Of a stretch of 64,000 bases of DNA, positions 1-64,000 are shown in pieces. Source of the DNA: Mycobacterium sp. ITM-2016-00317 (lineage in GTDB: Bacteria > Actinomycetota > Actinomycetes > Mycobacteriales > Mycobacteriaceae); assembly GCF_002968295.1 (NCBI RefSeq), contig NZ_CP134399.1, positions 3,224,001 through 3,288,000 on the forward strand, in the 5' to 3' direction. The notes under the pieces were generated by a model. That model ran no database searches, was not told where the DNA came from, and worked only from the letters and a program-made list of their open reading frames with translations. Made by a program: the position numbers and the translations under genes. The number at the start of each line of letters is the position of its first letter. Position 1 is the stretch's first letter.

Positions 1-1
1 C

Positions 2-349
2 ATCCTCAACGTATTGTCCGCTGTTGCGTGGAACACCGTCGAGGGCAACACCGCCTATGCCGCAGCCAAATCCGCAGAGTGGGGACTGACCAATGGCGTG
101 CGCGTCGAACTGGAACGCCAAGGCACCCTCGTCACTGCTCTGGTGCCCGGACTGGTCGGAACGCAGACGCTTTTCGATTTCGCCGAGCGCAATGGCATCC
201 AGTTCCCCGACGGCGCTGTGATCGATCCCGCCGACCTGGTGCGGTTGGCGCTCGACGGCCTTGAGGCCGGCGAGATCGAGATCATGGACCCTCTGGCGAT
301 CGAGGCTAAGGCGACGCTGTCGGGACCGCCCAGGGCTTTGGCGCTCTAG
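2..349 (+). CDS. Short-chain dehydrogenase/reductase, 3' part only
   Basis: This is the C-terminal part of a classical SDR (NAD(P)-dependent oxidoreductase). The frame is open from base 2, so the gene starts outside the window. It shows the active-site YxxxK motif (YAAAK, about residue 20 of the visible part) preceded by a serine-containing strand (LNVLS), followed by a region resembling the usual substrate loop (VPGLVGTQ). The N-terminal Rossmann nucleotide motif is not in the window, so cofactor preference cannot be judged. It ends with TAG at 349 and converges on the ATPase gene. The substrate is unknown. Confidence 0.8.
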   Translation: MLNVLSAVAWNTVEGNTAYAAAKSAEWGLTNGVRVELERQGTLVTALVPGLVGTQTLFDFAERNGIQFPDGAVIDPADLVRLALDGLEAGEIEIMDPLAIEAKATLSGPPRALAL

Positions 350-437
350 CCGCGAGCGTGCGTGTCTGCGGCTGACACGCCGGGCCACAACGGGATTCGG
401 CGCACGCTCGTCGCGTTACCGGGCGACGATCTCGCCG

Positions 438-2861
438 TCATCTCGATTCCGAACGGACGGGCCGGCGGTCCAGCCAGTGCTGCGCGGCGAGCTTGGCCCG
501 GTCCTCGACGAGGAACCAGACCAGGGCATAGCCCCAGACGACCCCGGCCCACGCCCAACCCAGCGGGGTCATCAACACTCCGTAGACCGCGATCAGTGTG
601 GCGATCACCTGGGTGGCGATCACCGCGACGAGCAGTACCGGCGCCGGGCCCGGCCGCGACCAGAATGTCCCGCGGGTACGGGTGACGAATACCGTCAGGT
701 GTCCCGACACCGACAATTTCAGGTAGATCAGAGTGCGGATCAGGTCCTCGTCGAGCCCGAAGGCGGAGTGCGCTATCGCCAACAGCAGGAAGGTCTCGAC
801 GACACCCATCACGCCCAGCGTGGTGGCGATGGTGAGCACGCGACGCATGTCCCAGGAGACAGGTTGGTCCGAGCCCCGAACACGGTCGTAGGCGATCGTC
901 AGGATCGCGGCGTCGTTGAGAAGCGCCAGGAACACGATCATCACCGCGGTGACCGGAAAGAAGTTCAGGACCACGATCGACAACGTGATCAACAGCAGCA
1001 CCCGGATGGTCTCGGCGATGCGGTAAGTGGCGTAATTGGTCATCCGGGCGAAGATCTCTCTGGCCTGACGGATCGCGTCCACGATCACCGACAGTCCCGG
1101 CGCAAGCAGCACCACGTCGGCGGCGGCGCGGGCGGCCTCGGTCGCTCCGGCCACCGCGATGCCGGCGTCGGCCTGTTTCAGGGCCGGCGCGTCGTTGACT
1201 CCGTCGCCCGTCATCCCCACGATGTGCCCACGCGCCTGCAGCAGTCGCACGATGCGGTACTTGTGTTCCGGAAACACCTGGGCGAAGCCGTCGGCCGCGG
1301 CCACCTGCGCGGCCAAGGCATCGTCGTTCTTGGCGGTGTCCAACGCGGCGGCGTCCACGATGCGATCGCCCAGACCGACCCGGCGGGCGATCTCGCGGCC
1401 GATGGCGGCCTGGTCGCCGGTGACCATCTTGACCTCGACGCCGAGCTGCTGCGCCGCGCGAATGGTCGCGGGGGAGTCGTCCCGGGGTGGGTCGGCAAGG
1501 GCCACCACACCCAACAGGCGCCAGTCGCCCTGATCGTCGGTGCGCGCCACGCCCAACGACCGGTAGCCGCGCTCGGCGAACCGCTCGACCACCTCACCGA
1601 CCTGATTCGTGGCGGAGTCGTGCGCACACAGCGCGCCGATGACCTGCGGGGCGCCCTTGCTGACCTTGACAGTGCGACCGTCGTCGCCGCGAATCGTCGC
1701 CTCGGTGCGCTTGGTGACCGGATCGAACGGGGTGAAGTCCTCGGCCACAGGCGGTGGCATCTGGCCGGCGGTCCCCAGCACGGCCATGTCGATGGGATCG
1801 TTGTCCTCCGCGCGTGAGGCCGAGGCCGCGGCCCGCAGTAGGTCGGCGTCATCGACCGCGAGCGCCACCCAGGACTCCGCCACCGTCAGTCGGTTCTCGG
1901 TGAGCGTGCCGGTCTTGTCCGAACACAGCACATCCACCCCGCCGAGTTCCTCGACCGCGGGCAGGTGACTGACGACGGCCTGGTGGCGGGCCAGCTTCCG
2001 GGCACCGACGGCCATGGTGACCGACAGCACCGCGGGGAGCGCGACCGGCACCGACGCGATCGTGACGACCAGGGCGAACTCCAGTGTCTCCAACACCGCA
2101 TTGCCACGGATCAGCGACACCACGACCGTCAGTGCCACCAGGGCCGCTGACAGCACGATGAGGTAGTTGCCGATGCGCAGCACCGCTTGTTGGAAGTGGC
2201 TGACGGTGCCCGCAGTCTGCACCAATGAGGTCGTGCGCCCCATGAACGACGAGGCCCCGGTGGCGTAGACGACGGCGTCGGTTTCACCGCGCACGAGTAC
2301 CGACCCCGAGTAGAGCACCTCACCGCGGCCGCGGGACACCGCCAGTGACTCCCCGGTCAGCGCGGACTGGTCCACCTCGACCGTCGTGTCGTCGAGCACC
2401 CGCAGATCGGCGGGCACCACGTCGCCCAGTCGAACCCGCACGACATCCCCGGGCACCAGATCCCGCAGCTCCACGGTCACCCACACGCCGTCCCGCAATG
2501 CCCGCGCCGAGGTGGCCAGACGCTGTCTGAGCGCGTCGATGGCGTTGGCCGCCTGGTGTTCCTCGACGAAGCCGACCAACCCGTTCATCACCAGCAGCAC
2601 GGCGATGATCGCCGCGTCGGCCCAATGCCGCGCGAGCAGCGACAACACCAGTGCCGCTTCGATCATCCAGGGGATGGGCGCCCAGAAGTATGCGAGGAAT
2701 GCCAGCACCGGATTCCGACGGCGCTCGGCGATCTCGTTGGCCCCGTACTGCTGCTGTCGCCGCTGCGCCTCGTCCGTGGTCAGCCCGTGCGCCGAGCTGT
2801 CCAACTCGCTCAGCACCTGTTCCAGCGGGTTCTTGGACAACGCGTCGTCGGCCTGCTGCAT
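438..2861 (-). CDS. P-type ATPase, proton-pump (P-IIIA) type
   Basis: An integral membrane cation pump of about 807 residues. In order, it has an N-terminal cation-ATPase segment, a first membrane pair (about 50-100), the actuator motif TGES (about 169-172), the membrane motif VPVALP (about 271-276), the phosphorylation motif DKTGTLT (about 315-321), the hinge motif GDGVNDAPAL, and C-terminal membrane helices. The intramembrane PVALP rather than CPC/CPx argues against a heavy-metal pump; the pattern fits plasma-membrane H+-ATPases, which build a proton gradient. The frame is open to 2945, but the ATG at 2861 (MQQADDAL) fits the family N-terminus and follows a G-rich stretch. It stands alone. 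Which ion is carried is inferred from family resemblance. Confidence 0.85.
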   Translation of the reverse strand: MQQADDALSKNPLEQVLSELDSSAHGLTTDEAQRRQQQYGANEIAERRRNPVLAFLAYFWAPIPWMIEAALVLSLLARHWADAAIIAVLLVMNGLVGFVEEHQAANAIDALRQRLATSARALRDGVWVTVELRDLVPGDVVRVRLGDVVPADLRVLDDTTVEVDQSALTGESLAVSRGRGEVLYSGSVLVRGETDAVVYATGASSFMGRTTSLVQTAGTVSHFQQAVLRIGNYLIVLSAALVALTVVVSLIRGNAVLETLEFALVVTIASVPVALPAVLSVTMAVGARKLARHQAVVSHLPAVEELGGVDVLCSDKTGTLTENRLTVAESWVALAVDDADLLRAAASASRAEDNDPIDMAVLGTAGQMPPPVAEDFTPFDPVTKRTEATIRGDDGRTVKVSKGAPQVIGALCAHDSATNQVGEVVERFAERGYRSLGVARTDDQGDWRLLGVVALADPPRDDSPATIRAAQQLGVEVKMVTGDQAAIGREIARRVGLGDRIVDAAALDTAKNDDALAAQVAAADGFAQVFPEHKYRIVRLLQARGHIVGMTGDGVNDAPALKQADAGIAVAGATEAARAAADVVLLAPGLSVIVDAIRQAREIFARMTNYATYRIAETIRVLLLITLSIVVLNFFPVTAVMIVFLALLNDAAILTIAYDRVRGSDQPVSWDMRRVLTIATTLGVMGVVETFLLLAIAHSAFGLDEDLIRTLIYLKLSVSGHLTVFVTRTRGTFWSRPGPAPVLLVAVIATQVIATLIAVYGVLMTPLGWAWAGVVWGYALVWFLVEDRAKLAAQHWLDRRPVRSESR

Positions 2862-3018
2862 CTTCACACCCCCGCCCGAAATCAACGGGGGCGGCCGAGG
2901 GGCGACCTGCGGTCCGCAGCGGTGATCCCCGACGTCCACTGTCACACCGGCTCGGAGGGTTGTAAAGGGCGGTATCGGTTATCGCCGGCGCAGCGGGACG
3001 GCCCGTCGGCGTGGGGTC

Positions 3019-4962
3019 CTAGTGTGTGGCCGGATCAGTCAGGATCTCGACCATGGCCGGCCCCGGGTGGCTGAGCGCCTCGGAGATCGCGTGACCGAGA
3101 TCCCGTGGATCGGTGACGCGTCTGCCGTAGCCGCCGCAGTTGCGTGCGTACGCGGCGAAGTCCGGGTTCTGCAGAGAGGTCTGCCAGACCGCGTATTCGG
3201 CGCTGCGCTGTTCCTCGCTGATCTTCGCGAGTTCACCGTTGTTGAGCAGGATGTGCGTGATGTTCATGTCGTACTTCACTGCGGTGGTGAAGTCGGCGAG
3301 GTACTGACCGAAGCCGCCGTCGCCGGTGATGGCGACGATGGGACGGTCCGGTGCGGCGGCCCAGGCGCCCATCGCCGCAGGGAATCCGAAGCCGATGGAT
3401 CCGAGATACCCGGACATCAGCACCGATTGTTCTGAGGCTTCGAAGTACCGACCGAACGAGTAGGCGTGATTGCCGACGTCCACCGTCAGTACCGCATTCG
3501 GCGGTACCAGTCGGTTGAGCTCTTCGAATACGGTTGCGGCAGCGACTCGGCCGTCTAGATGCTTGACCGCACGCCGGGTCTTTTCCGTGCGCCACACCGA
3601 CCAACGTTCGGCAACCTCCGGACGCTGATCCACCAGCGCGGAGTTCGGGTGGAGGCCGTCGAGAAGGGCGGCGGCGCTGACCCCCGCATCACCGAGTACC
3701 GGCACCGTGACGGGGCGGAACCGGCCCAGCATCATGGGGTCGGTGTCCACCTGGATGATCGGCTTGTACGGCGATATCCCGGTGTGATTCGAGAAGGACG
3801 CGCCGAATACCAGCAGAAGGTCGGCCTTGTTCATCATCCACGATGCGACCGGTGTACCGGACCGGCCCAGCACGCCGCAGGCGAGGGGGTGGGCGTCCGA
3901 GATCTGCCCCTTGGCTTTAAAAGTGGTCAGCACCGGCGCATTCAGCCGTTCGGCCAGTGCGATGATCGCCGGCATGTCGAACTTCGCGCCGGCACCGACG
4001 ACGACAAGCGGTCTGGTCGCGGTGCGAATCAACTCGAGGGCCTGGCCGACCGAGGCCGGCGGGGGAGACACCCGAAGGTCGGGCATGCGGCCTTCTGGGC
4101 CGGAGGTCGATGCGGCGGGGGCCGCGAGGATCTGCACTTCGTCGGGCAGCACGAGATGGCCTACTCCGCGATCGATGATGGCGTGCTTGAGGGCCATCGT
4201 CATCAGCTCCGCATGGTCGGAGCCAGAACGCACCATCGCCGAGTACACCGACACGTCGGCGAATGCCGCGAGCAGATCGATGTCCTGGAACGCGCCCTTG
4301 CCCGCCACGGAGGAATCGACGTTCCCGGATAGGGCCAGAACCGGTGCGCGGTCGGATTTCGCGTCGTAGAGGCCGGTCAGCAAGTTCGTGGAGCCTGGAC
4401 CGGCGATACCCAAGCATGCGGCGGGCCTGCCGGTCAGCTTTCCGTAGGCGGCAGCTGCGAATGCTGCGGCACCCTCGTGGCGGATGCCGAAATACCGGAT
4501 CTTCCCGGTGGTTTCGGCGCGATGCATGGCCTCGGCGATGCCGAGGTTCGAGTGGCCGACCATGCCGAAGACCGTGTCGACGCCCCAGTTGGTCATGGTC
4601 TCGACCAGAACGTCACTCACCGTACGCACGTGCGGGGCGGGTTCAGGTACACCCACGTAGACGCCGTCCGCGCGAGCATCGACGGGGTAGGTGCGGACAT
4701 TGAAGTCGGGGCCACCTGCGGCCTCGCCGGTGAACGGATCGAAGTCGAAACCGTGCCACGGGCAACGGATCTTGTCGTTCTCGAGGGTGCCCTGACCAAG
4801 CGGGCCACCCTGATGGGGACACCGGTTGTCGATGGCACCGTAACGGCCGTCGAGTCTGGTCAGCGCGACTGTCTTGAGTCCGACCGGGCAGGTGGTCACT
4901 TCGCCCTCGTCGAGATCTCCGGCGTCGACGGCCTTGTGCCAGGTGAGACCTTGGTCAGTCAC
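3019..4962 (-). CDS. Rieske domain fused to ThDP-dependent (acetolactate synthase-like) enzyme
   Basis: A 647-residue fusion. Residues 1-105 form a Rieske ferredoxin-type [2Fe-2S] domain (ligands CPH at 48-50 and CPWH at 67-70). Residues 115 to the end form a full thiamine-diphosphate enzyme: a pyrimidine-binding domain with the catalytic Glu (RHEGAA, about 163), a central domain, and a pyrophosphate domain with GDGGFGQ and LLNNGE. The ThDP part resembles acetolactate synthase/pyruvate oxidase/sulfoacetaldehyde acetyltransferase relatives; the substrate is not known. The GTG start at 4962 overlaps the stop of the upstream Rieske/glutamate-synthase-like gene by four bases (GTGA), so the two are translationally coupled. 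A longer open frame up to 5208 overlaps the upstream gene and is composition noise. A Rieske domain fused to a ThDP enzyme is unusual. Confidence 0.85.
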   Translation of the reverse strand: MTDQGLTWHKAVDAGDLDEGEVTTCPVGLKTVALTRLDGRYGAIDNRCPHQGGPLGQGTLENDKIRCPWHGFDFDPFTGEAAGGPDFNVRTYPVDARADGVYVGVPEPAPHVRTVSDVLVETMTNWGVDTVFGMVGHSNLGIAEAMHRAETTGKIRYFGIRHEGAAAFAAAAYGKLTGRPAACLGIAGPGSTNLLTGLYDAKSDRAPVLALSGNVDSSVAGKGAFQDIDLLAAFADVSVYSAMVRSGSDHAELMTMALKHAIIDRGVGHLVLPDEVQILAAPAASTSGPEGRMPDLRVSPPPASVGQALELIRTATRPLVVVGAGAKFDMPAIIALAERLNAPVLTTFKAKGQISDAHPLACGVLGRSGTPVASWMMNKADLLLVFGASFSNHTGISPYKPIIQVDTDPMMLGRFRPVTVPVLGDAGVSAAALLDGLHPNSALVDQRPEVAERWSVWRTEKTRRAVKHLDGRVAAATVFEELNRLVPPNAVLTVDVGNHAYSFGRYFEASEQSVLMSGYLGSIGFGFPAAMGAWAAAPDRPIVAITGDGGFGQYLADFTTAVKYDMNITHILLNNGELAKISEEQRSAEYAVWQTSLQNPDFAAYARNCGGYGRRVTDPRDLGHAISEALSHPGPAMVEILTDPATH

Positions 4963-6617
4963 AGCGGAATAGCTCCTGCAAAAGGGACCCCGCTCAGATA
5001 GGCGAAGTCTCGGTCGAAGGTGACGAGGTCGTCGAGTTCGAAGTCGGCAAGACGCTGGTGCCCGCACGCCCGGGCAAGGACCACCATCAGGTCGACGGTC
5101 GCCCGCAGGAACCGGTTCAACCGCTCTGCTGCTGCGCTCACAGGAAGCCGGGCCCGTAGGCGTGGATCTTGCGTGGCGATGCCGGCCGGGCAGGTGTTGG
5201 TGTTGCATGCGCGCATCCCGACGCAGCCGATTGCCTGGAGCGCCGCGTTCGAGAGACCGATGGCGTCGGCGCCCAACGCCAGCGCTTTGACCATGTCCGC
5301 CGGTGTGCGCATGCCCCCCGTGACGGCGAGCGTCACGTGGCGTTCGCCCGCCTTGTCCAGATGCCGCCGGGCACGTGACAGTGCGGGGATCGTGGGCACC
5401 GATATGTTGTCCCGGAACAGCGTGGGCGCTGCACCGGTGCCGCCGCCGCGGCCGTCGAGGATGAGGTAATCCACGCCGATCTCGAGCGCGGCATCGATAT
5501 CACGCTCGATGTGCTGCGCACTCATCTTGTAGCCGACCGGGATTCCGCCGGAGACGTCACGGACCTGCGCGGCGAAATCTCGGAATTGGTCGAGGGACGT
5601 CCATTCGGGAAACCGTGCCGGGGAGATCGCCGCCGTGCCCGGGGGAAGGCCCCGGACCTCGGCGATCCGGCCCACCACCTTGGGGCCGGGGAGGTGTCCA
5701 CCGGTACCGGTCTTGGCCCCCTGGCCCCCCTTGAAGTGGAAGGCTTGGACTTTGCTCATGTGCTCGAAGCTCCAGCCGAACAGGCCGGATGCCAGCTCGT
5801 AGAAGTACTTCGAATTCTCTTGCTGCTCTTCGGGAAGCATGCCGCCCTCACCCGAACAGATTCCCGTCCCAGCAAGTTCGGCACCCGCCGCGAGCGCGGT
5901 CTTGGCTTCCTGGGAAAGAGCGCCGAAGCTCATGTCGCTGATGAACAACGGAATGTCGAGCACCAGTGGACGTGCCGCGTTCGGGCCGATGACCGTCGTG
6001 GTGCTCACCGGTTCGTCGTCGGTCAGCGGCAGCCGGGCGAGCTGCGCGGTGAGCACTTGGATCGAATCCCACGACGGCAGGAGCTCGCGTGGCACGCCCA
6101 TGGCCGCCGTCGGACCATGCCGGCCGACTCTGCTCAATCCATGTGCCGCCAGTTCGTGAATCTGTGTGACGAACGGTTCCTCGGCGGTATCGGATGCGCT
6201 GATCCACCTGCCCTGGTAGCCATCGTCGGCGTAGGTCTGCGGATTGCTGCGCGCGAACTCGGCGATGGCCGACTCGTCGACGTACACGGCGCCGTCGGAC
6301 ACCCACGTGGGGAAGGTGGCCAATGCCATTGCGGGGTTGACCGGCGACACGCCGGAATCGATCTCGTAGCGCCACCCGTGGACGCCGCACACCACGAGGT
6401 CGCCCTCAACGCGGCCGTCCGACAGAAGCGCCCCGCGGTGCGCACACCGGCCGTACAACGCCGAGACGTCGTCGCCGCGACGGACCAGCACGACGTCGAC
6501 ACCTGCCGCGACGATCGCATACGGGGTGTTGTCGGGGAGTTCGGATAGCGAGGCGACGCGCAGTGTTCTGCCTGTTTCAATTGTCACGCGTGCCTGTCCC
6601 CATCGTTCAACTGTCAA
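4959..6617 (-). CDS. Rieske domain fused to FMN-binding glutamate synthase-like domain
   Basis: A 552-residue fusion. An N-terminal Rieske domain (CAH at 58-60, CGVH at 77-80) is followed by a glutamate-synthase central/FMN domain (about 170-540). The latter has conserved GltB features: SFGALS, a Gly-rich KGGQGAKTG stretch, GRGGGTG, and the C-x5-C-x4-C cluster (CVGMRAC/NTNTC) that binds 3Fe-4S in glutamate synthase. There is no glutamine amidotransferase domain and no GltD-like NAD(P)H subunit nearby, so ordinary glutamate synthase activity is unlikely. Electrons presumably enter through the Rieske centre. It is the first gene of a two-gene operon with the Rieske/ThDP enzyme, joined by a GTGA overlap. 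The start could also be a GTG about ten codons further in. Confidence 0.83.
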   Translation of the reverse strand: MTVERWGQARVTIETGRTLRVASLSELPDNTPYAIVAAGVDVVLVRRGDDVSALYGRCAHRGALLSDGRVEGDLVVCGVHGWRYEIDSGVSPVNPAMALATFPTWVSDGAVYVDESAIAEFARSNPQTYADDGYQGRWISASDTAEEPFVTQIHELAAHGLSRVGRHGPTAAMGVPRELLPSWDSIQVLTAQLARLPLTDDEPVSTTTVIGPNAARPLVLDIPLFISDMSFGALSQEAKTALAAGAELAGTGICSGEGGMLPEEQQENSKYFYELASGLFGWSFEHMSKVQAFHFKGGQGAKTGTGGHLPGPKVVGRIAEVRGLPPGTAAISPARFPEWTSLDQFRDFAAQVRDVSGGIPVGYKMSAQHIERDIDAALEIGVDYLILDGRGGGTGAAPTLFRDNISVPTIPALSRARRHLDKAGERHVTLAVTGGMRTPADMVKALALGADAIGLSNAALQAIGCVGMRACNTNTCPAGIATQDPRLRARLPVSAAAERLNRFLRATVDLMVVLARACGHQRLADFELDDLVTFDRDFAYLSGVPFAGAIPL

Positions 6618-6861
6618 TCACCGACGATCGTACGCGTCGGTCGTCGGCAGATGCGTCAGGATGCCGCAACCGGAACATGCAGCGCCTGCGGGTGATCCGC
6701 CAACGCATTCAGCCGGTATCCCCCGGGGGAGCGGTGATGCGATCGACCCGGCGTGGCGCGAAGGGGGGGCATTGCGTTGAATGCGCACGGCGATGACTTT
6801 GGGCGCTGACGGAGGTCATACTTTTCCGTAGGAGCAATCCTGTTCCGACGAAGGAGCGTCC

Positions 6862-7506
6862 ATGCCGCGCACCCGGGTCCACAACCTCAATGTCTCTCTG
6901 GACGGTTATGCCGCCGGCGACCACGTGTCTTTTGACCATCCGATCGGTGATGCTGGGCAGCTTTTCGAGCAGTTCGACGGTCGTGTCATCCATGGAGTCG
7001 ACAAGGTGCAAGACCCTATTACCGTCGACCGCGCGCTGACCAGTATGTGGAGTCAGGGCATCGGCGCCGAGATCATGGGCAGGCGAAAATTCGGCCCTCA
7101 CACCGGTGAATGGCCGGACGACGGATGGCAGGGATGGTGGGGAGACGAGCCGCCGTTTCACACGCCGGTTTTCGTCATGACCCATTACGAGCATCCGCCG
7201 ATTGAGTTCGCCAACGGAACGAGCTTCCATTTCGTCAGCGGGTCGGCGAAAGACGTTCTGCGCCTTGCCCAAGATGCGGCCGGCGGTCGCGATGTCCGCC
7301 TCGGCGGTGGGCCATCGACTGTGCGTCAGTTCCTTGAAGCCGATCTGGTGGATTTCATGCACCTGGTGATCGTGCCCGTAGTGCTAGGGCACGGCGTTGC
7401 TCTGTGGGACGGACTGGGCGATCTGCGGGGGAGGTTCGTCGTCGAGTCCGTCGCCACCCCGAGCGGCCTCGCCCATCAATTCTTCAACCGCGTAGCGAAC
7501 CTGTAA
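6862..7506 (+). CDS. Dihydrofolate reductase-family (RibD C-terminal-like) protein
   Basis: A 214-residue protein of the RibD-C/DHFR fold, used by NAD(P)H-dependent reductases of pteridine- or flavin-like substrates. It starts with the strand NLNVSLDGYAAG, has the MGRRKFG motif typical of the family, and a Gly-rich nucleotide-binding turn (RLGGGPSTVRQ) before IVPVVLGHG. A good ribosome-binding site (AAGGAG) lies 7 bases before the ATG. It is a single gene, divergent from the Rieske operon and convergent with the PucR gene. The substrate is unknown; such proteins are common as several paralogues in mycobacteria. Confidence 0.85.
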   Translation: MPRTRVHNLNVSLDGYAAGDHVSFDHPIGDAGQLFEQFDGRVIHGVDKVQDPITVDRALTSMWSQGIGAEIMGRRKFGPHTGEWPDDGWQGWWGDEPPFHTPVFVMTHYEHPPIEFANGTSFHFVSGSAKDVLRLAQDAAGGRDVRLGGGPSTVRQFLEADLVDFMHLVIVPVVLGHGVALWDGLGDLRGRFVVESVATPSGLAHQFFNRVANL

Positions 7507-7702
7507 CTGCGCGTGCCGAAGTGGGCCCTCAGTTCGAGGACGCTGAAGCTTCAGCATGACCGTTGCGTTGGTGTTCCGCCGACACTTTGGTCGCGCGCTC
7601 AGCGACGCTTGGTGAGCGTGACGACTATGCAGTGCGATCCGCGAACCCGCGGTTGTCGGCCCGCGGTCACGCACGCTGGAGGCATACTTCCAGGAATTGG
7701 CC

Positions 7703-8845
7703 TCACTCGTGAACTCGGCCGGCAGCTTCGATGGCCAGCAATAAGTGCAGGGCGCCGGCGTCGCGGGGAATTGCTGGATCGAGCCCGGTACTGCTGTTGA
7801 CCCGAGCCAACCGGTTGATGACCGTGTGGCGATGGCAATAGAGCCGCCCGGCCGTTTCGGCGATCGAACCCGTGTCGAGGTAGATGCGCAACGTATCGGT
7901 CAACGCTTCCCGATCGCGCGGCGGCATCGATGTCAGATCGGCGAGCGTCTTCTTTGCATAGGCCGTCCCGATAGCGCCGAGCCGGTGCGCGGCGATCTTG
8001 TCCCAATGCCGTTCGAGGGTCGCGGCACGGCCGGGCTCGGCCCAGGTGGACAGCTCGCGCGCAAGGCGCCACATGCCGGCGACTTCGGAAAGTCCGGTGG
8101 CGGGGACGGAAACCCCGGCCGGGATGGTGAGCAGTAGCTGTTCTGCCTCCCGGGTCAGCGCATCGACAAGCAGAATGGCGAATTCGACACCCTCGAGGCG
8201 TAGCAACACCACCCGCGGGGTGCAGTTGCGGATCAATCGGCCGAACTCGTTGGGGTGCAGGTCACCCGAAACGACAACAAGGTACTCGCCGTCGGCTGGC
8301 AATCCGAGTGCCGCGGCCGCCTGGCGGTGTAGCTGCGGGTCACCGGTGTCTTCGCTGAGCAACTGCCGGAGCAGAAAGGTTCGTTCGAGCTCGAGTTCGG
8401 CGTTGACTCTCGACATCTCGTCGAGGTAGCCGGCTTGCACATTGGTGGTGTGTCGCTCCACGGCGCTCCAAATCCAGGCCACCGCCTCTGAGAGGGCGGC
8501 CGCGCCGCCGTCGGTGCGTGCCGAAAGAGCCTCCCAGATAAAGGGGAAATCCATCCGTACCGCCCGTAGGAGCGATTCGAGCGGAACCTGCTGAAGAGCA
8601 CGTCGGCGTCCGATGCGTTCGGAATACTCCTGCAGTTCCGCCAACCGGTCCTCGCCCTGGATCATCTCGAACAGCAGGCGCAAGGTCGTGCGCGCGGTGC
8701 GGTGGAGATCGTCGTCGTCGACGATGGAATCTGCGTAGCCGGTCAGAGTGCGGACTTGCCGAACATAGGCGGCGGCGATGGCGTCCAGGTCTGCCAGGCA
8801 GGCCGCTATCCCGGGAAGGCACTCACTCCGACTGTGCACTTGCAC
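7703..8845 (-). CDS. PucR/CdaR-family transcriptional regulator
   Basis: A 380-residue regulator. The N-terminal 270 residues are a helical sensor followed by a degenerate GGDEF-like region. The C-terminal 60 residues are the PucR helix-turn-helix (LRIYLDTGSIAETAGRLYCHRHTVINRL). This family typically controls neighbouring catabolic genes in response to a metabolite. It is divergent from the MHS-family transporter gene starting at 8980, and the 134-bp intergenic region should hold shared promoters, so the transporter and probably the downstream M20 hydrolase are the likely targets. The start is at 8845 or one of the next codons; no strong ribosome-binding site is visible. Confidence 0.85.
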   Translation of the reverse strand: MQVHSRSECLPGIAACLADLDAIAAAYVRQVRTLTGYADSIVDDDDLHRTARTTLRLLFEMIQGEDRLAELQEYSERIGRRRALQQVPLESLLRAVRMDFPFIWEALSARTDGGAAALSEAVAWIWSAVERHTTNVQAGYLDEMSRVNAELELERTFLLRQLLSEDTGDPQLHRQAAAALGLPADGEYLVVVSGDLHPNEFGRLIRNCTPRVVLLRLEGVEFAILLVDALTREAEQLLLTIPAGVSVPATGLSEVAGMWRLARELSTWAEPGRAATLERHWDKIAAHRLGAIGTAYAKKTLADLTSMPPRDREALTDTLRIYLDTGSIAETAGRLYCHRHTVINRLARVNSSTGLDPAIPRDAGALHLLLAIEAAGRVHE

Positions 8846-9883
8846 ACTCTATCGGTCAATCTCTAGGCGCGACGTGATTGTCAGTTGGAGTATCGGCCAT
8901 CAGACTTGAATCGACCGTTCTCGTCGGTGCTCGTTGTCGCACGCCGGCTCAGGCAACTCACGAAAGGATTTGCACAACTATGAGCTCAGGCGATGCAACC
9001 GAATCGTTGGAGTTGTCCAGCCAGGACGCGAGACGAATCGCCTTCGCCGCGTTCGTCGGTACCGCGCTCGAGTGGTACGACTACTTTCTGTTCGGTACGG
9101 CTGCTGCGCTGGTGTTCAACCGACTGTTCTTCACTGATCTCAACCCGGCTGCGGCGATGCTGGCGTCGTTCGCCACCTTCGGTGTCGGCTTCGCTGCGCG
9201 ACCGATCGGTGCGGTGATCTTCGGCTACATCGGCGATCGATATGGCAGGCGCCCAGCTCTTTTGGCGACCATCATCATGATCGGCTGTGCCACTGGCCTG
9301 GTGGGCGTCCTGCCCGACTATGCGGCCATCGGGATCGCCGCGCCGGCCATGCTCGCCGTCCTGCGTTTGGTGCAGGGTTTCGCCGTGGGCGGCGAGTGGG
9401 GTGGTGCCACCACCATGGCCATTGAACACTCGCCGATCGAGCAACGAGGGCGTTTTGCCGCGCTGGTTCAGATCGGCTCGCCTGTCGGCACGCTGATCTC
9501 CTCGGGGGCGTTCGCGCTGGTGCTGATGCTGCCGTCGGAGTCGTTCGATTCGTGGGGCTGGCGGCTGCCGTTCCTGGCCGCGTTCCCATTACTCGGAATC
9601 GCGCTGTGGATCCGGCTGACCATGGAAGAGTCGCCGGTCTTCAAGCGGCTCGCCGCCCTCGAAGCCGAGGCGGAAGTGCCTGTGCTCCAGCTCTTGCGCA
9701 CCGCGGGCAGTCGGCTTCTCGTTGCCGTGGCGGCCGCGCTGCTCGGCGTGGGTGGCTTCTACATCATGACGACGTTCGTGGTGAGCTACGGCAGCAACGT
9801 GTTGGAAGTCGATCGCCAGGTCATGGTGAACGCCACGCTGGTGGCTGCGGCGCTGCAGATCGCGGTCACCATCTTCGCCGGCG

Positions 9884-9889
9884 GCTAGG
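9884..9889 (+). repeat. Target-site duplication GCTAGG (second copy 10986-10991)
   Basis: Six bases directly outside the left inverted repeat of the IS element recur directly outside the right one (10986-10991). This marks the exact insertion borders. Confidence 0.85.
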
Positions 9890-10985
9890 TGTCGTGACCT
9901 GACACGTTGTTGTCAGGCGGCGAGTCGGCTGATGGGTGGTTTCCCGCCGAGGGCGGAGTGGCCTCGTTGAGTGTTGTAGCGGCGAAGGAATCGGTCAAGG
10001 CCGCGTTTGCGCTGGTTGTTGCTTGTCCATGGGCGGTCGTAGGCCCATTCGGTCAGTAGCGTCCGGTTGAAGCGTTCGGCTTTGCCGTTGGTCCAGGGAC
10101 AACCTGGCCGGATGAAACGGCGTTTGAGCTGCCACGCTGAACACACCCAGCCCCAGTTGGTGCCGCGCCGGTAGACCAGGGCGTTGTCAGTCAGCAGACG
10201 CCGAACGCGCATACCGCGGGCAGCGAACCAGGCCAGGGCCCGATGCAGAAATCCAGCGCAGGTCAAGTCCTTCTCATCGGGTAGCACTTCGCTGTAGGCC
10301 AGCCGGGTGTGGTCATCGATGGCAGTGTGGATGTAGTCGTAGCCGATGCGGATCTTCTTGTGCCGGTTGGCCACTGACACAGCGGCGTCTCGGCCGTGCA
10401 GGCGCCACCCGCCCCCGGCCGGGATGCGGCCAAGCTTTTTGACATCGACATGGACCAGGGACCCAGGTGTGCGGTGTTCGTAGCGGATGGTGCTGCGCCG
10501 CGACGAGCGCACCGCCTCGCCGGTGATCGGGTCGATCGCCGACAGATGTGGCACGTGATGGCGTGCCAGGATGCGCCCGACTGTGGAGGCATTGAGCCTA
10601 AGCTCGGCGGCCAGCACCACCGCGCCCCGCTTGCGTCGACGCCGAGCAGCAAGCACTTTCTGTTCGACCTTCGGGCTGGTGCGCTGAGGCATCCGGTGCG
10701 GACGCGAGGACCGGTCGGCCAATGCCGCGTCGCCGCCCTCGGCGTGCCGGCGCAGCCACTTGTAGACCGTTGAGCGCGAGATCCCCAGTTGTTCAGCCAC
10801 ATGCGCAGGTGGCCAGCCAGCAGCGACACGCTCAACGATCAGCCGACGAGCGAACAGGTTGGTACGGGCGTTAGCGTGAGACACGAGGACCTCCTACGGA
10901 ATGAATGCCTAGACACATCCACTCCGTCAGGAGGTCCTCCCCATTTCAAGCAGGCACGCCGTCAACAACCTCTTGGGTCACGACA
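9890..10985 (-). mobile_element. IS481-family insertion sequence, 1,096 bp
   Basis: A complete element with imperfect terminal inverted repeats starting TGTCGTGACC at both ends (about 21 of the first 27 bases match). A single DDE transposase gene fills most of it. It is flanked on both sides by the 6-bp duplication GCTAGG (9884-9889 and 10986-10991), evidence of a fairly recent transposition into the MHS transporter gene. The transposase reads opposite to the interrupted gene. Confidence 0.93.
9913..10884 (-). CDS. IS481-family transposase
   Basis: A 323-residue transposase. The N-terminal helix-turn-helix (HVAEQLGISRSTVYKWLRRH, about 28-47) is followed by an rve-type DDE integrase core with Asp in HVDVKKLG, Asp in LLTDNAL and Glu in NGKAERFNRTL, the IS481/IS3-like spacing. 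The C-terminus has the RYNTQRGHSALGGKPP motif common in this family. The frame is intact, so the element may still be active. It lies between inverted repeats at 9890 and 10985. Confidence 0.95.
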   Translation of the reverse strand: MSHANARTNLFARRLIVERVAAGWPPAHVAEQLGISRSTVYKWLRRHAEGGDAALADRSSRPHRMPQRTSPKVEQKVLAARRRRKRGAVVLAAELRLNASTVGRILARHHVPHLSAIDPITGEAVRSSRRSTIRYEHRTPGSLVHVDVKKLGRIPAGGGWRLHGRDAAVSVANRHKKIRIGYDYIHTAIDDHTRLAYSEVLPDEKDLTCAGFLHRALAWFAARGMRVRRLLTDNALVYRRGTNWGWVCSAWQLKRRFIRPGCPWTNGKAERFNRTLLTEWAYDRPWTSNNQRKRGLDRFLRRYNTQRGHSALGGKPPISRLAA

Positions 10986-11460
10986 GCTAGGAGAGAAGTT
11001 CGGTCCCGGCCGGATGACAGTCGCCGGGGCGGTGACGACAGCGATCGCGGCCTTCCCGCTGTTCTGGCTGATCGACACCCGCAACGCGTGGGCCATCACC
11101 GCTGCCGTCGCAGCCGGAATCGCGCTGATCACGCTCGCTTACGCCGTGACGGGAGCTCTTCTGGCCGAGCTCCTCCCGCCGAGTTTGCGGTACAGCGGTG
11201 TGTCACTCGGCTACAACCTCGCCGGGGCAGTGAGCGGCTTTCTGCCGTTGGTCGCCACGGCGCTGCTCTCGGTCGGCGGCAACGCATCGTGGCCTGCCGC
11301 TCTGGTACTCATCGGCATCTGTGTCATCACGGCCATCGGCGGACTCGCCGGTGAACGTATGCGGCTGCGCGATGACCTGCCCAATCCTCATGTCACTAAT
11401 AAACCCACCATGCCGCAAGATATTTGATCCTCCGCCTTACTGAACCGGGATGGAAACACC

Positions 11461-12777
11461 ATGACTTCGACCCACACCCCGACAGCCGCTCTCTCTGCCG
11501 ACCAGCGCGACCGCATACTCGCCGCAGTCGACGCGCAGTTCGACAGGCAGCTGCGATTCACCCAGGAGCTGATTCGTCACCGGTCCCTGCGTGGGACCGA
11601 GGCATCGGCTCAGGATCTGTTGTACGGCGCCATGTCGGGACGCGGCCTGGAAATGGATCGCTGGGAACTCGACCCTCAGGACCTGGCCGGCCATCCTGGC
11701 GCCGGCAAAGTTGAAATCTCTTACACGGGAGTCGACAACGTCGTCGGGACCTACCGGCCCCGCCGTGAGGTCGGTCGCTCGTTGATCCTCAACGGCCACG
11801 TCGACGTCGTTCCCGAAGGACCGGAAGCGCAGTGGCAACGGTCCCCGTGGGATGCCGCAATTGTCGACGGGTGGCTGTACGGACGCGGCAGCGGCGATAT
11901 GAAGGCCGGGCTGGTTGCCAATCTGTTCGCCTTCGATGCGCTGCGCGCTGCCGGCCTGGACCCGCTGGGACGCATCCATTTTCAGTCCGTCGTGGAGGAG
12001 GAGTGCACGGGCAACGGTTCGCTGTCGGCACTGATGCGCGGTTACACCGCCGACGCGGTCTTGATTCCGGAACCCGAAGAGGACATGTTGGTTCGCGCCA
12101 ACGTCGGCACCATCTGGTTTCGTGTTCGGGTGGCGGGCCATCCCGGTCATCCTCGCGAGATGAGTTCCGGTTTCAACGCAATCGATGCGGCGTACTTCGT
12201 GGTCGAGAAACTGCGTCAGTTGGAGGCGCGCTGGAACACCGAGAAGGATCAGCACCGCTACTTCGAGGACCTCGAGCACCCGATCAACCTCAACGTCGGC
12301 AAGATCAAGGGTGGCGATTGGAACTCGAGCGTGCCCGCCTGGTGCGAACTCGACCTGAGAATTGCGCTGTATCCGGGCACGACTGCAGATGACGCGTGGT
12401 CTGAGATCACCGCTGCGCTCGCAGGCATCGAGTGCGACGCCCACGGCCACCCCATCTCAGCCGAAGCCATTACCACGGGGTTCTACGCCGAAGGCTATGT
12501 ACTGGAGAAGGGCTCGGACGCTGAGCGCGTTCTGGGGGAGAGCCACTGCGATGTCTTCGAGGGCGCCGAGTTGAAAAGCTTCACCACCCCGGGCTACCTC
12601 GACGGACGGGTTTTCGTCCAGTACGGGAAAGTTCCTGCCCTGGTCTACGGCCCGATCTCCAAGGACATCCACGGATTCGACGAGCGTGTCGACATCGACT
12701 CGGTTCGGCGCATCACCAAATCCATTGCGCTGTTCGTCGCGCGGTGGTGCGGCGTGGAGAATTCCGTGGCTCCGTAG
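11461..12777 (+). CDS. M20-family metallohydrolase (ArgE/DapE type)
   Basis: A 438-residue zinc amidohydrolase of the ArgE/DapE/acetylornithine deacetylase group, which cleaves N-acyl or peptide-type amides in the cytosol. Metal and catalytic residues are visible: NGHVDVVP (His ligand and Asp), RGSGDMKAG (bridging Asp), VEEECTGNG (general-base Glu and metal Glu), PEPEED, and a late His (SKDIHGFDE). The dimerisation domain lies between about residues 210 and 330. It begins 33 bases after the broken MHS transporter, probably in the same transcription unit, suggesting uptake then deacylation of an N-acylated compound. The substrate is not predictable. Confidence 0.88.
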   Translation: MTSTHTPTAALSADQRDRILAAVDAQFDRQLRFTQELIRHRSLRGTEASAQDLLYGAMSGRGLEMDRWELDPQDLAGHPGAGKVEISYTGVDNVVGTYRPRREVGRSLILNGHVDVVPEGPEAQWQRSPWDAAIVDGWLYGRGSGDMKAGLVANLFAFDALRAAGLDPLGRIHFQSVVEEECTGNGSLSALMRGYTADAVLIPEPEEDMLVRANVGTIWFRVRVAGHPGHPREMSSGFNAIDAAYFVVEKLRQLEARWNTEKDQHRYFEDLEHPINLNVGKIKGGDWNSSVPAWCELDLRIALYPGTTADDAWSEITAALAGIECDAHGHPISAEAITTGFYAEGYVLEKGSDAERVLGESHCDVFEGAELKSFTTPGYLDGRVFVQYGKVPALVYGPISKDIHGFDERVDIDSVRRITKSIALFVARWCGVENSVAP

Positions 12778-12807
12778 CAGCGGCGAACCTCTGACTAGCG
12801 GCCTCGG

Positions 12808-13701
12808 CTATGGACTCGTGCCGCACTCAAGTACGAAGTCACGGATGCACGCGTTCACTTCGCCAGGGGCCTCCGCAGGCAGCGAGTGAGAGGCCTGGGG
12901 CCACAGATGGTACCGCCACGCGGGGACCACTGATCGCAGCCGGCTGATTGCCTTCTCTGTGTCATGAATCGTGTTGCCGGCCAGCAGAACTTGGACCGGA
13001 ATCTGCACTGAACGCAGGAGGCGATCAGGAGCGAAGATGATGGGGGCGGTTCGACGAGGCGCACCAAAGGTAGCGAATCCGGCAAGGAAGAGCCTGGTAA
13101 GGCTGTCGATCGATGTGCCCCGTGCGGGGTGCCCCATGACCCACTCTGCTGCCCGCTGGGCTCTTGCCGAACGTGGGTGCGCCAGGAGCAATGCGAGACT
13201 TCTCCAGAATTGCAGGGAGAGCCGGGCCACTGTGTCTGCGGGATCGATGAGCGTCAGCGTGCTCAGTCGGCTCGGCGTCGCAACGGCGGTGTGCGTGGCC
13301 AGCCAACCGCCGTAGGAGTGCCCCACCAGATGCACGTCCCGTAGGTCGAGATCCCGCAGCACCGCGTCGATCGTGCGTGCGCAATCCAGCGGTCTGGACA
13401 CGGCTTTTGTTTGGGTGCTGGCGCCTGGCTGGCCCAGCATATCCAGCGTGTAGACAGTGAAGTCACTTGTCAGGCCGACAGCCTGCTCCCACCACATGGC
13501 CGAGGTCAGGAAGAGTCCGTGGATGAGCACAACGGGCACGCCGCATTCAGCTCCATGCTGATACACCCGAACGTCGCCGAACTCGGTGGAAACGTTGTAG
13601 ACGGCATCGGGTCGGGGACTCAACGCGCGCATCTCGTCGTACACAGTCAGGTAATGCTGCCGGTCGCCTGCGCTCTTGAACCCAGCATTCGAAATGCCCA
13701 C
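12808..13701 (-). CDS. Alpha/beta hydrolase
   Basis: A 297-residue serine hydrolase of the alpha/beta fold. The oxyanion region is LIHGLF (about 59), the nucleophile elbow is GHSYGG (about 127-132), and the catalytic His is in QASHSLPAE near the end. An acidic residue in LIDPAD or in the strand before ISRLRS completes the triad. No signal peptide is visible. It starts with GTG (13701), 95 bases downstream of the GMC oxidoreductase stop on the same strand, and may be co-transcribed with it. Esterase or C-C hydrolase are both possible. Confidence 0.82.
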   Translation of the reverse strand: MGISNAGFKSAGDRQHYLTVYDEMRALSPRPDAVYNVSTEFGDVRVYQHGAECGVPVVLIHGLFLTSAMWWEQAVGLTSDFTVYTLDMLGQPGASTQTKAVSRPLDCARTIDAVLRDLDLRDVHLVGHSYGGWLATHTAVATPSRLSTLTLIDPADTVARLSLQFWRSLALLLAHPRSARAQRAAEWVMGHPARGTSIDSLTRLFLAGFATFGAPRRTAPIIFAPDRLLRSVQIPVQVLLAGNTIHDTEKAISRLRSVVPAWRYHLWPQASHSLPAEAPGEVNACIRDFVLECGTSP

Positions 13702-13796
13702 GAGGCCCCAATCACCGCCGCGACGTTCCCTGTCGAGGTCAACGTAGGCAGAACTCCTGCGTTGGTCAAAGGCCCGTTGTCGCCGTGTCCTCTAGT

Positions 13797-15482
13797 TCAT
13801 TCCAGGATGGCCCGCGCTGCGCGCTCGGCGATCAGCATGACCGGCGCGTTCGTGTTCCCGGACGTGATGGTGGGCATCGCGGAAGCATCGACCACTCGAA
13901 GCCCGGCGACGCCTAACACACGGCAGTCGGTGTCGAGCACCGTGCCGGCCGACTGCGGCCGACCGTCTGGGTCGAACGCGCCCATTGCGCAGGTGCCCAC
14001 CGGGTGGAAGATCGTGGTGCCCAGTTCACGGGCGGCCGACTGCAGGTCTTCGTCGCTCAGAAGTTGTGGGCCGGGAAGCATCTCTTCGGGGTGGTAGCGG
14101 GCGAGCGCCGGGGCCGCCATGATCTGTCGAGTCATCCGGAGACCACGGACGGCAACGTCACGATCGGCGTCAGTGGACAGGTAGTTGCACAAGATCTTTG
14201 GGTGGGTCAGCGGGTCCGCGTCGACCATTCGCACATGGCCACGCGAGGTGGGCCGCAGGTTGCAGACCGAAGGAGTGATAGCTCCGAACGGGTGCAGGGG
14301 TTCACCGAACTTCGGCAGTGACAGTGGCTGCACATGCCACTCCAAATCCGGGCTGGCCAGTGCGGGGTCGCTTCTGACGAACGCCCCCAGCGTGGACGGC
14401 GGCATTGTCAGGGGTCCGGAGCGTAGGAGCAGGTACTGGATCCCCATGCCTGCGCGGGTGATCCAGTTCCGGTACAGCGTGTTGACCGTGCGCGCACCCC
14501 GGACGCGGTAGACCGTTCGGATCTGTAAATGGTCCTGGAGGTTCTCACCGACTCCCGGCAGATCGACGACTACCGGCACGTGATGTTGGGCGAGCAGCCC
14601 GGCCTGCCCCAGCCCCGAGACCTGCATCAGATGCGGCGACCCGACCGCACCCGCGGCCAGGATGACCTCCCGGCGGGCTCGAACGTCGACGAGTTGGCCG
14701 TCTTTGAGCAGCCGCACGCCGTTGGCACGGTGCTGGGCCGTCGTCCAGGCGCCGCGGCGCTGACCCTCTGCGACCTGATCGTCCATCAGTAGTTTCACGG
14801 CCTGGGAGTGGGTGTAGACGGTGAGATTGGGGCGGTGGGCGACGGGATGAAGGAAAGAGTCGGCCATCGACCAGCGTCGGCCACGCCGTTGGTTGACGTG
14901 GAAGTACGCGCTACCGGAGTTGTCGCCGCGGTTGAACTCGTCGATCGGGGAGATGCCCAGATCGTCAGCTGCTGCCTGCCAGGCGTCCAGGATCTTCCAG
15001 CGCACCCGCGGCCGCTCGACCCGGATCTCCCCATCGGCGCCGTGCCAGTCGTCGGCTCCGCCGAAGTAGTTCTCCAGCTCCTTGTAGATCTCCAGTGTCT
15101 CGCCCGGGCGATCTGGACCGCCCCACAGCCATCGCTGGTCACCGGTGGCCTGCGCCCACAGTTCGTAATCACTGGCCTGCCCGCGCATGTGGATCATGGC
15201 GTTGATCGACGAGCAGCCGCCGATCACGCGCCCGCGCGCGTAGAGGATGCTGCGCCCGGCCAGACCTGGATCGGCCTCCGTCGTGAAGCACCAATCGGTG
15301 CGCGGGTTGCCGATGGTGTACAGATAGCCCACCGGCACCTTGATCCAGAACCAGTTGTCTTTGCCGCCGGCCTCGATCAGGAGCACACGGTGATCAGGGT
15401 TGGCGCTGAGCCGATTGGCGAGCAGGCAGCCTGCGCTGCCCGCCCCCACGATGACGAAGTCGAACTCGGCCACGGGGCTCAT
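13797..15482 (-). CDS. GMC-family FAD oxidoreductase (choline/alcohol dehydrogenase type)
   Basis: A 561-residue FAD-dependent glucose-methanol-choline oxidoreductase, which oxidises an alcohol to an aldehyde. The dinucleotide motif VGAGSAGCLLANRLS lies at the N-terminus, the GMC signature 1 region is GRVIGGCSSINAM, signature 2 is GAVGSPHLMQVSG, and the C-terminal catalytic His/Asn pair is in FHPVGTCAMG and TSGNTNAP. The ATG at 15482 is preferred because GGAGGA lies about 12 bases upstream; an ATG at 15494 lies directly against that site. The open frame continues further up only because it runs through the beta-lactamase relic. The substrate is unknown. Confidence 0.88.
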   Translation of the reverse strand: MSPVAEFDFVIVGAGSAGCLLANRLSANPDHRVLLIEAGGKDNWFWIKVPVGYLYTIGNPRTDWCFTTEADPGLAGRSILYARGRVIGGCSSINAMIHMRGQASDYELWAQATGDQRWLWGGPDRPGETLEIYKELENYFGGADDWHGADGEIRVERPRVRWKILDAWQAAADDLGISPIDEFNRGDNSGSAYFHVNQRRGRRWSMADSFLHPVAHRPNLTVYTHSQAVKLLMDDQVAEGQRRGAWTTAQHRANGVRLLKDGQLVDVRARREVILAAGAVGSPHLMQVSGLGQAGLLAQHHVPVVVDLPGVGENLQDHLQIRTVYRVRGARTVNTLYRNWITRAGMGIQYLLLRSGPLTMPPSTLGAFVRSDPALASPDLEWHVQPLSLPKFGEPLHPFGAITPSVCNLRPTSRGHVRMVDADPLTHPKILCNYLSTDADRDVAVRGLRMTRQIMAAPALARYHPEEMLPGPQLLSDEDLQSAARELGTTIFHPVGTCAMGAFDPDGRPQSAGTVLDTDCRVLGVAGLRVVDASAMPTITSGNTNAPVMLIAERAARAILE

Positions 15483-15589
15483 TTCCGGCACCATTCCTCC
15501 ATTGCCGTCGGATGCGTGTCCTAGTGTGCGCGATGACGGCCCGGTCCACGCGCATTCCCGGGTGCCGCATAGGTCCGTTTGACGGTGAC

Positions 15590-16096
15590 GCAGACGTTCT
15601 ACGTATTTCTGTGGCCGCACCCGGGGATGGAGCAGGAGCTGGTCGCCTACGAAGAGGTTGGGCACGAAAGCAAAAGCGATCTTGTGTTCGAGATCTGCCA
15701 GTCCCACAGAGCCACCCGCCCCCGGGTGACCGAAAACGGTGGATTGCGCAGGTTCGGGCACCACGAAGTTCTGTGACGGCAGCATGTAGCCGAGGCCGAA
15801 TGCGCTTCCAGGCGCAGCACCCGGTCGCGGCCGCGTACGCGTTCTGTGATCGCTTCCCGCAGAAGACCCGGAGCGACCAGGGTTCCGCCGATCAGGTCGC
15901 CGTAGAAATTGGCCAGATCACGAGCGGTGGCCACTAGGCCAGCTGCTGGCCAGCCGGCCGCCAGTACTTCTGGATCATTATAGGATGCAACGGGATTCGA
16001 TGACGCCCTGATGATTAGGGTCGGCGTGCCCCGCCGCTGAACTGGACATATAAGGAATAAGTACACGGTCGAGTTCGGATCCTCGATACGAGCGAC
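15590..16096 (-). pseudogene. Relic of a beta-lactamase-fold serine hydrolase (EstB-like), frameshifted
   Basis: Two frames together read as the C-terminal half of a class-C beta-lactamase-like esterase. From about 16096 to 15805 the first frame gives SYNDPEVLAAGWPAAGLVAT, then ARDLANFYGDLIGG and APGLLREAI. Near 15805 the reading shifts by one base to a frame with GLGYMLP, VFGHPGAGGSVGLAD and LEHKIAFAFVPN, which carry the family's HxGxGG motif. The N-terminal SxxK half is missing, so the gene is truncated and frameshifted. It lies between the DJ-1 gene and the GMC gene. Confidence 0.75.
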
Positions 16097-16103
16097 CTCG
16101 CCG

Positions 16104-16727
16104 CTAAATGAGAGCGGGAACCTCAGCTGGCAGATACGGCCCGATGTTGCGCAAAGCCCGGGCGATGTAGTCCTGCTTCTCGCCAACCGGGGCGACGTAG
16201 TGCAACGCCGCTACGGCCTCGTCCTTCCCGCACAGCCGCGCGATCACCCAGCCGGCAAGATAGTGCGACGCCAAACAACCGCCGGCGGTGGCCACATTGC
16301 CCTTGGCGAAAAACGGCTGATTCAGCACATCCACTCCGGCAGCGATCACCCAAGGCTTCGTGGTCAGGTCGGTGCAGGCGGGCACATCGCGCAGCAGGCC
16401 CAGCTCGGCAAGGACCAACGCCCCGGAGCACTGCGCGGCGATCAGCTGACGCTGCGGGTCGAGGCCACGCAAAACCTCCATGATGGCCGGGGTTTCGACG
16501 ACCTCGCGAGTGGCGATGCCGCTGCCCACGATGACTGCATCGGCTTGGACCGCTTCCTCCAAGGTGGACATCTGCCCGATGGTGACGCCATTCATCGACG
16601 TCACCTGCGCAGTAGGGGTAGCAACGGTGACCCGCCAATCATCGTTGTTGATGCGGTTGAGCACCCCGAGTGCGATCAGGGAGTCCAGCTCGTTGTAACC
16701 CTCGAAGGTCAAGATGGCGATGTGCAT
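16104..16727 (-). CDS. DJ-1/PfpI-family protein
   Basis: A 207-residue protein of the DJ-1/PfpI class I glutamine amidotransferase-like fold. The N-terminus (IAILTFEGYNELD) and nucleophile elbow (AAQCSGALVLAELG, Cys about 100) are typical, with a downstream ATAGGCLASHYLAGW segment providing the His. Members act as isonitrile hydratases, proteases, deglycases or stress proteins; the AxCSGA elbow is closest to the cytosolic enzyme-like subgroup. It is divergent from the MocR regulator across a strong inverted repeat, so it is probably that regulator's target. Confidence 0.85.
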   Translation of the reverse strand: MHIAILTFEGYNELDSLIALGVLNRINNDDWRVTVATPTAQVTSMNGVTIGQMSTLEEAVQADAVIVGSGIATREVVETPAIMEVLRGLDPQRQLIAAQCSGALVLAELGLLRDVPACTDLTTKPWVIAAGVDVLNQPFFAKGNVATAGGCLASHYLAGWVIARLCGKDEAVAALHYVAPVGEKQDYIARALRNIGPYLPAEVPALI

Positions 16728-16769
16728 GACCGTTGTCCTCTCCGTGTGGTGAAACCACCGTAAGAGCTA

Positions 16770-16801
16770 TATGCATGACGGTCTAAGAATTGTCATGCAT
16801 A
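16770..16801. promoter_or_regulatory. Perfect 10-bp inverted repeat, likely MocR operator
   Basis: Arms TATGCATGAC (16770-16779) and GTCATGCATA (16792-16801) are perfect inverses around a 12-base spacer. They lie in the 62-bp region between the divergent DJ-1 and MocR genes and overlap the annotated TTG start of the regulator. This fits an autoregulatory operator controlling both genes. Confidence 0.7.
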
Positions 16802-18148
16802 CATTGGCCGGTGCCCGCCGCCCGGTATAAGCGCATCGTCGACGCCTTCGCTGTCAAGATTCGGGCGGGTCAACTGAGCTCCGGCACGCAGCTGCCCACC
16901 CATCGCCAGCTCGCCGCGCGGGAGGGCATCGCCCTGGTCACCGCCTCGCGTGTTTACGCCGAACTCGAAGCGATGGGCCTGGTCAGCAGCGAACAGGGCC
17001 GCGGAACATTCGTTCGCGATCTGGCCCTTCCCCCCGGCCACGGCATCGACCAGCAGGCCCTGGCCGCCGACGCCGTTGACCTGAACTTCAACTACCCCGC
17101 ACTTCCCTGCCAGGCTGACCTCCTACGCCAGGCGTTGCGCGAGCTGGCGGGCTCCGGCGACCTGGAAGCGCTGCTGCGCTACCAACCCCACGGCGGACGT
17201 GAACGCGACCGGGCCGCGGTGGCCACGCATCTGCTCAACCGCGGACTCGACCTCACCCCCGATTGCGTCGCCGTGGTCAACGGCGCTCAACACGGGCTGA
17301 CCGTCACCGCCCTCGCCGCATTGCGGCCAGGCGATCTAGTCGCTGCCGACGCCATCACCTACCCCGGGTTCAAAGTAGTTTCCGAAGCTTTGCGTCTCGA
17401 ACTAGCACCGATCCCAACGAATTCGACCGGTCCCGACTTGGACGCGTTGCAACGCCTGTGTCAGCACCGGCCGGTACGTGCCATCTACACCATGCCCACA
17501 ATGCACAACCCGCTTGGCTGGGTCATAGACGAGGATGCCCGGCGACGTCTGACAACCATCGCCCGCCGACATGAGCTGCTCATCATCGAAGACGCCTCGT
17601 ACGCCTACCTCGCTGACCGGCCCCCGCCACCGCTGGCCGCCACCGCTCCGGACATCACCGTGTATGTCTCGGGTCTATCCAAGAATGTCGCCACCGGACT
17701 GCGCGTCGGGTTCATCGCCGCACCGCCGCTGCGCATGCCCGCCATCGAACGAGCGATCCGCGCAACCACCTGGAACACGCCCGCCATTACCGCTGCAATC
17801 GCCACGCGCTGGCTCGAGGACGGGACGGTCGCTCGCCTCGAAGCCGAGAAACGCACCGACGCCGCCCTGAGGCAGGCGATCGCCTACGAGACATTGAAAC
17901 CCCTTCAGCAGCATGCGTATCCGACGTCCTACTTCACCTGGTTGCCACTACCTGAAAACGCCCGCGCCGACCGGATCGCGGCCAATCTGGCGACACACCG
18001 GATCTCGGTATCGACAGCCGAGCCCTTCGCGATCACCGAGAACCCGCCGCAGGCAATACGCCTAGCCCTCGGCTCAACCGAACTCAGCACGCTCGCCGAC
18101 GCACTCACCACAGTCCGTCGCACCATCGAGGACGACGCTCATCGGTAG
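16790..18148 (+). CDS. MocR/PdxR-type GntR regulator with aminotransferase domain
   Basis: A 452-residue fusion: winged-helix GntR domain (residues about 10-75, GTQLPTHRQLAAREG) and fold-type I aminotransferase domain (about 90-445). The PLP lysine is in VSGLSKNVATGLRVGF and the ring-stacking/substrate region in PTMHNPLGW. Such regulators sense PLP or an amine/amino-acid adduct. The TTG at 16790 overlaps the inverted repeat; a GTG at 16811 in the same frame is an equally good start and would leave the operator outside the gene. It is divergent from the DJ-1 gene, with the operator between. Confidence 0.85.
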   Translation: MSCIHWPVPAARYKRIVDAFAVKIRAGQLSSGTQLPTHRQLAAREGIALVTASRVYAELEAMGLVSSEQGRGTFVRDLALPPGHGIDQQALAADAVDLNFNYPALPCQADLLRQALRELAGSGDLEALLRYQPHGGRERDRAAVATHLLNRGLDLTPDCVAVVNGAQHGLTVTALAALRPGDLVAADAITYPGFKVVSEALRLELAPIPTNSTGPDLDALQRLCQHRPVRAIYTMPTMHNPLGWVIDEDARRRLTTIARRHELLIIEDASYAYLADRPPPPLAATAPDITVYVSGLSKNVATGLRVGFIAAPPLRMPAIERAIRATTWNTPAITAAIATRWLEDGTVARLEAEKRTDAALRQAIAYETLKPLQQHAYPTSYFTWLPLPENARADRIAANLATHRISVSTAEPFAITENPPQAIRLALGSTELSTLADALTTVRRTIEDDAHR

Positions 18149-18157
18149 CCGAGCCCA

Positions 18158-18781
18158 TTATTGAAATGCACTGGGCATCACACGAATCAGAGATGGAATC
18201 GCCCACGTCGGGTCAGTGCGTGACGGTCCACGGTTCGCGAGCGAAGACCTCCTCGACCATCGGGCGGAAGAACTGAGCGGACGATGCGCGAATTGCGGAT
18301 CGAAACAGTTCTGGTCGTACTTCTCGCAGAACTCGACACAGTCGTCGAACCATTGGTGGCCGCGATACCGTTCCCGGGCGTCTCGGACGCCACCCATGTG
18401 GGGGGCGTAGTAGTACTGCTGGAATTCGGGATGGACCTTCACGATCCAGGCGACGCGCTCCGGTACGTAGGGCGCGAGGACGGCTGCGGCGAACGCGCCA
18501 TGGGCATGGGGTGCGTAGGTGTCACCGATGTCGTGCAGAAGCGCCGCGACGACGTAGTCAGCCGGTCGTCCGTCGTCGAAGGCGCGGGTCGCCGACTGCA
18601 GTGAGTGGTCCAGCCGGCTGATGGGATAGGCCTGCTCGCCGTCGGCGAGAGCTTCCACCAGTGACAGGACGCGGGAGACCAGGCCGGCGTTGTTCATCTC
18701 TTCGGCGCGACTGATCAGCGCGTAGTCCTCGGCGGTGCCTTCGGCCATCGTGCGGTAGGTGGCACGTGTCGGTGTGCCCAT
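18158..18781 (-). CDS. HD-domain protein with C-terminal frameshift
   Basis: An HD-superfamily protein, about 207 residues as read. The metal motif is present: LDHSLQ (about 65), LLHDIGD (about 87), HAHG and KVHPEFQQYYY. Family members related to PhnZ and inositol oxygenase are di-iron oxygenases; others are phosphohydrolases. The ATG at 18781 has a strong AAAGGAG site. After FAHRP (about 18275) the expected ending FFRPMVEEVFARE lies in the next frame and stops at TGA 18215-18213; as written the protein instead ends in an Arg/Ser-rich tail. It is the last gene of the LacI-controlled operon. Confidence 0.75.
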   Translation of the reverse strand: MGTPTRATYRTMAEGTAEDYALISRAEEMNNAGLVSRVLSLVEALADGEQAYPISRLDHSLQSATRAFDDGRPADYVVAALLHDIGDTYAPHAHGAFAAAVLAPYVPERVAWIVKVHPEFQQYYYAPHMGGVRDARERYRGHQWFDDCVEFCEKYDQNCFDPQFAHRPLSSSARWSRRSSLANRGPSRTDPTWAIPSLIRVMPSAFQ

Positions 18782-18852
18782 GACCGACTCCTTTCCCTGA
18801 TTCCCGATAAACCTAGCCGTGCGTCGCTGTGACCGCGTGCCTGCCGCACCGG

Positions 18853-19638
18853 TCACGACAGGCGGTACAACTCCGGCCGCCGGTGACGCAGGTAGTCGAC
18901 GTCCTCGTCGACCTCGGCGCCGACACCAGCGCCCAGCGTCAAGCGGGACTGTGCCGTCGCCACTGCACCGCCACACTCCACGATCACGTCTCCGTCACCG
19001 CTCACGACCCGGGAGCCGCCCACGAACGTGAGGCCGGCCTCGGCACCCACCAGATTGGAATAGACCAGTGAAGTGCGGTTTTCGAGTGCGCGCGACAGGC
19101 ACGCCACCCGGTGATCACGGTGGTAGGGCTCCATGTTGGCCGATGCGACGACGAACAAGTCCACGCCCGAAAGTGCCAGTGTGCGCGCGACTTCGGGGAA
19201 CTCGACATCGAAACAGATCATCGGGCCCAGCCGCAGTCCCGCCACCTCGATCACCTCGATGCGGTCACCGGCCGCAAAGGCGTCGGCCTCGGCGCCGAAC
19301 AGGTGCGTCTTGCGATAGACCCCGGCTACCGCACCCGTCGGATCGATGCACAGCAGCGAGTTGTACACCGCATCGCCGGCACGCTCGGCGAATCCGGTGA
19401 GCAGCACCGTCCCGTGCGCGGCGGCGGCAGCGCACAGTTCCGCAACGGCGGCGGAGGACACCTCCATTGCGGCGGTCCCCACCGTGTCCAGGCGGTAGCC
19501 GCACAGGAACAGCTCGGGGAGGACCACGATGTCCACCCCCGGGTGTTCGGCGAGAATCGCCACCGCGCGTCGCGAGTTGCCGGCGACGTCGCCGGCCACG
19601 GCGGGCTCCTGCACAACTGCCACATCGAGGGTGCTCAT
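18853..19638 (-). CDS. Nitrilase-superfamily carbon-nitrogen hydrolase
   Basis: A 261-residue C-N hydrolase that cleaves an amide, nitrile or carbamoyl bond in the cytosol. The Glu-Lys-Cys triad is visible: LPELFLCGY (about 41), YRKTHLF (about 108) and MICFDVEFPE (about 139). The length is standard for amidase/beta-ureidopropionase-like branches. It starts at ATG 19638, 22 bases after the LLM monooxygenase stop, with the HD gene 71 bases further on, so it is part of the same operon. It probably hydrolyses an amide product released by the flavin monooxygenase. Confidence 0.88.
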   Translation of the reverse strand: MSTLDVAVVQEPAVAGDVAGNSRRAVAILAEHPGVDIVVLPELFLCGYRLDTVGTAAMEVSSAAVAELCAAAAAHGTVLLTGFAERAGDAVYNSLLCIDPTGAVAGVYRKTHLFGAEADAFAAGDRIEVIEVAGLRLGPMICFDVEFPEVARTLALSGVDLFVVASANMEPYHRDHRVACLSRALENRTSLVYSNLVGAEAGLTFVGGSRVVSGDGDVIVECGGAVATAQSRLTLGAGVGAEVDEDVDYLRHRRPELYRLS

Positions 19639-19660
19639 GCCTGTTCCTCGCGCGGTCAGC

Positions 19661-20974
19661 TCAGAACTCCCGCAGCGTTTCGCGCAGCGTGGGCTGCGTG
19701 TACTCGGTCCGCACCAGGCCGCGCCGCTGCAGTTCGGGCACCAAGCCGTCGGTGACCTCGATGACGTGTCTGCGACTCACTCCCTGATTGTGCAGGGTGA
19801 TGAGGAAACCGTCGCCGCCGACCTCGTCCATGAGCCATTCCATCTCGTCGGCGATCGAGGACGGCGTGCCGATCAACGGATAGGACGAAGAGAAGTCGGC
19901 CGAGTCGTAGATCAGCTCACGCAGGGTCTTGCCCGATCCCGGCTGCTGGAACTTGTCGAGTGAGCCCTGCTCGCCGTTGGTCGTCAGATGCGGCAGCGGT
20001 GCGTCCAGGTCGAACTGGGCGAAGTCGATATCGGTGATCGACGAGATCAGCGACATCGTCTGTTCGGCGAACGCCTGTGACGCCGTCATCCGCGCGCGTC
20101 GCGCCAGTGCCTCTTCGGTGGTCTCACCCAGGTTCGGAACCACGAGGTACATGACCTTGATGTCGTCGGGATTGCGGCCTTGGGCCGCAGCTCTGCCCCG
20201 GATGTCCTCGCGGTAGGCCCGCATGCCGTCGACCCCGTCGGCGAGTGTGATGATCGCGTCGGCGTGCTTGGCGGCGAAGTCACGTCCGCGCGGGGACCCG
20301 CCTGCCTGCAGGAAGGTCGGTCGGCCCTGCGGCGACGGAGCGGTGTTGAGCGGACCGCGGCATTTGTAGTACTTGCCGTGGAAGTTGATCTCGTGGACCT
20401 TTGTGAAGTCGGTGTGCACACCGCGCTTGCGGTCGACGACGACGGCGTCGGGCTCCCACGAATCCCACAGTTGGTAGACCAGATCCATGTACTCGTCCGC
20501 CATGGCGTAGCGGTCCTCACGCGGCGGCAGCTCGTCCAGGCCGAAGTTCTGCGCAGCCGCGTTCTCGGCGCTGGTCACGATGTTCCAGCCGAAGCGTCCA
20601 TGCGAGATGTGGTCGATGGTCGAGCACATCCGAGCCAGCAGGAACGGCGGATAACCCAGCGTCGACAGCGTCGCCACCACACCGAGATGCCGTGTGGCGG
20701 CACTGATCAGCGTGGCCAGGTGCGCCGGGTCATGTTTGGGCACCATGCCCACCGCATGCTTGAGCACGGCCTCTTTGGTGCCGCCGAACGCTTCTGAGAC
20801 GGCCAGCTTGTCCTCCATCATGATGAAGTCGAAGCCCGCACGCTCCAGGTTCTTTGCCATCTCGACATAGAACTGACCGTCCCACGGTGTCCCGCCGCTC
20901 TGCTCGAACGGCCCGGTCCACATGTCGGACGTGAAGTTCATGAACCAGCCGAGATGAAACTTCTTGTCTTGCAA
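19661..20974 (-). CDS. LLM-class flavin-dependent monooxygenase (NtaA/SnaA/DszA group)
   Basis: A 437-residue bacterial-luciferase-like monooxygenase using FMNH2 from a separate reductase (none is encoded nearby). It has the group's N-terminus (HLGWFMNF), the SHGRFGWNIVTSAEN flavin/substrate region, and FLQAGGSPRGRDFAA. Members oxidise nitrilotriacetate, dibenzothiophene sulfone, alkyl sulfides or N-heterocycles. The start is a TTG at 20974 with AGGAA 10 bases before it. Second gene of the LacI-controlled operon, between the APC permease and the amidase; a nitrogen-containing substrate is inferred from these neighbours. Confidence 0.88.
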   Translation of the reverse strand: MQDKKFHLGWFMNFTSDMWTGPFEQSGGTPWDGQFYVEMAKNLERAGFDFIMMEDKLAVSEAFGGTKEAVLKHAVGMVPKHDPAHLATLISAATRHLGVVATLSTLGYPPFLLARMCSTIDHISHGRFGWNIVTSAENAAAQNFGLDELPPREDRYAMADEYMDLVYQLWDSWEPDAVVVDRKRGVHTDFTKVHEINFHGKYYKCRGPLNTAPSPQGRPTFLQAGGSPRGRDFAAKHADAIITLADGVDGMRAYREDIRGRAAAQGRNPDDIKVMYLVVPNLGETTEEALARRARMTASQAFAEQTMSLISSITDIDFAQFDLDAPLPHLTTNGEQGSLDKFQQPGSGKTLRELIYDSADFSSSYPLIGTPSSIADEMEWLMDEVGGDGFLITLHNQGVSRRHVIEVTDGLVPELQRRGLVRTEYTQPTLRETLREF

Positions 20975-21036
20975 CTCGAATTCCTACTTTCTCGATACTG
21001 CGGTGAGGGGGTGGGTGCTTGCGAGTTCCGTAGCGG

Positions 21037-22476
21037 TCAGGGCTGCGGCTCGAGCTCGGCGCTCGTGACGGTGGAAACCGCGTTCAGCCGCAACCGCGAA
21101 CGGATGATGAGGCCGACGACGAACAAGAACGCTGTGACGATGAAGGGCGCCCAGTCGACCAACGGCTCACCGGTGCGTGGCCACAGGACGTTGACGATCT
21201 CCACGATCACCCACAGCAGCGCAAGCCATCCCGCGACGTGTCCGGCGCGGCCCAGGAAGGTCGGTTCGGTGCGGTCCCAGGTGCCCCGCATCTTGCTGAT
21301 CGCCAGCCCGACGACGGGGAAGGCGAACGACATGAAGAATCCGGCGGTGACGAATGTGACCAGCAGCGTGTAGATCTGCTCACTTTGGAACGGCAGATAC
21401 AACGCGATCCCGATTGCGCCGGTGACGACCGTGGCGGTCGTGGGGGTGTTGATGCGGTGATGGAGTCTGCTGAGATAGCGGCTTCCAGGCAGCTCACCGT
21501 TGCGTCCGTAGGACCACACGATGCGTGAGACCGCGGAGCTGACCGCGACGACGGTGGCGAAGTAGGCGATGACGAACAGGACCATCACCGCCTTGAACGC
21601 GGGCGCAGGCAGGTACGCGGTGAGCGTGGCTGCCACCGGGTCGGCCTCGGTGGCGGCGGACTCGGGCATGGCCATCAAGAAGGCGAAGCACGTGAACAAC
21701 ACGACGATTCCGACGCCGACGAGGGATCCGACGATCGCCTTGGGGATGTCACGCTTGGGCTGTGCGACCTCTTCGGCCAGCGTGCTCGCGCTCTCGAAGC
21801 CCAGGAACGACCAGCCGGCGAACATGACCGCGACCACGAACGGGGTGGCCATGAACGCGGTGTCCGACGGCCAGGTGAGGGCGCTGCCAAGGGATTCGAC
21901 GCTGTTGACCCGGTGGAAGCACAACAGCCAGATCGCGATACCCACGGATCCGACGACCTCGGCGATCAGGCACAGGAAGCCCACCACACGAACCGCCGCG
22001 CGGCCCAGCACGTTGACGAGCACCGCCCCGGCGAGGATGACCACTCCGACCAGGGACATGAGCTTCTGGTTGCCCGCGTCGAGGTCGAAAGCGGCTGCGG
22101 CGAACAACGCGCCCCCGTACGACACGGCCGTCATGGTCACGATCAGCGTCCACATGTACGCCCAGCCGGCGAACCACCCGTAGGCCGAACCGAGCAGACG
22201 TCGCGACCACTGATAGACGCCGCCGGCCATCGGCCACCGCGACGCCAGCACTCCGAAGGTCACCGCGATGAGGACCTGGCCGATGAGCACGACAACCAGC
22301 GCCCACCAGAAACCGGGACCGGCGGCGGCAAGTCCCAGCCCGAACACCATGTACATCGCGACGATCGGGGAGACGAAGACGAAGCCGAGCATCCCCGCCG
22401 ACCACGTCGTGAACTCCCTCCGCATCGGACTGGCGGTGGTTGTGTCCAGTACCGGACGGGTCCCGAGATCCTCCAC
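21037..22476 (-). CDS. APC-family amino acid/amine permease
   Basis: A 479-residue permease with about twelve hydrophobic helices and APC features: the early glycine-rich unwound segment (GLGLAAAGPGFWW), the PMAGGVYQWSRRLLGSAYGW loop, and the conserved FAGWSFLGFESASTLAEE region in helix 6. Probable substrates are amino acids, amines or similar nitrogen compounds. The GTG start has GAAGGAGCG upstream. It is the first gene of the operon and lies directly behind two LacI-type operators. Confidence 0.88.
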   Translation of the reverse strand: MEDLGTRPVLDTTTASPMRREFTTWSAGMLGFVFVSPIVAMYMVFGLGLAAAGPGFWWALVVVLIGQVLIAVTFGVLASRWPMAGGVYQWSRRLLGSAYGWFAGWAYMWTLIVTMTAVSYGGALFAAAAFDLDAGNQKLMSLVGVVILAGAVLVNVLGRAAVRVVGFLCLIAEVVGSVGIAIWLLCFHRVNSVESLGSALTWPSDTAFMATPFVVAVMFAGWSFLGFESASTLAEEVAQPKRDIPKAIVGSLVGVGIVVLFTCFAFLMAMPESAATEADPVAATLTAYLPAPAFKAVMVLFVIAYFATVVAVSSAVSRIVWSYGRNGELPGSRYLSRLHHRINTPTTATVVTGAIGIALYLPFQSEQIYTLLVTFVTAGFFMSFAFPVVGLAISKMRGTWDRTEPTFLGRAGHVAGWLALLWVIVEIVNVLWPRTGEPLVDWAPFIVTAFLFVVGLIIRSRLRLNAVSTVTSAELEPQP

Positions 22477-22506
22477 AAGCGCTCCTTCGGCGGTGCTGCT
22501 GCGCGT

Positions 22507-22522
22507 ACAGGAACGTTCCTGT
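22507..22522. promoter_or_regulatory. LacI-type operator, perfect 16-bp palindrome
   Basis: ACAGGAACGTTCCTGT is a perfect palindrome with the central CG typical of LacI-family sites. It lies 31 bases upstream of the APC permease start, at promoter-proximal distance. Confidence 0.82.
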
Positions 22523-22569
22523 CGCTACCGGGAGAAGTTAGGCACATCCTGTGTCGTGGAGTTGCCGCT

Positions 22570-22585
22570 ACAGTAACGTTCCTGT
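22570..22585. promoter_or_regulatory. Second LacI-type operator
   Basis: ACAGTAACGTTCCTGT differs from the first operator at one base and is centred 63 bp away, about six helical turns, which would allow co-operative binding or looping. It lies between the lacI-type gene stop and the permease promoter. Confidence 0.8.
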
Positions 22586-22615
22586 TAGCTCGCGCTACCG
22601 TCTGATGACGCGCTC

Positions 22616-23623
22616 CTAGGTGTCGCGCCGAGAACTCGCCCGGACAACCAGTTTTCCGGCCACCACCTCGTGGCGCGGGCCAGCGTCCCGTTCGATCTGG
22701 TCGACCAACATCCGGACCGCTGCGCGCCCCATCTCCTCGGCGTGCAGTTCCACAACCGAGATCGGCACGGGCGCAAGCGCGACCGCTGCACCATCGCCGA
22801 GATTGATCAGCATGAGGTCCTCCGGAACGCGCAGGCCCAGGTCCGTCGCGGCCAGTTCGGCGGCCAGCGCGAGCTGATCGAGGCCGACGAACAGCGCGTC
22901 CGGGGGTTCGGGAGTGTCGAGGATGTCGCGCACGGCGGCGCGGGCCGCCGAGGGATTGAAGGCACCCTGGATGCGCGCCCTGCGGGCCACGAATCCTCGC
23001 TGGTCGCAACATGCGATGAACTCATGTTCTACGGAATGGATGTACGAAGCAGGGGAGTCCGGGGCGATGAGCATCGGCCGACGCGAGCCACCGCGCACGA
23101 GATGATCGAGGACGTCGGCGACGACACCGCCCCAGTCGTTGTCGACCCAGCTCGCCGCGGCGGAGTCGGTGCGCCCCACCGTGCTCGCCGGGGTGCCGCG
23201 GCGGCGCGCCGACTCGAGCAGCTCATCTCCCTTGGCCGGGTCGACGGCGATGAGTCCGTCGTGCGCGACGTCCAACTGCATGTGAGCCGGCGCTACCGCC
23301 AGGAAGAAGCCGCTCTGGTTCGCCTCGATAGCCGCTCCAGCCATGACCCGCATGAAATAGTCGACATGCCAGAATGATTCGACGTCGACATCGCTGGGCA
23401 GCATCGTGATCACCAGGATTCCGGTGCGTCCGTTGCGCAACGAACGCGCCGCGACGCTGGGGCGGTACCCCAACTCGAGAGCGATCTTGCGCACCCGCTG
23501 CCGGGTCTTCTCGGGCAGCGAACCACTGCCGTTCAGAGAATCCGACACCGTCGTCGTCGACACGTTCGCGGCGAGTGCCACATCACGCAACGTCACCCTG
23601 CCTCTGCCGCGGCCACCCCCCAT
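22616..23623 (-). CDS. LacI-family transcriptional repressor
   Basis: A 335-residue LacI/GalR regulator. The N-terminal helix-turn-helix reads VTLRDVALAANVSTTTVSDSLNGSG, followed by the hinge helix (RPSVAARSLRNGRT) and a periplasmic-binding-protein-like effector domain. In the recognition helix STTTVSDSLN replaces the usual S..TVSRVLN. It lies upstream of the operon permease-monooxygenase-amidase-HD; the 139-bp gap carries two operators. It could start at the GTG about nine codons in. The effector is unknown but is presumably the permease substrate or its degradation product. Confidence 0.9.
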   Translation of the reverse strand: MGGGRGRGRVTLRDVALAANVSTTTVSDSLNGSGSLPEKTRQRVRKIALELGYRPSVAARSLRNGRTGILVITMLPSDVDVESFWHVDYFMRVMAGAAIEANQSGFFLAVAPAHMQLDVAHDGLIAVDPAKGDELLESARRRGTPASTVGRTDSAAASWVDNDWGGVVADVLDHLVRGGSRRPMLIAPDSPASYIHSVEHEFIACCDQRGFVARRARIQGAFNPSAARAAVRDILDTPEPPDALFVGLDQLALAAELAATDLGLRVPEDLMLINLGDGAAVALAPVPISVVELHAEEMGRAAVRMLVDQIERDAGPRHEVVAGKLVVRASSRRDT

Positions 23624-23862
23624 GTGCGCCCAATCTAGGCCGTTGGTCGTGAATTCTCAGCCGCAACGGCATGCCGGGGGTGCGGCGCTCCGCCATGTGG
23701 CTACCTGACAAAGGGGCCCTGGCAGTACCCGTAGTACGGGGATCTCCTCGGCGTCTGGAATATCGCCTAGCTTGCGATGAGAGATGCCCGGCGGGATCGA
23801 TACGTGGTCCGCGCGGCGGTATCCATAAACGGTCCTGTCCGACCGAACTAGAAAGGCAACAA

Positions 23863-24655
23863 GTGGTACACAGCCAATTCACCACACATGCCGAACTTTT
23901 CGACCTGAGTGGTAAGCGCGGCCTAGTCACCGGTGGCACCAAGGGCATCGGGATGATGATCGCGCGCGGGCTTCTCCAGGCGGGTGCCCGCGTGGTCGTC
24001 AGCTCACGCAACGAAGAAGCGTGCGCTCAGGCGCAGGAACAGCTGTCCGAATTCGGCGACGTCCGGGCCGTCCCCGCCGATCTCCAGGCACGAGGAGTGT
24101 GAGCGCCTCTCTCGTCTCGTCACGGCCGATTCTGGGAGCCTCGACATCCTCGTCAACAATGCGGGCGCAATGTGGGACGAGCCGTTGGCGACGTTCCCGG
24201 ACGCGGCCTGGGACACGGTCATCGACCTCAACCTGAAGGCGCCATTCTGGCTGGTACAGGCGCTGCTGCCTGCACTTCGCCGCGCCGGGAGCGCCGACGA
24301 TCCCGCGCGGATCATCAACATCGGCAGCATCGCCGCCATCCACATCCCCCAGCGGCCCAACTACTCATACTCCAGCAGCAAGGCGGCGCTGCATCAACTC
24401 ACCAGAGTGCTCGCCAAGGAACTGGGACCGCAGCACATCACGGTGAACGCGGTGGCGCCGGGACCATTCCCGTCAGAGATGATGGCTGCCACCCTCGACT
24501 CGTTCGGCGAGGCGATCGCGGAATCAGCCCCGCTGCGCCGGATCGGCCGCGACGACGACATGGCGGGTGTCGCCGTGTTCCTCGCCAGCCGGGCAGGCGC
24601 TTACCTGACGGGCACCATCGTCCCCGTCGACGGAGGGATCGCCACGACCGCATGA
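23863..24655 (+). pseudogene. SDR-family oxidoreductase with internal frameshift
   Basis: Two overlapping frames make one classical SDR. The first (GTG 23863 to TGA 24102) has the Rossmann motif VTGGTKGIG; the second, from about 24097 to TGA 24655, has VNNAGA, the catalytic Ser (INIGSIAA), Tyr/Lys (YSYSSSKAAL), and the C-terminal YLTGTIVPVDGG. A single extra base near 24091-24096 would explain the break: without it the protein reads through as a normal 263-residue reductase. It may be a true mutation or a sequencing error. An AAAGGCAAC ribosome-binding region precedes the GTG. Confidence 0.82.
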
Positions 24656-24697
24656 GACTTCAACGCCTCGCTTGCAGCGCGGGCCTACGGTGAGTGG

Positions 24698-25609
24698 ATG
24701 GACACCACGCTCGATCTGCGCACCGAGATCCGCGAGTTTCTGCGGTCGCGACGCGCCCGCATCGCGCCTGAGAAAGCCGGCCTGCCCGCTTACGGTCGTA
24801 GACGTCGGGTCGAAGGTCTCCGGCGAGAGGAGGTAGCGCTGCTCGCTGGGGTATCGGTCGAGTACTACGTACGCATCGAGCGCGGCAGCCTGGCCGGCAC
24901 CTCAGAAGGCGTGCTGGATGCGCTGGCGATGGCCTTACAGCTCGACGACGCGGAGCGCGATCACCTGTTCCATCTCGCACGCCAGCCCGCGTCGCCCGAC
25001 GGTCGACGACACCGCAAACCTCCTGTGACAGTGCGTCCGGCGCTGCAGGGGATGCTCGACGCGATCACCGGTGCACCGGCGTGGATCCGTAATGCACGCC
25101 ACGACGTACTCGCCATGAATCAGCTGGGCCGCGCGCTGTATTCGCCGGTGCTGGCCGACCCGCGACGGCCCGCCAACACAGCGCGGTTCGTCTACTTGCA
25201 TCCCAGCGAGGCCGAGTCGTTCTTCGTCGACTACGAGCAGGTGGCGCGAAACGTCGCAGCGACGTTGCGGATGGAAGTGGGTCGTAATCCTCACGACGAG
25301 GTACTCGTGGCCTTGGTGGGCGAATTATCTACGGGCAGTGAGTTGTTCCGGCAGCGGTGGGCATCCCAGGACGTGCGGTTGCACGGATACGGGAGCAAGC
25401 GGGTGAACCATCCGGTGGTCGGCCGGCTCGACTTGAACTTTGAGTCCATGGATCTGCCCACCGACCCTGGACTGCACTTGAATGTCTATACCGCACCTGG
25501 GGGAGGGCGGGCGGCTGACAATCTGGCCCGGTTGGCGTCGTGGGCCAGGCAAGGAACGCTCGCTACCGAGCTTCCTGACCCCAGCATGGAGATTGGGGAA
25601 GAGGACTAG
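24698..25609 (+). CDS. XRE-family regulator with MmyB-like ligand-binding domain
   Basis: A 303-residue regulator. The N-terminal helix-turn-helix includes the actinobacterial hallmark RRRRVEGLRREEVALLAGVS and VEYYVRIERG. The rest is the PAS-like MmyB ligand domain (APAWIRNARHDVLAMNQLGRALYSP). Such proteins usually control an adjacent SDR or dehydrogenase; here the SDR pseudogene ends 43 bases upstream on the same strand. No clear ribosome-binding site; the transcript may be almost leaderless. Confidence 0.9.
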   Translation: MDTTLDLRTEIREFLRSRRARIAPEKAGLPAYGRRRRVEGLRREEVALLAGVSVEYYVRIERGSLAGTSEGVLDALAMALQLDDAERDHLFHLARQPASPDGRRHRKPPVTVRPALQGMLDAITGAPAWIRNARHDVLAMNQLGRALYSPVLADPRRPANTARFVYLHPSEAESFFVDYEQVARNVAATLRMEVGRNPHDEVLVALVGELSTGSELFRQRWASQDVRLHGYGSKRVNHPVVGRLDLNFESMDLPTDPGLHLNVYTAPGGGRAADNLARLASWARQGTLATELPDPSMEIGEED

Positions 25610-25626
25610 CGGCGCTGCACGTCGCC

Positions 25627-25773
25627 CTAGTCGGCATCCTCGTCGTCGCGGTGTGCGGCCTCGATCACCTCGGGCGAGACGGGCCTCTGTAACCACGTCC
25701 GCATCCGCACCAAGCCGCCCGCGACGGTGCCGATGGCGATCACCGCCGCGATGATCCAGAATGCAGTGGACAT
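25627..25773 (-). CDS. Small single-pass membrane protein
   Basis: A 48-residue protein with one N-terminal transmembrane helix (AFWIIAAVIAIGTVAGGLV) and a charged cytoplasmic tail ending in acidic residues (AAHRDDEDAD). The ATG at 25773 is chosen because it places the helix at the N-terminus; a longer in-frame start at 25848 would add 25 hydrophilic residues. Not recognised as a known family. It lies between the MmyB-like regulator and a divergent TetR gene. Confidence 0.5.
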   Translation of the reverse strand: MSTAFWIIAAVIAIGTVAGGLVRMRTWLQRPVSPEVIEAAHRDDEDAD

Positions 25774-25967
25774 AGTCCCAGTGTCCGCCTTCGACAGGTC
25801 GGACGGGTCGATACGCACCTCTTCGTCGTCAGAGCGACCGCCGGCCATGCGGTGCAGGAGTTTACGTCCTCCCGGTATGGCGGGGGGTCGTTCGACCGCG
25901 GATATCGGAGTCAACGTCCGCTGACTGCGGTGCCGGGGCGGGTTGCGGTCAGCTCACGCCGCGGAGC

Positions 25968-26450
25968 GTGTGTGCGCAACGAAACAGGTCGGCGCTGCTC
26001 GCGGCCGCCACGGTCCTCTTCGCCACGGGGGGAGTGGAGGCACCGGCCAAGGACATCGCCGACCGGGCCGGAGTCGGAGTCGGAACGCTCTACCGGCATT
26101 TCCCACAACGCTCCGATCTGGCCAAGGCCGTCCTCGACAGCGAAATCGACGACTGCGCCCAAGCCGGCCCAGCCTTGAGCGCCGAGCACCCGCCCGGTCT
26201 CGCACTGCAGAAGTGGCTGCTGCGGTACACCGCGTTCCTGGCCACCAAGGACGGCCTGGCCTCGGCCCTCGCCTCGGGAAGCACTTCGTTCGACACCCTG
26301 CGTAACCACATCCTCGACACGCTCGAACCCACGCTGCGAGCGCTGCTCGACGCCGCGACCGCCGACGGCCAGATCCGACCTGACGTCGGCCCACGCCAAC
26401 TCATGTACGCCGTCGCGAAGCTGTGCTTGCCCGCCGCAGGCGAGGGGTGA
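25968..26450 (+). CDS. TetR-family regulator, probably 3'-truncated
   Basis: A TetR/AcrR regulator of 160 residues, shorter than the usual 185-200. The N-terminal domain is normal (ALLAAATVLF, DIADRAGVGVGTLYRHFPQRSDL). The ligand domain stops at AVAKLCLPAAGEG, about 25-30 residues before the family end, and the final 50 bases overlap the end of the convergent DHA2 transporter. The 3' end was probably lost or replaced. The start is a GTG at 25968 without a clear ribosome-binding site. Confidence 0.75.
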   Translation: MCAQRNRSALLAAATVLFATGGVEAPAKDIADRAGVGVGTLYRHFPQRSDLAKAVLDSEIDDCAQAGPALSAEHPPGLALQKWLLRYTAFLATKDGLASALASGSTSFDTLRNHILDTLEPTLRALLDAATADGQIRPDVGPRQLMYAVAKLCLPAAGEG

Positions 26451-27951
26451 CCGCGGGATCGGACTCGATGGGACCGGACGGAAACAGCAGACCGCAGACC
26501 AGCGCGCCGGCGGCGAAGATCACCGCACCCCAGAAGAAGGTGGTGGTGTAGCTCTCCATCGCGGCCATCGCCTGGGTCGCGGGGTTGGGTACACGGCCCT
26601 GCAGGTAGTCCGACGCTGCGGCTGCGGCCAGCGCGCTCAGCACAGCCGTGCCGATCGACCCGCCGATCTGCTGGAACGTGCTCACCGCCGCGGAGGCGAC
26701 ACCGGCGTCGTCGGCCTGCACCCCGGATGTGGCGGCTGCCATCGCGGGCGCCATCACCAGACCCAGGCCGAGGCCCGTGATCACCAGACCCGGCACCACA
26801 TGCGTCACGTACGAGCTGTCGAACCCCAACTGGGTGAACAGCAGCAGGCCTACGGCCGCCAGCAACATGCCGGTGAACACCGAGAGCTTGGGTCCCACCG
26901 TGGCCGTGACCTTCGCCAGGGCGGTGGCCGACACGGCCAGCGCCGCGATCATGGGCAGGAACGCGAAGCCAGTCTGCAGCGGCGTGAACTGCTTGACCGT
27001 CGACAGGTAGAAGGTCAGGAACAGCAGGACGGCGAACATTCCTGCGCCGCAGACCAGCAGTGCCGCATAGGCGCCACCTCGGGTGCGGTCGGCCAGAATG
27101 CGCAGCGGCAGCAGGGGATTGGCGACGTCGCGTTCGATGAGCAGGAAGATGCCGATGAGCGAGATGCCCAGGCCGATGCAGCCCAGCGTCACGGCGCTGG
27201 TCCAGCCCTCCGCTTCGGCGTTGCCCAGGCCGTACACCAGCGCGACCAGGCCGCCGACGATGACCAGTGAACCGGGCAGGTCGAGGCGGGCCCGGGTCTC
27301 CGAGCGGCCCAGTGCCGGGACCAGGACGATGGTGCCGATGACGGCGATCAGGGCCAACGGCGCATTGACATAGAGGCACCAGCGCCAGGACAGGTACTCG
27401 GTCAGGGCGCCGCCGAGAATCAGGCCGATCGCGCCGCCACCACCGGAGATGGCACCGAATACCCCGAATGCCTTTGCCCGCTCGTCTTTTTCGGTGAACG
27501 TGACGGTCAGCAGCGAAAGAGCGGCCGGGGCGAGCATGGCGCCGAAGACACCCTGCAGAGCACGGGCGGCAATCAGCACTTCGATGCTGGCCGCCACGCC
27601 ACCGAGCACCGACGCAGACGCGAAACCGATCAACCCGATGAGGAACATCGGCTTGCGTCCCACCAGGTCGCCGAGGCGGCCACCGACCAGCAACAGAGAT
27701 CCGAAGGCCAGGGCGTATCCCGTGATCAGCCACTGCCGGGCGTCGTCGGAGAAGCCCAGGTCCAGCTGGGCCGACGGAAGGGCGATGTTGACGATGGTGG
27801 CGTCGAGCACCACGACCAATTGGGCGAGCGCAATGACGCCCAGGATCAACCACTTCGAGCTACCGATGGCGCGCTTGGCCCCGGGTTCGGGTGCGCGGTG
27901 CCGACCGCCGGCGCGCGGTTCTGCCGGGCGCGTTGAGTGAAGAGTGGTCAC
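26401..27951 (-). CDS. DHA2-family (EmrB/QacA-like, 14-helix) drug:H+ exporter
   Basis: A 516-residue MFS exporter with about 14 hydrophobic helices. DHA2 features are LDATIVNIALPSAQ in helix 1, the loop motif GGRLGDLVGRKP, and the antiporter motif C region (GAISGGGGAIGLILGG). It would pump drugs or lipophilic compounds out of the cell. The GTG at 27951 is preferred because GGAGG lies 5 bases upstream; the ATG at 28014 would run through the operator. It is divergent from a TetR gene, the usual repressor arrangement. The 3' end overlaps the convergent TetR gene by 50 bases. Confidence 0.9.
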   Translation of the reverse strand: MTTLHSTRPAEPRAGGRHRAPEPGAKRAIGSSKWLILGVIALAQLVVVLDATIVNIALPSAQLDLGFSDDARQWLITGYALAFGSLLLVGGRLGDLVGRKPMFLIGLIGFASASVLGGVAASIEVLIAARALQGVFGAMLAPAALSLLTVTFTEKDERAKAFGVFGAISGGGGAIGLILGGALTEYLSWRWCLYVNAPLALIAVIGTIVLVPALGRSETRARLDLPGSLVIVGGLVALVYGLGNAEAEGWTSAVTLGCIGLGISLIGIFLLIERDVANPLLPLRILADRTRGGAYAALLVCGAGMFAVLLFLTFYLSTVKQFTPLQTGFAFLPMIAALAVSATALAKVTATVGPKLSVFTGMLLAAVGLLLFTQLGFDSSYVTHVVPGLVITGLGLGLVMAPAMAAATSGVQADDAGVASAAVSTFQQIGGSIGTAVLSALAAAAASDYLQGRVPNPATQAMAAMESYTTTFFWGAVIFAAGALVCGLLFPSGPIESDPAVTPRLRRASTASRRRT

Positions 27952-27961
27952 TGGGCCTCCA

Positions 27962-27983
27962 AAACGGAAAGATTGTTCCGTTT
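27962..27983. promoter_or_regulatory. TetR-type operator, 8-bp arms
   Basis: AAACGGAA (27962-27969) and TTCCGTTT (27976-27983) are perfect inverted arms around a 6-base spacer. It lies 11 bases before the exporter GTG, overlapping its ribosome-binding region, and 51 bases before the divergent TetR gene. A looser GGAA/TTCC pair follows at about 27999-28012. Confidence 0.75.
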
Positions 27984-28034
27984 CAATGTAGGCTATCCGG
28001 AAGAACGTTTCCATTTCGAAGAGTGGGGTAGGAC

Positions 28035-28778
28035 GTGGCGTTCAGCACAGCGCGCGGGGACCGGCAGCTCGACGACGTCTCGTATCCTGGCGGCGTGCCG
28101 CGCCCCGGATCGACCGCCGACTCGGACGGGAAGGCTTTGCGACGTGACGCCGCGCGTAATCGGCAGCGGGTTCTCGACGCCGCGGCCGAGGCGTTCGCCG
28201 AGGTGGGCTTGGACGTCGGCTACGAGGAAATCGCGCGGCGCGCCGGGGTCGGGGTGGGCACCGTGTACCGCCGGTTTCCTGAACGTGCCGAACTCGTCAT
28301 CGCGTTGTTCGAGTCGCGCGTGGATGTGCTGGTCGACGTGGCGGACGTCGCCCTGCAAAAGCCCGACGGTCTGGCCGGTCTGCGATGGTTCCTGGAACGG
28401 GCAGTGGAGATGCAAGTCGAGGATCGCGGTCTGCAGGAGTTGGTGACCGGCAGCTCATTTCGGGATGAACGCCTGGTACGGGTGCGCCGCCGGGTCGAGC
28501 CCGCGGTGGCGCGCCTGCTGGATCGCGCCAAGCGGGAGGGTGTCATTCGCGCCGACATCGAACCTCTGGACATCGGCGCGCTCATGATGGTGGTCAGCAC
28601 CATGCACACCCCGAGCCAGCCCCAACTGTGGCGGCGCTATCTGGAATTGGTGTTCGACGCGCTGGCTCCGGGCCCGGAGGGTTCGCGGCCACTGCCGCTA
28701 CGAGCCCCGACCGAACACGAACTGGAGGAGTTGGCGATAAGCATGCGCAAGGGGGAATCAGCCCTTCACGCCCACTGA
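28035..28778 (+). CDS. TetR-family repressor of the adjacent DHA2 exporter
   Basis: A 247-residue TetR regulator. After a 30-residue hydrophilic lead comes the DNA-binding domain (RVLDAAAEAFAEVG, EIARRAGVGVGTVYRRFPERAEL), then a helical ligand-binding domain. It is divergent from the DHA2 transporter with the palindromic operator between, so it probably represses both genes and is released by an exported compound. The start is at GTG 28035 (GTAGGAC just upstream) or GTG 28095, which removes the non-conserved lead. Confidence 0.88.
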   Translation: MAFSTARGDRQLDDVSYPGGVPRPGSTADSDGKALRRDAARNRQRVLDAAAEAFAEVGLDVGYEEIARRAGVGVGTVYRRFPERAELVIALFESRVDVLVDVADVALQKPDGLAGLRWFLERAVEMQVEDRGLQELVTGSSFRDERLVRVRRRVEPAVARLLDRAKREGVIRADIEPLDIGALMMVVSTMHTPSQPQLWRRYLELVFDALAPGPEGSRPLPLRAPTEHELEELAISMRKGESALHAH

Positions 28779-28985
28779 ATCGGGCGGAAGCCGGTGAACC
28801 CGATGACCAGGAACCCGCGGTGAACAGGGCCACCCAGCCCCCAGGTGGGCCCGAGGAGGGTGAGGACGGCGACTAAGTGGAGACCGCGAGCTACCGGATC
28901 GATGTCACAACGGGGGACCGGAACGCCGTTACTGAGGTGCGACTGCTGCCGAGCTCCTCGGAACTCATCTGAAGACGACGGTTGG

Positions 28986-29981
28986 TCAAGCCAGCACGTC
29001 GCGGATTGCGGCATCCAGGAACCCTGCGAATCCGGCGTCATTGCCGGGATTGGCGACGCAATGCCCGAACGGCGAGTCGTAGGGCCGAAGCTCGGCGTTG
29101 GGCATCTGCACGACCTCGAGCTGGTTGTCCTCGGGCGGGAAGTACAGGTCTTGGGTGCACGGAATCAGGATGGCGCGGGCTGAGATCCCTTGCAGCGCGG
29201 CCTGAAAGTTGCCGCCGTAGAGCGGGTTTGCGCTGATATCGCCGTGCTGCCAGCTCCAGATCTTGGCCACCAGGTCGTGGGCGTCCCAGTTGTCGACGTG
29301 GTCGTCCTCCCACTCGACCAGCAGATCCTCAATCGTGTCGTGCCCGAGCGAGCGGTAGAGCCCGTCTCGAAAGAACGTCTGCGAGTAGGCCCACCCGGCG
29401 TACACCCGGGCGAACGCCTTGAGCCCCCGCACCGGCGGCTCGGCGTCGCCCGCCCAAAGAGGGTCGGCCTGCAGGGCCGCCTTGACGCCCTCCAGGAACA
29501 CAAAGTTGTGCGGTGAGGTCTTGGCCGACGCGCAGAACGGGACGATCGCATCGACCACGTCGGGATACATCGCCCCCCAGTGATAGGCCTGACAGCCTGC
29601 CATGGACCAGCCGGCAACCAAGGCGATCCGCTGCACGCCGAGTTCGTCGAAGAGCAGCCGGTGCTGGCACCGCACGTTGTCGTAGAGCGTCACGCGCGGG
29701 AACGCCGCACCCCGCTGGGAGGGAGCCGCGTTGCTCGGCGACGTCGACAGACCGTTGCCGAACATATTGACCGACACCACGAAATGGTGCTCGGGGTCGA
29801 TGGCCCGTCCCGGACCGAAGAAGCCCTCGTTGCGAACATGGGTTCCCGTGTAGAACGTCGGCAGGACGACGACGTTGTCGCCTGCCGCGTTCAACCGACC
29901 GTAGGTTCTGTACGCCAGCACTGCATTCGACAGCGTCTCACCGCCGAGCAGGGACACATCACCGAGGTCGAAGCTCTCCAT
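28986..29981 (-). CDS. MetX-like alpha/beta hydrolase (homoserine O-acetyltransferase family fold)
   Basis: A 331-residue alpha/beta-fold protein of the MetX-like group. The nucleophile elbow is GWSMAG (about 124-129), the acid is in CTQDLYFPPEDN and the His in FGHCVANPGN. It lacks the full lid of true homoserine acetyltransferases, so it is probably a hydrolase or acyltransferase on another substrate. Its ATG at 29981 begins three bases after the stop of the glutamine-synthetase-like gene, so the two are one operon. A likely role is hydrolysis or transfer acting on the gamma-glutamylated product or its precursor; that is inference. Confidence 0.83.
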   Translation of the reverse strand: MESFDLGDVSLLGGETLSNAVLAYRTYGRLNAAGDNVVVLPTFYTGTHVRNEGFFGPGRAIDPEHHFVVSVNMFGNGLSTSPSNAAPSQRGAAFPRVTLYDNVRCQHRLLFDELGVQRIALVAGWSMAGCQAYHWGAMYPDVVDAIVPFCASAKTSPHNFVFLEGVKAALQADPLWAGDAEPPVRGLKAFARVYAGWAYSQTFFRDGLYRSLGHDTIEDLLVEWEDDHVDNWDAHDLVAKIWSWQHGDISANPLYGGNFQAALQGISARAILIPCTQDLYFPPEDNQLEVVQMPNAELRPYDSPFGHCVANPGNDAGFAGFLDAAIRDVLA

Positions 29982-29984
29982 GGG

Positions 29985-31439
29985 TCAGTAGAGCCGCAGG
30001 TACTCTTCGACCTCCCAGTCGGTGACGGCCTGGTGATACCGCTCCCACTCGTCGAGCTTGTACGCGATGTACGACTTGAGCATCGTTGGCCCCAGCACCT
30101 CTGCGGCCAACGCGTCATTCTGCAGATGACCGACGGCATCCAGCAGGTTGCGGGGGAGTCGCCGGATGCCCAGGGCCTCGGCCTCTTCGGGCGTCATGGA
30201 GTACAGGTCGCGGTCGGTGGGCTCGCCCGGGTCTACCTTGGCCACGATGCCCTCGACGCTGGCCGCGAGCGTGCAGGCCAGCGCCAGGTAGACGTTCATG
30301 CACATGTCCGCGGCACGGTTCTCAATGCAGTAGCGGCTCTGCGGCAGGCGGAACTGGGCAGCACGGTTGTTGTGGCCGTACGTCATGTTCGTGGGGGCCC
30401 AGGTGACCGTTCCGCCTTCGAACCCGCCCACCCGTGGCACAAGCCCGTTGTAGGAGTTGACCGTTGGGCACGTGATTGCGGTCAGCGCCGCGGAGTGGGC
30501 GAGCAGGCCGCCGACGGCGTAGCGGGACTCGTCACTCCATCCGCCATCGGGGTCTTCGAAGACGTTGTCGGCCGGAGCCTCCAGGGACCGCAGCGAGAAG
30601 TTGATGTGCGCGCCCGAACGCCAGTCGCCTGTCGTGGGTTTCGGCATGAACGTGACGAACATGCCATGCCGTTTGGCGACCTCCTTGAGTGCCAGGCGCA
30701 GGAAGACCAGGCGGTCGGCCATCTCCAGCACATTCGTGTAATGGAAGTCGAGTTCGAACTGGGAGTAGGCGCCCTCTGCGACGACGTCGTGCAGGTTCCA
30801 GCCCAGCCCCTCCAACATGTCCATCATGTCCTTGAGGAACGGCATCGCATCCAAGGAGTGTTCGACGTCGTAGCCGTAGGCCTGTCGGCGCGGACGCAGG
30901 CCGCCGACCTGCTGGGGATCGGTGTCGAAGGCTTTGACCGGTCGGCCGTTCTCGTCATAGCGCATGACGATGAACTCGGGTTCGATACCGGCGTAGCCGA
31001 CGTAACCCTGTTGGGCGGCTTCGTGAATGGTGCGCTTCAGCGCCTGCCGGGGACACACGTTGTACGGCCTGTCTTCCCAGAACAGGTCGGCGAAGATGAT
31101 CGCCGTAGTTGTGTCCCACGGGCAGATGTACACCGCGTCCAGGTCGGGGACCGGGATCTGATCGGAGTCGGCGGCCGTCAGTTCCGGGACGAAGGACACT
31201 GAATGCACGGCGAACTGCGGGCCCTTGCCCTTGCACAGCGCCTCGAAGTCGCTCATCGGCACCGGTTTGGTCTTCGGGACGCCGAACAGGTCGATCCAGC
31301 ACGAGAGCACGTACTTGACTCCGGCTGCTTCCAGCTCGGCGCGCACGGCGGCGATCTTCGCGTCGTCGGGCAATGCCTCGGCCAAGGTTTCGGCGTAGCG
31401 GGGCGTGGTGCTGGTGTCCGGGTCGAGCGTGCTGGTCAT
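29985..31439 (-). CDS. Glutamine synthetase-family ligase (GlnT/gamma-glutamylamide synthetase type)
   Basis: A 484-residue ATP-dependent glutamate-amine ligase. Conserved glutamine synthetase elements are visible: GIEPEF (Glu metal ligands), AEGAYSQFELDFHY, FMPKPTTGDWRSGAHINFSL (ATP/metal His) and NNRAAQFRLPQ. The N-terminus is that of the GlnT/type III-like branch, which makes N-methylglutamine and other gamma-glutamylamides rather than glutamine. The ATG at 31439 has AAAGAGG upstream; the open frame beyond it is not conserved-looking. It is co-transcribed with the MetX-like hydrolase (3-bp gap). This suggests amine assimilation through a gamma-glutamyl intermediate. Confidence 0.85.
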   Translation of the reverse strand: MTSTLDPDTSTTPRYAETLAEALPDDAKIAAVRAELEAAGVKYVLSCWIDLFGVPKTKPVPMSDFEALCKGKGPQFAVHSVSFVPELTAADSDQIPVPDLDAVYICPWDTTTAIIFADLFWEDRPYNVCPRQALKRTIHEAAQQGYVGYAGIEPEFIVMRYDENGRPVKAFDTDPQQVGGLRPRRQAYGYDVEHSLDAMPFLKDMMDMLEGLGWNLHDVVAEGAYSQFELDFHYTNVLEMADRLVFLRLALKEVAKRHGMFVTFMPKPTTGDWRSGAHINFSLRSLEAPADNVFEDPDGGWSDESRYAVGGLLAHSAALTAITCPTVNSYNGLVPRVGGFEGGTVTWAPTNMTYGHNNRAAQFRLPQSRYCIENRAADMCMNVYLALACTLAASVEGIVAKVDPGEPTDRDLYSMTPEEAEALGIRRLPRNLLDAVGHLQNDALAAEVLGPTMLKSYIAYKLDEWERYHQAVTDWEVEEYLRLY

Positions 31440-31800
31440 AGCCCTCTTTCGGGACGAAGTTTCTTTGAGAGAATCACTGTATCGCCATATGAAACAAGTC
31501 GCATCCGGAAGCAAGTCGGGCCATCGCGAGCCGGGAACGGCCCAAGCTCATCGAACTCGCGGCGCTGGACCTGCGCGGTAGAGCAAAGTTTCGACTGGCC
31601 GTCCTCGGTGAACAGCCTGGACGCCTTCGCTCCGAGGAGCGGAATCACTCCGGTTGCTGATACTCAAACTGCAGATGCAGGCAGAATGCTTCTGCGACAG
31701 GCTCCTTCGTATCTAGGTATCACACACCATCTGCGCCGCCGGAGAATAACCGCGTAGCAACACGGCCGTCAGCGTTGGGCTGCCAGGCACGCTTGGGTGG
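31440..31800. other. Intergenic stretch, no gene seen
   Basis: About 360 bases upstream of the glutamine-synthetase-like gene. The segment nearest that gene (31440-31520) is comparatively AT-rich and must hold its promoter. No convincing reading frame, tRNA or repeat was recognised. Confidence 0.4.
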
Positions 31801-31940
31801 TCAGGTCTGCAGTCTCTGCGCGGCGTTGTCGAAATGGGCTTCCGGCAGAGTGCAGGTGGGCATGGCCAGGGCGTAGGTGCGCCGATACTGCGCCGGCAAC
31901 GCCGCGAAATCGGAGGCGGTCAGGTCCCGCTCAGCATCCC
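31801..31940 (-). pseudogene. Orphan 3' fragment of an unidentified gene
   Basis: On the minus strand about 45 codons ending in TGA (31803-31801) have protein-like composition: ERDLTASDFAALPAQYRR, then TYALAMPTCTLPEAHFDN and AAQRLQT. The frame has no start; upstream, the neighbouring frame gives HELLGQRFLG, as if shifted by one base. It looks like the tail of a lost gene cut off by the LOG-Nudix pair. The family is not recognised. Confidence 0.4.
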
Positions 31941-31980
31941 CAAGAACCTTTGGCCGAGCAGCTCATGTAAGGATTCATGG

Positions 31981-32562
31981 ATGAATCGGATCTGCGTTTT
32001 CTCCGGCTCGAATTTGGGTCGCCATGATCAATACCACACGTCTGCAGTGGAACTGGGCGCGCTACTGGCTGAGCGTCAGATCGGTCTGGTTTACGGCGGA
32101 GCCGCCGTCGGACTCATGGGAGCAGTTGCAGATTCGGCTTTGGCCGCTGGCGGCGAGGTTATCGGGGTGATCCCACGGGCCCTTGTTGAACGCGAAGTTG
32201 CGCACACCGGTCTGCAGGATCTGCGGATCGTGGATTCCATGCATGAGCGCAAGGCGTTGATGGCTGAGCTGTCCGATGCCTTCATTGCCTTGCCTGGAGG
32301 AATCGGCACTCTCGAAGAGATTTTCGAAGTGTGGACGTGGACTCAGCTTGGCGCCCATGCGAAACCGTGCGGGCTGCTCAACACGCTCGACTTCTACGAC
32401 GGATTGCTGACCTTCCTTGACCATGTTGTCGACGAAGGCTTCTTGAAGCCCGTGCATCGACAGATGCTTCTCTCGTCGGATTCACCCACTGACTTGGTGA
32501 ATGGACTACTCACCTATCAAGTTCCAACGGAGACGAAGTGGATCAATCGCGATGAACGCTGA
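31981..32562 (+). CDS. LOG-family protein (nucleoside 5'-monophosphate phosphoribohydrolase)
   Basis: A 193-residue Rossmann-fold LOG protein. The signature PGGIGTLEE (about 100-108) and the MHERK arginine/lysine before it are present; in characterised members these cut the N-glycosidic bond of cytokinin nucleotides or related nucleoside monophosphates. The ATG at 31981 is chosen because AAGGA lies 7 bases upstream and the Rossmann strand ICVFSGSNLG follows at once. The stop overlaps the start of the Nudix gene by 11 bases, so a nucleotide-salvage or house-cleaning pair is likely. Confidence 0.88.
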   Translation: MNRICVFSGSNLGRHDQYHTSAVELGALLAERQIGLVYGGAAVGLMGAVADSALAAGGEVIGVIPRALVEREVAHTGLQDLRIVDSMHERKALMAELSDAFIALPGGIGTLEEIFEVWTWTQLGAHAKPCGLLNTLDFYDGLLTFLDHVVDEGFLKPVHRQMLLSSDSPTDLVNGLLTYQVPTETKWINRDER

Positions 32563-32974
32563 TGGCTCTGGCCCACGCGTCGGATGTGGTGCAGCGATCG
32601 TCCAGAACGGTAGCCTGCTACTTGTCCGCCGCAGGCGCAATCCGGAGGCGGGTTGTTGGGGTCTCCCGGGAGGGAAGGTCGACCCGTTTGAGTCCGTGGC
32701 GGCCGCGGTGACGCGCGAGATCCGCGAAGAACTTGGCATCTCCATCGAACCGACCTTGCTCCTGTGCGTGGTCGACCAGATCGATCGTCAGGCCGGCCAG
32801 CACTGGGTTGCTCCGGTCTATCTCATCGAACGCTATGACGGCACACCCTCCGTTCTCGAACCGCAGGCGTTGTCGGCGATGCGGTGGTTCGATCTCGATG
32901 ATCTGCCCGAGCCGCTGACCGAGGCGACGCGGCAGGCCGCATCGGCCCTTCGGCGTCGCACCTTGTTGAACTGA
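32552..32974 (+). CDS. Nudix hydrolase
   Basis: A 140-residue Nudix pyrophosphohydrolase. The full Nudix box GG-x-VDPFES-x-REIREELGI (about residues 38-61) has the metal-binding RExxEE. The N-terminal strand AAIVQNGSLLLVRRRR resembles MutT/NudG-like members acting on nucleoside triphosphates or related dinucleotides. ATG 32552 overlaps the LOG gene end (11 bp), so translation is coupled. Confidence 0.9.
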   Translation: MNADGSGPRVGCGAAIVQNGSLLLVRRRRNPEAGCWGLPGGKVDPFESVAAAVTREIREELGISIEPTLLLCVVDQIDRQAGQHWVAPVYLIERYDGTPSVLEPQALSAMRWFDLDDLPEPLTEATRQAASALRRRTLLN

Positions 32975-33386
32975 ACTTGGGCCAGCATCTGTGTCCGGTC
33001 TCAATGTCGCCGGCGGTTGACTGAAGAAGCCGCCGGATTCACTGAGAGGCGCGGCCAACATTGAAGTCCGCCAGCTTTTCTGCGAACACCGCCAGATATA
33101 ACGAGACGGGACACGGACGACGATTTATCCGATGCAGTATGCAGACGTTTACCGGTAACCCCGCGTATTCGATTGCTGCATATTCTCCCGGGTCATAACC
33201 TCGCCGCGTGGCACTGCTCGTCACCGGAGCCACTCTGCGGCGTTGGTAGCCTCGATCTGGCCGGTCCCGAACTCATGCAACGCGCACTCGACGATGACCG
33301 CCGCCGTAATCCACCCCTACATCGAGGCCATCGAGCGCGCCGCCAAGCTACTCGCACGGCGCGTGAACCCGAGCTATGGATAACCG
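32975..33386. other. Intergenic stretch with possible short fragment
   Basis: Mixed, locally AT-rich DNA without a clear gene. A 29-codon stretch at 33294-33383 (+) reads MTAAVIHPYIEAIERAAKL and ends TAA; it has protein-like composition but no recognisable family and may be the end of a lost gene. Confidence 0.35.
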
Positions 33387-33935
33387 CTAGGAAGTCCTGT
33401 CGGCGTTCCTGCCAGGGCCGGTGCGTATCCAGACCACTGCGAAGAACACCAACGTCAGCCCCAGCGGGAGGAGTCCGACGAGCCAGCTCAGCGCCAACGG
33501 GGGTCCCGGCTGCTTGAGCACATCGACGGCCAGGTCGCCGGTGCCTTCGCCCTGCGGGCCGTCGATCGTGAACCGCAGCGTCCACGTCCCCGACGAGTTG
33601 AGCGACTCCACGTCGAGGCCCCACACTTCGCGGTTGCGGGGATGCCGGGACAGTCGATCCGTGTCCTCCCGGCCATCGGGAGCGATCGCCGTGATGGTGC
33701 CGGACTTGCCTGCGAGTCCGCCGTCCGGTCCGAACGTGAAATCCAACGACTGCATGGCGCGCAGCGGCCAGACGGTGAACCCGACCGTCACCGGGTACGG
33801 GCCCACCTGGACGTGCTCGGTGTGCACGACGTAGTCCAGCGGATCGGAGGCCGCGGCCGGTGCCACGCCGATCGACAGCGCGGCGACGGCGCACAGCATC
33901 GCGACCATTGCCCGCAACCTGCTGTGGATGGTCAT
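33387..33935 (-). CDS. Secreted, C-terminally membrane-anchored protein
   Basis: A 182-residue protein with a signal peptide (about 1-30, MVAMLCAVAALSIGVAPAAA cleaved at AAA-SD), an extracytoplasmic beta-rich domain, and a C-terminal helix (LSWLVGLLPLGLTLVFFAVVW) followed by a short basic tail. The outer domain (DYVVHTEHVQVGPYPVTVGF) resembles small immunoglobulin-like domains in metal-handling and YtkA-like proteins. ATG 33935 overlaps the previous gene by ATGA. It is the last of four co-oriented genes with 4-bp overlaps or short gaps. Confidence 0.72.
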   Translation of the reverse strand: MTIHSRLRAMVAMLCAVAALSIGVAPAAASDPLDYVVHTEHVQVGPYPVTVGFTVWPLRAMQSLDFTFGPDGGLAGKSGTITAIAPDGREDTDRLSRHPRNREVWGLDVESLNSSGTWTLRFTIDGPQGEGTGDLAVDVLKQPGPPLALSWLVGLLPLGLTLVFFAVVWIRTGPGRNADRTS

Positions 33936-35032
33936 GCCGATGCCCCGACGGCAGGTGTCGCGTTCGATGCACGCAATGCCTGGCCGACTCGCCACGTCGC
34001 TCCGCCGAGCACCCCAGCAAGCAGCCCCCCGGCGACGCACGTCAGCAGGATGCTGCCCGCGTGCCCGCCGCCGTCCTCACCACCCAGGTCGACGCCGCCG
34101 GACCCCATGGAGCTGAGCAGCCAGGTGATCGCGATGACACCTGCCGCGCCGGCACCGGCCAGCAGCCAGGCGCTCGCGCCTCTCCACCGCAGCAGGAGTT
34201 CGACGACGACGCCGAACACGAAAACGATCGCGGGGATCAGCACCATGTCGATGGGGAAGCCCAACTCGACGAAGTCGCGAAGCGCCAAGTGCTGCAGATC
34301 GGCATACCAGCCGACCGCCCAGCTGGCGAACGACCACGTCGCCAGGTTCAGCACCAGTGTGAGCAGGCCGGTGCCGAGGGCGCCGCCGCGCGGCACGACT
34401 TGAGATCCGAGCAGCACGCAGACGAGCGGAATGGCCAGCCAGGTCAGGGTGGGCCAGTCGATGGTCGAACTCAGGTCGAGGTCTGCCAGCGCGCCGCTTT
34501 GGATCGAGGCGTACTGCCCGAACGCCGCAATCGCGATCATGAACCCCCAACGGCCCCAGCGGTGTTCGCGGGCCGCTGCGAAGACGATCGCAGTGCCGAT
34601 CATGGTGACGCAGATCGACGTCAGCCAGCCTTGGTGTGGCGGCGACGCGACGGTCACGTCGAATCCGTACAGGCCGTGCCACCACTCGTCGTACAGCCCG
34701 TACAGCAGGAACGAGGCCGCGGCGATGCCGGCCACCAGGTAGCCGATCGGCGCGGCGAATACGCCGAGCACCTTGAACGCGCGACCGCCGACACCCGGAT
34801 CGAGATCCTGGCCTTGGCGCTGTGCGGCGGTGGCCCGTAACACCATTACCAAGCTGGTGACGCCGGCGATCGCGCCGCCGGAGTAGATCAACAGGTGCGG
34901 CAGCGTGAAGAAGCTGTCCGGCCCGACGTCAAGGTGCCAGTCGACGTCCCAGGTCAACCCCGACAGCGAGATCAGGGTGCCTGCGAGCATCACGAACGCC
35001 GGTAACTTGCCGCGCGAATCAGCACTCGTCAT
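33932..35032 (-). CDS. Polytopic membrane protein of the putative metal-handling operon
   Basis: A 366-residue integral membrane protein with about nine hydrophobic segments. Charged, aromatic and His-containing motifs lie at the helix ends: DVDWHLDVG, TLPHLLIYSGG, DEWWHGLYG, SPPHQGW. Histidines at membrane borders suit a metal- or haem-binding role. A His/Gly/Asp-rich loop (GSGGVDLGGEDGGGHAGS) lies before the last helix. The ATG at 35032 has AAAGGCAC upstream; the longer open frame is unrelated. It lies between two YtkA/FixH-like proteins and is translationally coupled to the next gene. The family is not named with confidence. Confidence 0.68.
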   Translation of the reverse strand: MTSADSRGKLPAFVMLAGTLISLSGLTWDVDWHLDVGPDSFFTLPHLLIYSGGAIAGVTSLVMVLRATAAQRQGQDLDPGVGGRAFKVLGVFAAPIGYLVAGIAAASFLLYGLYDEWWHGLYGFDVTVASPPHQGWLTSICVTMIGTAIVFAAAREHRWGRWGFMIAIAAFGQYASIQSGALADLDLSSTIDWPTLTWLAIPLVCVLLGSQVVPRGGALGTGLLTLVLNLATWSFASWAVGWYADLQHLALRDFVELGFPIDMVLIPAIVFVFGVVVELLLRWRGASAWLLAGAGAAGVIAITWLLSSMGSGGVDLGGEDGGGHAGSILLTCVAGGLLAGVLGGATWRVGQALRASNATPAVGASA

Positions 35033-35046
35033 GGCGGTGTGCCTTT

Positions 35047-35451
35047 CTAGCCGTTGGTGGTGACGCTCAGAACTGCTTCGTGTACTTGGCCGCCGGCGGC
35101 GATGCGGACCGTGATGTCCCATTGCCCGGGCATGGACAGATCCACGTCGGCACCGTACCTTCCGTCGCCTGTGGCCACGGCGGCCACAGGTGTTGTGGCA
35201 TGGCCCATTTGGGGCATCGCGGGTTCGAAGGTGACTGAGTCCGGTGTGGGTGGCCGGCCCCCGTTGCCGGTTATCTCGACGGTGACCGGGCTGATTCCGG
35301 CCTTCGGCGACTCGCCGGTCAGCTGCACACGGTAGGTTCCTGCCGTCGCAGTGGCCGCGCTGTTCTCCATCGATTTCGGCCACAGCAACCAGATTCCGGC
35401 GCCGACGACGGCGGCGATCACGGTGATGACGACGAGGCGCTGGCGACTCAC
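35047..35451 (-). CDS. Membrane-anchored YtkA/FixH-like domain protein
   Basis: A 134-residue protein: one N-terminal helix (LVVITVIAAVVGAGIWLLW) anchors an extracytoplasmic beta-sandwich resembling YtkA/FixH (FEPAMPQMGHATTPVAAVATGDGRYGADVDL, given in parts: EPAMPQMGHAT, GDGRYGADV, MPGQWDITV). The Met/His cluster MPQMGH is a plausible copper site, as in CopC/PCuAC-type carriers. GTG 35451 overlaps the stop of the upstream gene by GTGA. Second gene of the operon. Confidence 0.75.
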   Translation of the reverse strand: MSRQRLVVITVIAAVVGAGIWLLWPKSMENSAATATAGTYRVQLTGESPKAGISPVTVEITGNGGRPPTPDSVTFEPAMPQMGHATTPVAAVATGDGRYGADVDLSMPGQWDITVRIAAGGQVHEAVLSVTTNG

Positions 35452-36884
35452 GGTTGGCGGACCTCGACTTCGGTTGGCGCGGTGAGGATGGCGTAGTCGC
35501 GTTCGGTCTGCACCCATACCTTGTAGCGGCCGGGCAGTGCGAACGAGTAGGTGAAATCGATCTCGGGCCCGTACCGGGCAACTGATTCGTCGGGCTGCCC
35601 GCCTGCGGCGCCGGGTGCGGGCGGCACCATGGCATGCGCATGCGACCAGACCGGCGCTGTCAGTGCGTGTTTGCCCACATCGGGGCCGTCGGGTAGTGGT
35701 CCTACAACCATCATGTGGCCGACCATCCCGAGCCACGGCTGCAGATCGGGGGTGTCCCCGAACCTGGCCCGGATGGTGCTCGGGCTACCCGCTGGCGCGA
35801 TGGTCGCGGTGATTTCGCCCTGCGCCGGTGGCGCCGCGGTCGGTGGTGCGGCAGGGGATTGCCCGTCGACCGAGCCACGTAGCAGTTGCACCCCGCCACC
35901 GCGCCTGGCGATTTCGGCAGCCATCGCGTATGTCCCGCGTTCGGTGGTGTCGAACTTCGCCTCGTACCGTCCCGGCGCGACACGGACAGGATGCACGTGC
36001 GACATGGTGCCCGCAGGTGAGACGACGATGAGATGGATCAGCGCGCCGTGGTGGATCAGCAGGTCGTCGGCGGGTCGCCCGGTGGAGGAGTCGGTGAGGT
36101 TCAAACGTAGCGTGGACTGGCCGGCGGACACCGCCATGTTGACCGGCGGCCGCGAATAGTCGACCGCAGTCAGTAAATTGGCCGCAACGCGTGCGTAGGG
36201 GTCACGGATGTTCGCGAGGGTGGGGTCAAGGTCCTGGCCGGGCTGCGGAGGCGGCGGGGAGTACGCCGACAACGTCGCGCCGGTGACAGCCACCGTCAGC
36301 GCGACGATCATGCCGGTCGCCGGGACCAGCGCCATCCAGTTGCGGCGCGCGCGCAACGTCGCTGCCAGCGAGACGATCAGCAGCGCGCCCGCGGTGAAGA
36401 AGCCGTAGTCACTGGCTTTCTTCCACGGCGGAATCACCTGCGCGGGAACCAGAAACGGGATCCGCGCCGCAGTGTGGCCGTCGTCGACGATCAGTTCCCA
36501 CGGCCCGGCCCTGTCGACGTTCAGTGTCGCCGAATAAATGCCGGGCGCGCCGAGCTTCACCTGCCCGCTGCTGGCAGTGGCTCCCGGTGACGACGCGGTG
36601 AGTTGCAGTGTGCCTGGGGCGTCGCCGTGATGTGTGACGACGTCGACGTGCAAGGGCCCGAGGACCGGGCCGACTCGCCGGATCGTGACCGTCAATTCGC
36701 GACCGCCGAGCGACTGGGCGACGTGCACATCTGCGTCCGATCCGCTGCCGTCGGCCCGCGCCACAGGCACGCCAACCAGTGTCATGACCAGCAGCATGCC
36801 GCTCAAAAATGCCAGTGTCAGGGGGGATAGCCCCCTACTTTGTCGCGCGGTGGTTGCGCAGGTCACCACGCCAACCAAGGTCAT
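35448..36884 (-). CDS. Large secreted/membrane protein with tandem YtkA/CopC-like domains
   Basis: First gene of the operon, 478 residues from ATG 36884. After a long N-terminus that includes a signal-peptide-like helix (LAFLSGMLLVMTLVGVPVARA), it has an outer beta domain, a two-helix membrane hairpin (YGFFTAGALLIVSLAATL, ALVPATGMIVALTVAVTGA), and two more beta domains rich in His/Met (IHHGALIHLIV, SHVHPVRVAPG, VGHMMVVG, WSHAHAMVPP). This fits a copper-binding extracytoplasmic protein; copper is inference. The N-terminal 40 codons lie inside an imperfect tandem repeat, so the real start could also be nearer the signal peptide. Confidence 0.7.
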   Translation of the reverse strand: MTLVGVVTCATTARQSRGLSPLTLAFLSGMLLVMTLVGVPVARADGSGSDADVHVAQSLGGRELTVTIRRVGPVLGPLHVDVVTHHGDAPGTLQLTASSPGATASSGQVKLGAPGIYSATLNVDRAGPWELIVDDGHTAARIPFLVPAQVIPPWKKASDYGFFTAGALLIVSLAATLRARRNWMALVPATGMIVALTVAVTGATLSAYSPPPPQPGQDLDPTLANIRDPYARVAANLLTAVDYSRPPVNMAVSAGQSTLRLNLTDSSTGRPADDLLIHHGALIHLIVVSPAGTMSHVHPVRVAPGRYEAKFDTTERGTYAMAAEIARRGGGVQLLRGSVDGQSPAAPPTAAPPAQGEITATIAPAGSPSTIRARFGDTPDLQPWLGMVGHMMVVGPLPDGPDVGKHALTAPVWSHAHAMVPPAPGAAGGQPDESVARYGPEIDFTYSFALPGRYKVWVQTERDYAILTAPTEVEVRQP

Positions 36885-36987
36885 GACCCCAGCATGCCGC
36901 TCAGAAGTGCCAGTGTCGCCGGGAGTAACCCCCATTTTGGTGGGGGATAACCCCCCTTGGTCGCGCAGTGGTTTGGGCAGCTCACCA
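36772..36987. repeat. Imperfect tandem direct repeat over the operon's start region
   Basis: Copy 1 (about 36772-36868) and copy 2 (about 36872-36987) share the order CCAACCA, GTCATGACC, CAGCATGCCGCTCA, TGCCAGTGTC, a G-run/C-run hairpin, GTCGCGC and TCACCA. Copy 2 has an extra segment of about 20 bases carrying one more C-run. The repeat duplicates the promoter-to-start DNA, so the reading frame of the first operon gene runs through both copies. Confidence 0.75.
36925..36951. promoter_or_regulatory. C-run/G-run palindrome, CsoR-like operator candidate
   Basis: GTAACCCCCA and TGGGGGATAAC flank six bases (TTTTGG). GC-run palindromes bordered by GTA/TAC-like ends are the form used by copper-sensing CsoR-family repressors. 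A related hairpin (GGGGGGATAGCCCCCT, 36821-36836) lies in the other repeat copy. Position upstream of the putative copper operon supports a metal-responsive site, but no csoR gene is in the window. Confidence 0.5.
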
Positions 36988-37233
36988 GGTCAAGACCCAG
37001 GTCAGCGTGTCGCCGGAACAGGCCAAGTCCCGTCATGGCGATGCCGACGGACAGCTATGGTCCGGCGATCATCCGGTTGCGCTGATGTTGGTCATGGCTT
37101 TCCCCTCTGGCTTGGCGCCGCCATTCGGATTCGTTGCCGCAACTTCACCAGGAGATGTGCGCTACCGATCCCGAGAATCGCTGGTCTGAGATGGCCAAAC
37201 CACCTGGCAGTTGCAGGGGTCGCACGGGCGGTT

Positions 37234-37460
37234 CTAGAGCGCCGCGAGGCGCCTGACCCGGTTGTCGAGTGCGTGACGCGACACCAGTAGGTCGCCGGCC
37301 ATCATCTCGAAGCCGTGCGGACAACCGGGGAAGACGTGCAGTTCCGTCGGCACGCCCGCCGCGAGCAAGCGGCGGGCGTAGTCGATGTCTTCATCGCGGA
37401 AGATGTCTAGGTCGCCGACGTCGATGTAGGCCGGTGGCAGACCAGCCAGGTCCTGCCAGT
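37234..37460 (-). pseudogene. 3' relic of an alpha/beta hydrolase (HSL/acetyl-hydrolase type)
   Basis: About 73 codons ending TAG (37236-37234) read DLAGLPPAYIDVGDLDIF, then RDEDIDYARRLLAAGVPTEL and HVFPGCPHGFEMMAGDLL. This is the C-terminal catalytic part of lipase/acetyl-hydrolase family enzymes, with the acid (GDLDIFRDE) and the His (CPHGFE). The upstream two thirds with the GDSAGG nucleophile are absent; after about 37460 the sequence is unrelated. It is a clear truncation at a recombination border. Confidence 0.82.
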
Positions 37461-37758
37461 CTCATCGAGTTGGCGAATCGTCTGTACGCGCGCGGACGCG
37501 GGGGAGCACGACATCCGCTGGGTCCGCGGCTCCGGCGGGTTGCCCATGCCTGTCTGGTGAGCGACCCGCTCGGCGCACTGGCTCCGACGGGTCGTCGGCC
37601 CCTGCTGTCGCGGCTGACGGCCGGCTACAAGACGGGGCTCGACGGATCCCAGGTCCCTGTTGACCTAGCTGCTGGCACCACGCCTGGATGCGTCCAGCGC
37701 GCGGGGAGTGCGCAGTACAGTCGACGGCGTCGTTGCGGTTCGCTGCGTGTAGCCGAGG

Positions 37759-38088
37759 ATGGCAGGGGCTTTGTTCGAACAGCACGCGCGGTGGCTTGAG
37801 GAACTGCGCGAGTACATCAGTCGGAAGGAGCCGGTCACCTGCCGTGCCGGCTACATCCCGCTGACCGCAATCACGCTGGAGATCACGGCCGCAGGCGCCG
37901 ACCCCCGCCCACACGACGGCGTATACATCCACAGCTGGACCTCGATGGCCGCCGACTTGGCCACGACGGACGCTTTGGCACTTCATGTGCGCGGGCACTG
38001 CAGACCGATCGCTTTCACGGCTCGGGGACGATCTGAACAGTGCCCCCAGGCTCTGTCGGCGCAGTACCGGATCTTGGGAGGTGAGTAA
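37759..38088 (+). CDS. Hypothetical protein
   Basis: A 109-residue soluble protein with no recognised family: an acidic/basic helical start (FEQHARWLEELREYISR), a central segment (ITLEITAAGADPRPHDG) and a basic tail. It begins with ATG at 37759 after GCCGAGG and is preceded by about 300 bases of sequence without a clear gene (37461-37758), next to the hydrolase relic. It is convergent with the RES toxin gene. It may be an island-specific gene. Confidence 0.45.
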   Translation: MAGALFEQHARWLEELREYISRKEPVTCRAGYIPLTAITLEITAAGADPRPHDGVYIHSWTSMAADLATTDALALHVRGHCRPIAFTARGRSEQCPQALSAQYRILGGE

Positions 38089-38112
38089 GTGACCGTTGCG
38101 CCATATGAATGC

Positions 38113-38829
38113 TTAGTCCTCGATGTCGACTGTCGCCGAAAGACTTTCGGCGATCTCATCGACAAGGAGACGCCCAGGTCCCTCATACAGCGAGGACGCT
38201 CCTGGCCCGAACAGCTTCCAATGCCCACGACTCGTCGGGTACCGTTCGGCGCCGAAGACCACGATGACTTCGACCGGCTCGCGCCCGGCAAGCTCAGACC
38301 GGCGCGAGTGCCAGATGAGCCCGTGCAGCCCGCGGGCACCGCACCGCTGCCCGAGCGCGGTGATCGCTTGCCGACGCGTGCACGGGTAGTGCTCGGAGGT
38401 AGTGCTGACCAGGGCCTCCCGCGATACGCCGAGCCTCGCCAGTTCGGGATCGCGCACATCGCCCAGCCGCGCGGCCACCGGGGTGCGGACATGGGCGAGC
38501 AGCATGCCCCGCAGATCGCGTTCGTAGACGATCCGGGCGCTGCTCTGGTGAACGTCGTGGAAGACGGTTTCGAGAAGCGCAGCCGCGGGGGTCGCCGCCA
38601 AATACATGCTGGGGAGGCGATCACCGGTCTCGGGGTCGTCGATGGGGGAGAAGCGGGCGTCGCCATATCCAGGGTTGAACTCGTCGTAGCCCCAGGTTGC
38701 GCTGTAGACGCGGTACCACGGGGTGTCCGCCGCGATGGTCGTCGTCCGCAACGCCGGCAGCACGTCAATGACGGGGCAGCCCTGCGGGTCGGGGCAGGCG
38801 AGGTCCGGCGGGGGGTAGGTTTCGGGCAT
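38113..38829 (-). CDS. RES-domain toxin (NAD+-degrading)
   Basis: A 238-residue protein with the RES domain of type II toxins such as MbcT, which break down NAD+. Conserved residues are the Arg in WYRVYSA, the Tyr in SMYLAAT, the Glu in ALLETVFHDVHQSS and later Ser/Trp positions (HGLIWHSRRSE). The domain covers about residues 35-220. Its ATG directly follows the stop of the antitoxin gene (0-base gap), a tight toxin-antitoxin operon in the usual antitoxin-first order. Confidence 0.9.
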   Translation of the reverse strand: MPETYPPPDLACPDPQGCPVIDVLPALRTTTIAADTPWYRVYSATWGYDEFNPGYGDARFSPIDDPETGDRLPSMYLAATPAAALLETVFHDVHQSSARIVYERDLRGMLLAHVRTPVAARLGDVRDPELARLGVSREALVSTTSEHYPCTRRQAITALGQRCGARGLHGLIWHSRRSELAGREPVEVIVVFGAERYPTSRGHWKLFGPGASSLYEGPGRLLVDEIAESLSATVDIED

Positions 38830-39438
38830 CTACGCGGCCGGCGCGGCGGTGAACCGCTCGGCGGCGCGCAGCACCCGGTGCGGCGCGGTGCGGGCGAGGC
38901 GCTCGGGCACCTCGCCAGAGAGAAGGCTCGTCGCCGAGGTCAGCCACGTCCACAGCGCCCATCCCTGCACACCGCCGGAGATCAGCGCCCGCAGAACGCG
39001 TTGCAGCTCCGGTCGGGGCTCCCCCTGTTCGTCGAGTTGGAACGCGGGGATCAAGGTGCGTCCGTTGTGGTTGACGGTGAATACGTCGCCCGCATCGCGG
39101 CGGCGCGACACCCAGGTCCGGGTGCTGGATTCGCGGGCGTCACCCCGCAGCTCCTTTAGCGTCTCGTACGTCAGGACGGGGGTGGCCAGCAGGGCGTCGC
39201 GGTGGGTGGCCAGTCGGCGCGCCTGAGCCACCGACGAGGGCGGAGTTAACGGAACGTGCGAGAGCATCAGGGTGTTGAGGAGGTCGCCGCGAACCGCGTC
39301 GGCACGCTCGGCCTGCACGGCGTGAACCTTAGCGAGCAAATCGAGCGCTTCGGCGACCTGGGCTCGGCTCACGCCCCGGACCTCGACCAGGCCGGGGCGT
39401 TCGGCAATTTCGTAATGCAACGACGGCTCGGCGGTCAT
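38830..39438 (-). CDS. Antitoxin of the RES toxin (Xre/MbcA-like)
   Basis: A 202-residue partner. The N-terminal part is helical with a DNA-binding look (VSRAQVAEALDLLAKVHAVQ); the C-terminal part resembles the toxin-binding region of RES antitoxins (TLIPAFQLDEQGEPRPELQRV, WALWTWLTSATSLLSGEVPE). It would block the RES active site and repress its own promoter. The ATG at 39438 is preferred to 39474, because the longer start lies inside the operator. It is followed with no gap by the toxin gene. Confidence 0.88.
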   Translation of the reverse strand: MTAEPSLHYEIAERPGLVEVRGVSRAQVAEALDLLAKVHAVQAERADAVRGDLLNTLMLSHVPLTPPSSVAQARRLATHRDALLATPVLTYETLKELRGDARESSTRTWVSRRRDAGDVFTVNHNGRTLIPAFQLDEQGEPRPELQRVLRALISGGVQGWALWTWLTSATSLLSGEVPERLARTAPHRVLRAAERFTAAPAA

Positions 39439-39446
39439 GTAGCAAT

Positions 39447-39482
39447 CGTAGCGCGGTATGCTGTCATGATACATACGCTACG
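39447..39482. promoter_or_regulatory. Nested inverted repeat before the toxin-antitoxin operon
   Basis: CGTAGCG-CG-GTATG (39447-39460) is mirrored by CATAC-GCTACG (39472-39482) around an 11-base centre. It starts nine bases upstream of the antitoxin ATG, as expected for an autoregulatory operator bound by the antitoxin or the toxin-antitoxin complex. Confidence 0.7.
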
Positions 39483-39770
39483 TTGGAATCAGTCCCCGCT
39501 GAACTTGACGACCGGGGCGGACTCGAACACCACATTGCCCCCGAAGTCGACGACCACCACCGACCGTCATAGTTGCGTTTGCCCGGCCAGCTATAGGATT
39601 GCCGGATCGGCTGAGCGGTCTCCACAGCTACCCGCCGAGCGAAGCATCCACCGGCCAGCTCTCAACGCCAGCGCCCGGCAGTCTGACCAGGACCGCAGCG
39701 GTCTCGGTCATGTTCGTGGGCAGCTGGCCAGCCAACGCCGCTTCGAGGCCGAACCCTAGCGCCGCGCGAA

Positions 39771-40412
39771 TCATGTTGGACCCCGACCACAGAAACGACG
39801 GCGCCCGCCGGGTGTGCGAATACGCGGGGTGTGTCTTTCTCGGCGAGCACGACATGGCCAACCGGCGGATGGCGCTCTACGCGTTGGCGCGCACCGCTGA
39901 CGACGACTCCAAGCCGGTCGGCGCGTAGCCGTCGCACCGGCGGCCCATCCAGCGGCCATCGCGGACAGGACATGCCATACGCCGTGGTACTGCCAGAGAC
40001 TGTCTGGCCGGCACATCGGTGAGCCGGAACGTCCCGCGACGTAGGCGATCAGGCCCACCGCGAACAACCCGGCCGCCGGCGCCCAGACCGAACGCCACTG
40101 CCGACCCCGGCTGCGGGCGAGAAGAGCGACATAAACGACGCCCGCCGCGATGATCGGCAGGTCGTGCGCCGGCTTGGCCCACGACGGCGCAGGCCCGTGG
40201 TAGGCGAAGCTGCCGATCCCGATGGCCACGAGCACCACGGCGGCGCCCCATGCGAGCGGGGACCTGCCCCACACCGCCCAGCAGAGCACGACCAACCCCG
40301 CGGCGACGTAGGCCAGACTGGTGACGGCCAGGACGGGCTGCGCCAGCGCTTCATCGACGATGCGCTCGCAGTCCGACTGGCCGAAACCTGGGGGAGCGGT
40401 AAGGAACCGCAT
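39771..40412 (-). CDS. CREST-superfamily (alkaline ceramidase-like) membrane protein
   Basis: A 213-residue polytopic membrane protein with about six helices. The CREST metal-hydrolase motif pattern is visible: an early acidic/Cys segment ([11 protein letters not shown]), [19 protein letters not shown] in the third helix region (His and Asp), and [15 protein letters not shown] (two His) near the end. The conserved part ends near residue 165; the remaining 45 residues are Arg-rich and overlap a possible small gene, so the true ending may differ. The ATG shares bases with the ATG of the divergent Lnt gene. Confidence 0.75.
39773..39928 (+). CDS. Small hypothetical protein
   Basis: A 51-residue reading frame ([19 protein letters not shown], then [20 protein letters not shown]) with protein-like composition and two cysteines. 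It runs antisense to the end of the CREST-type membrane protein. No family is recognised and no strong ribosome-binding site is seen, so this is tentative. Confidence 0.3.
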
Positions 40413-41985
40413 GGTCGATCACCGTAGCGTGGGTGGCATCGCAGCTTGGGCGGTTGGTGGTGTGAGCACATTGTCGTGGAGGTGGGCCTGGCCAACCCTT
40501 GGGGCGGCGTTCGTCGCGGGCGCACTGCCGGCGCTGTCGTTCCCCGCTCTCTCGTGGTGGTGGCTGGCCTGGGTCAGCATCGCCCCGCTCCTGACGGTGG
40601 TGCGCACGGCACCGCGCGCCGGGGCCGCCGCCCTGAGGGCGTGGTGCGGGATGGCGGGCTACATCCTCGCCACCCAGTATTGGCTGCTGCCCAGTGCCGG
40701 ACCGCTGGTGATCGTGCTGGCCATCGGACTGGGCGCACTGTGGGTGCCGTGGGGTGTGGCCGCGTACCTGCTTCTGGGCGAACCGGTCACGGTCCGCAGG
40801 ACCTTCGCCGCCATCGCGGTGTTGCCGAGTGCGTGGATCCTGGCCGAAGCGGTGCGCTCCCTGCCCGGTCTGGGCGGTCCGTGGGCAGCGCTGGGAGCGA
40901 CGCAGTGGAACGAACCGGCCACCCTGGCCTCTGCCTCCCTCGGCGGCGTGTGGCTGACCAGCTTGTTAATCGTCGCCACGAACACCGCGATCGTGGGGGC
41001 CCTCCTGCATCGGCATGTCGCTGTCCGCGTCGCTGCGGCCGCCGTGGCGCTGGTATGCGCGGCGCTCGGCCCGGTTTGGTTCTGGCTCGGACCGGTGCCG
41101 CCGGCCGGGCAGTCTGTCCGGGTGGCGCTCGTGCAGCCGGGCGATATCGACGACGCCGGGGCCCGTCAGGCGGCCAGCGAAGCGCTGACTCGCAACCTGC
41201 GAGGCCAGCGCCTCGATCTGGTCGTCTGGGGTGAAAGCAGCGTCGGAGTGGACATTACGGGCCGGCCGGAGGAAATGAGGCGCCTGGTGGACTTGTCGCG
41301 ACAGGTCGGTGCGGACCTGCTGGTCAACGTCGACGCGCGCGATCGCACAGGCGCCATCCGCAAGTCGTCGGTCCTAATCGGACCCGACGGGCCGCGCGGT
41401 ACGTATTCCAAGATGCGGCTGGTGCCGTTCGGCGAGTACGTGCCGCTGCGGCCGGTGTTGGGCTGGGCCACCCGGCACACGAAGGCCGCAGCGGAGGACC
41501 GGCAGCGCGGCCGCGGACTCGAAGTGCTCCATACCGGTCGGGGTATGGCCATCGGGCCGCTGATCAGCTTCGAGACCACGTTCTCCGATCTCCCACGCGA
41601 GCTGGTCCGGCGCGGCGCCCAGCTGGTGGTGTTCCAGAGCTCCACCTCGACGTATCAGGGGAGTTGGGCGCAGCCGCAGTTGGCCAGCACGGTCGCGGTA
41701 CACGCCGCCGAGGTGGGCCACCCGGCGGTGCACACCGGGTTGTCCGGCGTCAGCTCCGCTTTCGACGCCCGTGGTCGGCGACTCGGCTGGTATGACGCCA
41801 CGGACAGAGGAGTGATCGTGGTCGACGTTCCGCTCGGATCCCACGCCACCGAGTTCCAGCGGTTCGGGAATTGGGTACTGGCGACGGCGTTTTCAGTCCT
41901 CGTCTGCGCTGCCGCAGTAGCGGCCCTGCGGTATCGGTCAGCTCGTCGTGTGACACGCCGGACAGGGCGAGGTGCTGGGAGGTGA
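40411..41985 (+). CDS. lnt: Apolipoprotein N-acyltransferase-like protein, catalytic Cys replaced by Ser
   Basis: A 524-residue protein with six to eight N-terminal helices, an outer nitrilase-fold domain, and a last C-terminal helix, the layout of Lnt, which N-acylates lipoproteins. The Glu (VVWGESS) and Lys (YSKMRLVPFGEY) are present, but the nucleophile position reads LISFETTF instead of the usual CYE/CFE, so Ser replaces Cys. Similar Ser-type paralogues are, to my knowledge, seen in other actinobacteria, so it may be a second, divergent Lnt rather than the housekeeping one. ATG 40411 with AAGGAA upstream. Confidence 0.85.
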   Translation: MVDHRSVGGIAAWAVGGVSTLSWRWAWPTLGAAFVAGALPALSFPALSWWWLAWVSIAPLLTVVRTAPRAGAAALRAWCGMAGYILATQYWLLPSAGPLVIVLAIGLGALWVPWGVAAYLLLGEPVTVRRTFAAIAVLPSAWILAEAVRSLPGLGGPWAALGATQWNEPATLASASLGGVWLTSLLIVATNTAIVGALLHRHVAVRVAAAAVALVCAALGPVWFWLGPVPPAGQSVRVALVQPGDIDDAGARQAASEALTRNLRGQRLDLVVWGESSVGVDITGRPEEMRRLVDLSRQVGADLLVNVDARDRTGAIRKSSVLIGPDGPRGTYSKMRLVPFGEYVPLRPVLGWATRHTKAAAEDRQRGRGLEVLHTGRGMAIGPLISFETTFSDLPRELVRRGAQLVVFQSSTSTYQGSWAQPQLASTVAVHAAEVGHPAVHTGLSGVSSAFDARGRRLGWYDATDRGVIVVDVPLGSHATEFQRFGNWVLATAFSVLVCAAAVAALRYRSARRVTRRTGRGAGR

Positions 41986-41999
41986 ACCAGGGGCATCAT

Positions 42000-42185
42000 G
42001 TGTCGCTGATGACCCCTTCGACCTCGGCGGACAGCGCGAATCGGCGATCCGCCGATGACCTGTCGGCCGAAAAGCTGGCCCGGCTGATCGCCATACTGGT
42101 CGACGGGCGCACCTATCTCACGCGCTTGTGGTCCGCCGACGGGCGTGACCGGGCAGCAGACGATCCGCGCGTAGTCAACTGGTAA
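42000..42185 (+). CDS. Small hypothetical protein
   Basis: About 58-61 residues (GTG 42000 or ATG 42009 start). It reads as a soluble helical peptide (SAEKLARLIAILVDGRTYLTRLW) with an Asp/Arg-rich end. It begins 15 bases after the Lnt stop with CAGGGG upstream, so it may be co-transcribed. No family is recognised. Confidence 0.4.
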   Translation: MSLMTPSTSADSANRRSADDLSAEKLARLIAILVDGRTYLTRLWSADGRDRAADDPRVVNW

Positions 42186-42434
42186 CCCGCCATATTCGAT
42201 TCGGTCGTATTCCTCTTGGATCGAGCGGCGACCTAAGTGCGCCGGGCAAGACTAAAGCACACGATCCCGTGTGGCCACGTGGTTATATCGGTGATCCGAG
42301 ACGGTCCGATTTGCGTATTTCTATCTTGTTGGGGTTTGCGAAGTTTTCGCAGGTAGCGCCGACGTGGAACCAGTGAATGGTGGGACTGAGCACCTGGTCG
42401 CCGCGGTCAAGCACGCTGCGTAGAGCGGAGGTGC

Positions 42435-42725
42435 AGCCCAGGGAAACATGGTCACGAGACCGTTCGGCGCGTTGCCGCCCCTGTCGAGCACCCGTCGTAC
42501 CAGGGACATGGCCAGTCCACCTCCGGCGGATTCTCCGATGATGACCGTAGGCCGGTCGCGCGCTACTTCCGAGTAGACCGCCCACACATCATCGAGTGCC
42601 GCGGGGAAGGGATGCTCCGGCACAAGTCGGTAATCGACACTCACCAGTTCCGCACCGTTGGAGCGGACCAGCGCGCTGTGGGCGCGGGCCGCCAGCGAAC
42701 TACCGGCGACGAACGCCCCGCCGGG
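42435..42725 (-). pseudogene. Relic of a lipase/HSL-type alpha/beta hydrolase
   Basis: The middle of a hormone-sensitive-lipase-like esterase is readable: GGAFVAGSS (oxyanion region, HGG reduced to PGG), AELVSVDYRLVPEHPFPAAL, and the nucleophile elbow IGESAGGGLAMSL. Both ends degenerate: before GGAF the frame is unrelated, and after TMFPWA the expected core does not continue in any frame. Loss of the first His of HGG and of the Asp/His part makes it inactive. Together with the relic at 37234, two different hydrolase fragments lie in this mosaic stretch. Confidence 0.7.
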
Positions 42726-42923
42726 GCGGCCTCCGAGACGCGGCCAAAAGGCACAATCGGCCTGCAATGCCCCTGCAGACGAGTATCCAACGCCATACTG
42801 CGTTAGCGGCATTGAGGCGATGACGGCGCGCCAAACCGGATGGCCCACCCTAGGGAAACCGCGTCCGCAACGACCTTCGGAACCCATGTGCACGGTATGA
42901 ACTCGAGAACAAGGACATTGTCA

Positions 42924-44336
42924 ATGGATGGTCATTCCACCCCGGTTCGAACCGACGACGTGTACGCGGCTCTGCCGAGGGCTTTGGAACTGGCGACCGA
43001 TTACCTGGAGGGTCTGCCACACCGGCTCGTCGATGCGAGTACGAGCTACGACGAGGTCGTCGACGCACTCAGCGGGCCGTTGCCCGACCAAGGTACGAAC
43101 TCGGTCGCGGTAGTCGAGCGGTTGGCCGCCACTCTCGGTCCGGCAACCATTGCGTGCGCCGGCCCTCGCTACTTCGGCCTCGTCGTCGGGGGATCGCTAC
43201 CCGCGGCGCTGGCTGCCGACTGGCTGGTATCGACCTGGGACCAGACCGCGTACAGCCGGATGTCGTCGCCGGCCGGCGCTGCGATCGATGCCGTCACCGA
43301 GCGCTGGGTTCTCGAAGCTCTCGGGCTGCCCACACGCGCGGCCGTCGGGTTCGTCACAGGAGCCACGGCGGGAAACGTCGTCGGGTTGCTCTCCGCACGG
43401 CACGTTCTGTTAGCGCGGAGAGGCTGGGACGTCGAGGCCGACGGGCTCGCCCAGGCACCCCGAATTCGCGTACTCGTGGGCGACGAGGTCCATCCCTCCG
43501 TACTGCAGGCGTTGCAGATGATCGGTTTGGGATCGCGCAACGTCGAGCGCGTGGCGGTCGACCCACAAGGAGCGATGAGAGCCGACGCGCTCGCCGACGC
43601 GCTCGCCGCCGACTCCGACCCCGCCATCGTGTGCGCGCAGGTCGGCAACGTGAACTCCGGAGCGTGCGACCCGATGTCAGAGATCGTCGCGGCGACCCAC
43701 GAGCACGGCGGCTGGGTTCACGTCGACGGCGCATTCGGGCTATGGGCCTGCGCATCGCCGCGACTGTCGGCACTTGTTCGAGGTGTCGAGCTGGCCGATT
43801 CCTGGTCGACCGACGCACACAAGTGGCTCAACGTCCCCTACGACTGCGGCCTGGCCATCGTTGCCGATCCCCAAGCTGCCCGCTCAGCACTAGGTGCCAA
43901 CACGAGTTATCTGCCCATGAGCGCGGAGCGCGAACCCGGCGTCCTCGTGCCCGAGATGTCCCGGCGTGCACGCGCGGTACCCGTCTACGCAGCGTTCGCA
44001 TCGCTGGGCAGGCAGGGGTTGCGACAACTGATCGAACGCTGCTGCGAGCATGCCCGCCGACTGGCCGAGATGATGCAAGCCACGGACGGCTTTACCGTAT
44101 GCAACGACGTGGTACTCAACCAGGTCCTGATCCGTGCCGACGAAAGCAATGAGCGCACCTGGCGTGTAGCAGAATTGGTGCGACGCAGCGGAGAGGCGTG
44201 GGTCGCGGGAACCGAATGGCACGGTCGATCGGCGATACGCGTGTCCTTCTCCAACTGGACGACAGCAGACGACGACGTCGACCGTCTCGCCGAAGCGCTG
44301 CGGCAATCGCTGGCGGCGGCGCGTGGGGCTCAATAG
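42924..44336 (+). CDS. Group II PLP-dependent amino-acid decarboxylase-like protein
   Basis: A 470-residue fold-type I PLP enzyme of the glutamate/aromatic-amino-acid decarboxylase group. The PLP lysine is in STDAHKWLNVPYDCG, the cofactor Asp in WVHVDGAFG, and phosphate/aldimine contacts in FVTGATAGNV. Conserved PRYFGLVVGGSLPAAL precedes the domain. It would decarboxylate or transform an amino acid. ATG 42924 with AAGGA 9 bases before. It is a single gene without a clear operon partner; the substrate is unknown. Confidence 0.87.
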   Translation: MDGHSTPVRTDDVYAALPRALELATDYLEGLPHRLVDASTSYDEVVDALSGPLPDQGTNSVAVVERLAATLGPATIACAGPRYFGLVVGGSLPAALAADWLVSTWDQTAYSRMSSPAGAAIDAVTERWVLEALGLPTRAAVGFVTGATAGNVVGLLSARHVLLARRGWDVEADGLAQAPRIRVLVGDEVHPSVLQALQMIGLGSRNVERVAVDPQGAMRADALADALAADSDPAIVCAQVGNVNSGACDPMSEIVAATHEHGGWVHVDGAFGLWACASPRLSALVRGVELADSWSTDAHKWLNVPYDCGLAIVADPQAARSALGANTSYLPMSAEREPGVLVPEMSRRARAVPVYAAFASLGRQGLRQLIERCCEHARRLAEMMQATDGFTVCNDVVLNQVLIRADESNERTWRVAELVRRSGEAWVAGTEWHGRSAIRVSFSNWTTADDDVDRLAEALRQSLAAARGAQ

Positions 44337-44960
44337 GAGCAAGGACGAAGATCGCGGCTTGAGGGGGAGTGCACGTCCGTGAAATCAAGAGCCGTCGACA
44401 AGCGAACGCGAGCAGTAGGTTCCTGTCGATCCGGAAGTTCATCTCTGGGCTCGAGCTGCCATTCGCGAAACACTCGCGCCTCAGCGGTGGGTGGCTTCGA
44501 GGTGTTAGAGGTCCGACAAATCAGCACGCGATATCTGTGCCAAGACGAGCGCATCGATGGCCAGTCGACATCAGTCCATCGTGAAACGAACGTTGATAGG
44601 CGTGTGTCGCGACAACCACACCGGAAGGAGGTGGTGCGAGCCTGGCCCAATCCGTTAAACCTGTTGTTGTCGAGGCGCTTTGGACAACTCGACCTAACGC
44701 GGCGGGTGGGGGCCGCTCAAAGCGGCCCTGATTCATCCAATGAAAACGGCGACGTTTACTTGACATAATGTGGCTTATCGGCGAAACGATATATGCAGCC
44801 ATTCTGGCGGCAGGCAGCTTGCATGACCCGGCTGTCCGATCCTGACCTAGTTGAGAGCAATCCGCGAAACCTGGGTGCTGCTGTCCGGGTTCTCGCCCAT
44901 GTTCCAGAACCACCTGACAGCGCCACCCACCCATATCTCCGCCCATGCACCCGCGCCCAT
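44337..44960. other. Intergenic stretch without a gene
   Basis: No convincing coding region. A hairpin at 44710-44728 (GGGCCGC, loop TCAAA, GCGGCCC) could act as a terminator, although no U-run follows. The right end grades into the first repeat linked to the decayed recombinase. Confidence 0.45.
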
Positions 44961-45135
44961 TCGGCCGGCGAACACCCTTGGCGCCGGGCCTGAATCTGCG
45001 ACTACCTGACAGCGCCAGACTGGCACAATTGACGGCCCAGAACTACCGGACACCGACGGACGCTCGCGACCTCAAAGCCCTGCGCTCCGAGCCTATTTCG
45101 TCACCGTGACGTTACCGCCGTGGTGGAGCGTCTCC
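44961..45135 (+). repeat. Copy A of an imperfect 170-bp direct repeat (recombinase 5' end)
   Basis: Shares an ordered set of blocks with copy B (45292-45463): CGGCCGGCGAAC, TGAATCTG, CAGAACTAC, CTCGCGACCT, TTCGTCAC, GTGACGTTA and the CAGCGCC/GAGCGTCTCC end. It reads as a second decayed copy of the start of the tyrosine recombinase gene: DARDLKALRSEPISS is recognisable, but no later part follows. Confidence 0.7.
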
Positions 45136-45291
45136 CGTTCGTCCAGCCCACAGCCGTGCAGATGGCAATAATGTGGGTACGTTGTTAGTCATCGCTCGTC
45201 TGCCAGGCTGATGGTGTGCCACACGAGCCAAGATGACGATCCCCCACATCGCCGCGGCCACTCGACAGGCCGCAACCCTTGGCGCCGAGGC

Positions 45292-45463
45292 TCGGCCGGC
45301 GAACCCATGGCGCAGCTCCTGAATCTGTGACTACCCGACAGTGCCCGACCGGGACGACTGACGGTCCAGAACTACCTGGAACCGGCGGACACTCGCGACC
45401 TAAAACCCTGCGCCGCCAGCCCAATTCGTCACTGTGACGTTAACACGGTGGTGCAGCGCCTCC
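45292..45463 (+). repeat. Copy B of the 170-bp direct repeat, joined to the recombinase relic
   Basis: The same ordered blocks as copy A, 331 bp further on, here leading directly into the recombinase relic. Differences between the copies are many, so the duplication is old or came from two related elements. Confidence 0.7.
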
Positions 45464-46290
45464 GCAGACGGCAATCCCGAACGACTCACTCCAGCTGACA
45501 TAACTCGCGTTCGATGCGTGCAGCGCTCGCGGCATTTGCCGCCGATCACGAAGCTGCCTCGATCCGGCGCTGCTGGTCCACATGGAATGTGTTGTGCACC
45601 TTTCTCTATACAAACCAACTATTGGCGGCCAATCCCCCATGCAGCTCGTTGGGCGCCCGAAGTTGAAGAAGCCGCTCCCGAAGGCGCTCCCCCGGACCGC
45701 TGTGGAAGCGCTACTATCCGCTGTCACGCAGGAATCCGACGCTCGCAGAACAGACTGGAAAGAAAGGGATCTCGCCCTTATTCTTACTGCACTTCTTGCT
45801 GGACTGCGGGCGGAAGAACTCTGCGTGGTCAACGTTGGAAATGTGCGGACGCTCGATGACGGCTCTGCAGTAATCAACGTGGAAGACAAAGGCCGCAAAG
45901 AACGCCACGTTCCTATTGAGGTTCGCTTTGGTGGCGGCGATCGGTACATATAGGGACAGTCGCGCCGCCCGGTTCCCTCAGAATCAGGATGGCCGGATAC
46001 TGCACCGCTCTTCGTAGGTCGCGATGGTGAACGATAACGCGTGGCAGGCTGCAATCTCGCATCCAACGCGCGTTCAAGCATGCAGCTCCAGATGCACTTC
46101 CGGTACCCGGCGCATTGGTGCACGGTTTTCGCCACACCTATGCCACTGAGCTCGCGACGTCGAATGTCAGCGTGTATACGCTCATGAAGCTCCTTGGCCA
46201 TGAGTCGATGACGACATCGCAGCGCTACGTAACGGCCCATGGCGCCGAAACCCCCAGTGCTGCAACAAAACGAGCTGCCGACTGCTTTCC
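45430..46290 (+). pseudogene. Decayed XerC-like tyrosine recombinase (integrase)
   Basis: Pieces in shifting frames rebuild one tyrosine recombinase: NPERLTPADITR, ALAAFAADHEAASIRRCWST and NVLCTFLYTNQLLAANPM (N-terminal SAM-like domain), PKALPRTAVEALLSAV, LTALLAGLRAEELCVVNVGN (catalytic Arg I), PLFVGRDGER, VHGFRHTYATEL (His-x-x-Arg II) and LLGHESMTTSQRYV (His III and the Tyr). At least three frameshifts separate them (near 45515, 45950 and 46030), so no functional protein is made. It supports a past mobile-element origin of the surrounding mosaic. Confidence 0.88.
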
Positions 46291-46351
46291 GATCAGGGGT
46301 GATAAAGATGCGACCAGCCGAACGCCGATACCCATCGGATTGGCTACGGCT

Positions 46352-46383
46352 TGTCGGACATACCGTTGAATATGTCCGGGACA
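46352..46383. repeat. Inverted repeat downstream of the recombinase relic
   Basis: TGTC-GGACATA (46352-46362) and TATGTCCGGGACA (46371-46383) are inverse apart from two extra bases, around an 8-base loop. It could be a terminator-like hairpin, a recombinase recognition site or an old element end; position just past the relic favours the last two. Confidence 0.45.
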
Positions 46384-46517
46384 GCACCCAGCCCGGTCCA
46401 GCGTGTCAGGTGTTTACAGCAGATCTGGGGCACAGCCGAGACCTCGCGAACTCATTCTGGCGGAGGAGGTACTTTCCTATCTTCGGCCAGGACAAACTCC
46501 GGCAGAGCAGAGACGTG

Positions 46518-47918
46518 TCAGCTGGCGACGACGTAGACCACCGACGCCAGTGCGAAGGACAGGAAGCCGATGGCCGTGGCGATGACCGTCCATGTCTTCA
46601 GTGTGGTCACCGTATCGAAGCCGCAGAAGCGCCCGATCAGCCAGAAGCCGGAGTCGTTGACGTGTGAGAACGTGATCGAGCCGGCGCAGATGGCGACCAC
46701 GACGGCCGCCAGCGCGATCGCACCGAGGTTCATCGACGTCACGGCGGGGGCCATGATCGCGCCGGCGGTCGTCGCCGCGACGGTGGCCGAGCCCTGCGCA
46801 ACCCGGAACGCGATCGCGATCAGGAAGCCGGCGACGATGACCGGCAGACCGAAAGCTTCCAGGCCGTCGGCCAGGGTCTGGCCGATCCCGGTCTCGGTGA
46901 GCACCCGGCCGAAAGCGCCACCCGCCCCGGTGATCAGAATGATCGAGCAGACCGGCGCCAGCGCATCGTCGACGAGATTTTCCAACAGCCCGCCGATCGG
47001 CTCGCCGCGCCGCCGTCGTGGCCGCAGGTACAACAACACCATGGCCAGCAAGACGCTGATCAGCAACGCCATCGAAGTGGTCCCGATGAGGCGGGAAAGC
47101 TGATACCCAAGGTTGTCTTCGGTCACAGCGCCATCGGCTTCGAGCGTCGAGAACACCGTATTGAAGAAGATCAGCAGCAACGGCAGCAGTAAGACGAGGA
47201 TGACGGTCCAGAAGCCGGGGCGCTCGTTTTCGGGGTAGTCCTTCGGTTCACCGAGCAGGGTCGGCACCGGCATGTTCGGGTAGCGCTTCGCGATGATCAG
47301 GCTGAGCCGGTAACCGGCGAGGTACCAGGTCGGCAGGCCGACGAGAAGCGCGACGATGACCACCATGCCGACGTCGGCGCCCATCACCGTCGCCGCGGCC
47401 GTGGGACCCGGGTGGGGCGGAGTCAGTGCGTGCATCATCAGGAACGCGCCGATGGACGGCAGCACGTACAGCATGAACGATCCGCCCAGGCGCCGAGCGA
47501 CGGTGTAGATGATGGGCAACATGACGATGAAGCCGGCGTCGAGGAAGATCGGGAACGCGTAGAACAGCGAAGCCACGGCGAGGGCTAGCGGCGCCCTCTT
47601 CTCCCCGAACCTCTCCAACATCCGGTCAGCCAATGTTTGTGCGCCGCCGGTCATCTCGACGATACGTCCGAGTACGGCGCCGAAGCCGACGAGTAACGCG
47701 ACCGTCCCGACGGTGTTACTGAAGCCGGCAATGACCACGCTGACGACGTCACCCATGCTGATGCCGGCGGCGAGTCCGGTCAGCACGCTGACCACGATCA
47801 GCGAGAAGAAGGCGTGGAGCCTGATCTTGATGATCAGGAACAGCAGCACCGCGATGGCGACGACGGCGATCACGATGAGCAGGGCGGCGGGCCGCTCCGC
47901 GAGAACTACTTCATCCAT
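46518..47918 (-). CDS. GntP-family sugar-acid permease
   Basis: A 466-residue proton symporter of the gluconate:H+ family with about 12-14 helices. Family stretches are FYAFPIFLDAGFIVMLPI, TPPHPGPTAAATVMGAD and the late GSATVAATTAGAIMAP and SHVNDSGFWLIGRF. Substrates of the family are gluconate, idonate, glycerate and similar hydroxy acids. It lies downstream of a 3HCDH-type dehydrogenase and a sugar isomerase on the same strand (gap 69 bp), so it probably brings in the substrate of that pathway. Confidence 0.92.
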   Translation of the reverse strand: MDEVVLAERPAALLIVIAVVAIAVLLFLIIKIRLHAFFSLIVVSVLTGLAAGISMGDVVSVVIAGFSNTVGTVALLVGFGAVLGRIVEMTGGAQTLADRMLERFGEKRAPLALAVASLFYAFPIFLDAGFIVMLPIIYTVARRLGGSFMLYVLPSIGAFLMMHALTPPHPGPTAAATVMGADVGMVVIVALLVGLPTWYLAGYRLSLIIAKRYPNMPVPTLLGEPKDYPENERPGFWTVILVLLLPLLLIFFNTVFSTLEADGAVTEDNLGYQLSRLIGTTSMALLISVLLAMVLLYLRPRRRRGEPIGGLLENLVDDALAPVCSIILITGAGGAFGRVLTETGIGQTLADGLEAFGLPVIVAGFLIAIAFRVAQGSATVAATTAGAIMAPAVTSMNLGAIALAAVVVAICAGSITFSHVNDSGFWLIGRFCGFDTVTTLKTWTVIATAIGFLSFALASVVYVVAS

Positions 47919-47987
47919 GGGTTTCCCTTCGGGGATGGCACACGCGGGAGGCGGTCATCAACCGAAGCCGCCGGAGGTTGGACGCTG

Positions 47988-48950
47988 TCAGGATCCCTTC
48001 GGCGCCGGCCCGAGTTCGCGCAGCAGATCACCCATGCGGGAATACGCCTTGTTCCGGTAGGCGATGACTTTCGCCTTCGTGTCGTCGTCGAAGTCGCCCG
48101 TCCACCCCTTGCCGTTCTTGGTGCCGTGGCGGCCGGCGTCGACGTTGTCCGTAAGGAGCTTGGGAGTGGCCATGCGTTCCCCGAACGCGTTCTCCAGGGT
48201 GCGGAATCCCTTGACGTACACGTCGAGTCCGGCTTGATCGGCGATGGCGAACGGACCGAAGAACCCCAGCCGGAACCCGAACGTGGTGCGCACGATGGTG
48301 TCGACGTCCTCCTTCGTGGCCACCCCCTCTTCGACGATGAGCGTCGCTTCCTTGAGCAGCGCGTACTGGAGGCGGTTCAGCGCCATGCCGGGGGTGTCGG
48401 CAACCTGCGCGCCCTCACAGCCGGCGCGGACGAGGAGATCCTTGATGGAGTCGATGACCTCTTGGGTCGTCGCCTCCCCGGCGACCAGCTCGACGCCGGG
48501 GATGAACGGTGCGGGGTTGGAGAAGTGCACCGTGAGGAACCGCTCAGGGTTGGTGACCGCCTCCACCAGCACTTTGACGGGGATGGTGGACGTGTTGGTG
48601 CCGATTATCGCGTCGGGGCGGGCGCTCGCGCAGATCCTCGCCAGCACTTCCTTTTTGACGTCGGGATCTTCGAAGACGGCCTCCATCACGAAGTCGACGT
48701 CGGAGACGGCGTCCTCCAGGCTATTGCCGGCAGTGAGATTGCTCATGATGGTCTCGGCGCTGCCCGTGTCGAACAGCCCTTGCTCCTCGAATTCCCTTGC
48801 CTCCCTTTCCAGCCGCTTGAGGGCTTCCTGGGTGGCATCGGCGCTGACGTCGGCGATCTGGACCTGAAACCCGTTCAGGGCGAGGACCTGGGCGATTCCA
48901 CCGCCCATGTACCCGGCGCCGACGACTGTGACGGTGTTGATTCTGCGCAT
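47988..48950 (-). CDS. 3-hydroxyacyl-CoA dehydrogenase-type NAD+ dehydrogenase (sugar-acid branch likely)
   Basis: A 320-residue NAD+-dependent dehydrogenase. The N-terminal Rossmann motif is VVGAGYMGGGIAQ, with the catalytic region TVHFSNPAPFIPGVELV and a single C-terminal 3HCDH domain (LGFFGPFAIADQAGLDVY). CoA-linked members (FadB/Hbd) and sugar-acid members (L-gulonate 3-dehydrogenase, lambda-crystallin) share this fold. Its neighbours (GntP permease, Hyi/isomerase-like protein, GntR regulator) favour oxidation of a hydroxy sugar acid. It lies 22 bases after the isomerase gene. Confidence 0.85.
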   Translation of the reverse strand: MRRINTVTVVGAGYMGGGIAQVLALNGFQVQIADVSADATQEALKRLEREAREFEEQGLFDTGSAETIMSNLTAGNSLEDAVSDVDFVMEAVFEDPDVKKEVLARICASARPDAIIGTNTSTIPVKVLVEAVTNPERFLTVHFSNPAPFIPGVELVAGEATTQEVIDSIKDLLVRAGCEGAQVADTPGMALNRLQYALLKEATLIVEEGVATKEDVDTIVRTTFGFRLGFFGPFAIADQAGLDVYVKGFRTLENAFGERMATPKLLTDNVDAGRHGTKNGKGWTGDFDDDTKAKVIAYRNKAYSRMGDLLRELGPAPKGS

Positions 48951-48972
48951 GCGAAGTCCTTCGAGTTGGAGG

Positions 48973-49893
48973 TCAGGCGAGTGCGGAAGTGAGAACCTGC
49001 TGGATGTACTCGCGGTTCTCGGCGCAGACGCCCAGGGAGTCGGAGCCGTAGTGCTCGCAGCAGAACGGACCCTGGTAACCGAGGTCGAGTGCGAGGCGGA
49101 TCATCTGGCGGTAGTTGATGTATCCGTACTTGAGGGGCAGCGGGGCGGAGCTGTACGCGCCGGTCGCCGGGTCGTAGTCGCGTGAATAGTTCTTGATGTG
49201 CCAGAAGTTCGAGTAGGGAAGGACTTTGGCGTACATCTCACTGAAATGCGGCATGGGTCGATGCAGTCGGATCAGGTTGCCCAGGTCGGGGTTCAGGCCT
49301 ACTGCGTCGTGGTCCACGTCGCGGATGAACTGCACCGCGTCATCCGGTGTTCCGATGTAGGTGTCCTCGTACATCTCAAGGCTGAGTTCGATGCCGTTGG
49401 AACGCGCATGGTCACCCAACTCGCGGACGCGTTCGATCGCCAGGTCACGCAACGCCGGATCGTCCACATGACCTTCCACCAACCAGAACCAGATCTGTTC
49501 GCTCTGCTCTTCGGTGATCGCCTGCATGAAACCGGTGTTGACGATCGTGGCACCGAATGACGGTGCCAGGTCGATGAGCCGGTGCGCGTCGGCGAGGTTC
49601 TGCACGCCGTTCGCCACGTCGACAACGGAGTTCCGGGTCATGGAGATCGACGAGATCGCCAGGCCCTCATCGCGCAGAACGCCCCGGAACTCCTCGACAC
49701 GGCTGTCGGAGAGCGCAGCGAGCGGAACCCAGGCGTCGGTGGGGTCGATGTAGTCGAACCCCAACTCGCGGACCTGGCGCAGCTGCGCTGCCCACACGGC
49801 AGACGGAGCGTCCTTGATGTGGCCGCCGTCGGGCGCGCGGTTACCGAATCCGAGCATGTTGGCCGCAATGGGCCACGTGTCAGCGGAGTGCAT
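48973..49893 (-). CDS. Sugar phosphate isomerase/epimerase-family (TIM-barrel) protein
   Basis: A 306-residue xylose-isomerase-like TIM barrel. Metal-ligand regions are visible: LSLEMYEDTYIG (Glu), GLNPDLGNLIRLHRP (Asp/His), NFWHIKNYSRDYDP (His) and PFCCEHYGSDS (Glu). The family includes hydroxypyruvate, tetronate and ketose isomerases/epimerases. First gene of the minus-strand operon with the 3HCDH and GntP genes, and divergent from the GntR regulator. Probably isomerises the oxo acid or ketose made by the dehydrogenase. Confidence 0.85.
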   Translation of the reverse strand: MHSADTWPIAANMLGFGNRAPDGGHIKDAPSAVWAAQLRQVRELGFDYIDPTDAWVPLAALSDSRVEEFRGVLRDEGLAISSISMTRNSVVDVANGVQNLADAHRLIDLAPSFGATIVNTGFMQAITEEQSEQIWFWLVEGHVDDPALRDLAIERVRELGDHARSNGIELSLEMYEDTYIGTPDDAVQFIRDVDHDAVGLNPDLGNLIRLHRPMPHFSEMYAKVLPYSNFWHIKNYSRDYDPATGAYSSAPLPLKYGYINYRQMIRLALDLGYQGPFCCEHYGSDSLGVCAENREYIQQVLTSALA

Positions 49894-49918
49894 CTGAAGT
49901 ACCCGTAGTGGTGTGCAT

Positions 49919-49932
49919 CACAATATAGGATA
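49919..49932. promoter_or_regulatory. Candidate GntR site in the divergent promoter region
   Basis: CACAATATAGGATA, read from the other strand as TATCCTATATTGTG, shares TCCTATA and TTGTG with the sequence upstream of the DAK kinase (50781-50797). It lies in the 175-bp region between the isomerase and the GntR gene. Confidence 0.4.
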
Positions 49933-50068
49933 TAGGGGTACCGGGGCCCGATGTCAATGGCAGGTAAGCTCCTGTTCCCCGGTCAGTGCGCCGTCTAAGG
50001 CGGCGGAGTGACCGCGATCGCGACGTGTCCGTCGGGGGTAATCCCGCGGGAACTCGGAAAGGCCTGGA

Positions 50069-50761
50069 GTGGGAGCGCACGAGTTCGGGATGCCGACACG
50101 CAACACGCTCGTCGACCAGGTTTACGAGCGTCTGATGGAGCTCCTGCTCGACGGCACACTCCGCTCCGGGGACCCGATAAGCATCGACGGAACCGCCCGT
50201 CACCTGGGGGTCTCGCCCACACCGGTGCGCGAGGCGCTGGCGCGCCTGGAGTCCACCGGCAACGTCGTCCGAGTGGCCATGCGCGGCTACCGAGTGCCCG
50301 AGATGCCGGATGCCAAGGAGATCGCCGACATCATGGACGCCAGGCTCCTCATCGAGCCCAGGCTCGCCGAATTGGCCTGTGAACGGGTCGACGCCGGTTT
50401 GCTCGACGCCTTGGAGGACGTGATCGCCGAGCAGGAACGCGCCCCTCACACCGCCGACGCGGCGGCGATCACGGAATACCACCGCGCGGATGAACGGTTC
50501 CATCGCCTGATCGCCGAACACGCGGACAACGCCGCGTTGCTGCGGGCCTATGACGCGCTCGGTGGCCACGGGCAGCGTTTCCGCCTGTTCATTGGTAGGG
50601 GTGTTACCGATTCCGCGCACGCCATCGCCGAGCACCGCGAAGTCGTGGCTGCCCTGCGGCGCGGTTTCGGCCCCGAGGTGTATCGGATCATGCATGGCCA
50701 CATCGAAAGGGTGAAACAGCGGGCATTGGCCGAGCAGGCAGAGGCCGACCGCACGCGATAA
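50069..50761 (+). CDS. GntR-family (FadR/FCD) transcriptional regulator
   Basis: A 230-residue regulator. The winged-helix domain (LVDQVYERLMELLLDG, ISIDGTARHLGVSPTPVREALARLESTG) is followed by an all-helical FCD domain with metal/acid-binding residues (DARLLIEPRLAE, YHRADERFHRLIAEHADN, HREVVAALRRG). FCD members sense sugar acids or other carboxylates. It lies between the two arms of the sugar-acid/tetrose cluster and probably controls both. The start is GTG 50069 (GAAAGG upstream) or ATG 50090. Confidence 0.9.
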   Translation: MGAHEFGMPTRNTLVDQVYERLMELLLDGTLRSGDPISIDGTARHLGVSPTPVREALARLESTGNVVRVAMRGYRVPEMPDAKEIADIMDARLLIEPRLAELACERVDAGLLDALEDVIAEQERAPHTADAAAITEYHRADERFHRLIAEHADNAALLRAYDALGGHGQRFRLFIGRGVTDSAHAIAEHREVVAALRRGFGPEVYRIMHGHIERVKQRALAEQAEADRTR

Positions 50762-50780
50762 TCGCGGATGCGGCGCCGGA

Positions 50781-50797
50781 TTTCCTATAGGATTGTG
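50781..50797. promoter_or_regulatory. Candidate GntR operator before the DAK kinase
   Basis: TTTCCTATAGGATTGTG contains the perfect palindrome TCCTATAGGA (50783-50792) and shares TCCTATA/TTGTG with the site at 49919-49932. It lies in the 100-bp gap upstream of the kinase gene. Confidence 0.5.
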
Positions 50798-50861
50798 CGA
50801 CCTACCCGGTCGCGGGACCGGCTCCTGCGTGCTGACCCGTTGCATGCCGAAGGACGGACCA

Positions 50862-52592
50862 ATGACGTACCTCCTCAATTCCCCGGACGATTTCGCCGAC
50901 GAGGCGGTTCGCGGCCTCGTTGCCGCTAACCCCGAACTCGTGGTCAAGGTGCCCGGCGGCGTGGCTCGATCGACACAGACTCCGCAGGGCCAGCCCGCAC
51001 TCGTGATCGGCGGCGGTTCGGGGCACTACCCAGCCTTCGCCGGGTGGGTCGGACCAGGAATGGGCCATGGTGCGCCGTGCGGCAACATCTTCTCCTCGCC
51101 GTCGGCCTCCGAGGTCTACTCGGTGGTACGCAACGCCGAGAACGGCGGCGGCGTGATCCTGGGATTCGGCAATTACGCCGGAGATGTCCTGCACTTCGGG
51201 CTGGCCGCGGAGAAGTTGCGTCACGAGGGGATCGACGTCCGCATCGTCACCGTCAGCGACGACATCGCCTCCAACGGCCCGGAGAACCATCGCGACCGTC
51301 GGGGCGTGGCCGGCGATCTCCCGGTGTTCAAGATCGCGGGAGCCGCCATCGAAGCCGGTGCGGATCTCGACGAGGCCGAGCGTCTGGCCTGGAAGGCGAA
51401 CGATGCCACGCGCTCGTTCGGATTGGCGTTCGACGGATGCACCCTGCCCGGCGCCGATGAGCCGCTGTTTCACGTCGAGAAAGGCCGCATGGGTGTGGGA
51501 CTCGGCATTCACGGCGAGCCAGGTGTCCGCGACGACCGTCTCGGCAGCGCCTCCGAAGTCGCCGATCTGCTCGTCGACGAAGTCCTGGCCGAAGAACCGC
51601 CGAGGGGCGAGAACGGTTACAACGGCCGGGTGGCGGTGATCCTGAACGGGCTCGGAACGGTCAAATACGAGGAGCTCTTCGTCGTCTATGGACGTGTGGC
51701 GCAACGTCTTGAGGAGAAGGGCCTCACCGCCGTGCGCCCTGAGGTGGGCGAGTTCGTCACCAGCCTCGACATGGCCGGGCTGTCGCTGACGCTGGTGTTC
51801 CTCGACGAGGAACTTGAAAAGCTCTGGCTGGCACCGGTGGAAACCCCCGCGTATCGCCGCGGGGCGCTGCCGAACACCGCGCGCGCTCCGCGCACCAGCA
51901 TCTGGGACGCGGCCGAAGCGGAGATCCCGCAATCGAGCGAGGACTCCCGAGCCTGCGCCCAGAAGATCACCGCCGTACTCGAGCTTTTCGAGCAGGTGTG
52001 CACCGAAAACGAGGCCGACCTCGGCCGTCTCGACGCAGTCGCCGGCGACGGCGATCACGGCCAGGGCATGACGTTCGGCTCCCGTGGCGCGGCGCGGGCA
52101 GCCCGCGCCGCCGCGAAACAGGATGCCGGTGCTCGGACGACGCTGTTGCTGGCCGGTCAGGCGTGGGCCGACTCGGCGGGAGGCACTTCGGGCGCACTGT
52201 GGGGCGCCGCGCTGACCAGCGCCGGAGGCGTCTACTCCGACACCGAGGGCGGCAGCGACCAGCACGTCGTCGATGCGGTCAGCGCCGGGATCGACGCCGT
52301 CGTCCGTCTCGGTGGCGCCAAGCCCGGTGACAAGACGATGGTCGACGCCGCGGTGCCGTTCCGCGACGCACTGTCTGAGGCCTTCGGTTCCGAGGCGTCC
52401 GAGGGCAGGGCAGGCCGGGCAATCGCCACCGCAGCCGCCGTGGCCCGCGAAGCGGCCGAAAAAACGGCCCATATTCCGGCGAAGCTGGGCCGCGCACGGG
52501 TACTCGGAGACAAGAGCCTCGGCACCCCGGATCCCGGCGCACGGTCGTTCTCGCTGCTGATGAAGGCGCTCGGCGAGCACCTGACCGGATGA
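50862..52592 (+). CDS. ATP-dependent dihydroxyacetone/erythrulose-type kinase (DhaK-DhaL fusion)
   Basis: A 576-residue DAK kinase. The N-terminal DhaK domain (about 1-330) has GGGSGHYPAFAGWVG, the GNIFSSPSA loop and GLGIHGEPG, whose region carries the substrate-binding His. The C-terminal DhaL nucleotide domain (about 370-570) has AVAGDGDHGQGM (the Asp/Mg site), AGGTSGALWG and GDKTMVDA. The full-length fusion uses ATP, not PEP:PTS. In related mycobacteria such kinases, next to RpiB-like and TIM-like isomerases, act on D- or L-erythrulose. ATG 50862 with GAAGGACGG upstream. Confidence 0.9.
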   Translation: MTYLLNSPDDFADEAVRGLVAANPELVVKVPGGVARSTQTPQGQPALVIGGGSGHYPAFAGWVGPGMGHGAPCGNIFSSPSASEVYSVVRNAENGGGVILGFGNYAGDVLHFGLAAEKLRHEGIDVRIVTVSDDIASNGPENHRDRRGVAGDLPVFKIAGAAIEAGADLDEAERLAWKANDATRSFGLAFDGCTLPGADEPLFHVEKGRMGVGLGIHGEPGVRDDRLGSASEVADLLVDEVLAEEPPRGENGYNGRVAVILNGLGTVKYEELFVVYGRVAQRLEEKGLTAVRPEVGEFVTSLDMAGLSLTLVFLDEELEKLWLAPVETPAYRRGALPNTARAPRTSIWDAAEAEIPQSSEDSRACAQKITAVLELFEQVCTENEADLGRLDAVAGDGDHGQGMTFGSRGAARAARAAAKQDAGARTTLLLAGQAWADSAGGTSGALWGAALTSAGGVYSDTEGGSDQHVVDAVSAGIDAVVRLGGAKPGDKTMVDAAVPFRDALSEAFGSEASEGRAGRAIATAAAVAREAAEKTAHIPAKLGRARVLGDKSLGTPDPGARSFSLLMKALGEHLTG

Positions 52593-52617
52593 ACGAAACC
52601 CCAACGGAGGAGCAGAA

Positions 52618-53076
52618 ATGGCATTGAGAATCGTGATCGGCGGCGACAACGCCGGATTCAACTACAAGCAGGCGCTGCGCAAGGACCTCGAGTCCGACGA
52701 GCGGGTGGAGATCGTCGACGACGTCGGTGTCGCAGACGTCGAAGACACCACGTCCTATCCGAATGTCGCCGTCGCGGCCGCCGAGAAGATCGCAAGGGGT
52801 GAGGCGGATCGCGCACTGCTGATCTGCGGTACGGGGCTGGGCGTGGCGATTGCCGCGAACAAGGTCAAAGGCATCCGCGCCGTCACCGCGCACGATCTCT
52901 ACTCCGTGCAACGCTCGGTGTTGTCGAACAACGCACAGGTGCTGTGCATGGGCGAGCGGGTCGTGGGACTGGAGCTCGCTCGTGTCCTGGTGAAGGAATG
53001 GCTCGGCCTGCAGTTCGATCCGGAGTCTTCCTCCGCAGCCAAGGTCAACGACATCTGCGCGTACGAGGGTGACTGA
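52618..53076 (+). CDS. RpiB/LacAB-family isomerase (tetrose/pentose phosphate)
   Basis: A 152-residue RpiB-fold aldose-ketose isomerase. It starts with the strand LRIVIGGDNAGF and has the base/anion-hole region LICGTGLGVAIAANK, where the Cys is the RpiB catalytic base. The His in VTAHDLYSVQRS supports ring opening. With the DAK kinase upstream (25-bp gap, strong GGAGGAG site) and a TIM-like gene overlapping downstream, it fits the D-erythrose-4-phosphate-forming isomerase of tetritol pathways. A housekeeping rpiB would normally stand elsewhere. Confidence 0.88.
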   Translation: MALRIVIGGDNAGFNYKQALRKDLESDERVEIVDDVGVADVEDTTSYPNVAVAAAEKIARGEADRALLICGTGLGVAIAANKVKGIRAVTAHDLYSVQRSVLSNNAQVLCMGERVVGLELARVLVKEWLGLQFDPESSSAAKVNDICAYEGD

Positions 53077-53860
53077 CACGGGAGCAGTTGGCGTAGGGCC
53101 CTTGTGGATCGGCACCAGTTGGAAGATGAACAAGGGCCTCGACGAGGCCCGTCGCTACGCTCGGGGCCTGTCCGACTACGTCAAAGCGACCGCCTTGCCG
53201 GGAGTGCAGCCCTTCATCATTCCGTCGTTCACCGCACTCGCCGCCACCCGCGACGAACTGGGTGCCGATTCGCCCGTTCTGCTCGGCGTGCAGAACGCGC
53301 ACTGGGCGGATCACGGCGCTTGGACCGGCGAGGTGTCCGTCGTACAGGCGAAGGACGCCGGGGCCCAGCTCGTCGAGATCGGCCACTCCGAGCGTCGCGA
53401 ACACTTCGGCGAAACTGTCGAGACCACCCGGCTCAAGGTGGCCGCTACGCTGGCCCACGGCTTGGTGCCGCTGCTCTGTATCGGTGAGAGCGCCGAGACC
53501 AAACGGGCAGGCGAATCATCGCGATTCATCCTGGACCAGGCCGCCGGTGCGCTCGACGGTCTCGACGAGGACCAGCTGCGTTGCGTTCTCATCGCGTACG
53601 AGCCCATCTGGGCGATCGGCGAGAACGGCCGTCCCGCCACGGTCGACGAACTGCAAGAGCCGTTTGCCGAGCTCGGGCGTGAATACGGCTGCCGCACACG
53701 AGGGTTGCTCTACGGCGGCTCGGTGAACACTGACAACGCCGAGGACCTGCTCGGCATCGACCACGTCACCGGGCTGTTCATCGGTCGGGCCGCCTGGCAG
53801 TTGCCCGGTTACGTGCGACTCCTCGAGATGGCCGCAGCGCACTCCAAAGCATCAGGCTGA
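53069..53860 (+). CDS. Triosephosphate isomerase-like isomerase (tetrulose-phosphate type)
   Basis: A 263-residue TIM-family isomerase with the catalytic set: Asn/Lys in TSWKMNK, His in EIGHSERREHFGET, Glu in IAYEPIWAIGE, and the phosphate-binding YGGSVN loop. It is not the glycolytic gene by context; paralogues in this arrangement interconvert L-erythrulose-1-phosphate and D-erythrulose-4-phosphate. The GTG at 53069 overlaps the RpiB-like gene by eight bases, the last gene of the operon DAK-RpiB-TIM. Confidence 0.88.
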   Translation: MTDTGAVGVGPLWIGTSWKMNKGLDEARRYARGLSDYVKATALPGVQPFIIPSFTALAATRDELGADSPVLLGVQNAHWADHGAWTGEVSVVQAKDAGAQLVEIGHSERREHFGETVETTRLKVAATLAHGLVPLLCIGESAETKRAGESSRFILDQAAGALDGLDEDQLRCVLIAYEPIWAIGENGRPATVDELQEPFAELGREYGCRTRGLLYGGSVNTDNAEDLLGIDHVTGLFIGRAAWQLPGYVRLLEMAAAHSKASG

Positions 53861-53955
53861 GCGTCAGGTCGAGCGGCCGTTCCCAGACCATCTGCGGCTC
53901 GCCGGTCAGATCGACGGCGCGACCGTCGGCGGGGCATCGGCGCTGCCGGTTCGAG

Positions 53956-54501
53956 CTACTTCCGAAAGTGCGGACCCGCGCTCGGCGGCGGCCAGATGAT
54001 CGTGTCGCCGCTCTCGCGGACACCCCACTTACGCTTCGAGGGCTGCCGCATGTCCGGGTGTGAATCCTCGACCGGGGTGATCGCGACCGCGACCCACACC
54101 GCCGTGAGCGTCGCCGCGGCCACCGCGGACACACCAGACGAAATCGCCAGGATCGGACCCGCCGAGCTGGTCTGGCACCACCAGAACGCGCCGACCCCGG
54201 CGACCGTCGACAACCCCGACAGGTAGGCCGCCGCAGCGCACCACCGGAATCGGCGACGCCTCAGCGTGACGACCGAGCAGACCGCGGCGCCGGCGGCCAG
54301 CACTGACGCGGCCAGCGGGACCGTCCCGACGTCGTGGCCTACCACCCATGTCGTGATCCCACACGCGACCAACACCAGGACAGCTACCCACGCCACGCGA
54401 CGTGCCCACAGGGGCAGGTGAACGTCCTCGAGCACCCGGTGTTCGATCTGCTTGAGGGCCGCTTCGAGCGACCGGTCACGCTGCCGCAGACGGAACACCA
54501 C
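53956..54501 (-). CDS. Integral membrane protein, unknown
   Basis: A 181-residue protein with a charged cytoplasmic N-terminus (RLRQRDRSLEAALKQIEHRV) and about four to five helices in pairs (VAWVAVLVLVACGITTWVVG, AASVLAAGAAVCSVVTL, AAAAYLSGLSTVAGVGAFW, ATLTAVWVAVAIT), ending in a polar tail. The start is one of three clustered GTG codons; 54501 has the best spacing from GAAGAGG. It follows trpB2 on the same strand (59-bp gap). No family is recognised. Confidence 0.55.
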   Translation of the reverse strand: MVFRLRQRDRSLEAALKQIEHRVLEDVHLPLWARRVAWVAVLVLVACGITTWVVGHDVGTVPLAASVLAAGAAVCSVVTLRRRRFRWCAAAAYLSGLSTVAGVGAFWWCQTSSAGPILAISSGVSAVAAATLTAVWVAVAITPVEDSHPDMRQPSKRKWGVRESGDTIIWPPPSAGPHFRK

Positions 54502-54560
54502 ACTCACCTCTTCGAGAAACTGCCTGGTGTCGAGGATAGTCGCGGGCACAAACCGCCTGG

Positions 54561-55871
54561 TCAGAACTTCCCGTCGAGGTACTCCGCGTAGGCAGGCAGA
54601 TCCAGCTGGCCATGTCCGGACAGCCCGATGACCACCACCTGCTCCCGCGGATCGTCCGCGACATGCTTGGCGGCCGCCGCGATGGCGTGCGTCGCCTCCA
54701 GCGCCGGCACGATGCCCTGCGTGCGCGCGAACTGCACTCCGGCGGCGAATGCGTCGTGCTGCGAGATCGCCACGCCCTCCACCAGTCCGAGTTCGACGGT
54801 GTGGCTGAGCGCCGGCGCCATGCCGTGGTAGCGCAGGCCGCCGGCGTGAATCGGGTCCGGCACGAAATCCATACCGAGCGTGTGCATCTTGAGCAACGGG
54901 GTCAGCCCGGCCACGTCGCCGTGGTCGTAGCGGTACTCCCCCTCGGTGATCGACGGGCACGCGGCCGGTTCGGCGGCCACAATCCGCGGGTTCGACCGGC
55001 CGTGGATCTTCTCCCGCAGGAACGGGAACGACAGCCCTGCGAGGTTGGAACCGCCTCCGGCGCAACCGAACACGACATCGGCACCGTCGGCTTCCACCAG
55101 CGCCAGCTGCGCGACGGCCTCCTGGCCGATGACGGTCTGATGCAGCACCACGTGGTTCAGCACGCTGCCCAGCGCGTAGCGCGCCTCCGGGTCGGCCGCG
55201 GCGACCTCGACCGCCTCGCTGACCGCCATGCCAAGGCTGCCGGTGGTGTCCGGATCCCTGGCCAGGATCGCACGGCCCGACTCGGTGAGCGTCGACGGGC
55301 TCGAGTGCACCGTGCCCCCGTAGGTCCGCATCAGATGCCCGCGATACGGCTTGGACTCATACGAGGCGCGGACCTGCCACACCTCGATCTCCAGACCGAA
55401 TTGGGCCCCGGCGAACGACAACGCGCTACCCCACTGGCCGGCGCCGGTCTCGGTGGTCAGCTTCCGCACACCGTCGACGGAGTTGTAGTAGGCCTGGGCC
55501 ACCGCGGAGTTGGTCTTGTGACTGCCGACGGGGCTCACACCCTCGTACTTGACGTAGATATGGGCCCCGGTGTTCAGCGCCTTCTCGAAGCGGCGAGCGC
55601 GGATCAGCGGAGACGGACGCCACATCGTGTAGATCTCCCGCACCTCCCGCGGGATCTCGATGTAGGTCTCGGTGGCCACCTCCTGCGCGATCAACCCGCT
55701 GGCGAACAGCGGCGCGAGGTCATCCGGGCCGACCGGCTCCTTGGTGCCGGGATGCAGATGCGGCGGGATGGGCTCGGAGAGCTCGGCCGCCAGGTTGTAC
55801 CAGTGCGTCGGCACCTGCACGGTGACGAGGTCCGGATGGGTGGCGCCGAGCTGTACGGTCATGCCGGACAC
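54561..55871 (-). CDS. trpB: Tryptophan synthase beta-like protein (TrpB2 type)
   Basis: A 436-residue PLP enzyme of the TrpB2 branch, which makes tryptophan from indole and serine without an obligatory TrpA partner. The PLP lysine is in GSHKTNSA, the phosphate loop is GCAGGGSNLAG, and the long N-terminal block (TYIEIPREVREIYTMWRPSPL) is typical of TrpB2. No TrpA or other tryptophan gene is nearby, as usual for TrpB2. It starts at ATG 55871 or the next ATG (55862). Confidence 0.92.
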   Translation of the reverse strand: MSGMTVQLGATHPDLVTVQVPTHWYNLAAELSEPIPPHLHPGTKEPVGPDDLAPLFASGLIAQEVATETYIEIPREVREIYTMWRPSPLIRARRFEKALNTGAHIYVKYEGVSPVGSHKTNSAVAQAYYNSVDGVRKLTTETGAGQWGSALSFAGAQFGLEIEVWQVRASYESKPYRGHLMRTYGGTVHSSPSTLTESGRAILARDPDTTGSLGMAVSEAVEVAAADPEARYALGSVLNHVVLHQTVIGQEAVAQLALVEADGADVVFGCAGGGSNLAGLSFPFLREKIHGRSNPRIVAAEPAACPSITEGEYRYDHGDVAGLTPLLKMHTLGMDFVPDPIHAGGLRYHGMAPALSHTVELGLVEGVAISQHDAFAAGVQFARTQGIVPALEATHAIAAAAKHVADDPREQVVVIGLSGHGQLDLPAYAEYLDGKF

Positions 55872-56234
55872 CCTAACGGTCGCGTTTGCGGGGCTGAAAT
55901 GTACTGGTCAGGCCGAAGTCGCCAGTAGCTCAGTGCTGTTAATTGCGCATTACGTGATTTCGGGCCCTGCGGTGGGCTGATGTTCGACCGCGTCGGAACT
56001 TTCCGACCGCTAAATCGATTGCGCCAGTTGATAGCCGACTCCCTGTTGGCTGATCGCAGCGTGCGATCCAATAGTGCACCGGCTGCTCATCGGACTCGGG
56101 CAGGAGGCGCCGACATGGCTCCCGATTAGTACGCGGCATGAGACCCTTGAGGCCCCACCAACGGCACTGACGGTCCACCGCGATCAATTGACCTGTACGT
56201 CGACGATTCACCGAACGACAAAGGGAGTAGCCAG
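55872..56234. other. Intergenic stretch between divergent genes
   Basis: About 360 bases, with a comparatively AT-rich centre, between trpB2 and the VOC gene; it must hold both promoters. No gene, tRNA or repeat was recognised. Confidence 0.45.
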
Positions 56235-56864
56235 ATGAGTCAGGAAAGGGCGGCCCTGCCAACCGTGCTCAGCGAGTTCGCTATGGACAACAGCTTTCTG
56301 GGCAAGATCGTCGAAGTGTGTTTCGCCACCGAGGACGCTCAGCGCACCATGGAAGGTCTCGTGCGACTGGGCGTCGGCCCCTTCCGGGTCTATACCTTCA
56401 CCTCCGAGACCGTCGCGGAGCAGACCTACCGCGGCGAGCCGAGCCCGTTTGCTCTCACGGTGTGCTTCGCCACCAACGACGATCTGACTTTTGAGATCAT
56501 GCAGCCGTTGTCGGGGCGCACCGTCATAAGGGAATTCCTCGACCAGCATGGCGAGGGAATCCATCACATTGCCTTTGATTGCAACAACGCACCCTGGGAG
56601 ACACGGTTGAAAATGTTCGCCGACCGCGGCTTTTCAGCGACGCAAAGTGGTCGTTGGCTCGATCAGAACTCATTTTCCTTCTTCGACACCGAGGCTGCGA
56701 CCACCGCATGCTTCGAGACCTACCACTTCCCCGACGACTTCACCTACCCCGAACCCAACCAGTGGTATCCAGCCCCGCCGCCCATCAATGAAGGTTCGCT
56801 GCACGAGCTCCCTCCGCATACCGACAGCCGAACCGACGAGGCACGCCAATACACCGGTGACTGA
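56235..56864 (+). CDS. VOC-superfamily (methylmalonyl-CoA epimerase-like) protein
   Basis: A 209-residue protein with two vicinal-oxygen-chelate halves: IVEVCFATEDAQRTMEGLVRLGVGPFR at the start (broken here at the loop) and GEGIHHIAFDCNN (metal His) in the middle, then SFFDTEAATTACFETYHF (Glu). The pattern is closest to methylmalonyl-CoA epimerase/glyoxalase-like members; the substrate is unclear. ATG 56235 with AAAGGGAGT upstream. It stands alone between trpB2 and the IclR gene. Confidence 0.82.
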   Translation: MSQERAALPTVLSEFAMDNSFLGKIVEVCFATEDAQRTMEGLVRLGVGPFRVYTFTSETVAEQTYRGEPSPFALTVCFATNDDLTFEIMQPLSGRTVIREFLDQHGEGIHHIAFDCNNAPWETRLKMFADRGFSATQSGRWLDQNSFSFFDTEAATTACFETYHFPDDFTYPEPNQWYPAPPPINEGSLHELPPHTDSRTDEARQYTGD

Positions 56865-57094
56865 AATGCCCAATCGGTCGAGTCAGCCGGCCGCGCTGCT
56901 CGAAAGAGGCGATGAGCGCGGCCAGCACCCCCACCACGCACCGTTCGACGAACAACACCTTCGATCGGGCTCGTCGCGAAACGGACTTGATATTTCCTAT
57001 CGCCCCACTTCACAACGACATTGAGTGAAATCGACCTTCGGCGCAAACCAGACACAGGCACCAAATGGCGCTGCCGTCCGGAAGCTGCGAGCCG

Positions 57095-57889
57095 CTAGGC
57101 CTCCTTCGCCCCGATCAGGGCTTCGGAGATCACACTGGTCGCCCTCTTCAGCGCGGGAACAGCGCGGGCGATCACATCTTTGCCCATACGTCCCGACGGG
57201 CCGGAGATCCCGATCGCCATCGGAGTCGGAGCACCCGGCACCGCCATCGCGACGGAGCGAACGCCGATCTCGAGCTCCTCATCGTCGATCGCATAGCCGT
57301 CGGCGCGCACACGCTCGACGTTCGCAAACACCGCAGAAAGAGTCGACGCACTGTTCTTGGTCGGTGCTGGAAGTCCCGACTGCGTAACCAGTTTCAAAAT
57401 ACGGGCATCCTCTAATTCAGCCAGGACAGCCTTGCCCACGCCGGACGTGTGCAGACCGACGCGCTTGCCGACCTCATTGTTCGTCCGCATCGTCTGCGTA
57501 GAACGAACCTGCCCGGTGTAGATCACCATGTCGCCGTCGAGCACCGCGAGACTCGCCGTCTCCGACAGTTCGTCGACCAACGACTCCAGCACTGGGCCGG
57601 CGACGGCGCCGAGCTGGCGGTTGGCGACTTCGCCGAGCCGAATCAGCCGCGGGCCCAACGCATAGCGGCGATTAGGCAGTTGGCGCACGTAGCCAAGGCC
57701 GACGAGTGTGCGCAGTAGACGGTGGATCGTCGGCGGCGGCAACGGAGACTCCGCAGACAACTCTGTCAGCGAGCACTCCCCTCCCGCGCGTCCGATCAAC
57801 TCCATCAATTCGAATGCGCGCTCGACCGACTGCACGCCGCCTGATTTCTCCGCCAACTGTCCACTCCTGGCCGCCGATGTGCATTCCAT
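57095..57889 (-). CDS. IclR-family regulator of the allantoin cluster (AllR-like)
   Basis: A 264-residue regulator. The winged-helix domain (QSVERAFELMELIGRAGG, LPPPTIHRLLRTLVGLGYV) is followed by an IclR effector domain (TASLAVLDGDMVIYTGQV, LHTSGVGKAVLAEL). It is divergent from the HpcH-aldolase/ureidoglycine-aminohydrolase operon. Two copies of TTCCACnnTnnGGAA lie in the 136-bp gap and two more before the permease and allantoinase genes, so it very probably controls the whole cluster in response to a purine-degradation metabolite such as glyoxylate or allantoin; the effector is inference. Confidence 0.9.
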   Translation of the reverse strand: MECTSAARSGQLAEKSGGVQSVERAFELMELIGRAGGECSLTELSAESPLPPPTIHRLLRTLVGLGYVRQLPNRRYALGPRLIRLGEVANRQLGAVAGPVLESLVDELSETASLAVLDGDMVIYTGQVRSTQTMRTNNEVGKRVGLHTSGVGKAVLAELEDARILKLVTQSGLPAPTKNSASTLSAVFANVERVRADGYAIDDEELEIGVRSVAMAVPGAPTPMAIGISGPSGRMGKDVIARAVPALKRATSVISEALIGAKEA

Positions 57890-57908
57890 TCAACAGGTCC
57901 AAAATCTA

Positions 57909-57923
57909 TTCCACAATACGGAA
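57909..57923. promoter_or_regulatory. IclR operator 1: TTCCACAATACGGAA
   Basis: First of four 15-bp sites of the form TTCCAC-nnT-nn-GGAA. It lies 20 bases upstream of the regulator start, suggesting autoregulation. Confidence 0.78.
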
Positions 57924-57978
57924 TTGCCGCGCGGTCCGACAAAACGCTGCGTGTACATTTCACAGCTCGCGCTCTAAA

Positions 57979-57993
57979 CTCCACAATGTGGAA
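57979..57993. promoter_or_regulatory. IclR operator 2: CTCCACAATGTGGAA
   Basis: Second site, 70 bp from the first and 33 bases upstream of the aldolase gene. The inner TCCACAATGTGGA is a near-perfect palindrome. Confidence 0.78.
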
Positions 57994-58025
57994 TTCCCGC
58001 CATACGTTCAGACAGCGGGCCAACC

Positions 58026-59303
58026 GTGACACGACGCCTCGATGATGCGGTGCTGGCCGACGTGGACCGCCGCCTCTCGACCGCCGATGCACAGCTGCTG
58101 GCCCGATACCCCGGCGACGACGGCCGTCGGCAGCCGGTCCACACCGTCTACATCCCCGGCAACCGGTACTCGGCGACGATGCCCGCCGACTGGGGATCCA
58201 TCGCTCTGACCGCCGCGAAGGATGCCGGCGGACTCGACGCCGTGGCCGCACTGGTCGGCGCGAGCAGCGGCACGGATTGCGCACCCGAAACTCTCGCCTC
58301 CCTCGTCGAGAACAAGCTGACCACCGAGCCGATCGAAGACCTCCGCATCGACTTCGAGGACGGCTACGGCACCTTCGACGACGCGACCGAGGACGCCGAT
58401 GTCGCACGGGCGATCGCCGCACTACGCAGTGCGCTCGACGCGGGCACCTCGACGCCCTTCGTCGGTACCCGCTTCAAGTGCTTCGAAGCAGGCACCCGTG
58501 CCCGCGGACTGCGCACGCTCGACATGTTCGTCAGCGGACTCGTCGACTCCGGCGGCCTCCCCGACGGCCTCACGCTCACCCTCCCCAAGGTGACGTCCGT
58601 CGACCAGGTCGAGGCGATGGTCGCGGTCGCCAGCGCCCTCGAAGGCGCGAACGGCCTGCCGGCCGGCCGCATCCGCTTCGAGGTGCAGGTCGAAACACCG
58701 CAGGCAATTCTCGGCGCCGATGGCCGCGCACCCGTTGCCCAGTTCATCCACGCCGGCCAGGGCCGCGTCAGCTCGCTGCACTACGGGACCTATGACTACT
58801 CGGCGTCCCTCGGTATCGCGGCCGCCTACCAGTCGATGGAGCATCCGGCAGCCGATCACGCCAAGAACGTCATGCAACTCGCGGTCGCAGGCACCGGGGT
58901 GCACATGTCCGACGGCTCGACCAACATCGTCCCGGCCGGTGACCCCGACAACGTCGCCGCGGCGTGGAAGTTGCACGCCCGACTGGTCCGCCGCCACCTG
59001 GAGCGCGGCATCTACCAGGGCTGGGACATGCACCCCGCCCAGCTCGTCACCCGATACCTGGCGACCTACGCGTTCTACCGTGGCGCCTTCGCACCCGCCG
59101 CGACGCGCCTGCGCAACTACGTTCACCAACTCGACTCGACCGTGATGGACGAGCCGGCCACCGCCCGCGCACTCGCCAACGTGATCCATCGCGGCAGCGT
59201 GTGCGGCGCCCTCACCGTCGACGAGATCGAGACCGCCATCGATCTCCCCCTGCCCACCGTGCGCGACATCGCGCTCGGCCGCCCACCAAGGAGCAACCAG
59301 TGA
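58026..59303 (+). CDS. HpcH/HpaI aldolase (citrate lyase beta-like) protein
   Basis: A 425-residue protein of the HpcH/citrate-lyase-beta fold (Mg-dependent C-C lyases acting on 2-oxo acids or CoA esters). Metal/active-site stretches are LRIDFEDGYGTFDD (two acids), GTRFKCFEAGTRARG, RFEVQVETPQAIL (Glu) and LHYGTYDYSASLG (Asp). First gene of an operon with ureidoglycine aminohydrolase (GTGA overlap). Since allantoin breakdown yields glyoxylate, an aldolase using glyoxylate is a reasonable role, but this is inference. GTG start 58026 without a strong ribosome-binding site. Confidence 0.82.
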   Translation: MTRRLDDAVLADVDRRLSTADAQLLARYPGDDGRRQPVHTVYIPGNRYSATMPADWGSIALTAAKDAGGLDAVAALVGASSGTDCAPETLASLVENKLTTEPIEDLRIDFEDGYGTFDDATEDADVARAIAALRSALDAGTSTPFVGTRFKCFEAGTRARGLRTLDMFVSGLVDSGGLPDGLTLTLPKVTSVDQVEAMVAVASALEGANGLPAGRIRFEVQVETPQAILGADGRAPVAQFIHAGQGRVSSLHYGTYDYSASLGIAAAYQSMEHPAADHAKNVMQLAVAGTGVHMSDGSTNIVPAGDPDNVAAAWKLHARLVRRHLERGIYQGWDMHPAQLVTRYLATYAFYRGAFAPAATRLRNYVHQLDSTVMDEPATARALANVIHRGSVCGALTVDEIETAIDLPLPTVRDIALGRPPRSNQ

Positions 59304-60127
59304 CCCTCCCAGTGCCCGCAGCGTCGTACTACACGCCCCGCGGGGGCCTGCCCCCGCAGACCGATCTGCTGACCGACCGCGCCATCGTCACCGAGGCCTA
59401 CACGGTGATCCCCCGCGGCGTGCTGTCCGACATCGTCACCTCGGTGTTCCCGGAGTGGACCGATACGCGCGCATGGATTCTCAACCGGCCGGTCGCCGGT
59501 GGTGCGACGACGTATTTCCAGGCGATTGTGGAGGTCAAGCCGGGCGGCGGGGCGCAACGACCCGAGCCCCAACCCGAGGTGCAGAGCTTCCTGTTCGTCA
59601 CGTCCGGTGCACTCACCGTGGACGCCGCCGGCCAGTCGCAGACCCTCACCGAGGGCGGCTTCGCCTACCTTCCGGCGGGCACCGACTGGTCGGCCCGCAA
59701 CAACGGCGACGCCGATGCGACGTTCGTCTGGATCCGCAAGCGCTATGAGGCCATCGAGGGGCACACCGCATCGGTCAAGTTCGGCAACGAGCAGGAGATC
59801 GAACCGTCGGCCATGCCGGGAACCGACGGCAAATGGCGCACGACGCGCATGCTCGACCCCCAGGACCTCGCGTACGACATGCACGTCAACGTCGTCACGT
59901 TCGAGCCCGGCGCGACCATTCCGTTCGCCGAGACCCACGTGATGGAGCACGGTCTGCTGATGCTCGAAGGCAAGGCCGTCTATCACCTCAACGGAGACTG
60001 GGTGGAGGTTCAGGAGGGCGACTTCCTGGCGCTGCGCGCGTTCTGCCCGCAGGCGTGCTACGCGGGCGGCCCGTCGAACTTCCGTTACCTGCTGTACAAG
60101 GACGTCAACCGCCAGATCATGCTGTAA
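59300..60127 (+). CDS. allE: (S)-ureidoglycine aminohydrolase
   Basis: A 275-residue double-cupin, Mn-dependent enzyme that releases ammonia from (S)-ureidoglycine, giving (S)-ureidoglycolate in allantoin degradation. Both cupins are visible: residues about 60-130 (ATTYFQAIVEVKPGGG, VQSFLFVTSGALTV, GGFAYLPAGTDW) and about 190-260 (FEPGATIPFAETHVMEHGLLML with the metal Glu/His, EGDFLALRAFCPQACY). GTG 59300 overlaps the aldolase stop (GTGA), with AAGGAG upstream. It fits the allantoinase and permease nearby; no allantoate hydrolase gene is inside the window. Confidence 0.92.
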   Translation: MTLPVPAASYYTPRGGLPPQTDLLTDRAIVTEAYTVIPRGVLSDIVTSVFPEWTDTRAWILNRPVAGGATTYFQAIVEVKPGGGAQRPEPQPEVQSFLFVTSGALTVDAAGQSQTLTEGGFAYLPAGTDWSARNNGDADATFVWIRKRYEAIEGHTASVKFGNEQEIEPSAMPGTDGKWRTTRMLDPQDLAYDMHVNVVTFEPGATIPFAETHVMEHGLLMLEGKAVYHLNGDWVEVQEGDFLALRAFCPQACYAGGPSNFRYLLYKDVNRQIML

Positions 60128-60136
60128 GGCGTTGGC

Positions 60137-60859
60137 CTACAACTGAAATGGCCAGCCGATGACCTTCTTCTTGCGCGGGGTCGCGTAGGTGCGCACCTTG
60201 GAGGTGGACAAACCCATCCGGACCAGACCTTCGGCGATGGTGACCGCCGACCGGACTCCGTCGACGATCGGGACGCCGGTCGCGGCCTTCACCTTCTCTT
60301 CGAGTTCGGCCATGCCGCCGCAGCCGAGGCAGATCACTTCGGCGTGATCGTTCTCGACGGCCTCGCGTGCCTGCCGCACTATCGCCTCGACCGCACGGTC
60401 GGGGTCTGATTCGAGTTCGAGCACCCCGAGTCCGGACGCCCGGACCGACGCGCACCGTCCGTCGAGTCCCGCGAGCTTGAGCCGGTCTTCGATCAGTGGG
60501 ACGGTGCGATCGAGCGTGGTGACGACCGAGTACTTGTGGCCGAGATACATCGCCGTCGACGCGGCCGCCTCGGTGATGTCGACCACCGGAACGTCGAGCA
60601 ACTCCTGCAGACCTTCGCGTCCGTGCTCGCCGTAGCCGGCCTGGATCACGGCGTCGAACGGTTCGGGGTACGACGTCACGGCGTCCATCACAGCGATGGC
60701 CGCGAGATAGCTCTCGAAGTTTCCTTCGCACGACTCCGCGCCGAATCGCGGTGTGATGCCGACGATCTCGGTACCCGGTGCCGCGACACCGCGTGCCGAC
60801 TCGGCGATCGCCTCGGTCATCGAGACGGTCGTGTTGACGTTGGCGACGAGGATTCTCAC
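60137..60859 (-). CDS. Asp/Glu/hydantoin racemase family (allantoin racemase-like)
   Basis: A 240-residue Asp/Glu racemase-fold protein. The N-terminus (ILVANVNTTVSMTEAI) and two active-site cysteines (GAESCEGNFES, ICLGCGGM) match hydantoin racemases and HpxA-like allantoin racemases. Next to the allantoin permease and allantoinase, the natural role would be interconverting (R)- and (S)-allantoin so that both enantiomers can be hydrolysed. It lies nine bases after the permease stop on the same strand, co-transcribed, and converges with allE. Confidence 0.87.
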   Translation of the reverse strand: MRILVANVNTTVSMTEAIAESARGVAAPGTEIVGITPRFGAESCEGNFESYLAAIAVMDAVTSYPEPFDAVIQAGYGEHGREGLQELLDVPVVDITEAAASTAMYLGHKYSVVTTLDRTVPLIEDRLKLAGLDGRCASVRASGLGVLELESDPDRAVEAIVRQAREAVENDHAEVICLGCGGMAELEEKVKAATGVPIVDGVRSAVTIAEGLVRMGLSTSKVRTYATPRKKKVIGWPFQL

Positions 60860-60868
60860 GGCGCTCCC

Positions 60869-62374
60869 CTAGTGCGTGCTGGCAACTGCGATGGGCTCAC
60901 CGGACACATCGTTGAACGGGCCGCGCCGGTCCGCAACCGCCAGGTACACGATCGCACCGAGCCCTGCGCCGATGAACCAGGAGAACTCCGAGACAACCTT
61001 GAAGGCCGGAACGAACGCCAGCAGCAGCGCCACCACGGCGGTGACGGCGAGGGCGATCACGGCCCGCACGTTGACGCCCTTCGTGTAGTGGTACTCGCCG
61101 TTGGCATCGGTGGTGAACAGGGCGAGCACGTTGATCTTCGAATGACGCACCAGCCAGTAGTCGGCCATGATGATGCCGAACAGCGGACCGAGAATGGCTC
61201 CGAGTCCGCCGAGGAAGTAGTTGATGACCGCAGGCGTGTTGTACAGGTTCCACGGCAGGATCACCAGGCCGATTACGGCCGAGATGAATGCTGCACGACG
61301 GAAGTTCAGGTGCTTCGGGAACAGGTTGTTCAGCGCATAGATCGGGGCGACGAAGTTCGCCATCAGGTTCACGGCGATGGTGAGGATCAGCAGCGCGAGG
61401 GCGGCGAGCACCAGCAGCAGGGTGTTCGGCACCTCCTGAACGATGTCGGCGGGTGCCTCGATGATGCGGCCATCGATGCGGAACTGAGCGCCGGCCATGG
61501 TGATGACGATGCCGCCGAACACCAGCATGTTGAGCGGGATGCCCCAGAAGTTGCCCGCCACGATGGCCCGTTTCGATGTTGCGTTGCGGGTGAAGTCGCA
61601 GAAGTTGAGGACGAACGTGCCGTAGATCGCGACCCACAGGCTGGCGCCGCCGATGATCTTCAGCCACATGTCGAGACCTGTGAGCGAGTCCGGTGTACTC
61701 CAGGCGATGCTCCAGTCGGCGTTGTTGAGCATCCAGATCGCGAGAGCGATCATCGTGAACAGGATGACCGGACCGGCGAATGCCTCGTACTTGCGGATCA
61801 TCTCCATGCCGTAGCTGACGATGACCACCTGGATCACCCAGAGCGCGACGAACGAGATCCAGCCGAGCGTCGACAACCCCAGGAAGCTGTTCGAGTCCAG
61901 GGTCTCGGCGGACGGCGCGAGCGCGATGATCATGATGCGCAGCACCACCGACGCGAGGTAGGTCTGGATGCCGAACCATGCGATCGCGACCGCGCCGCGG
62001 ATGAGCGCCGGGATCTGCGCACCACGGACGCCGAATGCGATGCGGCTCATCACCGGGAACGGCACACCGGTCTTCTCCCCCATGAACCCGGACAGGTTGA
62101 GCAACAGGAAGAGGAAGACTCCGCCGAGCCCGAGGGCGAGCAGGATCTGCCACCCGCCGAGCCCGAGAGCGAACAGTCCGATGGCGAACGAATAGTTGCC
62201 GAGGCTGTGGACGTCGTTCGCCCACAGCGTGAAGATGTTGTACCCACCCCACCGTCGACCTTCGCGCTTGGTGGGCGCGAGATCGGGGTTGTACAGATCC
62301 GGACTCACGCCGGCGAACGGGGTTGCATCATCACGACTGGAGTCGCCGATCAGCCCGGTGGATCCTGTGCTCAT
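60869..62374 (-). CDS. NCS1-family permease, probably for allantoin
   Basis: A 501-residue cation symporter of the NCS1 family with about twelve helices. Signature parts are LWANDVHSLGNYSFAIG (helix 1), GVPFPVMSRIAFGVRGAQIPAL, IAWFGIQTYLAS (helix 3 substrate Trp), and NFCDFTRNATSKR. NCS1 carriers import nucleobases, hydantoins and allantoin; the context points to allantoin. The ATG at 62374 is used, an ATG at 62389 is also possible. The promoter region holds two IclR operators, and the gene is divergent from allB. Confidence 0.92.
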   Translation of the reverse strand: MSTGSTGLIGDSSRDDATPFAGVSPDLYNPDLAPTKREGRRWGGYNIFTLWANDVHSLGNYSFAIGLFALGLGGWQILLALGLGGVFLFLLLNLSGFMGEKTGVPFPVMSRIAFGVRGAQIPALIRGAVAIAWFGIQTYLASVVLRIMIIALAPSAETLDSNSFLGLSTLGWISFVALWVIQVVIVSYGMEMIRKYEAFAGPVILFTMIALAIWMLNNADWSIAWSTPDSLTGLDMWLKIIGGASLWVAIYGTFVLNFCDFTRNATSKRAIVAGNFWGIPLNMLVFGGIVITMAGAQFRIDGRIIEAPADIVQEVPNTLLLVLAALALLILTIAVNLMANFVAPIYALNNLFPKHLNFRRAAFISAVIGLVILPWNLYNTPAVINYFLGGLGAILGPLFGIIMADYWLVRHSKINVLALFTTDANGEYHYTKGVNVRAVIALAVTAVVALLLAFVPAFKVVSEFSWFIGAGLGAIVYLAVADRRGPFNDVSGEPIAVASTH

Positions 62375-62424
62375 GGACACGCCTGTCACGGTCGGAGCGC
62401 CGGCGCTCCGCGCCGCCGCTAGAA

Positions 62425-62439
62425 TTCCACTTTGCGGAA
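62425..62439. promoter_or_regulatory. IclR operator 3: TTCCACTTTGCGGAA
   Basis: Third copy of the 15-bp motif, 50 bases upstream of the permease gene. A further half-site TTCCAC follows about eight bases later. Confidence 0.78.
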
Positions 62440-62555
62440 GTAATATTCCACAGGTTCGCTAAGTAGCGCGCATCGGGACGCCACCTGTCAACCCTCTGGC
62501 GCGATTGACTGTGCTCATGCCCACATCTAGAGTCACCCCCACAGTGGAGTGTGAT

Positions 62556-62570
62556 TTCCACGATGAGGAA
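62556..62570. promoter_or_regulatory. IclR operator 4: TTCCACGATGAGGAA
   Basis: Fourth copy, 27 bases upstream of the allantoinase start, at a distance that would block transcription or translation initiation. Confidence 0.78.
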
Positions 62571-62597
62571 TTATCTCGCCAGCAACGGAGACTACGC

Positions 62598-63965
62598 ATG
62601 ACCGCCGATACCCGCGAGCAGTCGAACCACTCCGATCTCGACCTGGTGGTCCGCGGCAAGCGCACGCTGACGACGGCGGGAATCGTCGCCCGCGAGATCG
62701 GTATCCGCGACGGCCGCGTCGTCGCGATCGAGCCGCTGGGCAGCAACCTCCCCGGCACGGAGATCATCGAACTCACCGACGAGCAGGTCATGATCCCGGG
62801 CCTGGTCGATACGCACGTGCACGTCAACGAACCGGGCCGCACGGAATGGGAGGGGTTCGACTCCGCCACCCGCGCAGCGGCAGCCGGCGGCGTGACCACA
62901 CTGATCGACATGCCGCTCAACTCGATTCCGCCTACGGTCAACGTCGACGCACTCAACGCCAAGCGCGCGGCCGCATCGGGCAAGCTACACATCGACGTCG
63001 GTTTCTGGGGCGGCGCGATCCCCGGAAATACCGGCGATCTGCGCGGCCTGCACGACGATGGCGTGTTCGGCTTCAAATGCTTCCTGCTGCACTCCGGCGT
63101 CGACGAGTTCCCGCATCTCGACGCCGACGAGATGGAGAAGGACATGCGGGTGTTGGCCGAGTTCGACTCCATGATGATCGTGCACGCCGAGGACTCCCGC
63201 GCCATCGATCATGCCCCCACTGCCGAGGGTGACCGGTACAGCCGCTTCCTGGCGTCCCGGCCGCGCGGCGCCGAGAACGTGGCCATCGCCGAGGTCATCG
63301 AGCGTGCGCGGTGGACCGGGGCCCGTGCGCACATTCTGCACCTGTCCTCGTCGGACGCCCTGCCGATGCTGGCGACTGCCAAACGCGACGGCGTCCGGAT
63401 CACCGTCGAGACGTGCCCGCACTACTTGACGCTGCTCGCCGAGGAGATCCCCAACGGCGCGACCGCGTTCAAGTGCTGTCCCCCGATCCGTGAGGCGTCG
63501 AACCGGGAACTGCTGTGGCAGGGCCTGCTCGACGGCACGATCGACTGCATCGTGTCTGACCATTCACCGTCGACGATCGACCTGAAGGACGTCGAGAACG
63601 GCGACTTCGGCGTGGCGTGGGGTGGCGTCGCCTCGCTTCAGCTCGGCTTGTCGTTGATCTGGACCGAGGCAAAGCGTCGTGGTGTGGCACTTACGCGGGT
63701 GCTCGAGTGGATGGCGGCCAAGCCCGCCGAGCTCGCCGGGTTGACCAACAAGGGCAAGATCGCCCTCGGCTACGACGCTGATTTCGCGATCTTCGAGCCC
63801 GAGTCTGCGCAAGTGGTCGACGTGCACAAGCTGCACCACAAGAACCCGATCAGTCCGTACGACGGGCGTGCACTCGCCGGCGTCGTCACGGGTACCTGGC
63901 TGCGCGGCAAGAAGGTCGACTTCACGACCCCGCAGGGCCGGATGCTGCGGCGCGGCGGCGTGTAG
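62598..63965 (+). CDS. allB: Allantoinase
   Basis: A 455-residue cyclic-amidohydrolase of the dihydroorotase/allantoinase group that opens the hydantoin ring of allantoin to allantoate. The binuclear-metal set is visible: DTHVHVNEPGRTEWEG, GFKCFLL (carboxylated Lys), VHAEDS, ILHLSS, CPHYLTL, and VSDHSPS (metal Asp). The ATG at 62598 is chosen from the family N-terminus (DLVVRGKRTLTT) and CGGAGA upstream; the frame opens earlier, through operator 4. It ends with TAG at 63965, close to the window end; the next genes, for instance an allantoate hydrolase, would lie beyond. Confidence 0.94.
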   Translation: MTADTREQSNHSDLDLVVRGKRTLTTAGIVAREIGIRDGRVVAIEPLGSNLPGTEIIELTDEQVMIPGLVDTHVHVNEPGRTEWEGFDSATRAAAAGGVTTLIDMPLNSIPPTVNVDALNAKRAAASGKLHIDVGFWGGAIPGNTGDLRGLHDDGVFGFKCFLLHSGVDEFPHLDADEMEKDMRVLAEFDSMMIVHAEDSRAIDHAPTAEGDRYSRFLASRPRGAENVAIAEVIERARWTGARAHILHLSSSDALPMLATAKRDGVRITVETCPHYLTLLAEEIPNGATAFKCCPPIREASNRELLWQGLLDGTIDCIVSDHSPSTIDLKDVENGDFGVAWGGVASLQLGLSLIWTEAKRRGVALTRVLEWMAAKPAELAGLTNKGKIALGYDADFAIFEPESAQVVDVHKLHHKNPISPYDGRALAGVVTGTWLRGKKVDFTTPQGRMLRRGGV

Positions 63966-64000
63966 CACCGTAGTTGTGGATGTCGGCGTGGTACGTGTTC

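Follow-up and report, generated by a model that had tools for sequence, protein, structure and literature searches.

Two adjoining genes in the window (the whole stretch of 64,000 nucleotides that was analysed) encode two different enzymes, A and B, each of which begins with a Rieske [2Fe-2S] domain, and the A and B pair is found across at least six bacterial phyla. We tentatively read the pair, at a probability of roughly 0.35, as an aerobic 2-oxo acid oxidation system, in which a ThDP enzyme with a Rieske outlet would be combined with an FMN/[3Fe-4S] dehydrogenase bearing an exchangeable [2Fe-2S] head; the same reading includes a third component of the DUF5996 family and a patchy spread as a module over those phyla. 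Observed were the domain make-up, the invariant ligands, the conserved pairing, CDGSH motifs replacing the Rieske head of A in some genomes, and a set of recurrent neighbours.

Make-up of the two enzymes

The features of the pair, all on the minus strand, are as follows.

4959-6617, minus: gene A, a Rieske-FMN/[3Fe-4S] glutamate-synthase-like protein, 552 aa from TTG
6309-6560, minus: Rieske [2Fe-2S] domain of A (PF00355), residues 20-103, Pfam 2.7e-15
5061-6059, minus: FMN core of A (Glu_synthase, PF01645), residues 187-519, Pfam 3.2e-87
5190-5225, minus: [3Fe-4S] cysteine motif of A, C465-x5-C471-x4-C476, from the alignment
4959-4962, minus: GTGA stop/start overlap of A and B, from the sequence
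3019-4962, minus: gene B, a Rieske-ThDP enzyme, pyruvate-oxidase-like, 647 aa from GTG
4684-4944, minus: Rieske [2Fe-2S] domain of B (PF00355), residues 7-93, Pfam 7.4e-17
4270-4623, minus: TPP_enzyme_N of B, Pfam 3.6e-34, holding Glu163 (the PoxB Glu50 position) and the invariant His137
3664-4044, minus: TPP_enzyme_M of B (PF00205), the nucleotide/FAD-type middle domain, Pfam 2.8e-32
3043-3480, minus: TPP_enzyme_C of B, Pfam 3e-35, holding GDG 547-549, N575, Lys580 and Glu584

The co-translation proposed in the sequence-only reading was borne out by the overlap, which spans four bases here and also in 28 of the 47 loci holding both genes, where genes were called by a simple codon-score script that places starts only approximately. 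The deposited form of the A protein (P0123) has 542 aa and matches a GTG at 6587, which is probably the start of the gene.

Both heads carry the motif C-x-H-x16-C-x2-H, with ligands C58, H60, C77 and H80 in A and C48, H50, C67 and H70 in B, and this spacing conforms to the Rieske-type ferredoxin motif C-x-H-x(15-17)-C-x2-H as given in the available part of PMC4814904. All four ligands were unchanged in each of the 39 aligned rows of A (the query and 38 of 47 cluster members, the nine outside 500-600 aa having been dropped) and in each of the 78 rows of B (the query and 77 of 82 members, the five outside 600-690 aa having been dropped). The Rieske domain was included in 36/36 distinct B matches from three genome draws, and all B matches began at residue 1-10 (E <= 1e-150 in the phylum draws, E <= 1e-200 in the genus), thresholds that would probably have admitted a B core of like identity lacking the Rieske domain. 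The earlier view that such fusions are unusual did not hold: homologues are normally fused, and fusion is the rule in both families. A frame artefact or chance as the origin of the heads was ruled out by the Pfam domains, the invariant ligands and the recurrent overlap.

Behind its head, A has the FMN TIM barrel and the C-x5-C-x4-C motif of the glutamate synthase alpha subunit and of ferredoxin-dependent glutamate synthase, its three cysteines aligning with the [3Fe-4S] pattern of that enzyme. Pfam returned matches to Rieske, Glu_synthase, FMN_dh and IMPDH models only, so that, unlike glutamate synthase, A has a Rieske head and no glutamine amidotransferase (glutaminase) domain was found, in agreement with the first description of its core. 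The two also differ at Gln978 and Glu1013, which we take to be functional positions in the ferredoxin-dependent enzyme: the former is His (H308) in 39/39 rows of A, and the latter (position 343) is variable in the alignment. An AlphaFold model of A had a mean pLDDT of 76.9 and was weak at residues 130-175 and in core loops.

That B is a ThDP enzyme was upheld by its three TPP_enzyme domains, the catalytic Glu and the GDG...N motif, and its main ThDP residues are invariant across the aligned rows. Its ThDP fold resembles that of E. coli PoxB and C. glutamicum PQO (27-28% identity over 516-529 residues), and B shares with them the Glu of PoxB Glu50, the GDG...N motif and the Phe of the FQ motif. 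Phe225 and Glu584, both invariant, lie at positions that we take to be Phe121 and Glu483 of POX (E483 in LpPOX). Unlike PoxB and PQO, B has an N-terminal Rieske domain and no C-terminal membrane extension. Two further positions, His137 and Lys580, are invariant in 78/78 rows, their PoxB counterparts being Asp and Phe; the latter, Phe465 (F479 in LpPOX), is presumably an active-site residue, and its replacement by an invariant Lys sets B apart from a plain pyruvate oxidase. The best NCBIfam model, PRK08611, scored 390.5 bits against a cut-off of 742, and among the 25 matches listed all pyruvate oxidase and pyruvate dehydrogenase models fell under their cut-offs. In the middle domain the Asp of PoxB D292 is retained as D406, in a fold common to ADP-binding relatives too, and most other PoxB positions that we assume to be FAD contacts differ. 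Structure searches with B scored non-oxidative ThDP enzymes about the same as PoxB.

Distribution, neighbours and exchange of the head

The source genome belongs to Mycolicibacterium. Among 148 congeneric genomes the same 14 carried A and B, adjacent in every one, and the two genes co-occur far beyond the genus, contrary to the possibility that the pair would be absent elsewhere. Of 248 Actinomycetota genomes drawn, each at least 95% complete, 6 held both (B in 9, A in 8); of 199 in the Acidobacteriota draw, whose completeness was unstated, 6 did (B in 13, A in 11). B occurred without A in 3/9 and 7/13 B-positive genomes of the two draws, and A without B in 2/8 and 5/11 A-positive genomes, respectively. 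Since each gene is found alone, A is not an obligatory electron acceptor of B, and the pathway cannot everywhere be a strict two-step one.

A DUF5996 (PF19459) gene lay directly before A in 7/21 mycobacterial loci (three of the seven were scanned), and a distant relative (hhalign 93%, E 2.7e-7) was found near A or B in 11/59 non-mycobacterial loci; because the genes behind the DUF5996-like profile (A5) were chosen for adjoining A/B, its match list is biased to that subfamily. This gene is a recurrent third neighbour and likely an accessory of the A/B system. A first scan also placed a Rieske-tailed ferric-reductase-like membrane protein near A/B in some phyla, in 5/59 non-mycobacterial and 0/21 mycobacterial loci. 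In some loci genes resembling pirin and peroxiredoxin were noticed by eye, and zinc-type alcohol dehydrogenases by Pfam; counted at any place in the locus, pirin-like genes were present in 5, peroxiredoxin-like genes in 4 and ADH-type genes in 12 of 80 loci. Malate synthase and isocitrate lyase genes precede B in L066, with gene sizes and order alike in L110, and a TonB receptor and a 3-keto-disaccharide hydrolase stand beside B in L123-L126 (families scanned in L124); as these neighbours occur in few loci, they were not taken as a main clue.

Three genomes without B (L113-L115) encode the same FMN core, 64-65% identical to A, with CDGSH [2Fe-2S] motifs in place of the Rieske domain. These forms are nested within the Rieske clade of the A tree; the swap, known from three related rows, is one evolutionary event. 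To build that tree, near-copies were dropped (14 of the 19 A rows from mycobacteria); L092, L095, L096, L098, L120 and the two A copies of L102 are also absent from it. Its outgroups (L128, L136; L129, L130, L132, L137; 31-37% identity), which we take to be MgsC-type or membrane-anchored GltS-like proteins, share with A a stand-alone FMN/Glu_synthase core without a glutaminase domain and differ in their N-termini: inspection by eye of nine N-termini revealed no Rieske motif. Two relatives of A are named 'methylamine---glutamate N-methyltransferase subunit C' by one source. Type 5 CDGSH (CISD) proteins are described, in the parts of PMC3174974 and PMC5859297 available, as tandem CDGSH motifs fused to a glutamate synthase FMN domain; like A they join a [2Fe-2S] head to a core of this kind, but their head is of the 3Cys-1His CDGSH type. 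L113-L115 are like them in kind of head and core, and may belong to the same clade.

A proposed route for electrons and its alternatives

In the reading to which we lean, with about one chance in three, A and then B would act in sequence on a small organic acid, each unloading electrons via its own [2Fe-2S] head. The predicted substrate of A is an alpha-amino or alpha-hydroxy acid, from which it would make a 2-oxo acid by oxidation, with electrons passing from FMN through [3Fe-4S] to the Rieske cluster. B would then decarboxylate this product and oxidise it on ThDP, with electrons passing, probably by way of FAD, to its own Rieske cluster. FMN, [3Fe-4S] and ThDP would all be occupied, the FAD in B being uncertain. 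Both heads may deliver to a common acceptor; a flavodoxin-like neighbour is one candidate, and a membrane protein of the type of the Rieske-tailed ferric-reductase-like neighbour is another. Against this reading stand the rarity of such membrane neighbours, the occurrence of each gene without the other, the Lys at the PoxB Phe465 position, the similar rank of non-oxidative ThDP enzymes in structure searches and the single origin of the CDGSH swap.

A shared redox partner had been suggested at the outset, and it fits better than an obligatory form of the flow from B to A put forward alongside it. Were the two wired in that way, B would oxidise a 2-oxo acid and hand the electrons from its Rieske cluster to that of A; the FMN of A would use them to reduce a 2-oxo or 2-imino acid, for instance in a GltS-like reductive amination with free ammonia. 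We consider this doubtful: B occurs without A at the frequencies given above, the Rieske and CDGSH potentials, as measured on other proteins, lie above that of glutamate synthase FMN, and the missing amidotransferase and the loss of what we take to be the GltS residues Q978 and E1013 make amination by A less likely. A different possibility, and an unlikely one in our view, is that B belongs to the non-oxidative ThDP enzymes, as a lyase or a dione hydrolase, the Rieske head being structural or a redox switch and A serving a neighbouring step. Non-oxidative enzymes do match B about as well as PoxB does, and the invariant His137 and Lys580 fall, by approximate structural-alignment offsets, at or beside the two residues of cyclohexane-1,2-dione hydrolase (28 and 484) that are changed in PDB 4d5g; the full Rieske ligand set in all aligned rows of B and the exchange of the partner's head for another redox cluster favour electron transfer instead, and the invariant Phe225 and Glu584, at what we assume to be POX positions, also speak against it.

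It is more improbable still that the heads are sensors or Fe-S stores tuning two stress-response enzymes in an operon for redox or metal homeostasis. In the part of PMC8866557 available, MSMEG_5593-5594-5595, the likely M. smegmatis counterpart, and a MarR regulator are at a lower level in wild type when zinc is replete than when it is limiting, and some loci have pirin-like, peroxiredoxin-like or zinc-type alcohol dehydrogenase neighbours; these neighbours are, however, scattered over the 80 loci, and the expression result is linked to A/B by name and gene order, not by sequence match.

Literature and implications

The M. smegmatis counterpart of the pair is probably MSMEG_5593-5594, known in the literature searched from omics lists alone, in the available part of one of which the two genes are annotated 'pyruvate dehydrogenase' and 'ferredoxin-dependent glutamate synthase'. 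The open literature searched yielded no described function for the pair, which is consistent with the suggestion that it is undescribed: papers on GlnR in mycobacteria gave locus tags and no function, and none was found joining Rieske, thiamine pyrophosphate and ferredoxin-dependent glutamate synthase. Those joining Rieske, glutamate synthase and pyruvate oxidase contained nothing on such a pair in the portions available, titles and opening lines of abstracts on Rieske fusions offered nothing relevant, and DUF5996 was not mentioned in the literature searched. New here are the CDGSH-for-Rieske swap in B-less genomes, the recurrent DUF5996-like neighbour and the nearby Rieske-tailed ferric-reductase-like protein.

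The known electron outlets of ThDP oxidases are FAD, followed by oxygen or quinone, and [4Fe-4S] clusters. A Rieske outlet built into a ThDP enzyme would be a new wiring in aerobes, and an FMN core with two different natural [2Fe-2S] heads amounts to a natural experiment on the role of the head. DUF5996 acquires a testable functional context from the A/B neighbourhood and, because the likely M. smegmatis pair is listed under pyruvate dehydrogenase and glutamate synthase names, such data sets may be misread.

Two overlapping Rieske-fused genes

The gene pair lies on the minus strand, and its two members overlap by four bases (GTGA):

Window, 3,224,001-3,288,000, within a 6.06 Mb contig
Gene A, 4959-6617, minus strand, N-terminal Rieske domain and then a glutamate-synthase-type core
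Gene B, 3019-4962, minus strand, N-terminal Rieske domain and then a ThDP enzyme complete with its three domains

Among the matches listed, the closest species-named relatives are Mycolicibacterium vaccae proteins (93-98% identity), which places the host in or close to M. vaccae. A gene that by eye is P-type ATPase-like (window 438-2945) starts 74 bases past the end of B and runs in the same direction. A large gene likewise lies downstream of B, in the same orientation, in a close relative (L009), and the downstream gene is convergent or unrelated in many other mycobacterial loci.

Rieske fusion is the rule in both families. PF00355 was present in all 120 B relatives (the best 120 of 8000 scored) and in 118 of 120 A relatives among the matches listed, the other two being N-terminally short proteins of 488 aa. 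Every B match from the three genome draws (37, of which 36 are distinct) starts at or before residue 10, and the aligned rows show no variation in any Rieske ligand, in the [3Fe-4S] cysteines or in the main residues of the ThDP motifs.

The pair probably has orthologues in M. smegmatis, where, in one study (PMC8866557), MSMEG_5593 (‘pyruvate dehydrogenase’), MSMEG_5594 (‘ferredoxin-dependent glutamate synthase’) and MSMEG_5595 (MarR) form an ordered gene set that is lower in zinc-replete than in zinc-limited cells. MSMEG_5593 is assigned to B and MSMEG_5594 to A from their annotation and order and from M. smegmatis relatives of A among the matches listed (79-80% identity), rather than from a sequence match to the locus tags. 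Both proteins also appear in protein lists (PMC8281650, PMC8525676) and MSMEG_5594 in an expression table (PMC4881515). No functional study of the pair was found in the parts of the open-access literature that were searched.

Spread, rearrangement and co-occurrence of A and B

Scanning the genome collection with an alignment of B yielded 80 loci, the best 80 of at least 531 relatives. Twenty-one are mycobacterial; the 59 others, many of them MAGs, encode B proteins that align along almost their full length at 58-66% identity, under record titles that name Actinobacteria, Acidobacteria, Cyanobacteria, Planctomycetes, Gemmatimonadota, Myxococcota and others. An A-family gene was found in 47 of the 80 (19/21 mycobacterial and 28/59 other loci, counting L050, where only a fragment of 47% identity lies two genes away on the opposite strand), and these both-gene loci are labelled Actinomycetota, Acidobacteriota, Cyanobacteriota, Planctomycetota, Gemmatimonadota, Myxococcota and Bacteroidota. 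The exact four-base overlap recurs in 28 of the 47 (18 mycobacterial, 10 others); the order is B-A in L057, L063, L071 and L072 and the genes diverge in L064. Locus L102:6427-8055 (genome G333) holds a second, divergently oriented A copy about 5 kb from its A-B pair, with no B of its own and 77% identity to the window's A.

For 21 of the 31 non-mycobacterial loci without a local A, the whole genome was searched: A was present elsewhere in 10 and was not found anywhere in the other 11. Nine of the 10 copies are close to complete, and the tenth is a fragment that a contig end seems to have truncated.

A same-genus draw of 148 genomes contained B in 14 and A in the identical 14, adjacent in all; this patchiness within the genus (14/148) suggests gain and loss of the module. 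One of these carriers, G280, has a frameshifted A and is the same genome, at the same coordinates, as mycobacterial locus L022 (8354-11941), in which B is intact and one frameshift takes A into the frame of B. At another mycobacterial locus (L019:9478-9960) B is intact and A is truncated after its Rieske part. L019 and L022 are the two mycobacterial loci of the 21 that were not counted as holding A.

The phylum draw (248 genomes) held B in nine, A in eight and both in six, a co-occurrence with Fisher p 7.6e-9, or 1.6e-7 with the window genome left out, uncorrected for shared ancestry. B occurs without A in G093, G097 and G182, and A without B in G024 and G119; where both are present they are adjacent (the window genome, G213, G227), apart (G071, G165) or separated by a DUF5996-like gene (G242). 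A draw of 199 genomes around an Acidobacteriota genome gave B in 13, A in 11 and both in six, adjacent in five of the six (p 8.5e-6, shared ancestry again uncorrected). Furthermore, A and B distances were correlated across 26 non-mycobacterial genomes with both genes, eight of which carry them at separate places (r 0.49, reached by 0/5000 permutations).

Rieske and CDGSH heads of A

Three of the 11 A matches in the Acidobacteriota-centred draw (G408, G424, G438) begin only at residue 132-140. Their N-termini (loci L113-L115) instead carry CDGSH motifs, with PF09360 matching two stretches in L113 (6.2e-21) and in L115 (2.2e-16), and one in L114, a shorter gene call (2.2e-6, slightly below the curated cut-off). 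When 54 cores are placed on a tree, the three group as a single clade (support 100/98) nested inside the Rieske-headed A rows, which points to replacement of Rieske by CDGSH as the likely direction; the enclosing forks have support of 99/95 and 97/96, the bootstrap being not fully settled. Fusions of CDGSH with the FMN domain of glutamate synthase have been described as ‘type 5’ (PMC3174974, PMC5859297); the new element here is that CDGSH-headed cores nest within the Rieske-headed family partnered with B. At E <= 1e-150, B has no match in any of the three genomes, and since the exchange is one event, a link between CDGSH head and B absence is no more than suggestive.

Neighbouring genes

In seven of the 21 mycobacterial loci the gene directly before A is of DUF5996 type, three of them showing a four-base overlap, and the three such neighbours scanned match PF19459 at 1e-106 to 5e-131. 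A second family occurs no more than two genes from A or B in 11/59 non-mycobacterial loci (immediately adjacent in 10), and is related to the mycobacterial set by profile comparison (256 columns, 93%, E 2.7e-7). This DUF5996-like family occurs in 16 of the 248 phylum-draw genomes, in nine at >100 bits; B is present in six of these nine (p 2.2e-8), on a list biased by a profile built from A/B neighbours. It adjoins B in G097 (both copies), G182, G242 and G227. The window genome's DUF5996 gene, the only one found there, is 277 kb away and about 19 kb from a Rieske protein or domain (contig C1:3486491-3486769) with 46% identity to the head of B.

A ferric-reductase-like membrane protein with a C-terminal Rieske domain, its domain make-up scanned in L077, represents a third Rieske fusion near A/B. 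Its gene is found close to the module in L045, L069, L077, L078, L085, L119 and L121; in L089 and L092 it is found close to a lone A. At L045:2983-4819, L069:5587-7405 and L085:11234-13037 it forms a conserved pair with a cysteine-containing protein that has no Pfam match; in L094 this second gene alone was recognised beside A.

Within three genes of B, 9/59 non-mycobacterial loci, all without a local A, carry a flavodoxin-like FMN_red gene (assigned by Pfam in two of the nine). A was not found in the genomes of the five such loci searched genome-wide (p 0.035 versus the other 16).

At L066:7032-11926, malate synthase and isocitrate lyase-family genes precede B, making a glyoxylate link possible; L110 (G165) resembles it in gene sizes and order. 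In four Acidobacteriota-draw genomes without A (L123-L126) B adjoins genes of ~650 and 259 aa, which in L124 are a TonB-dependent receptor and a 3-keto-disaccharide hydrolase, with a methionyl aminopeptidase gene downstream of B.

Taken together, A and B are built of known parts in an arrangement for which no chemistry is described in the open-access literature searched, and they constitute a real, widely spread, repeatedly rearranged and co-retained pair of Rieske-fused enzymes.
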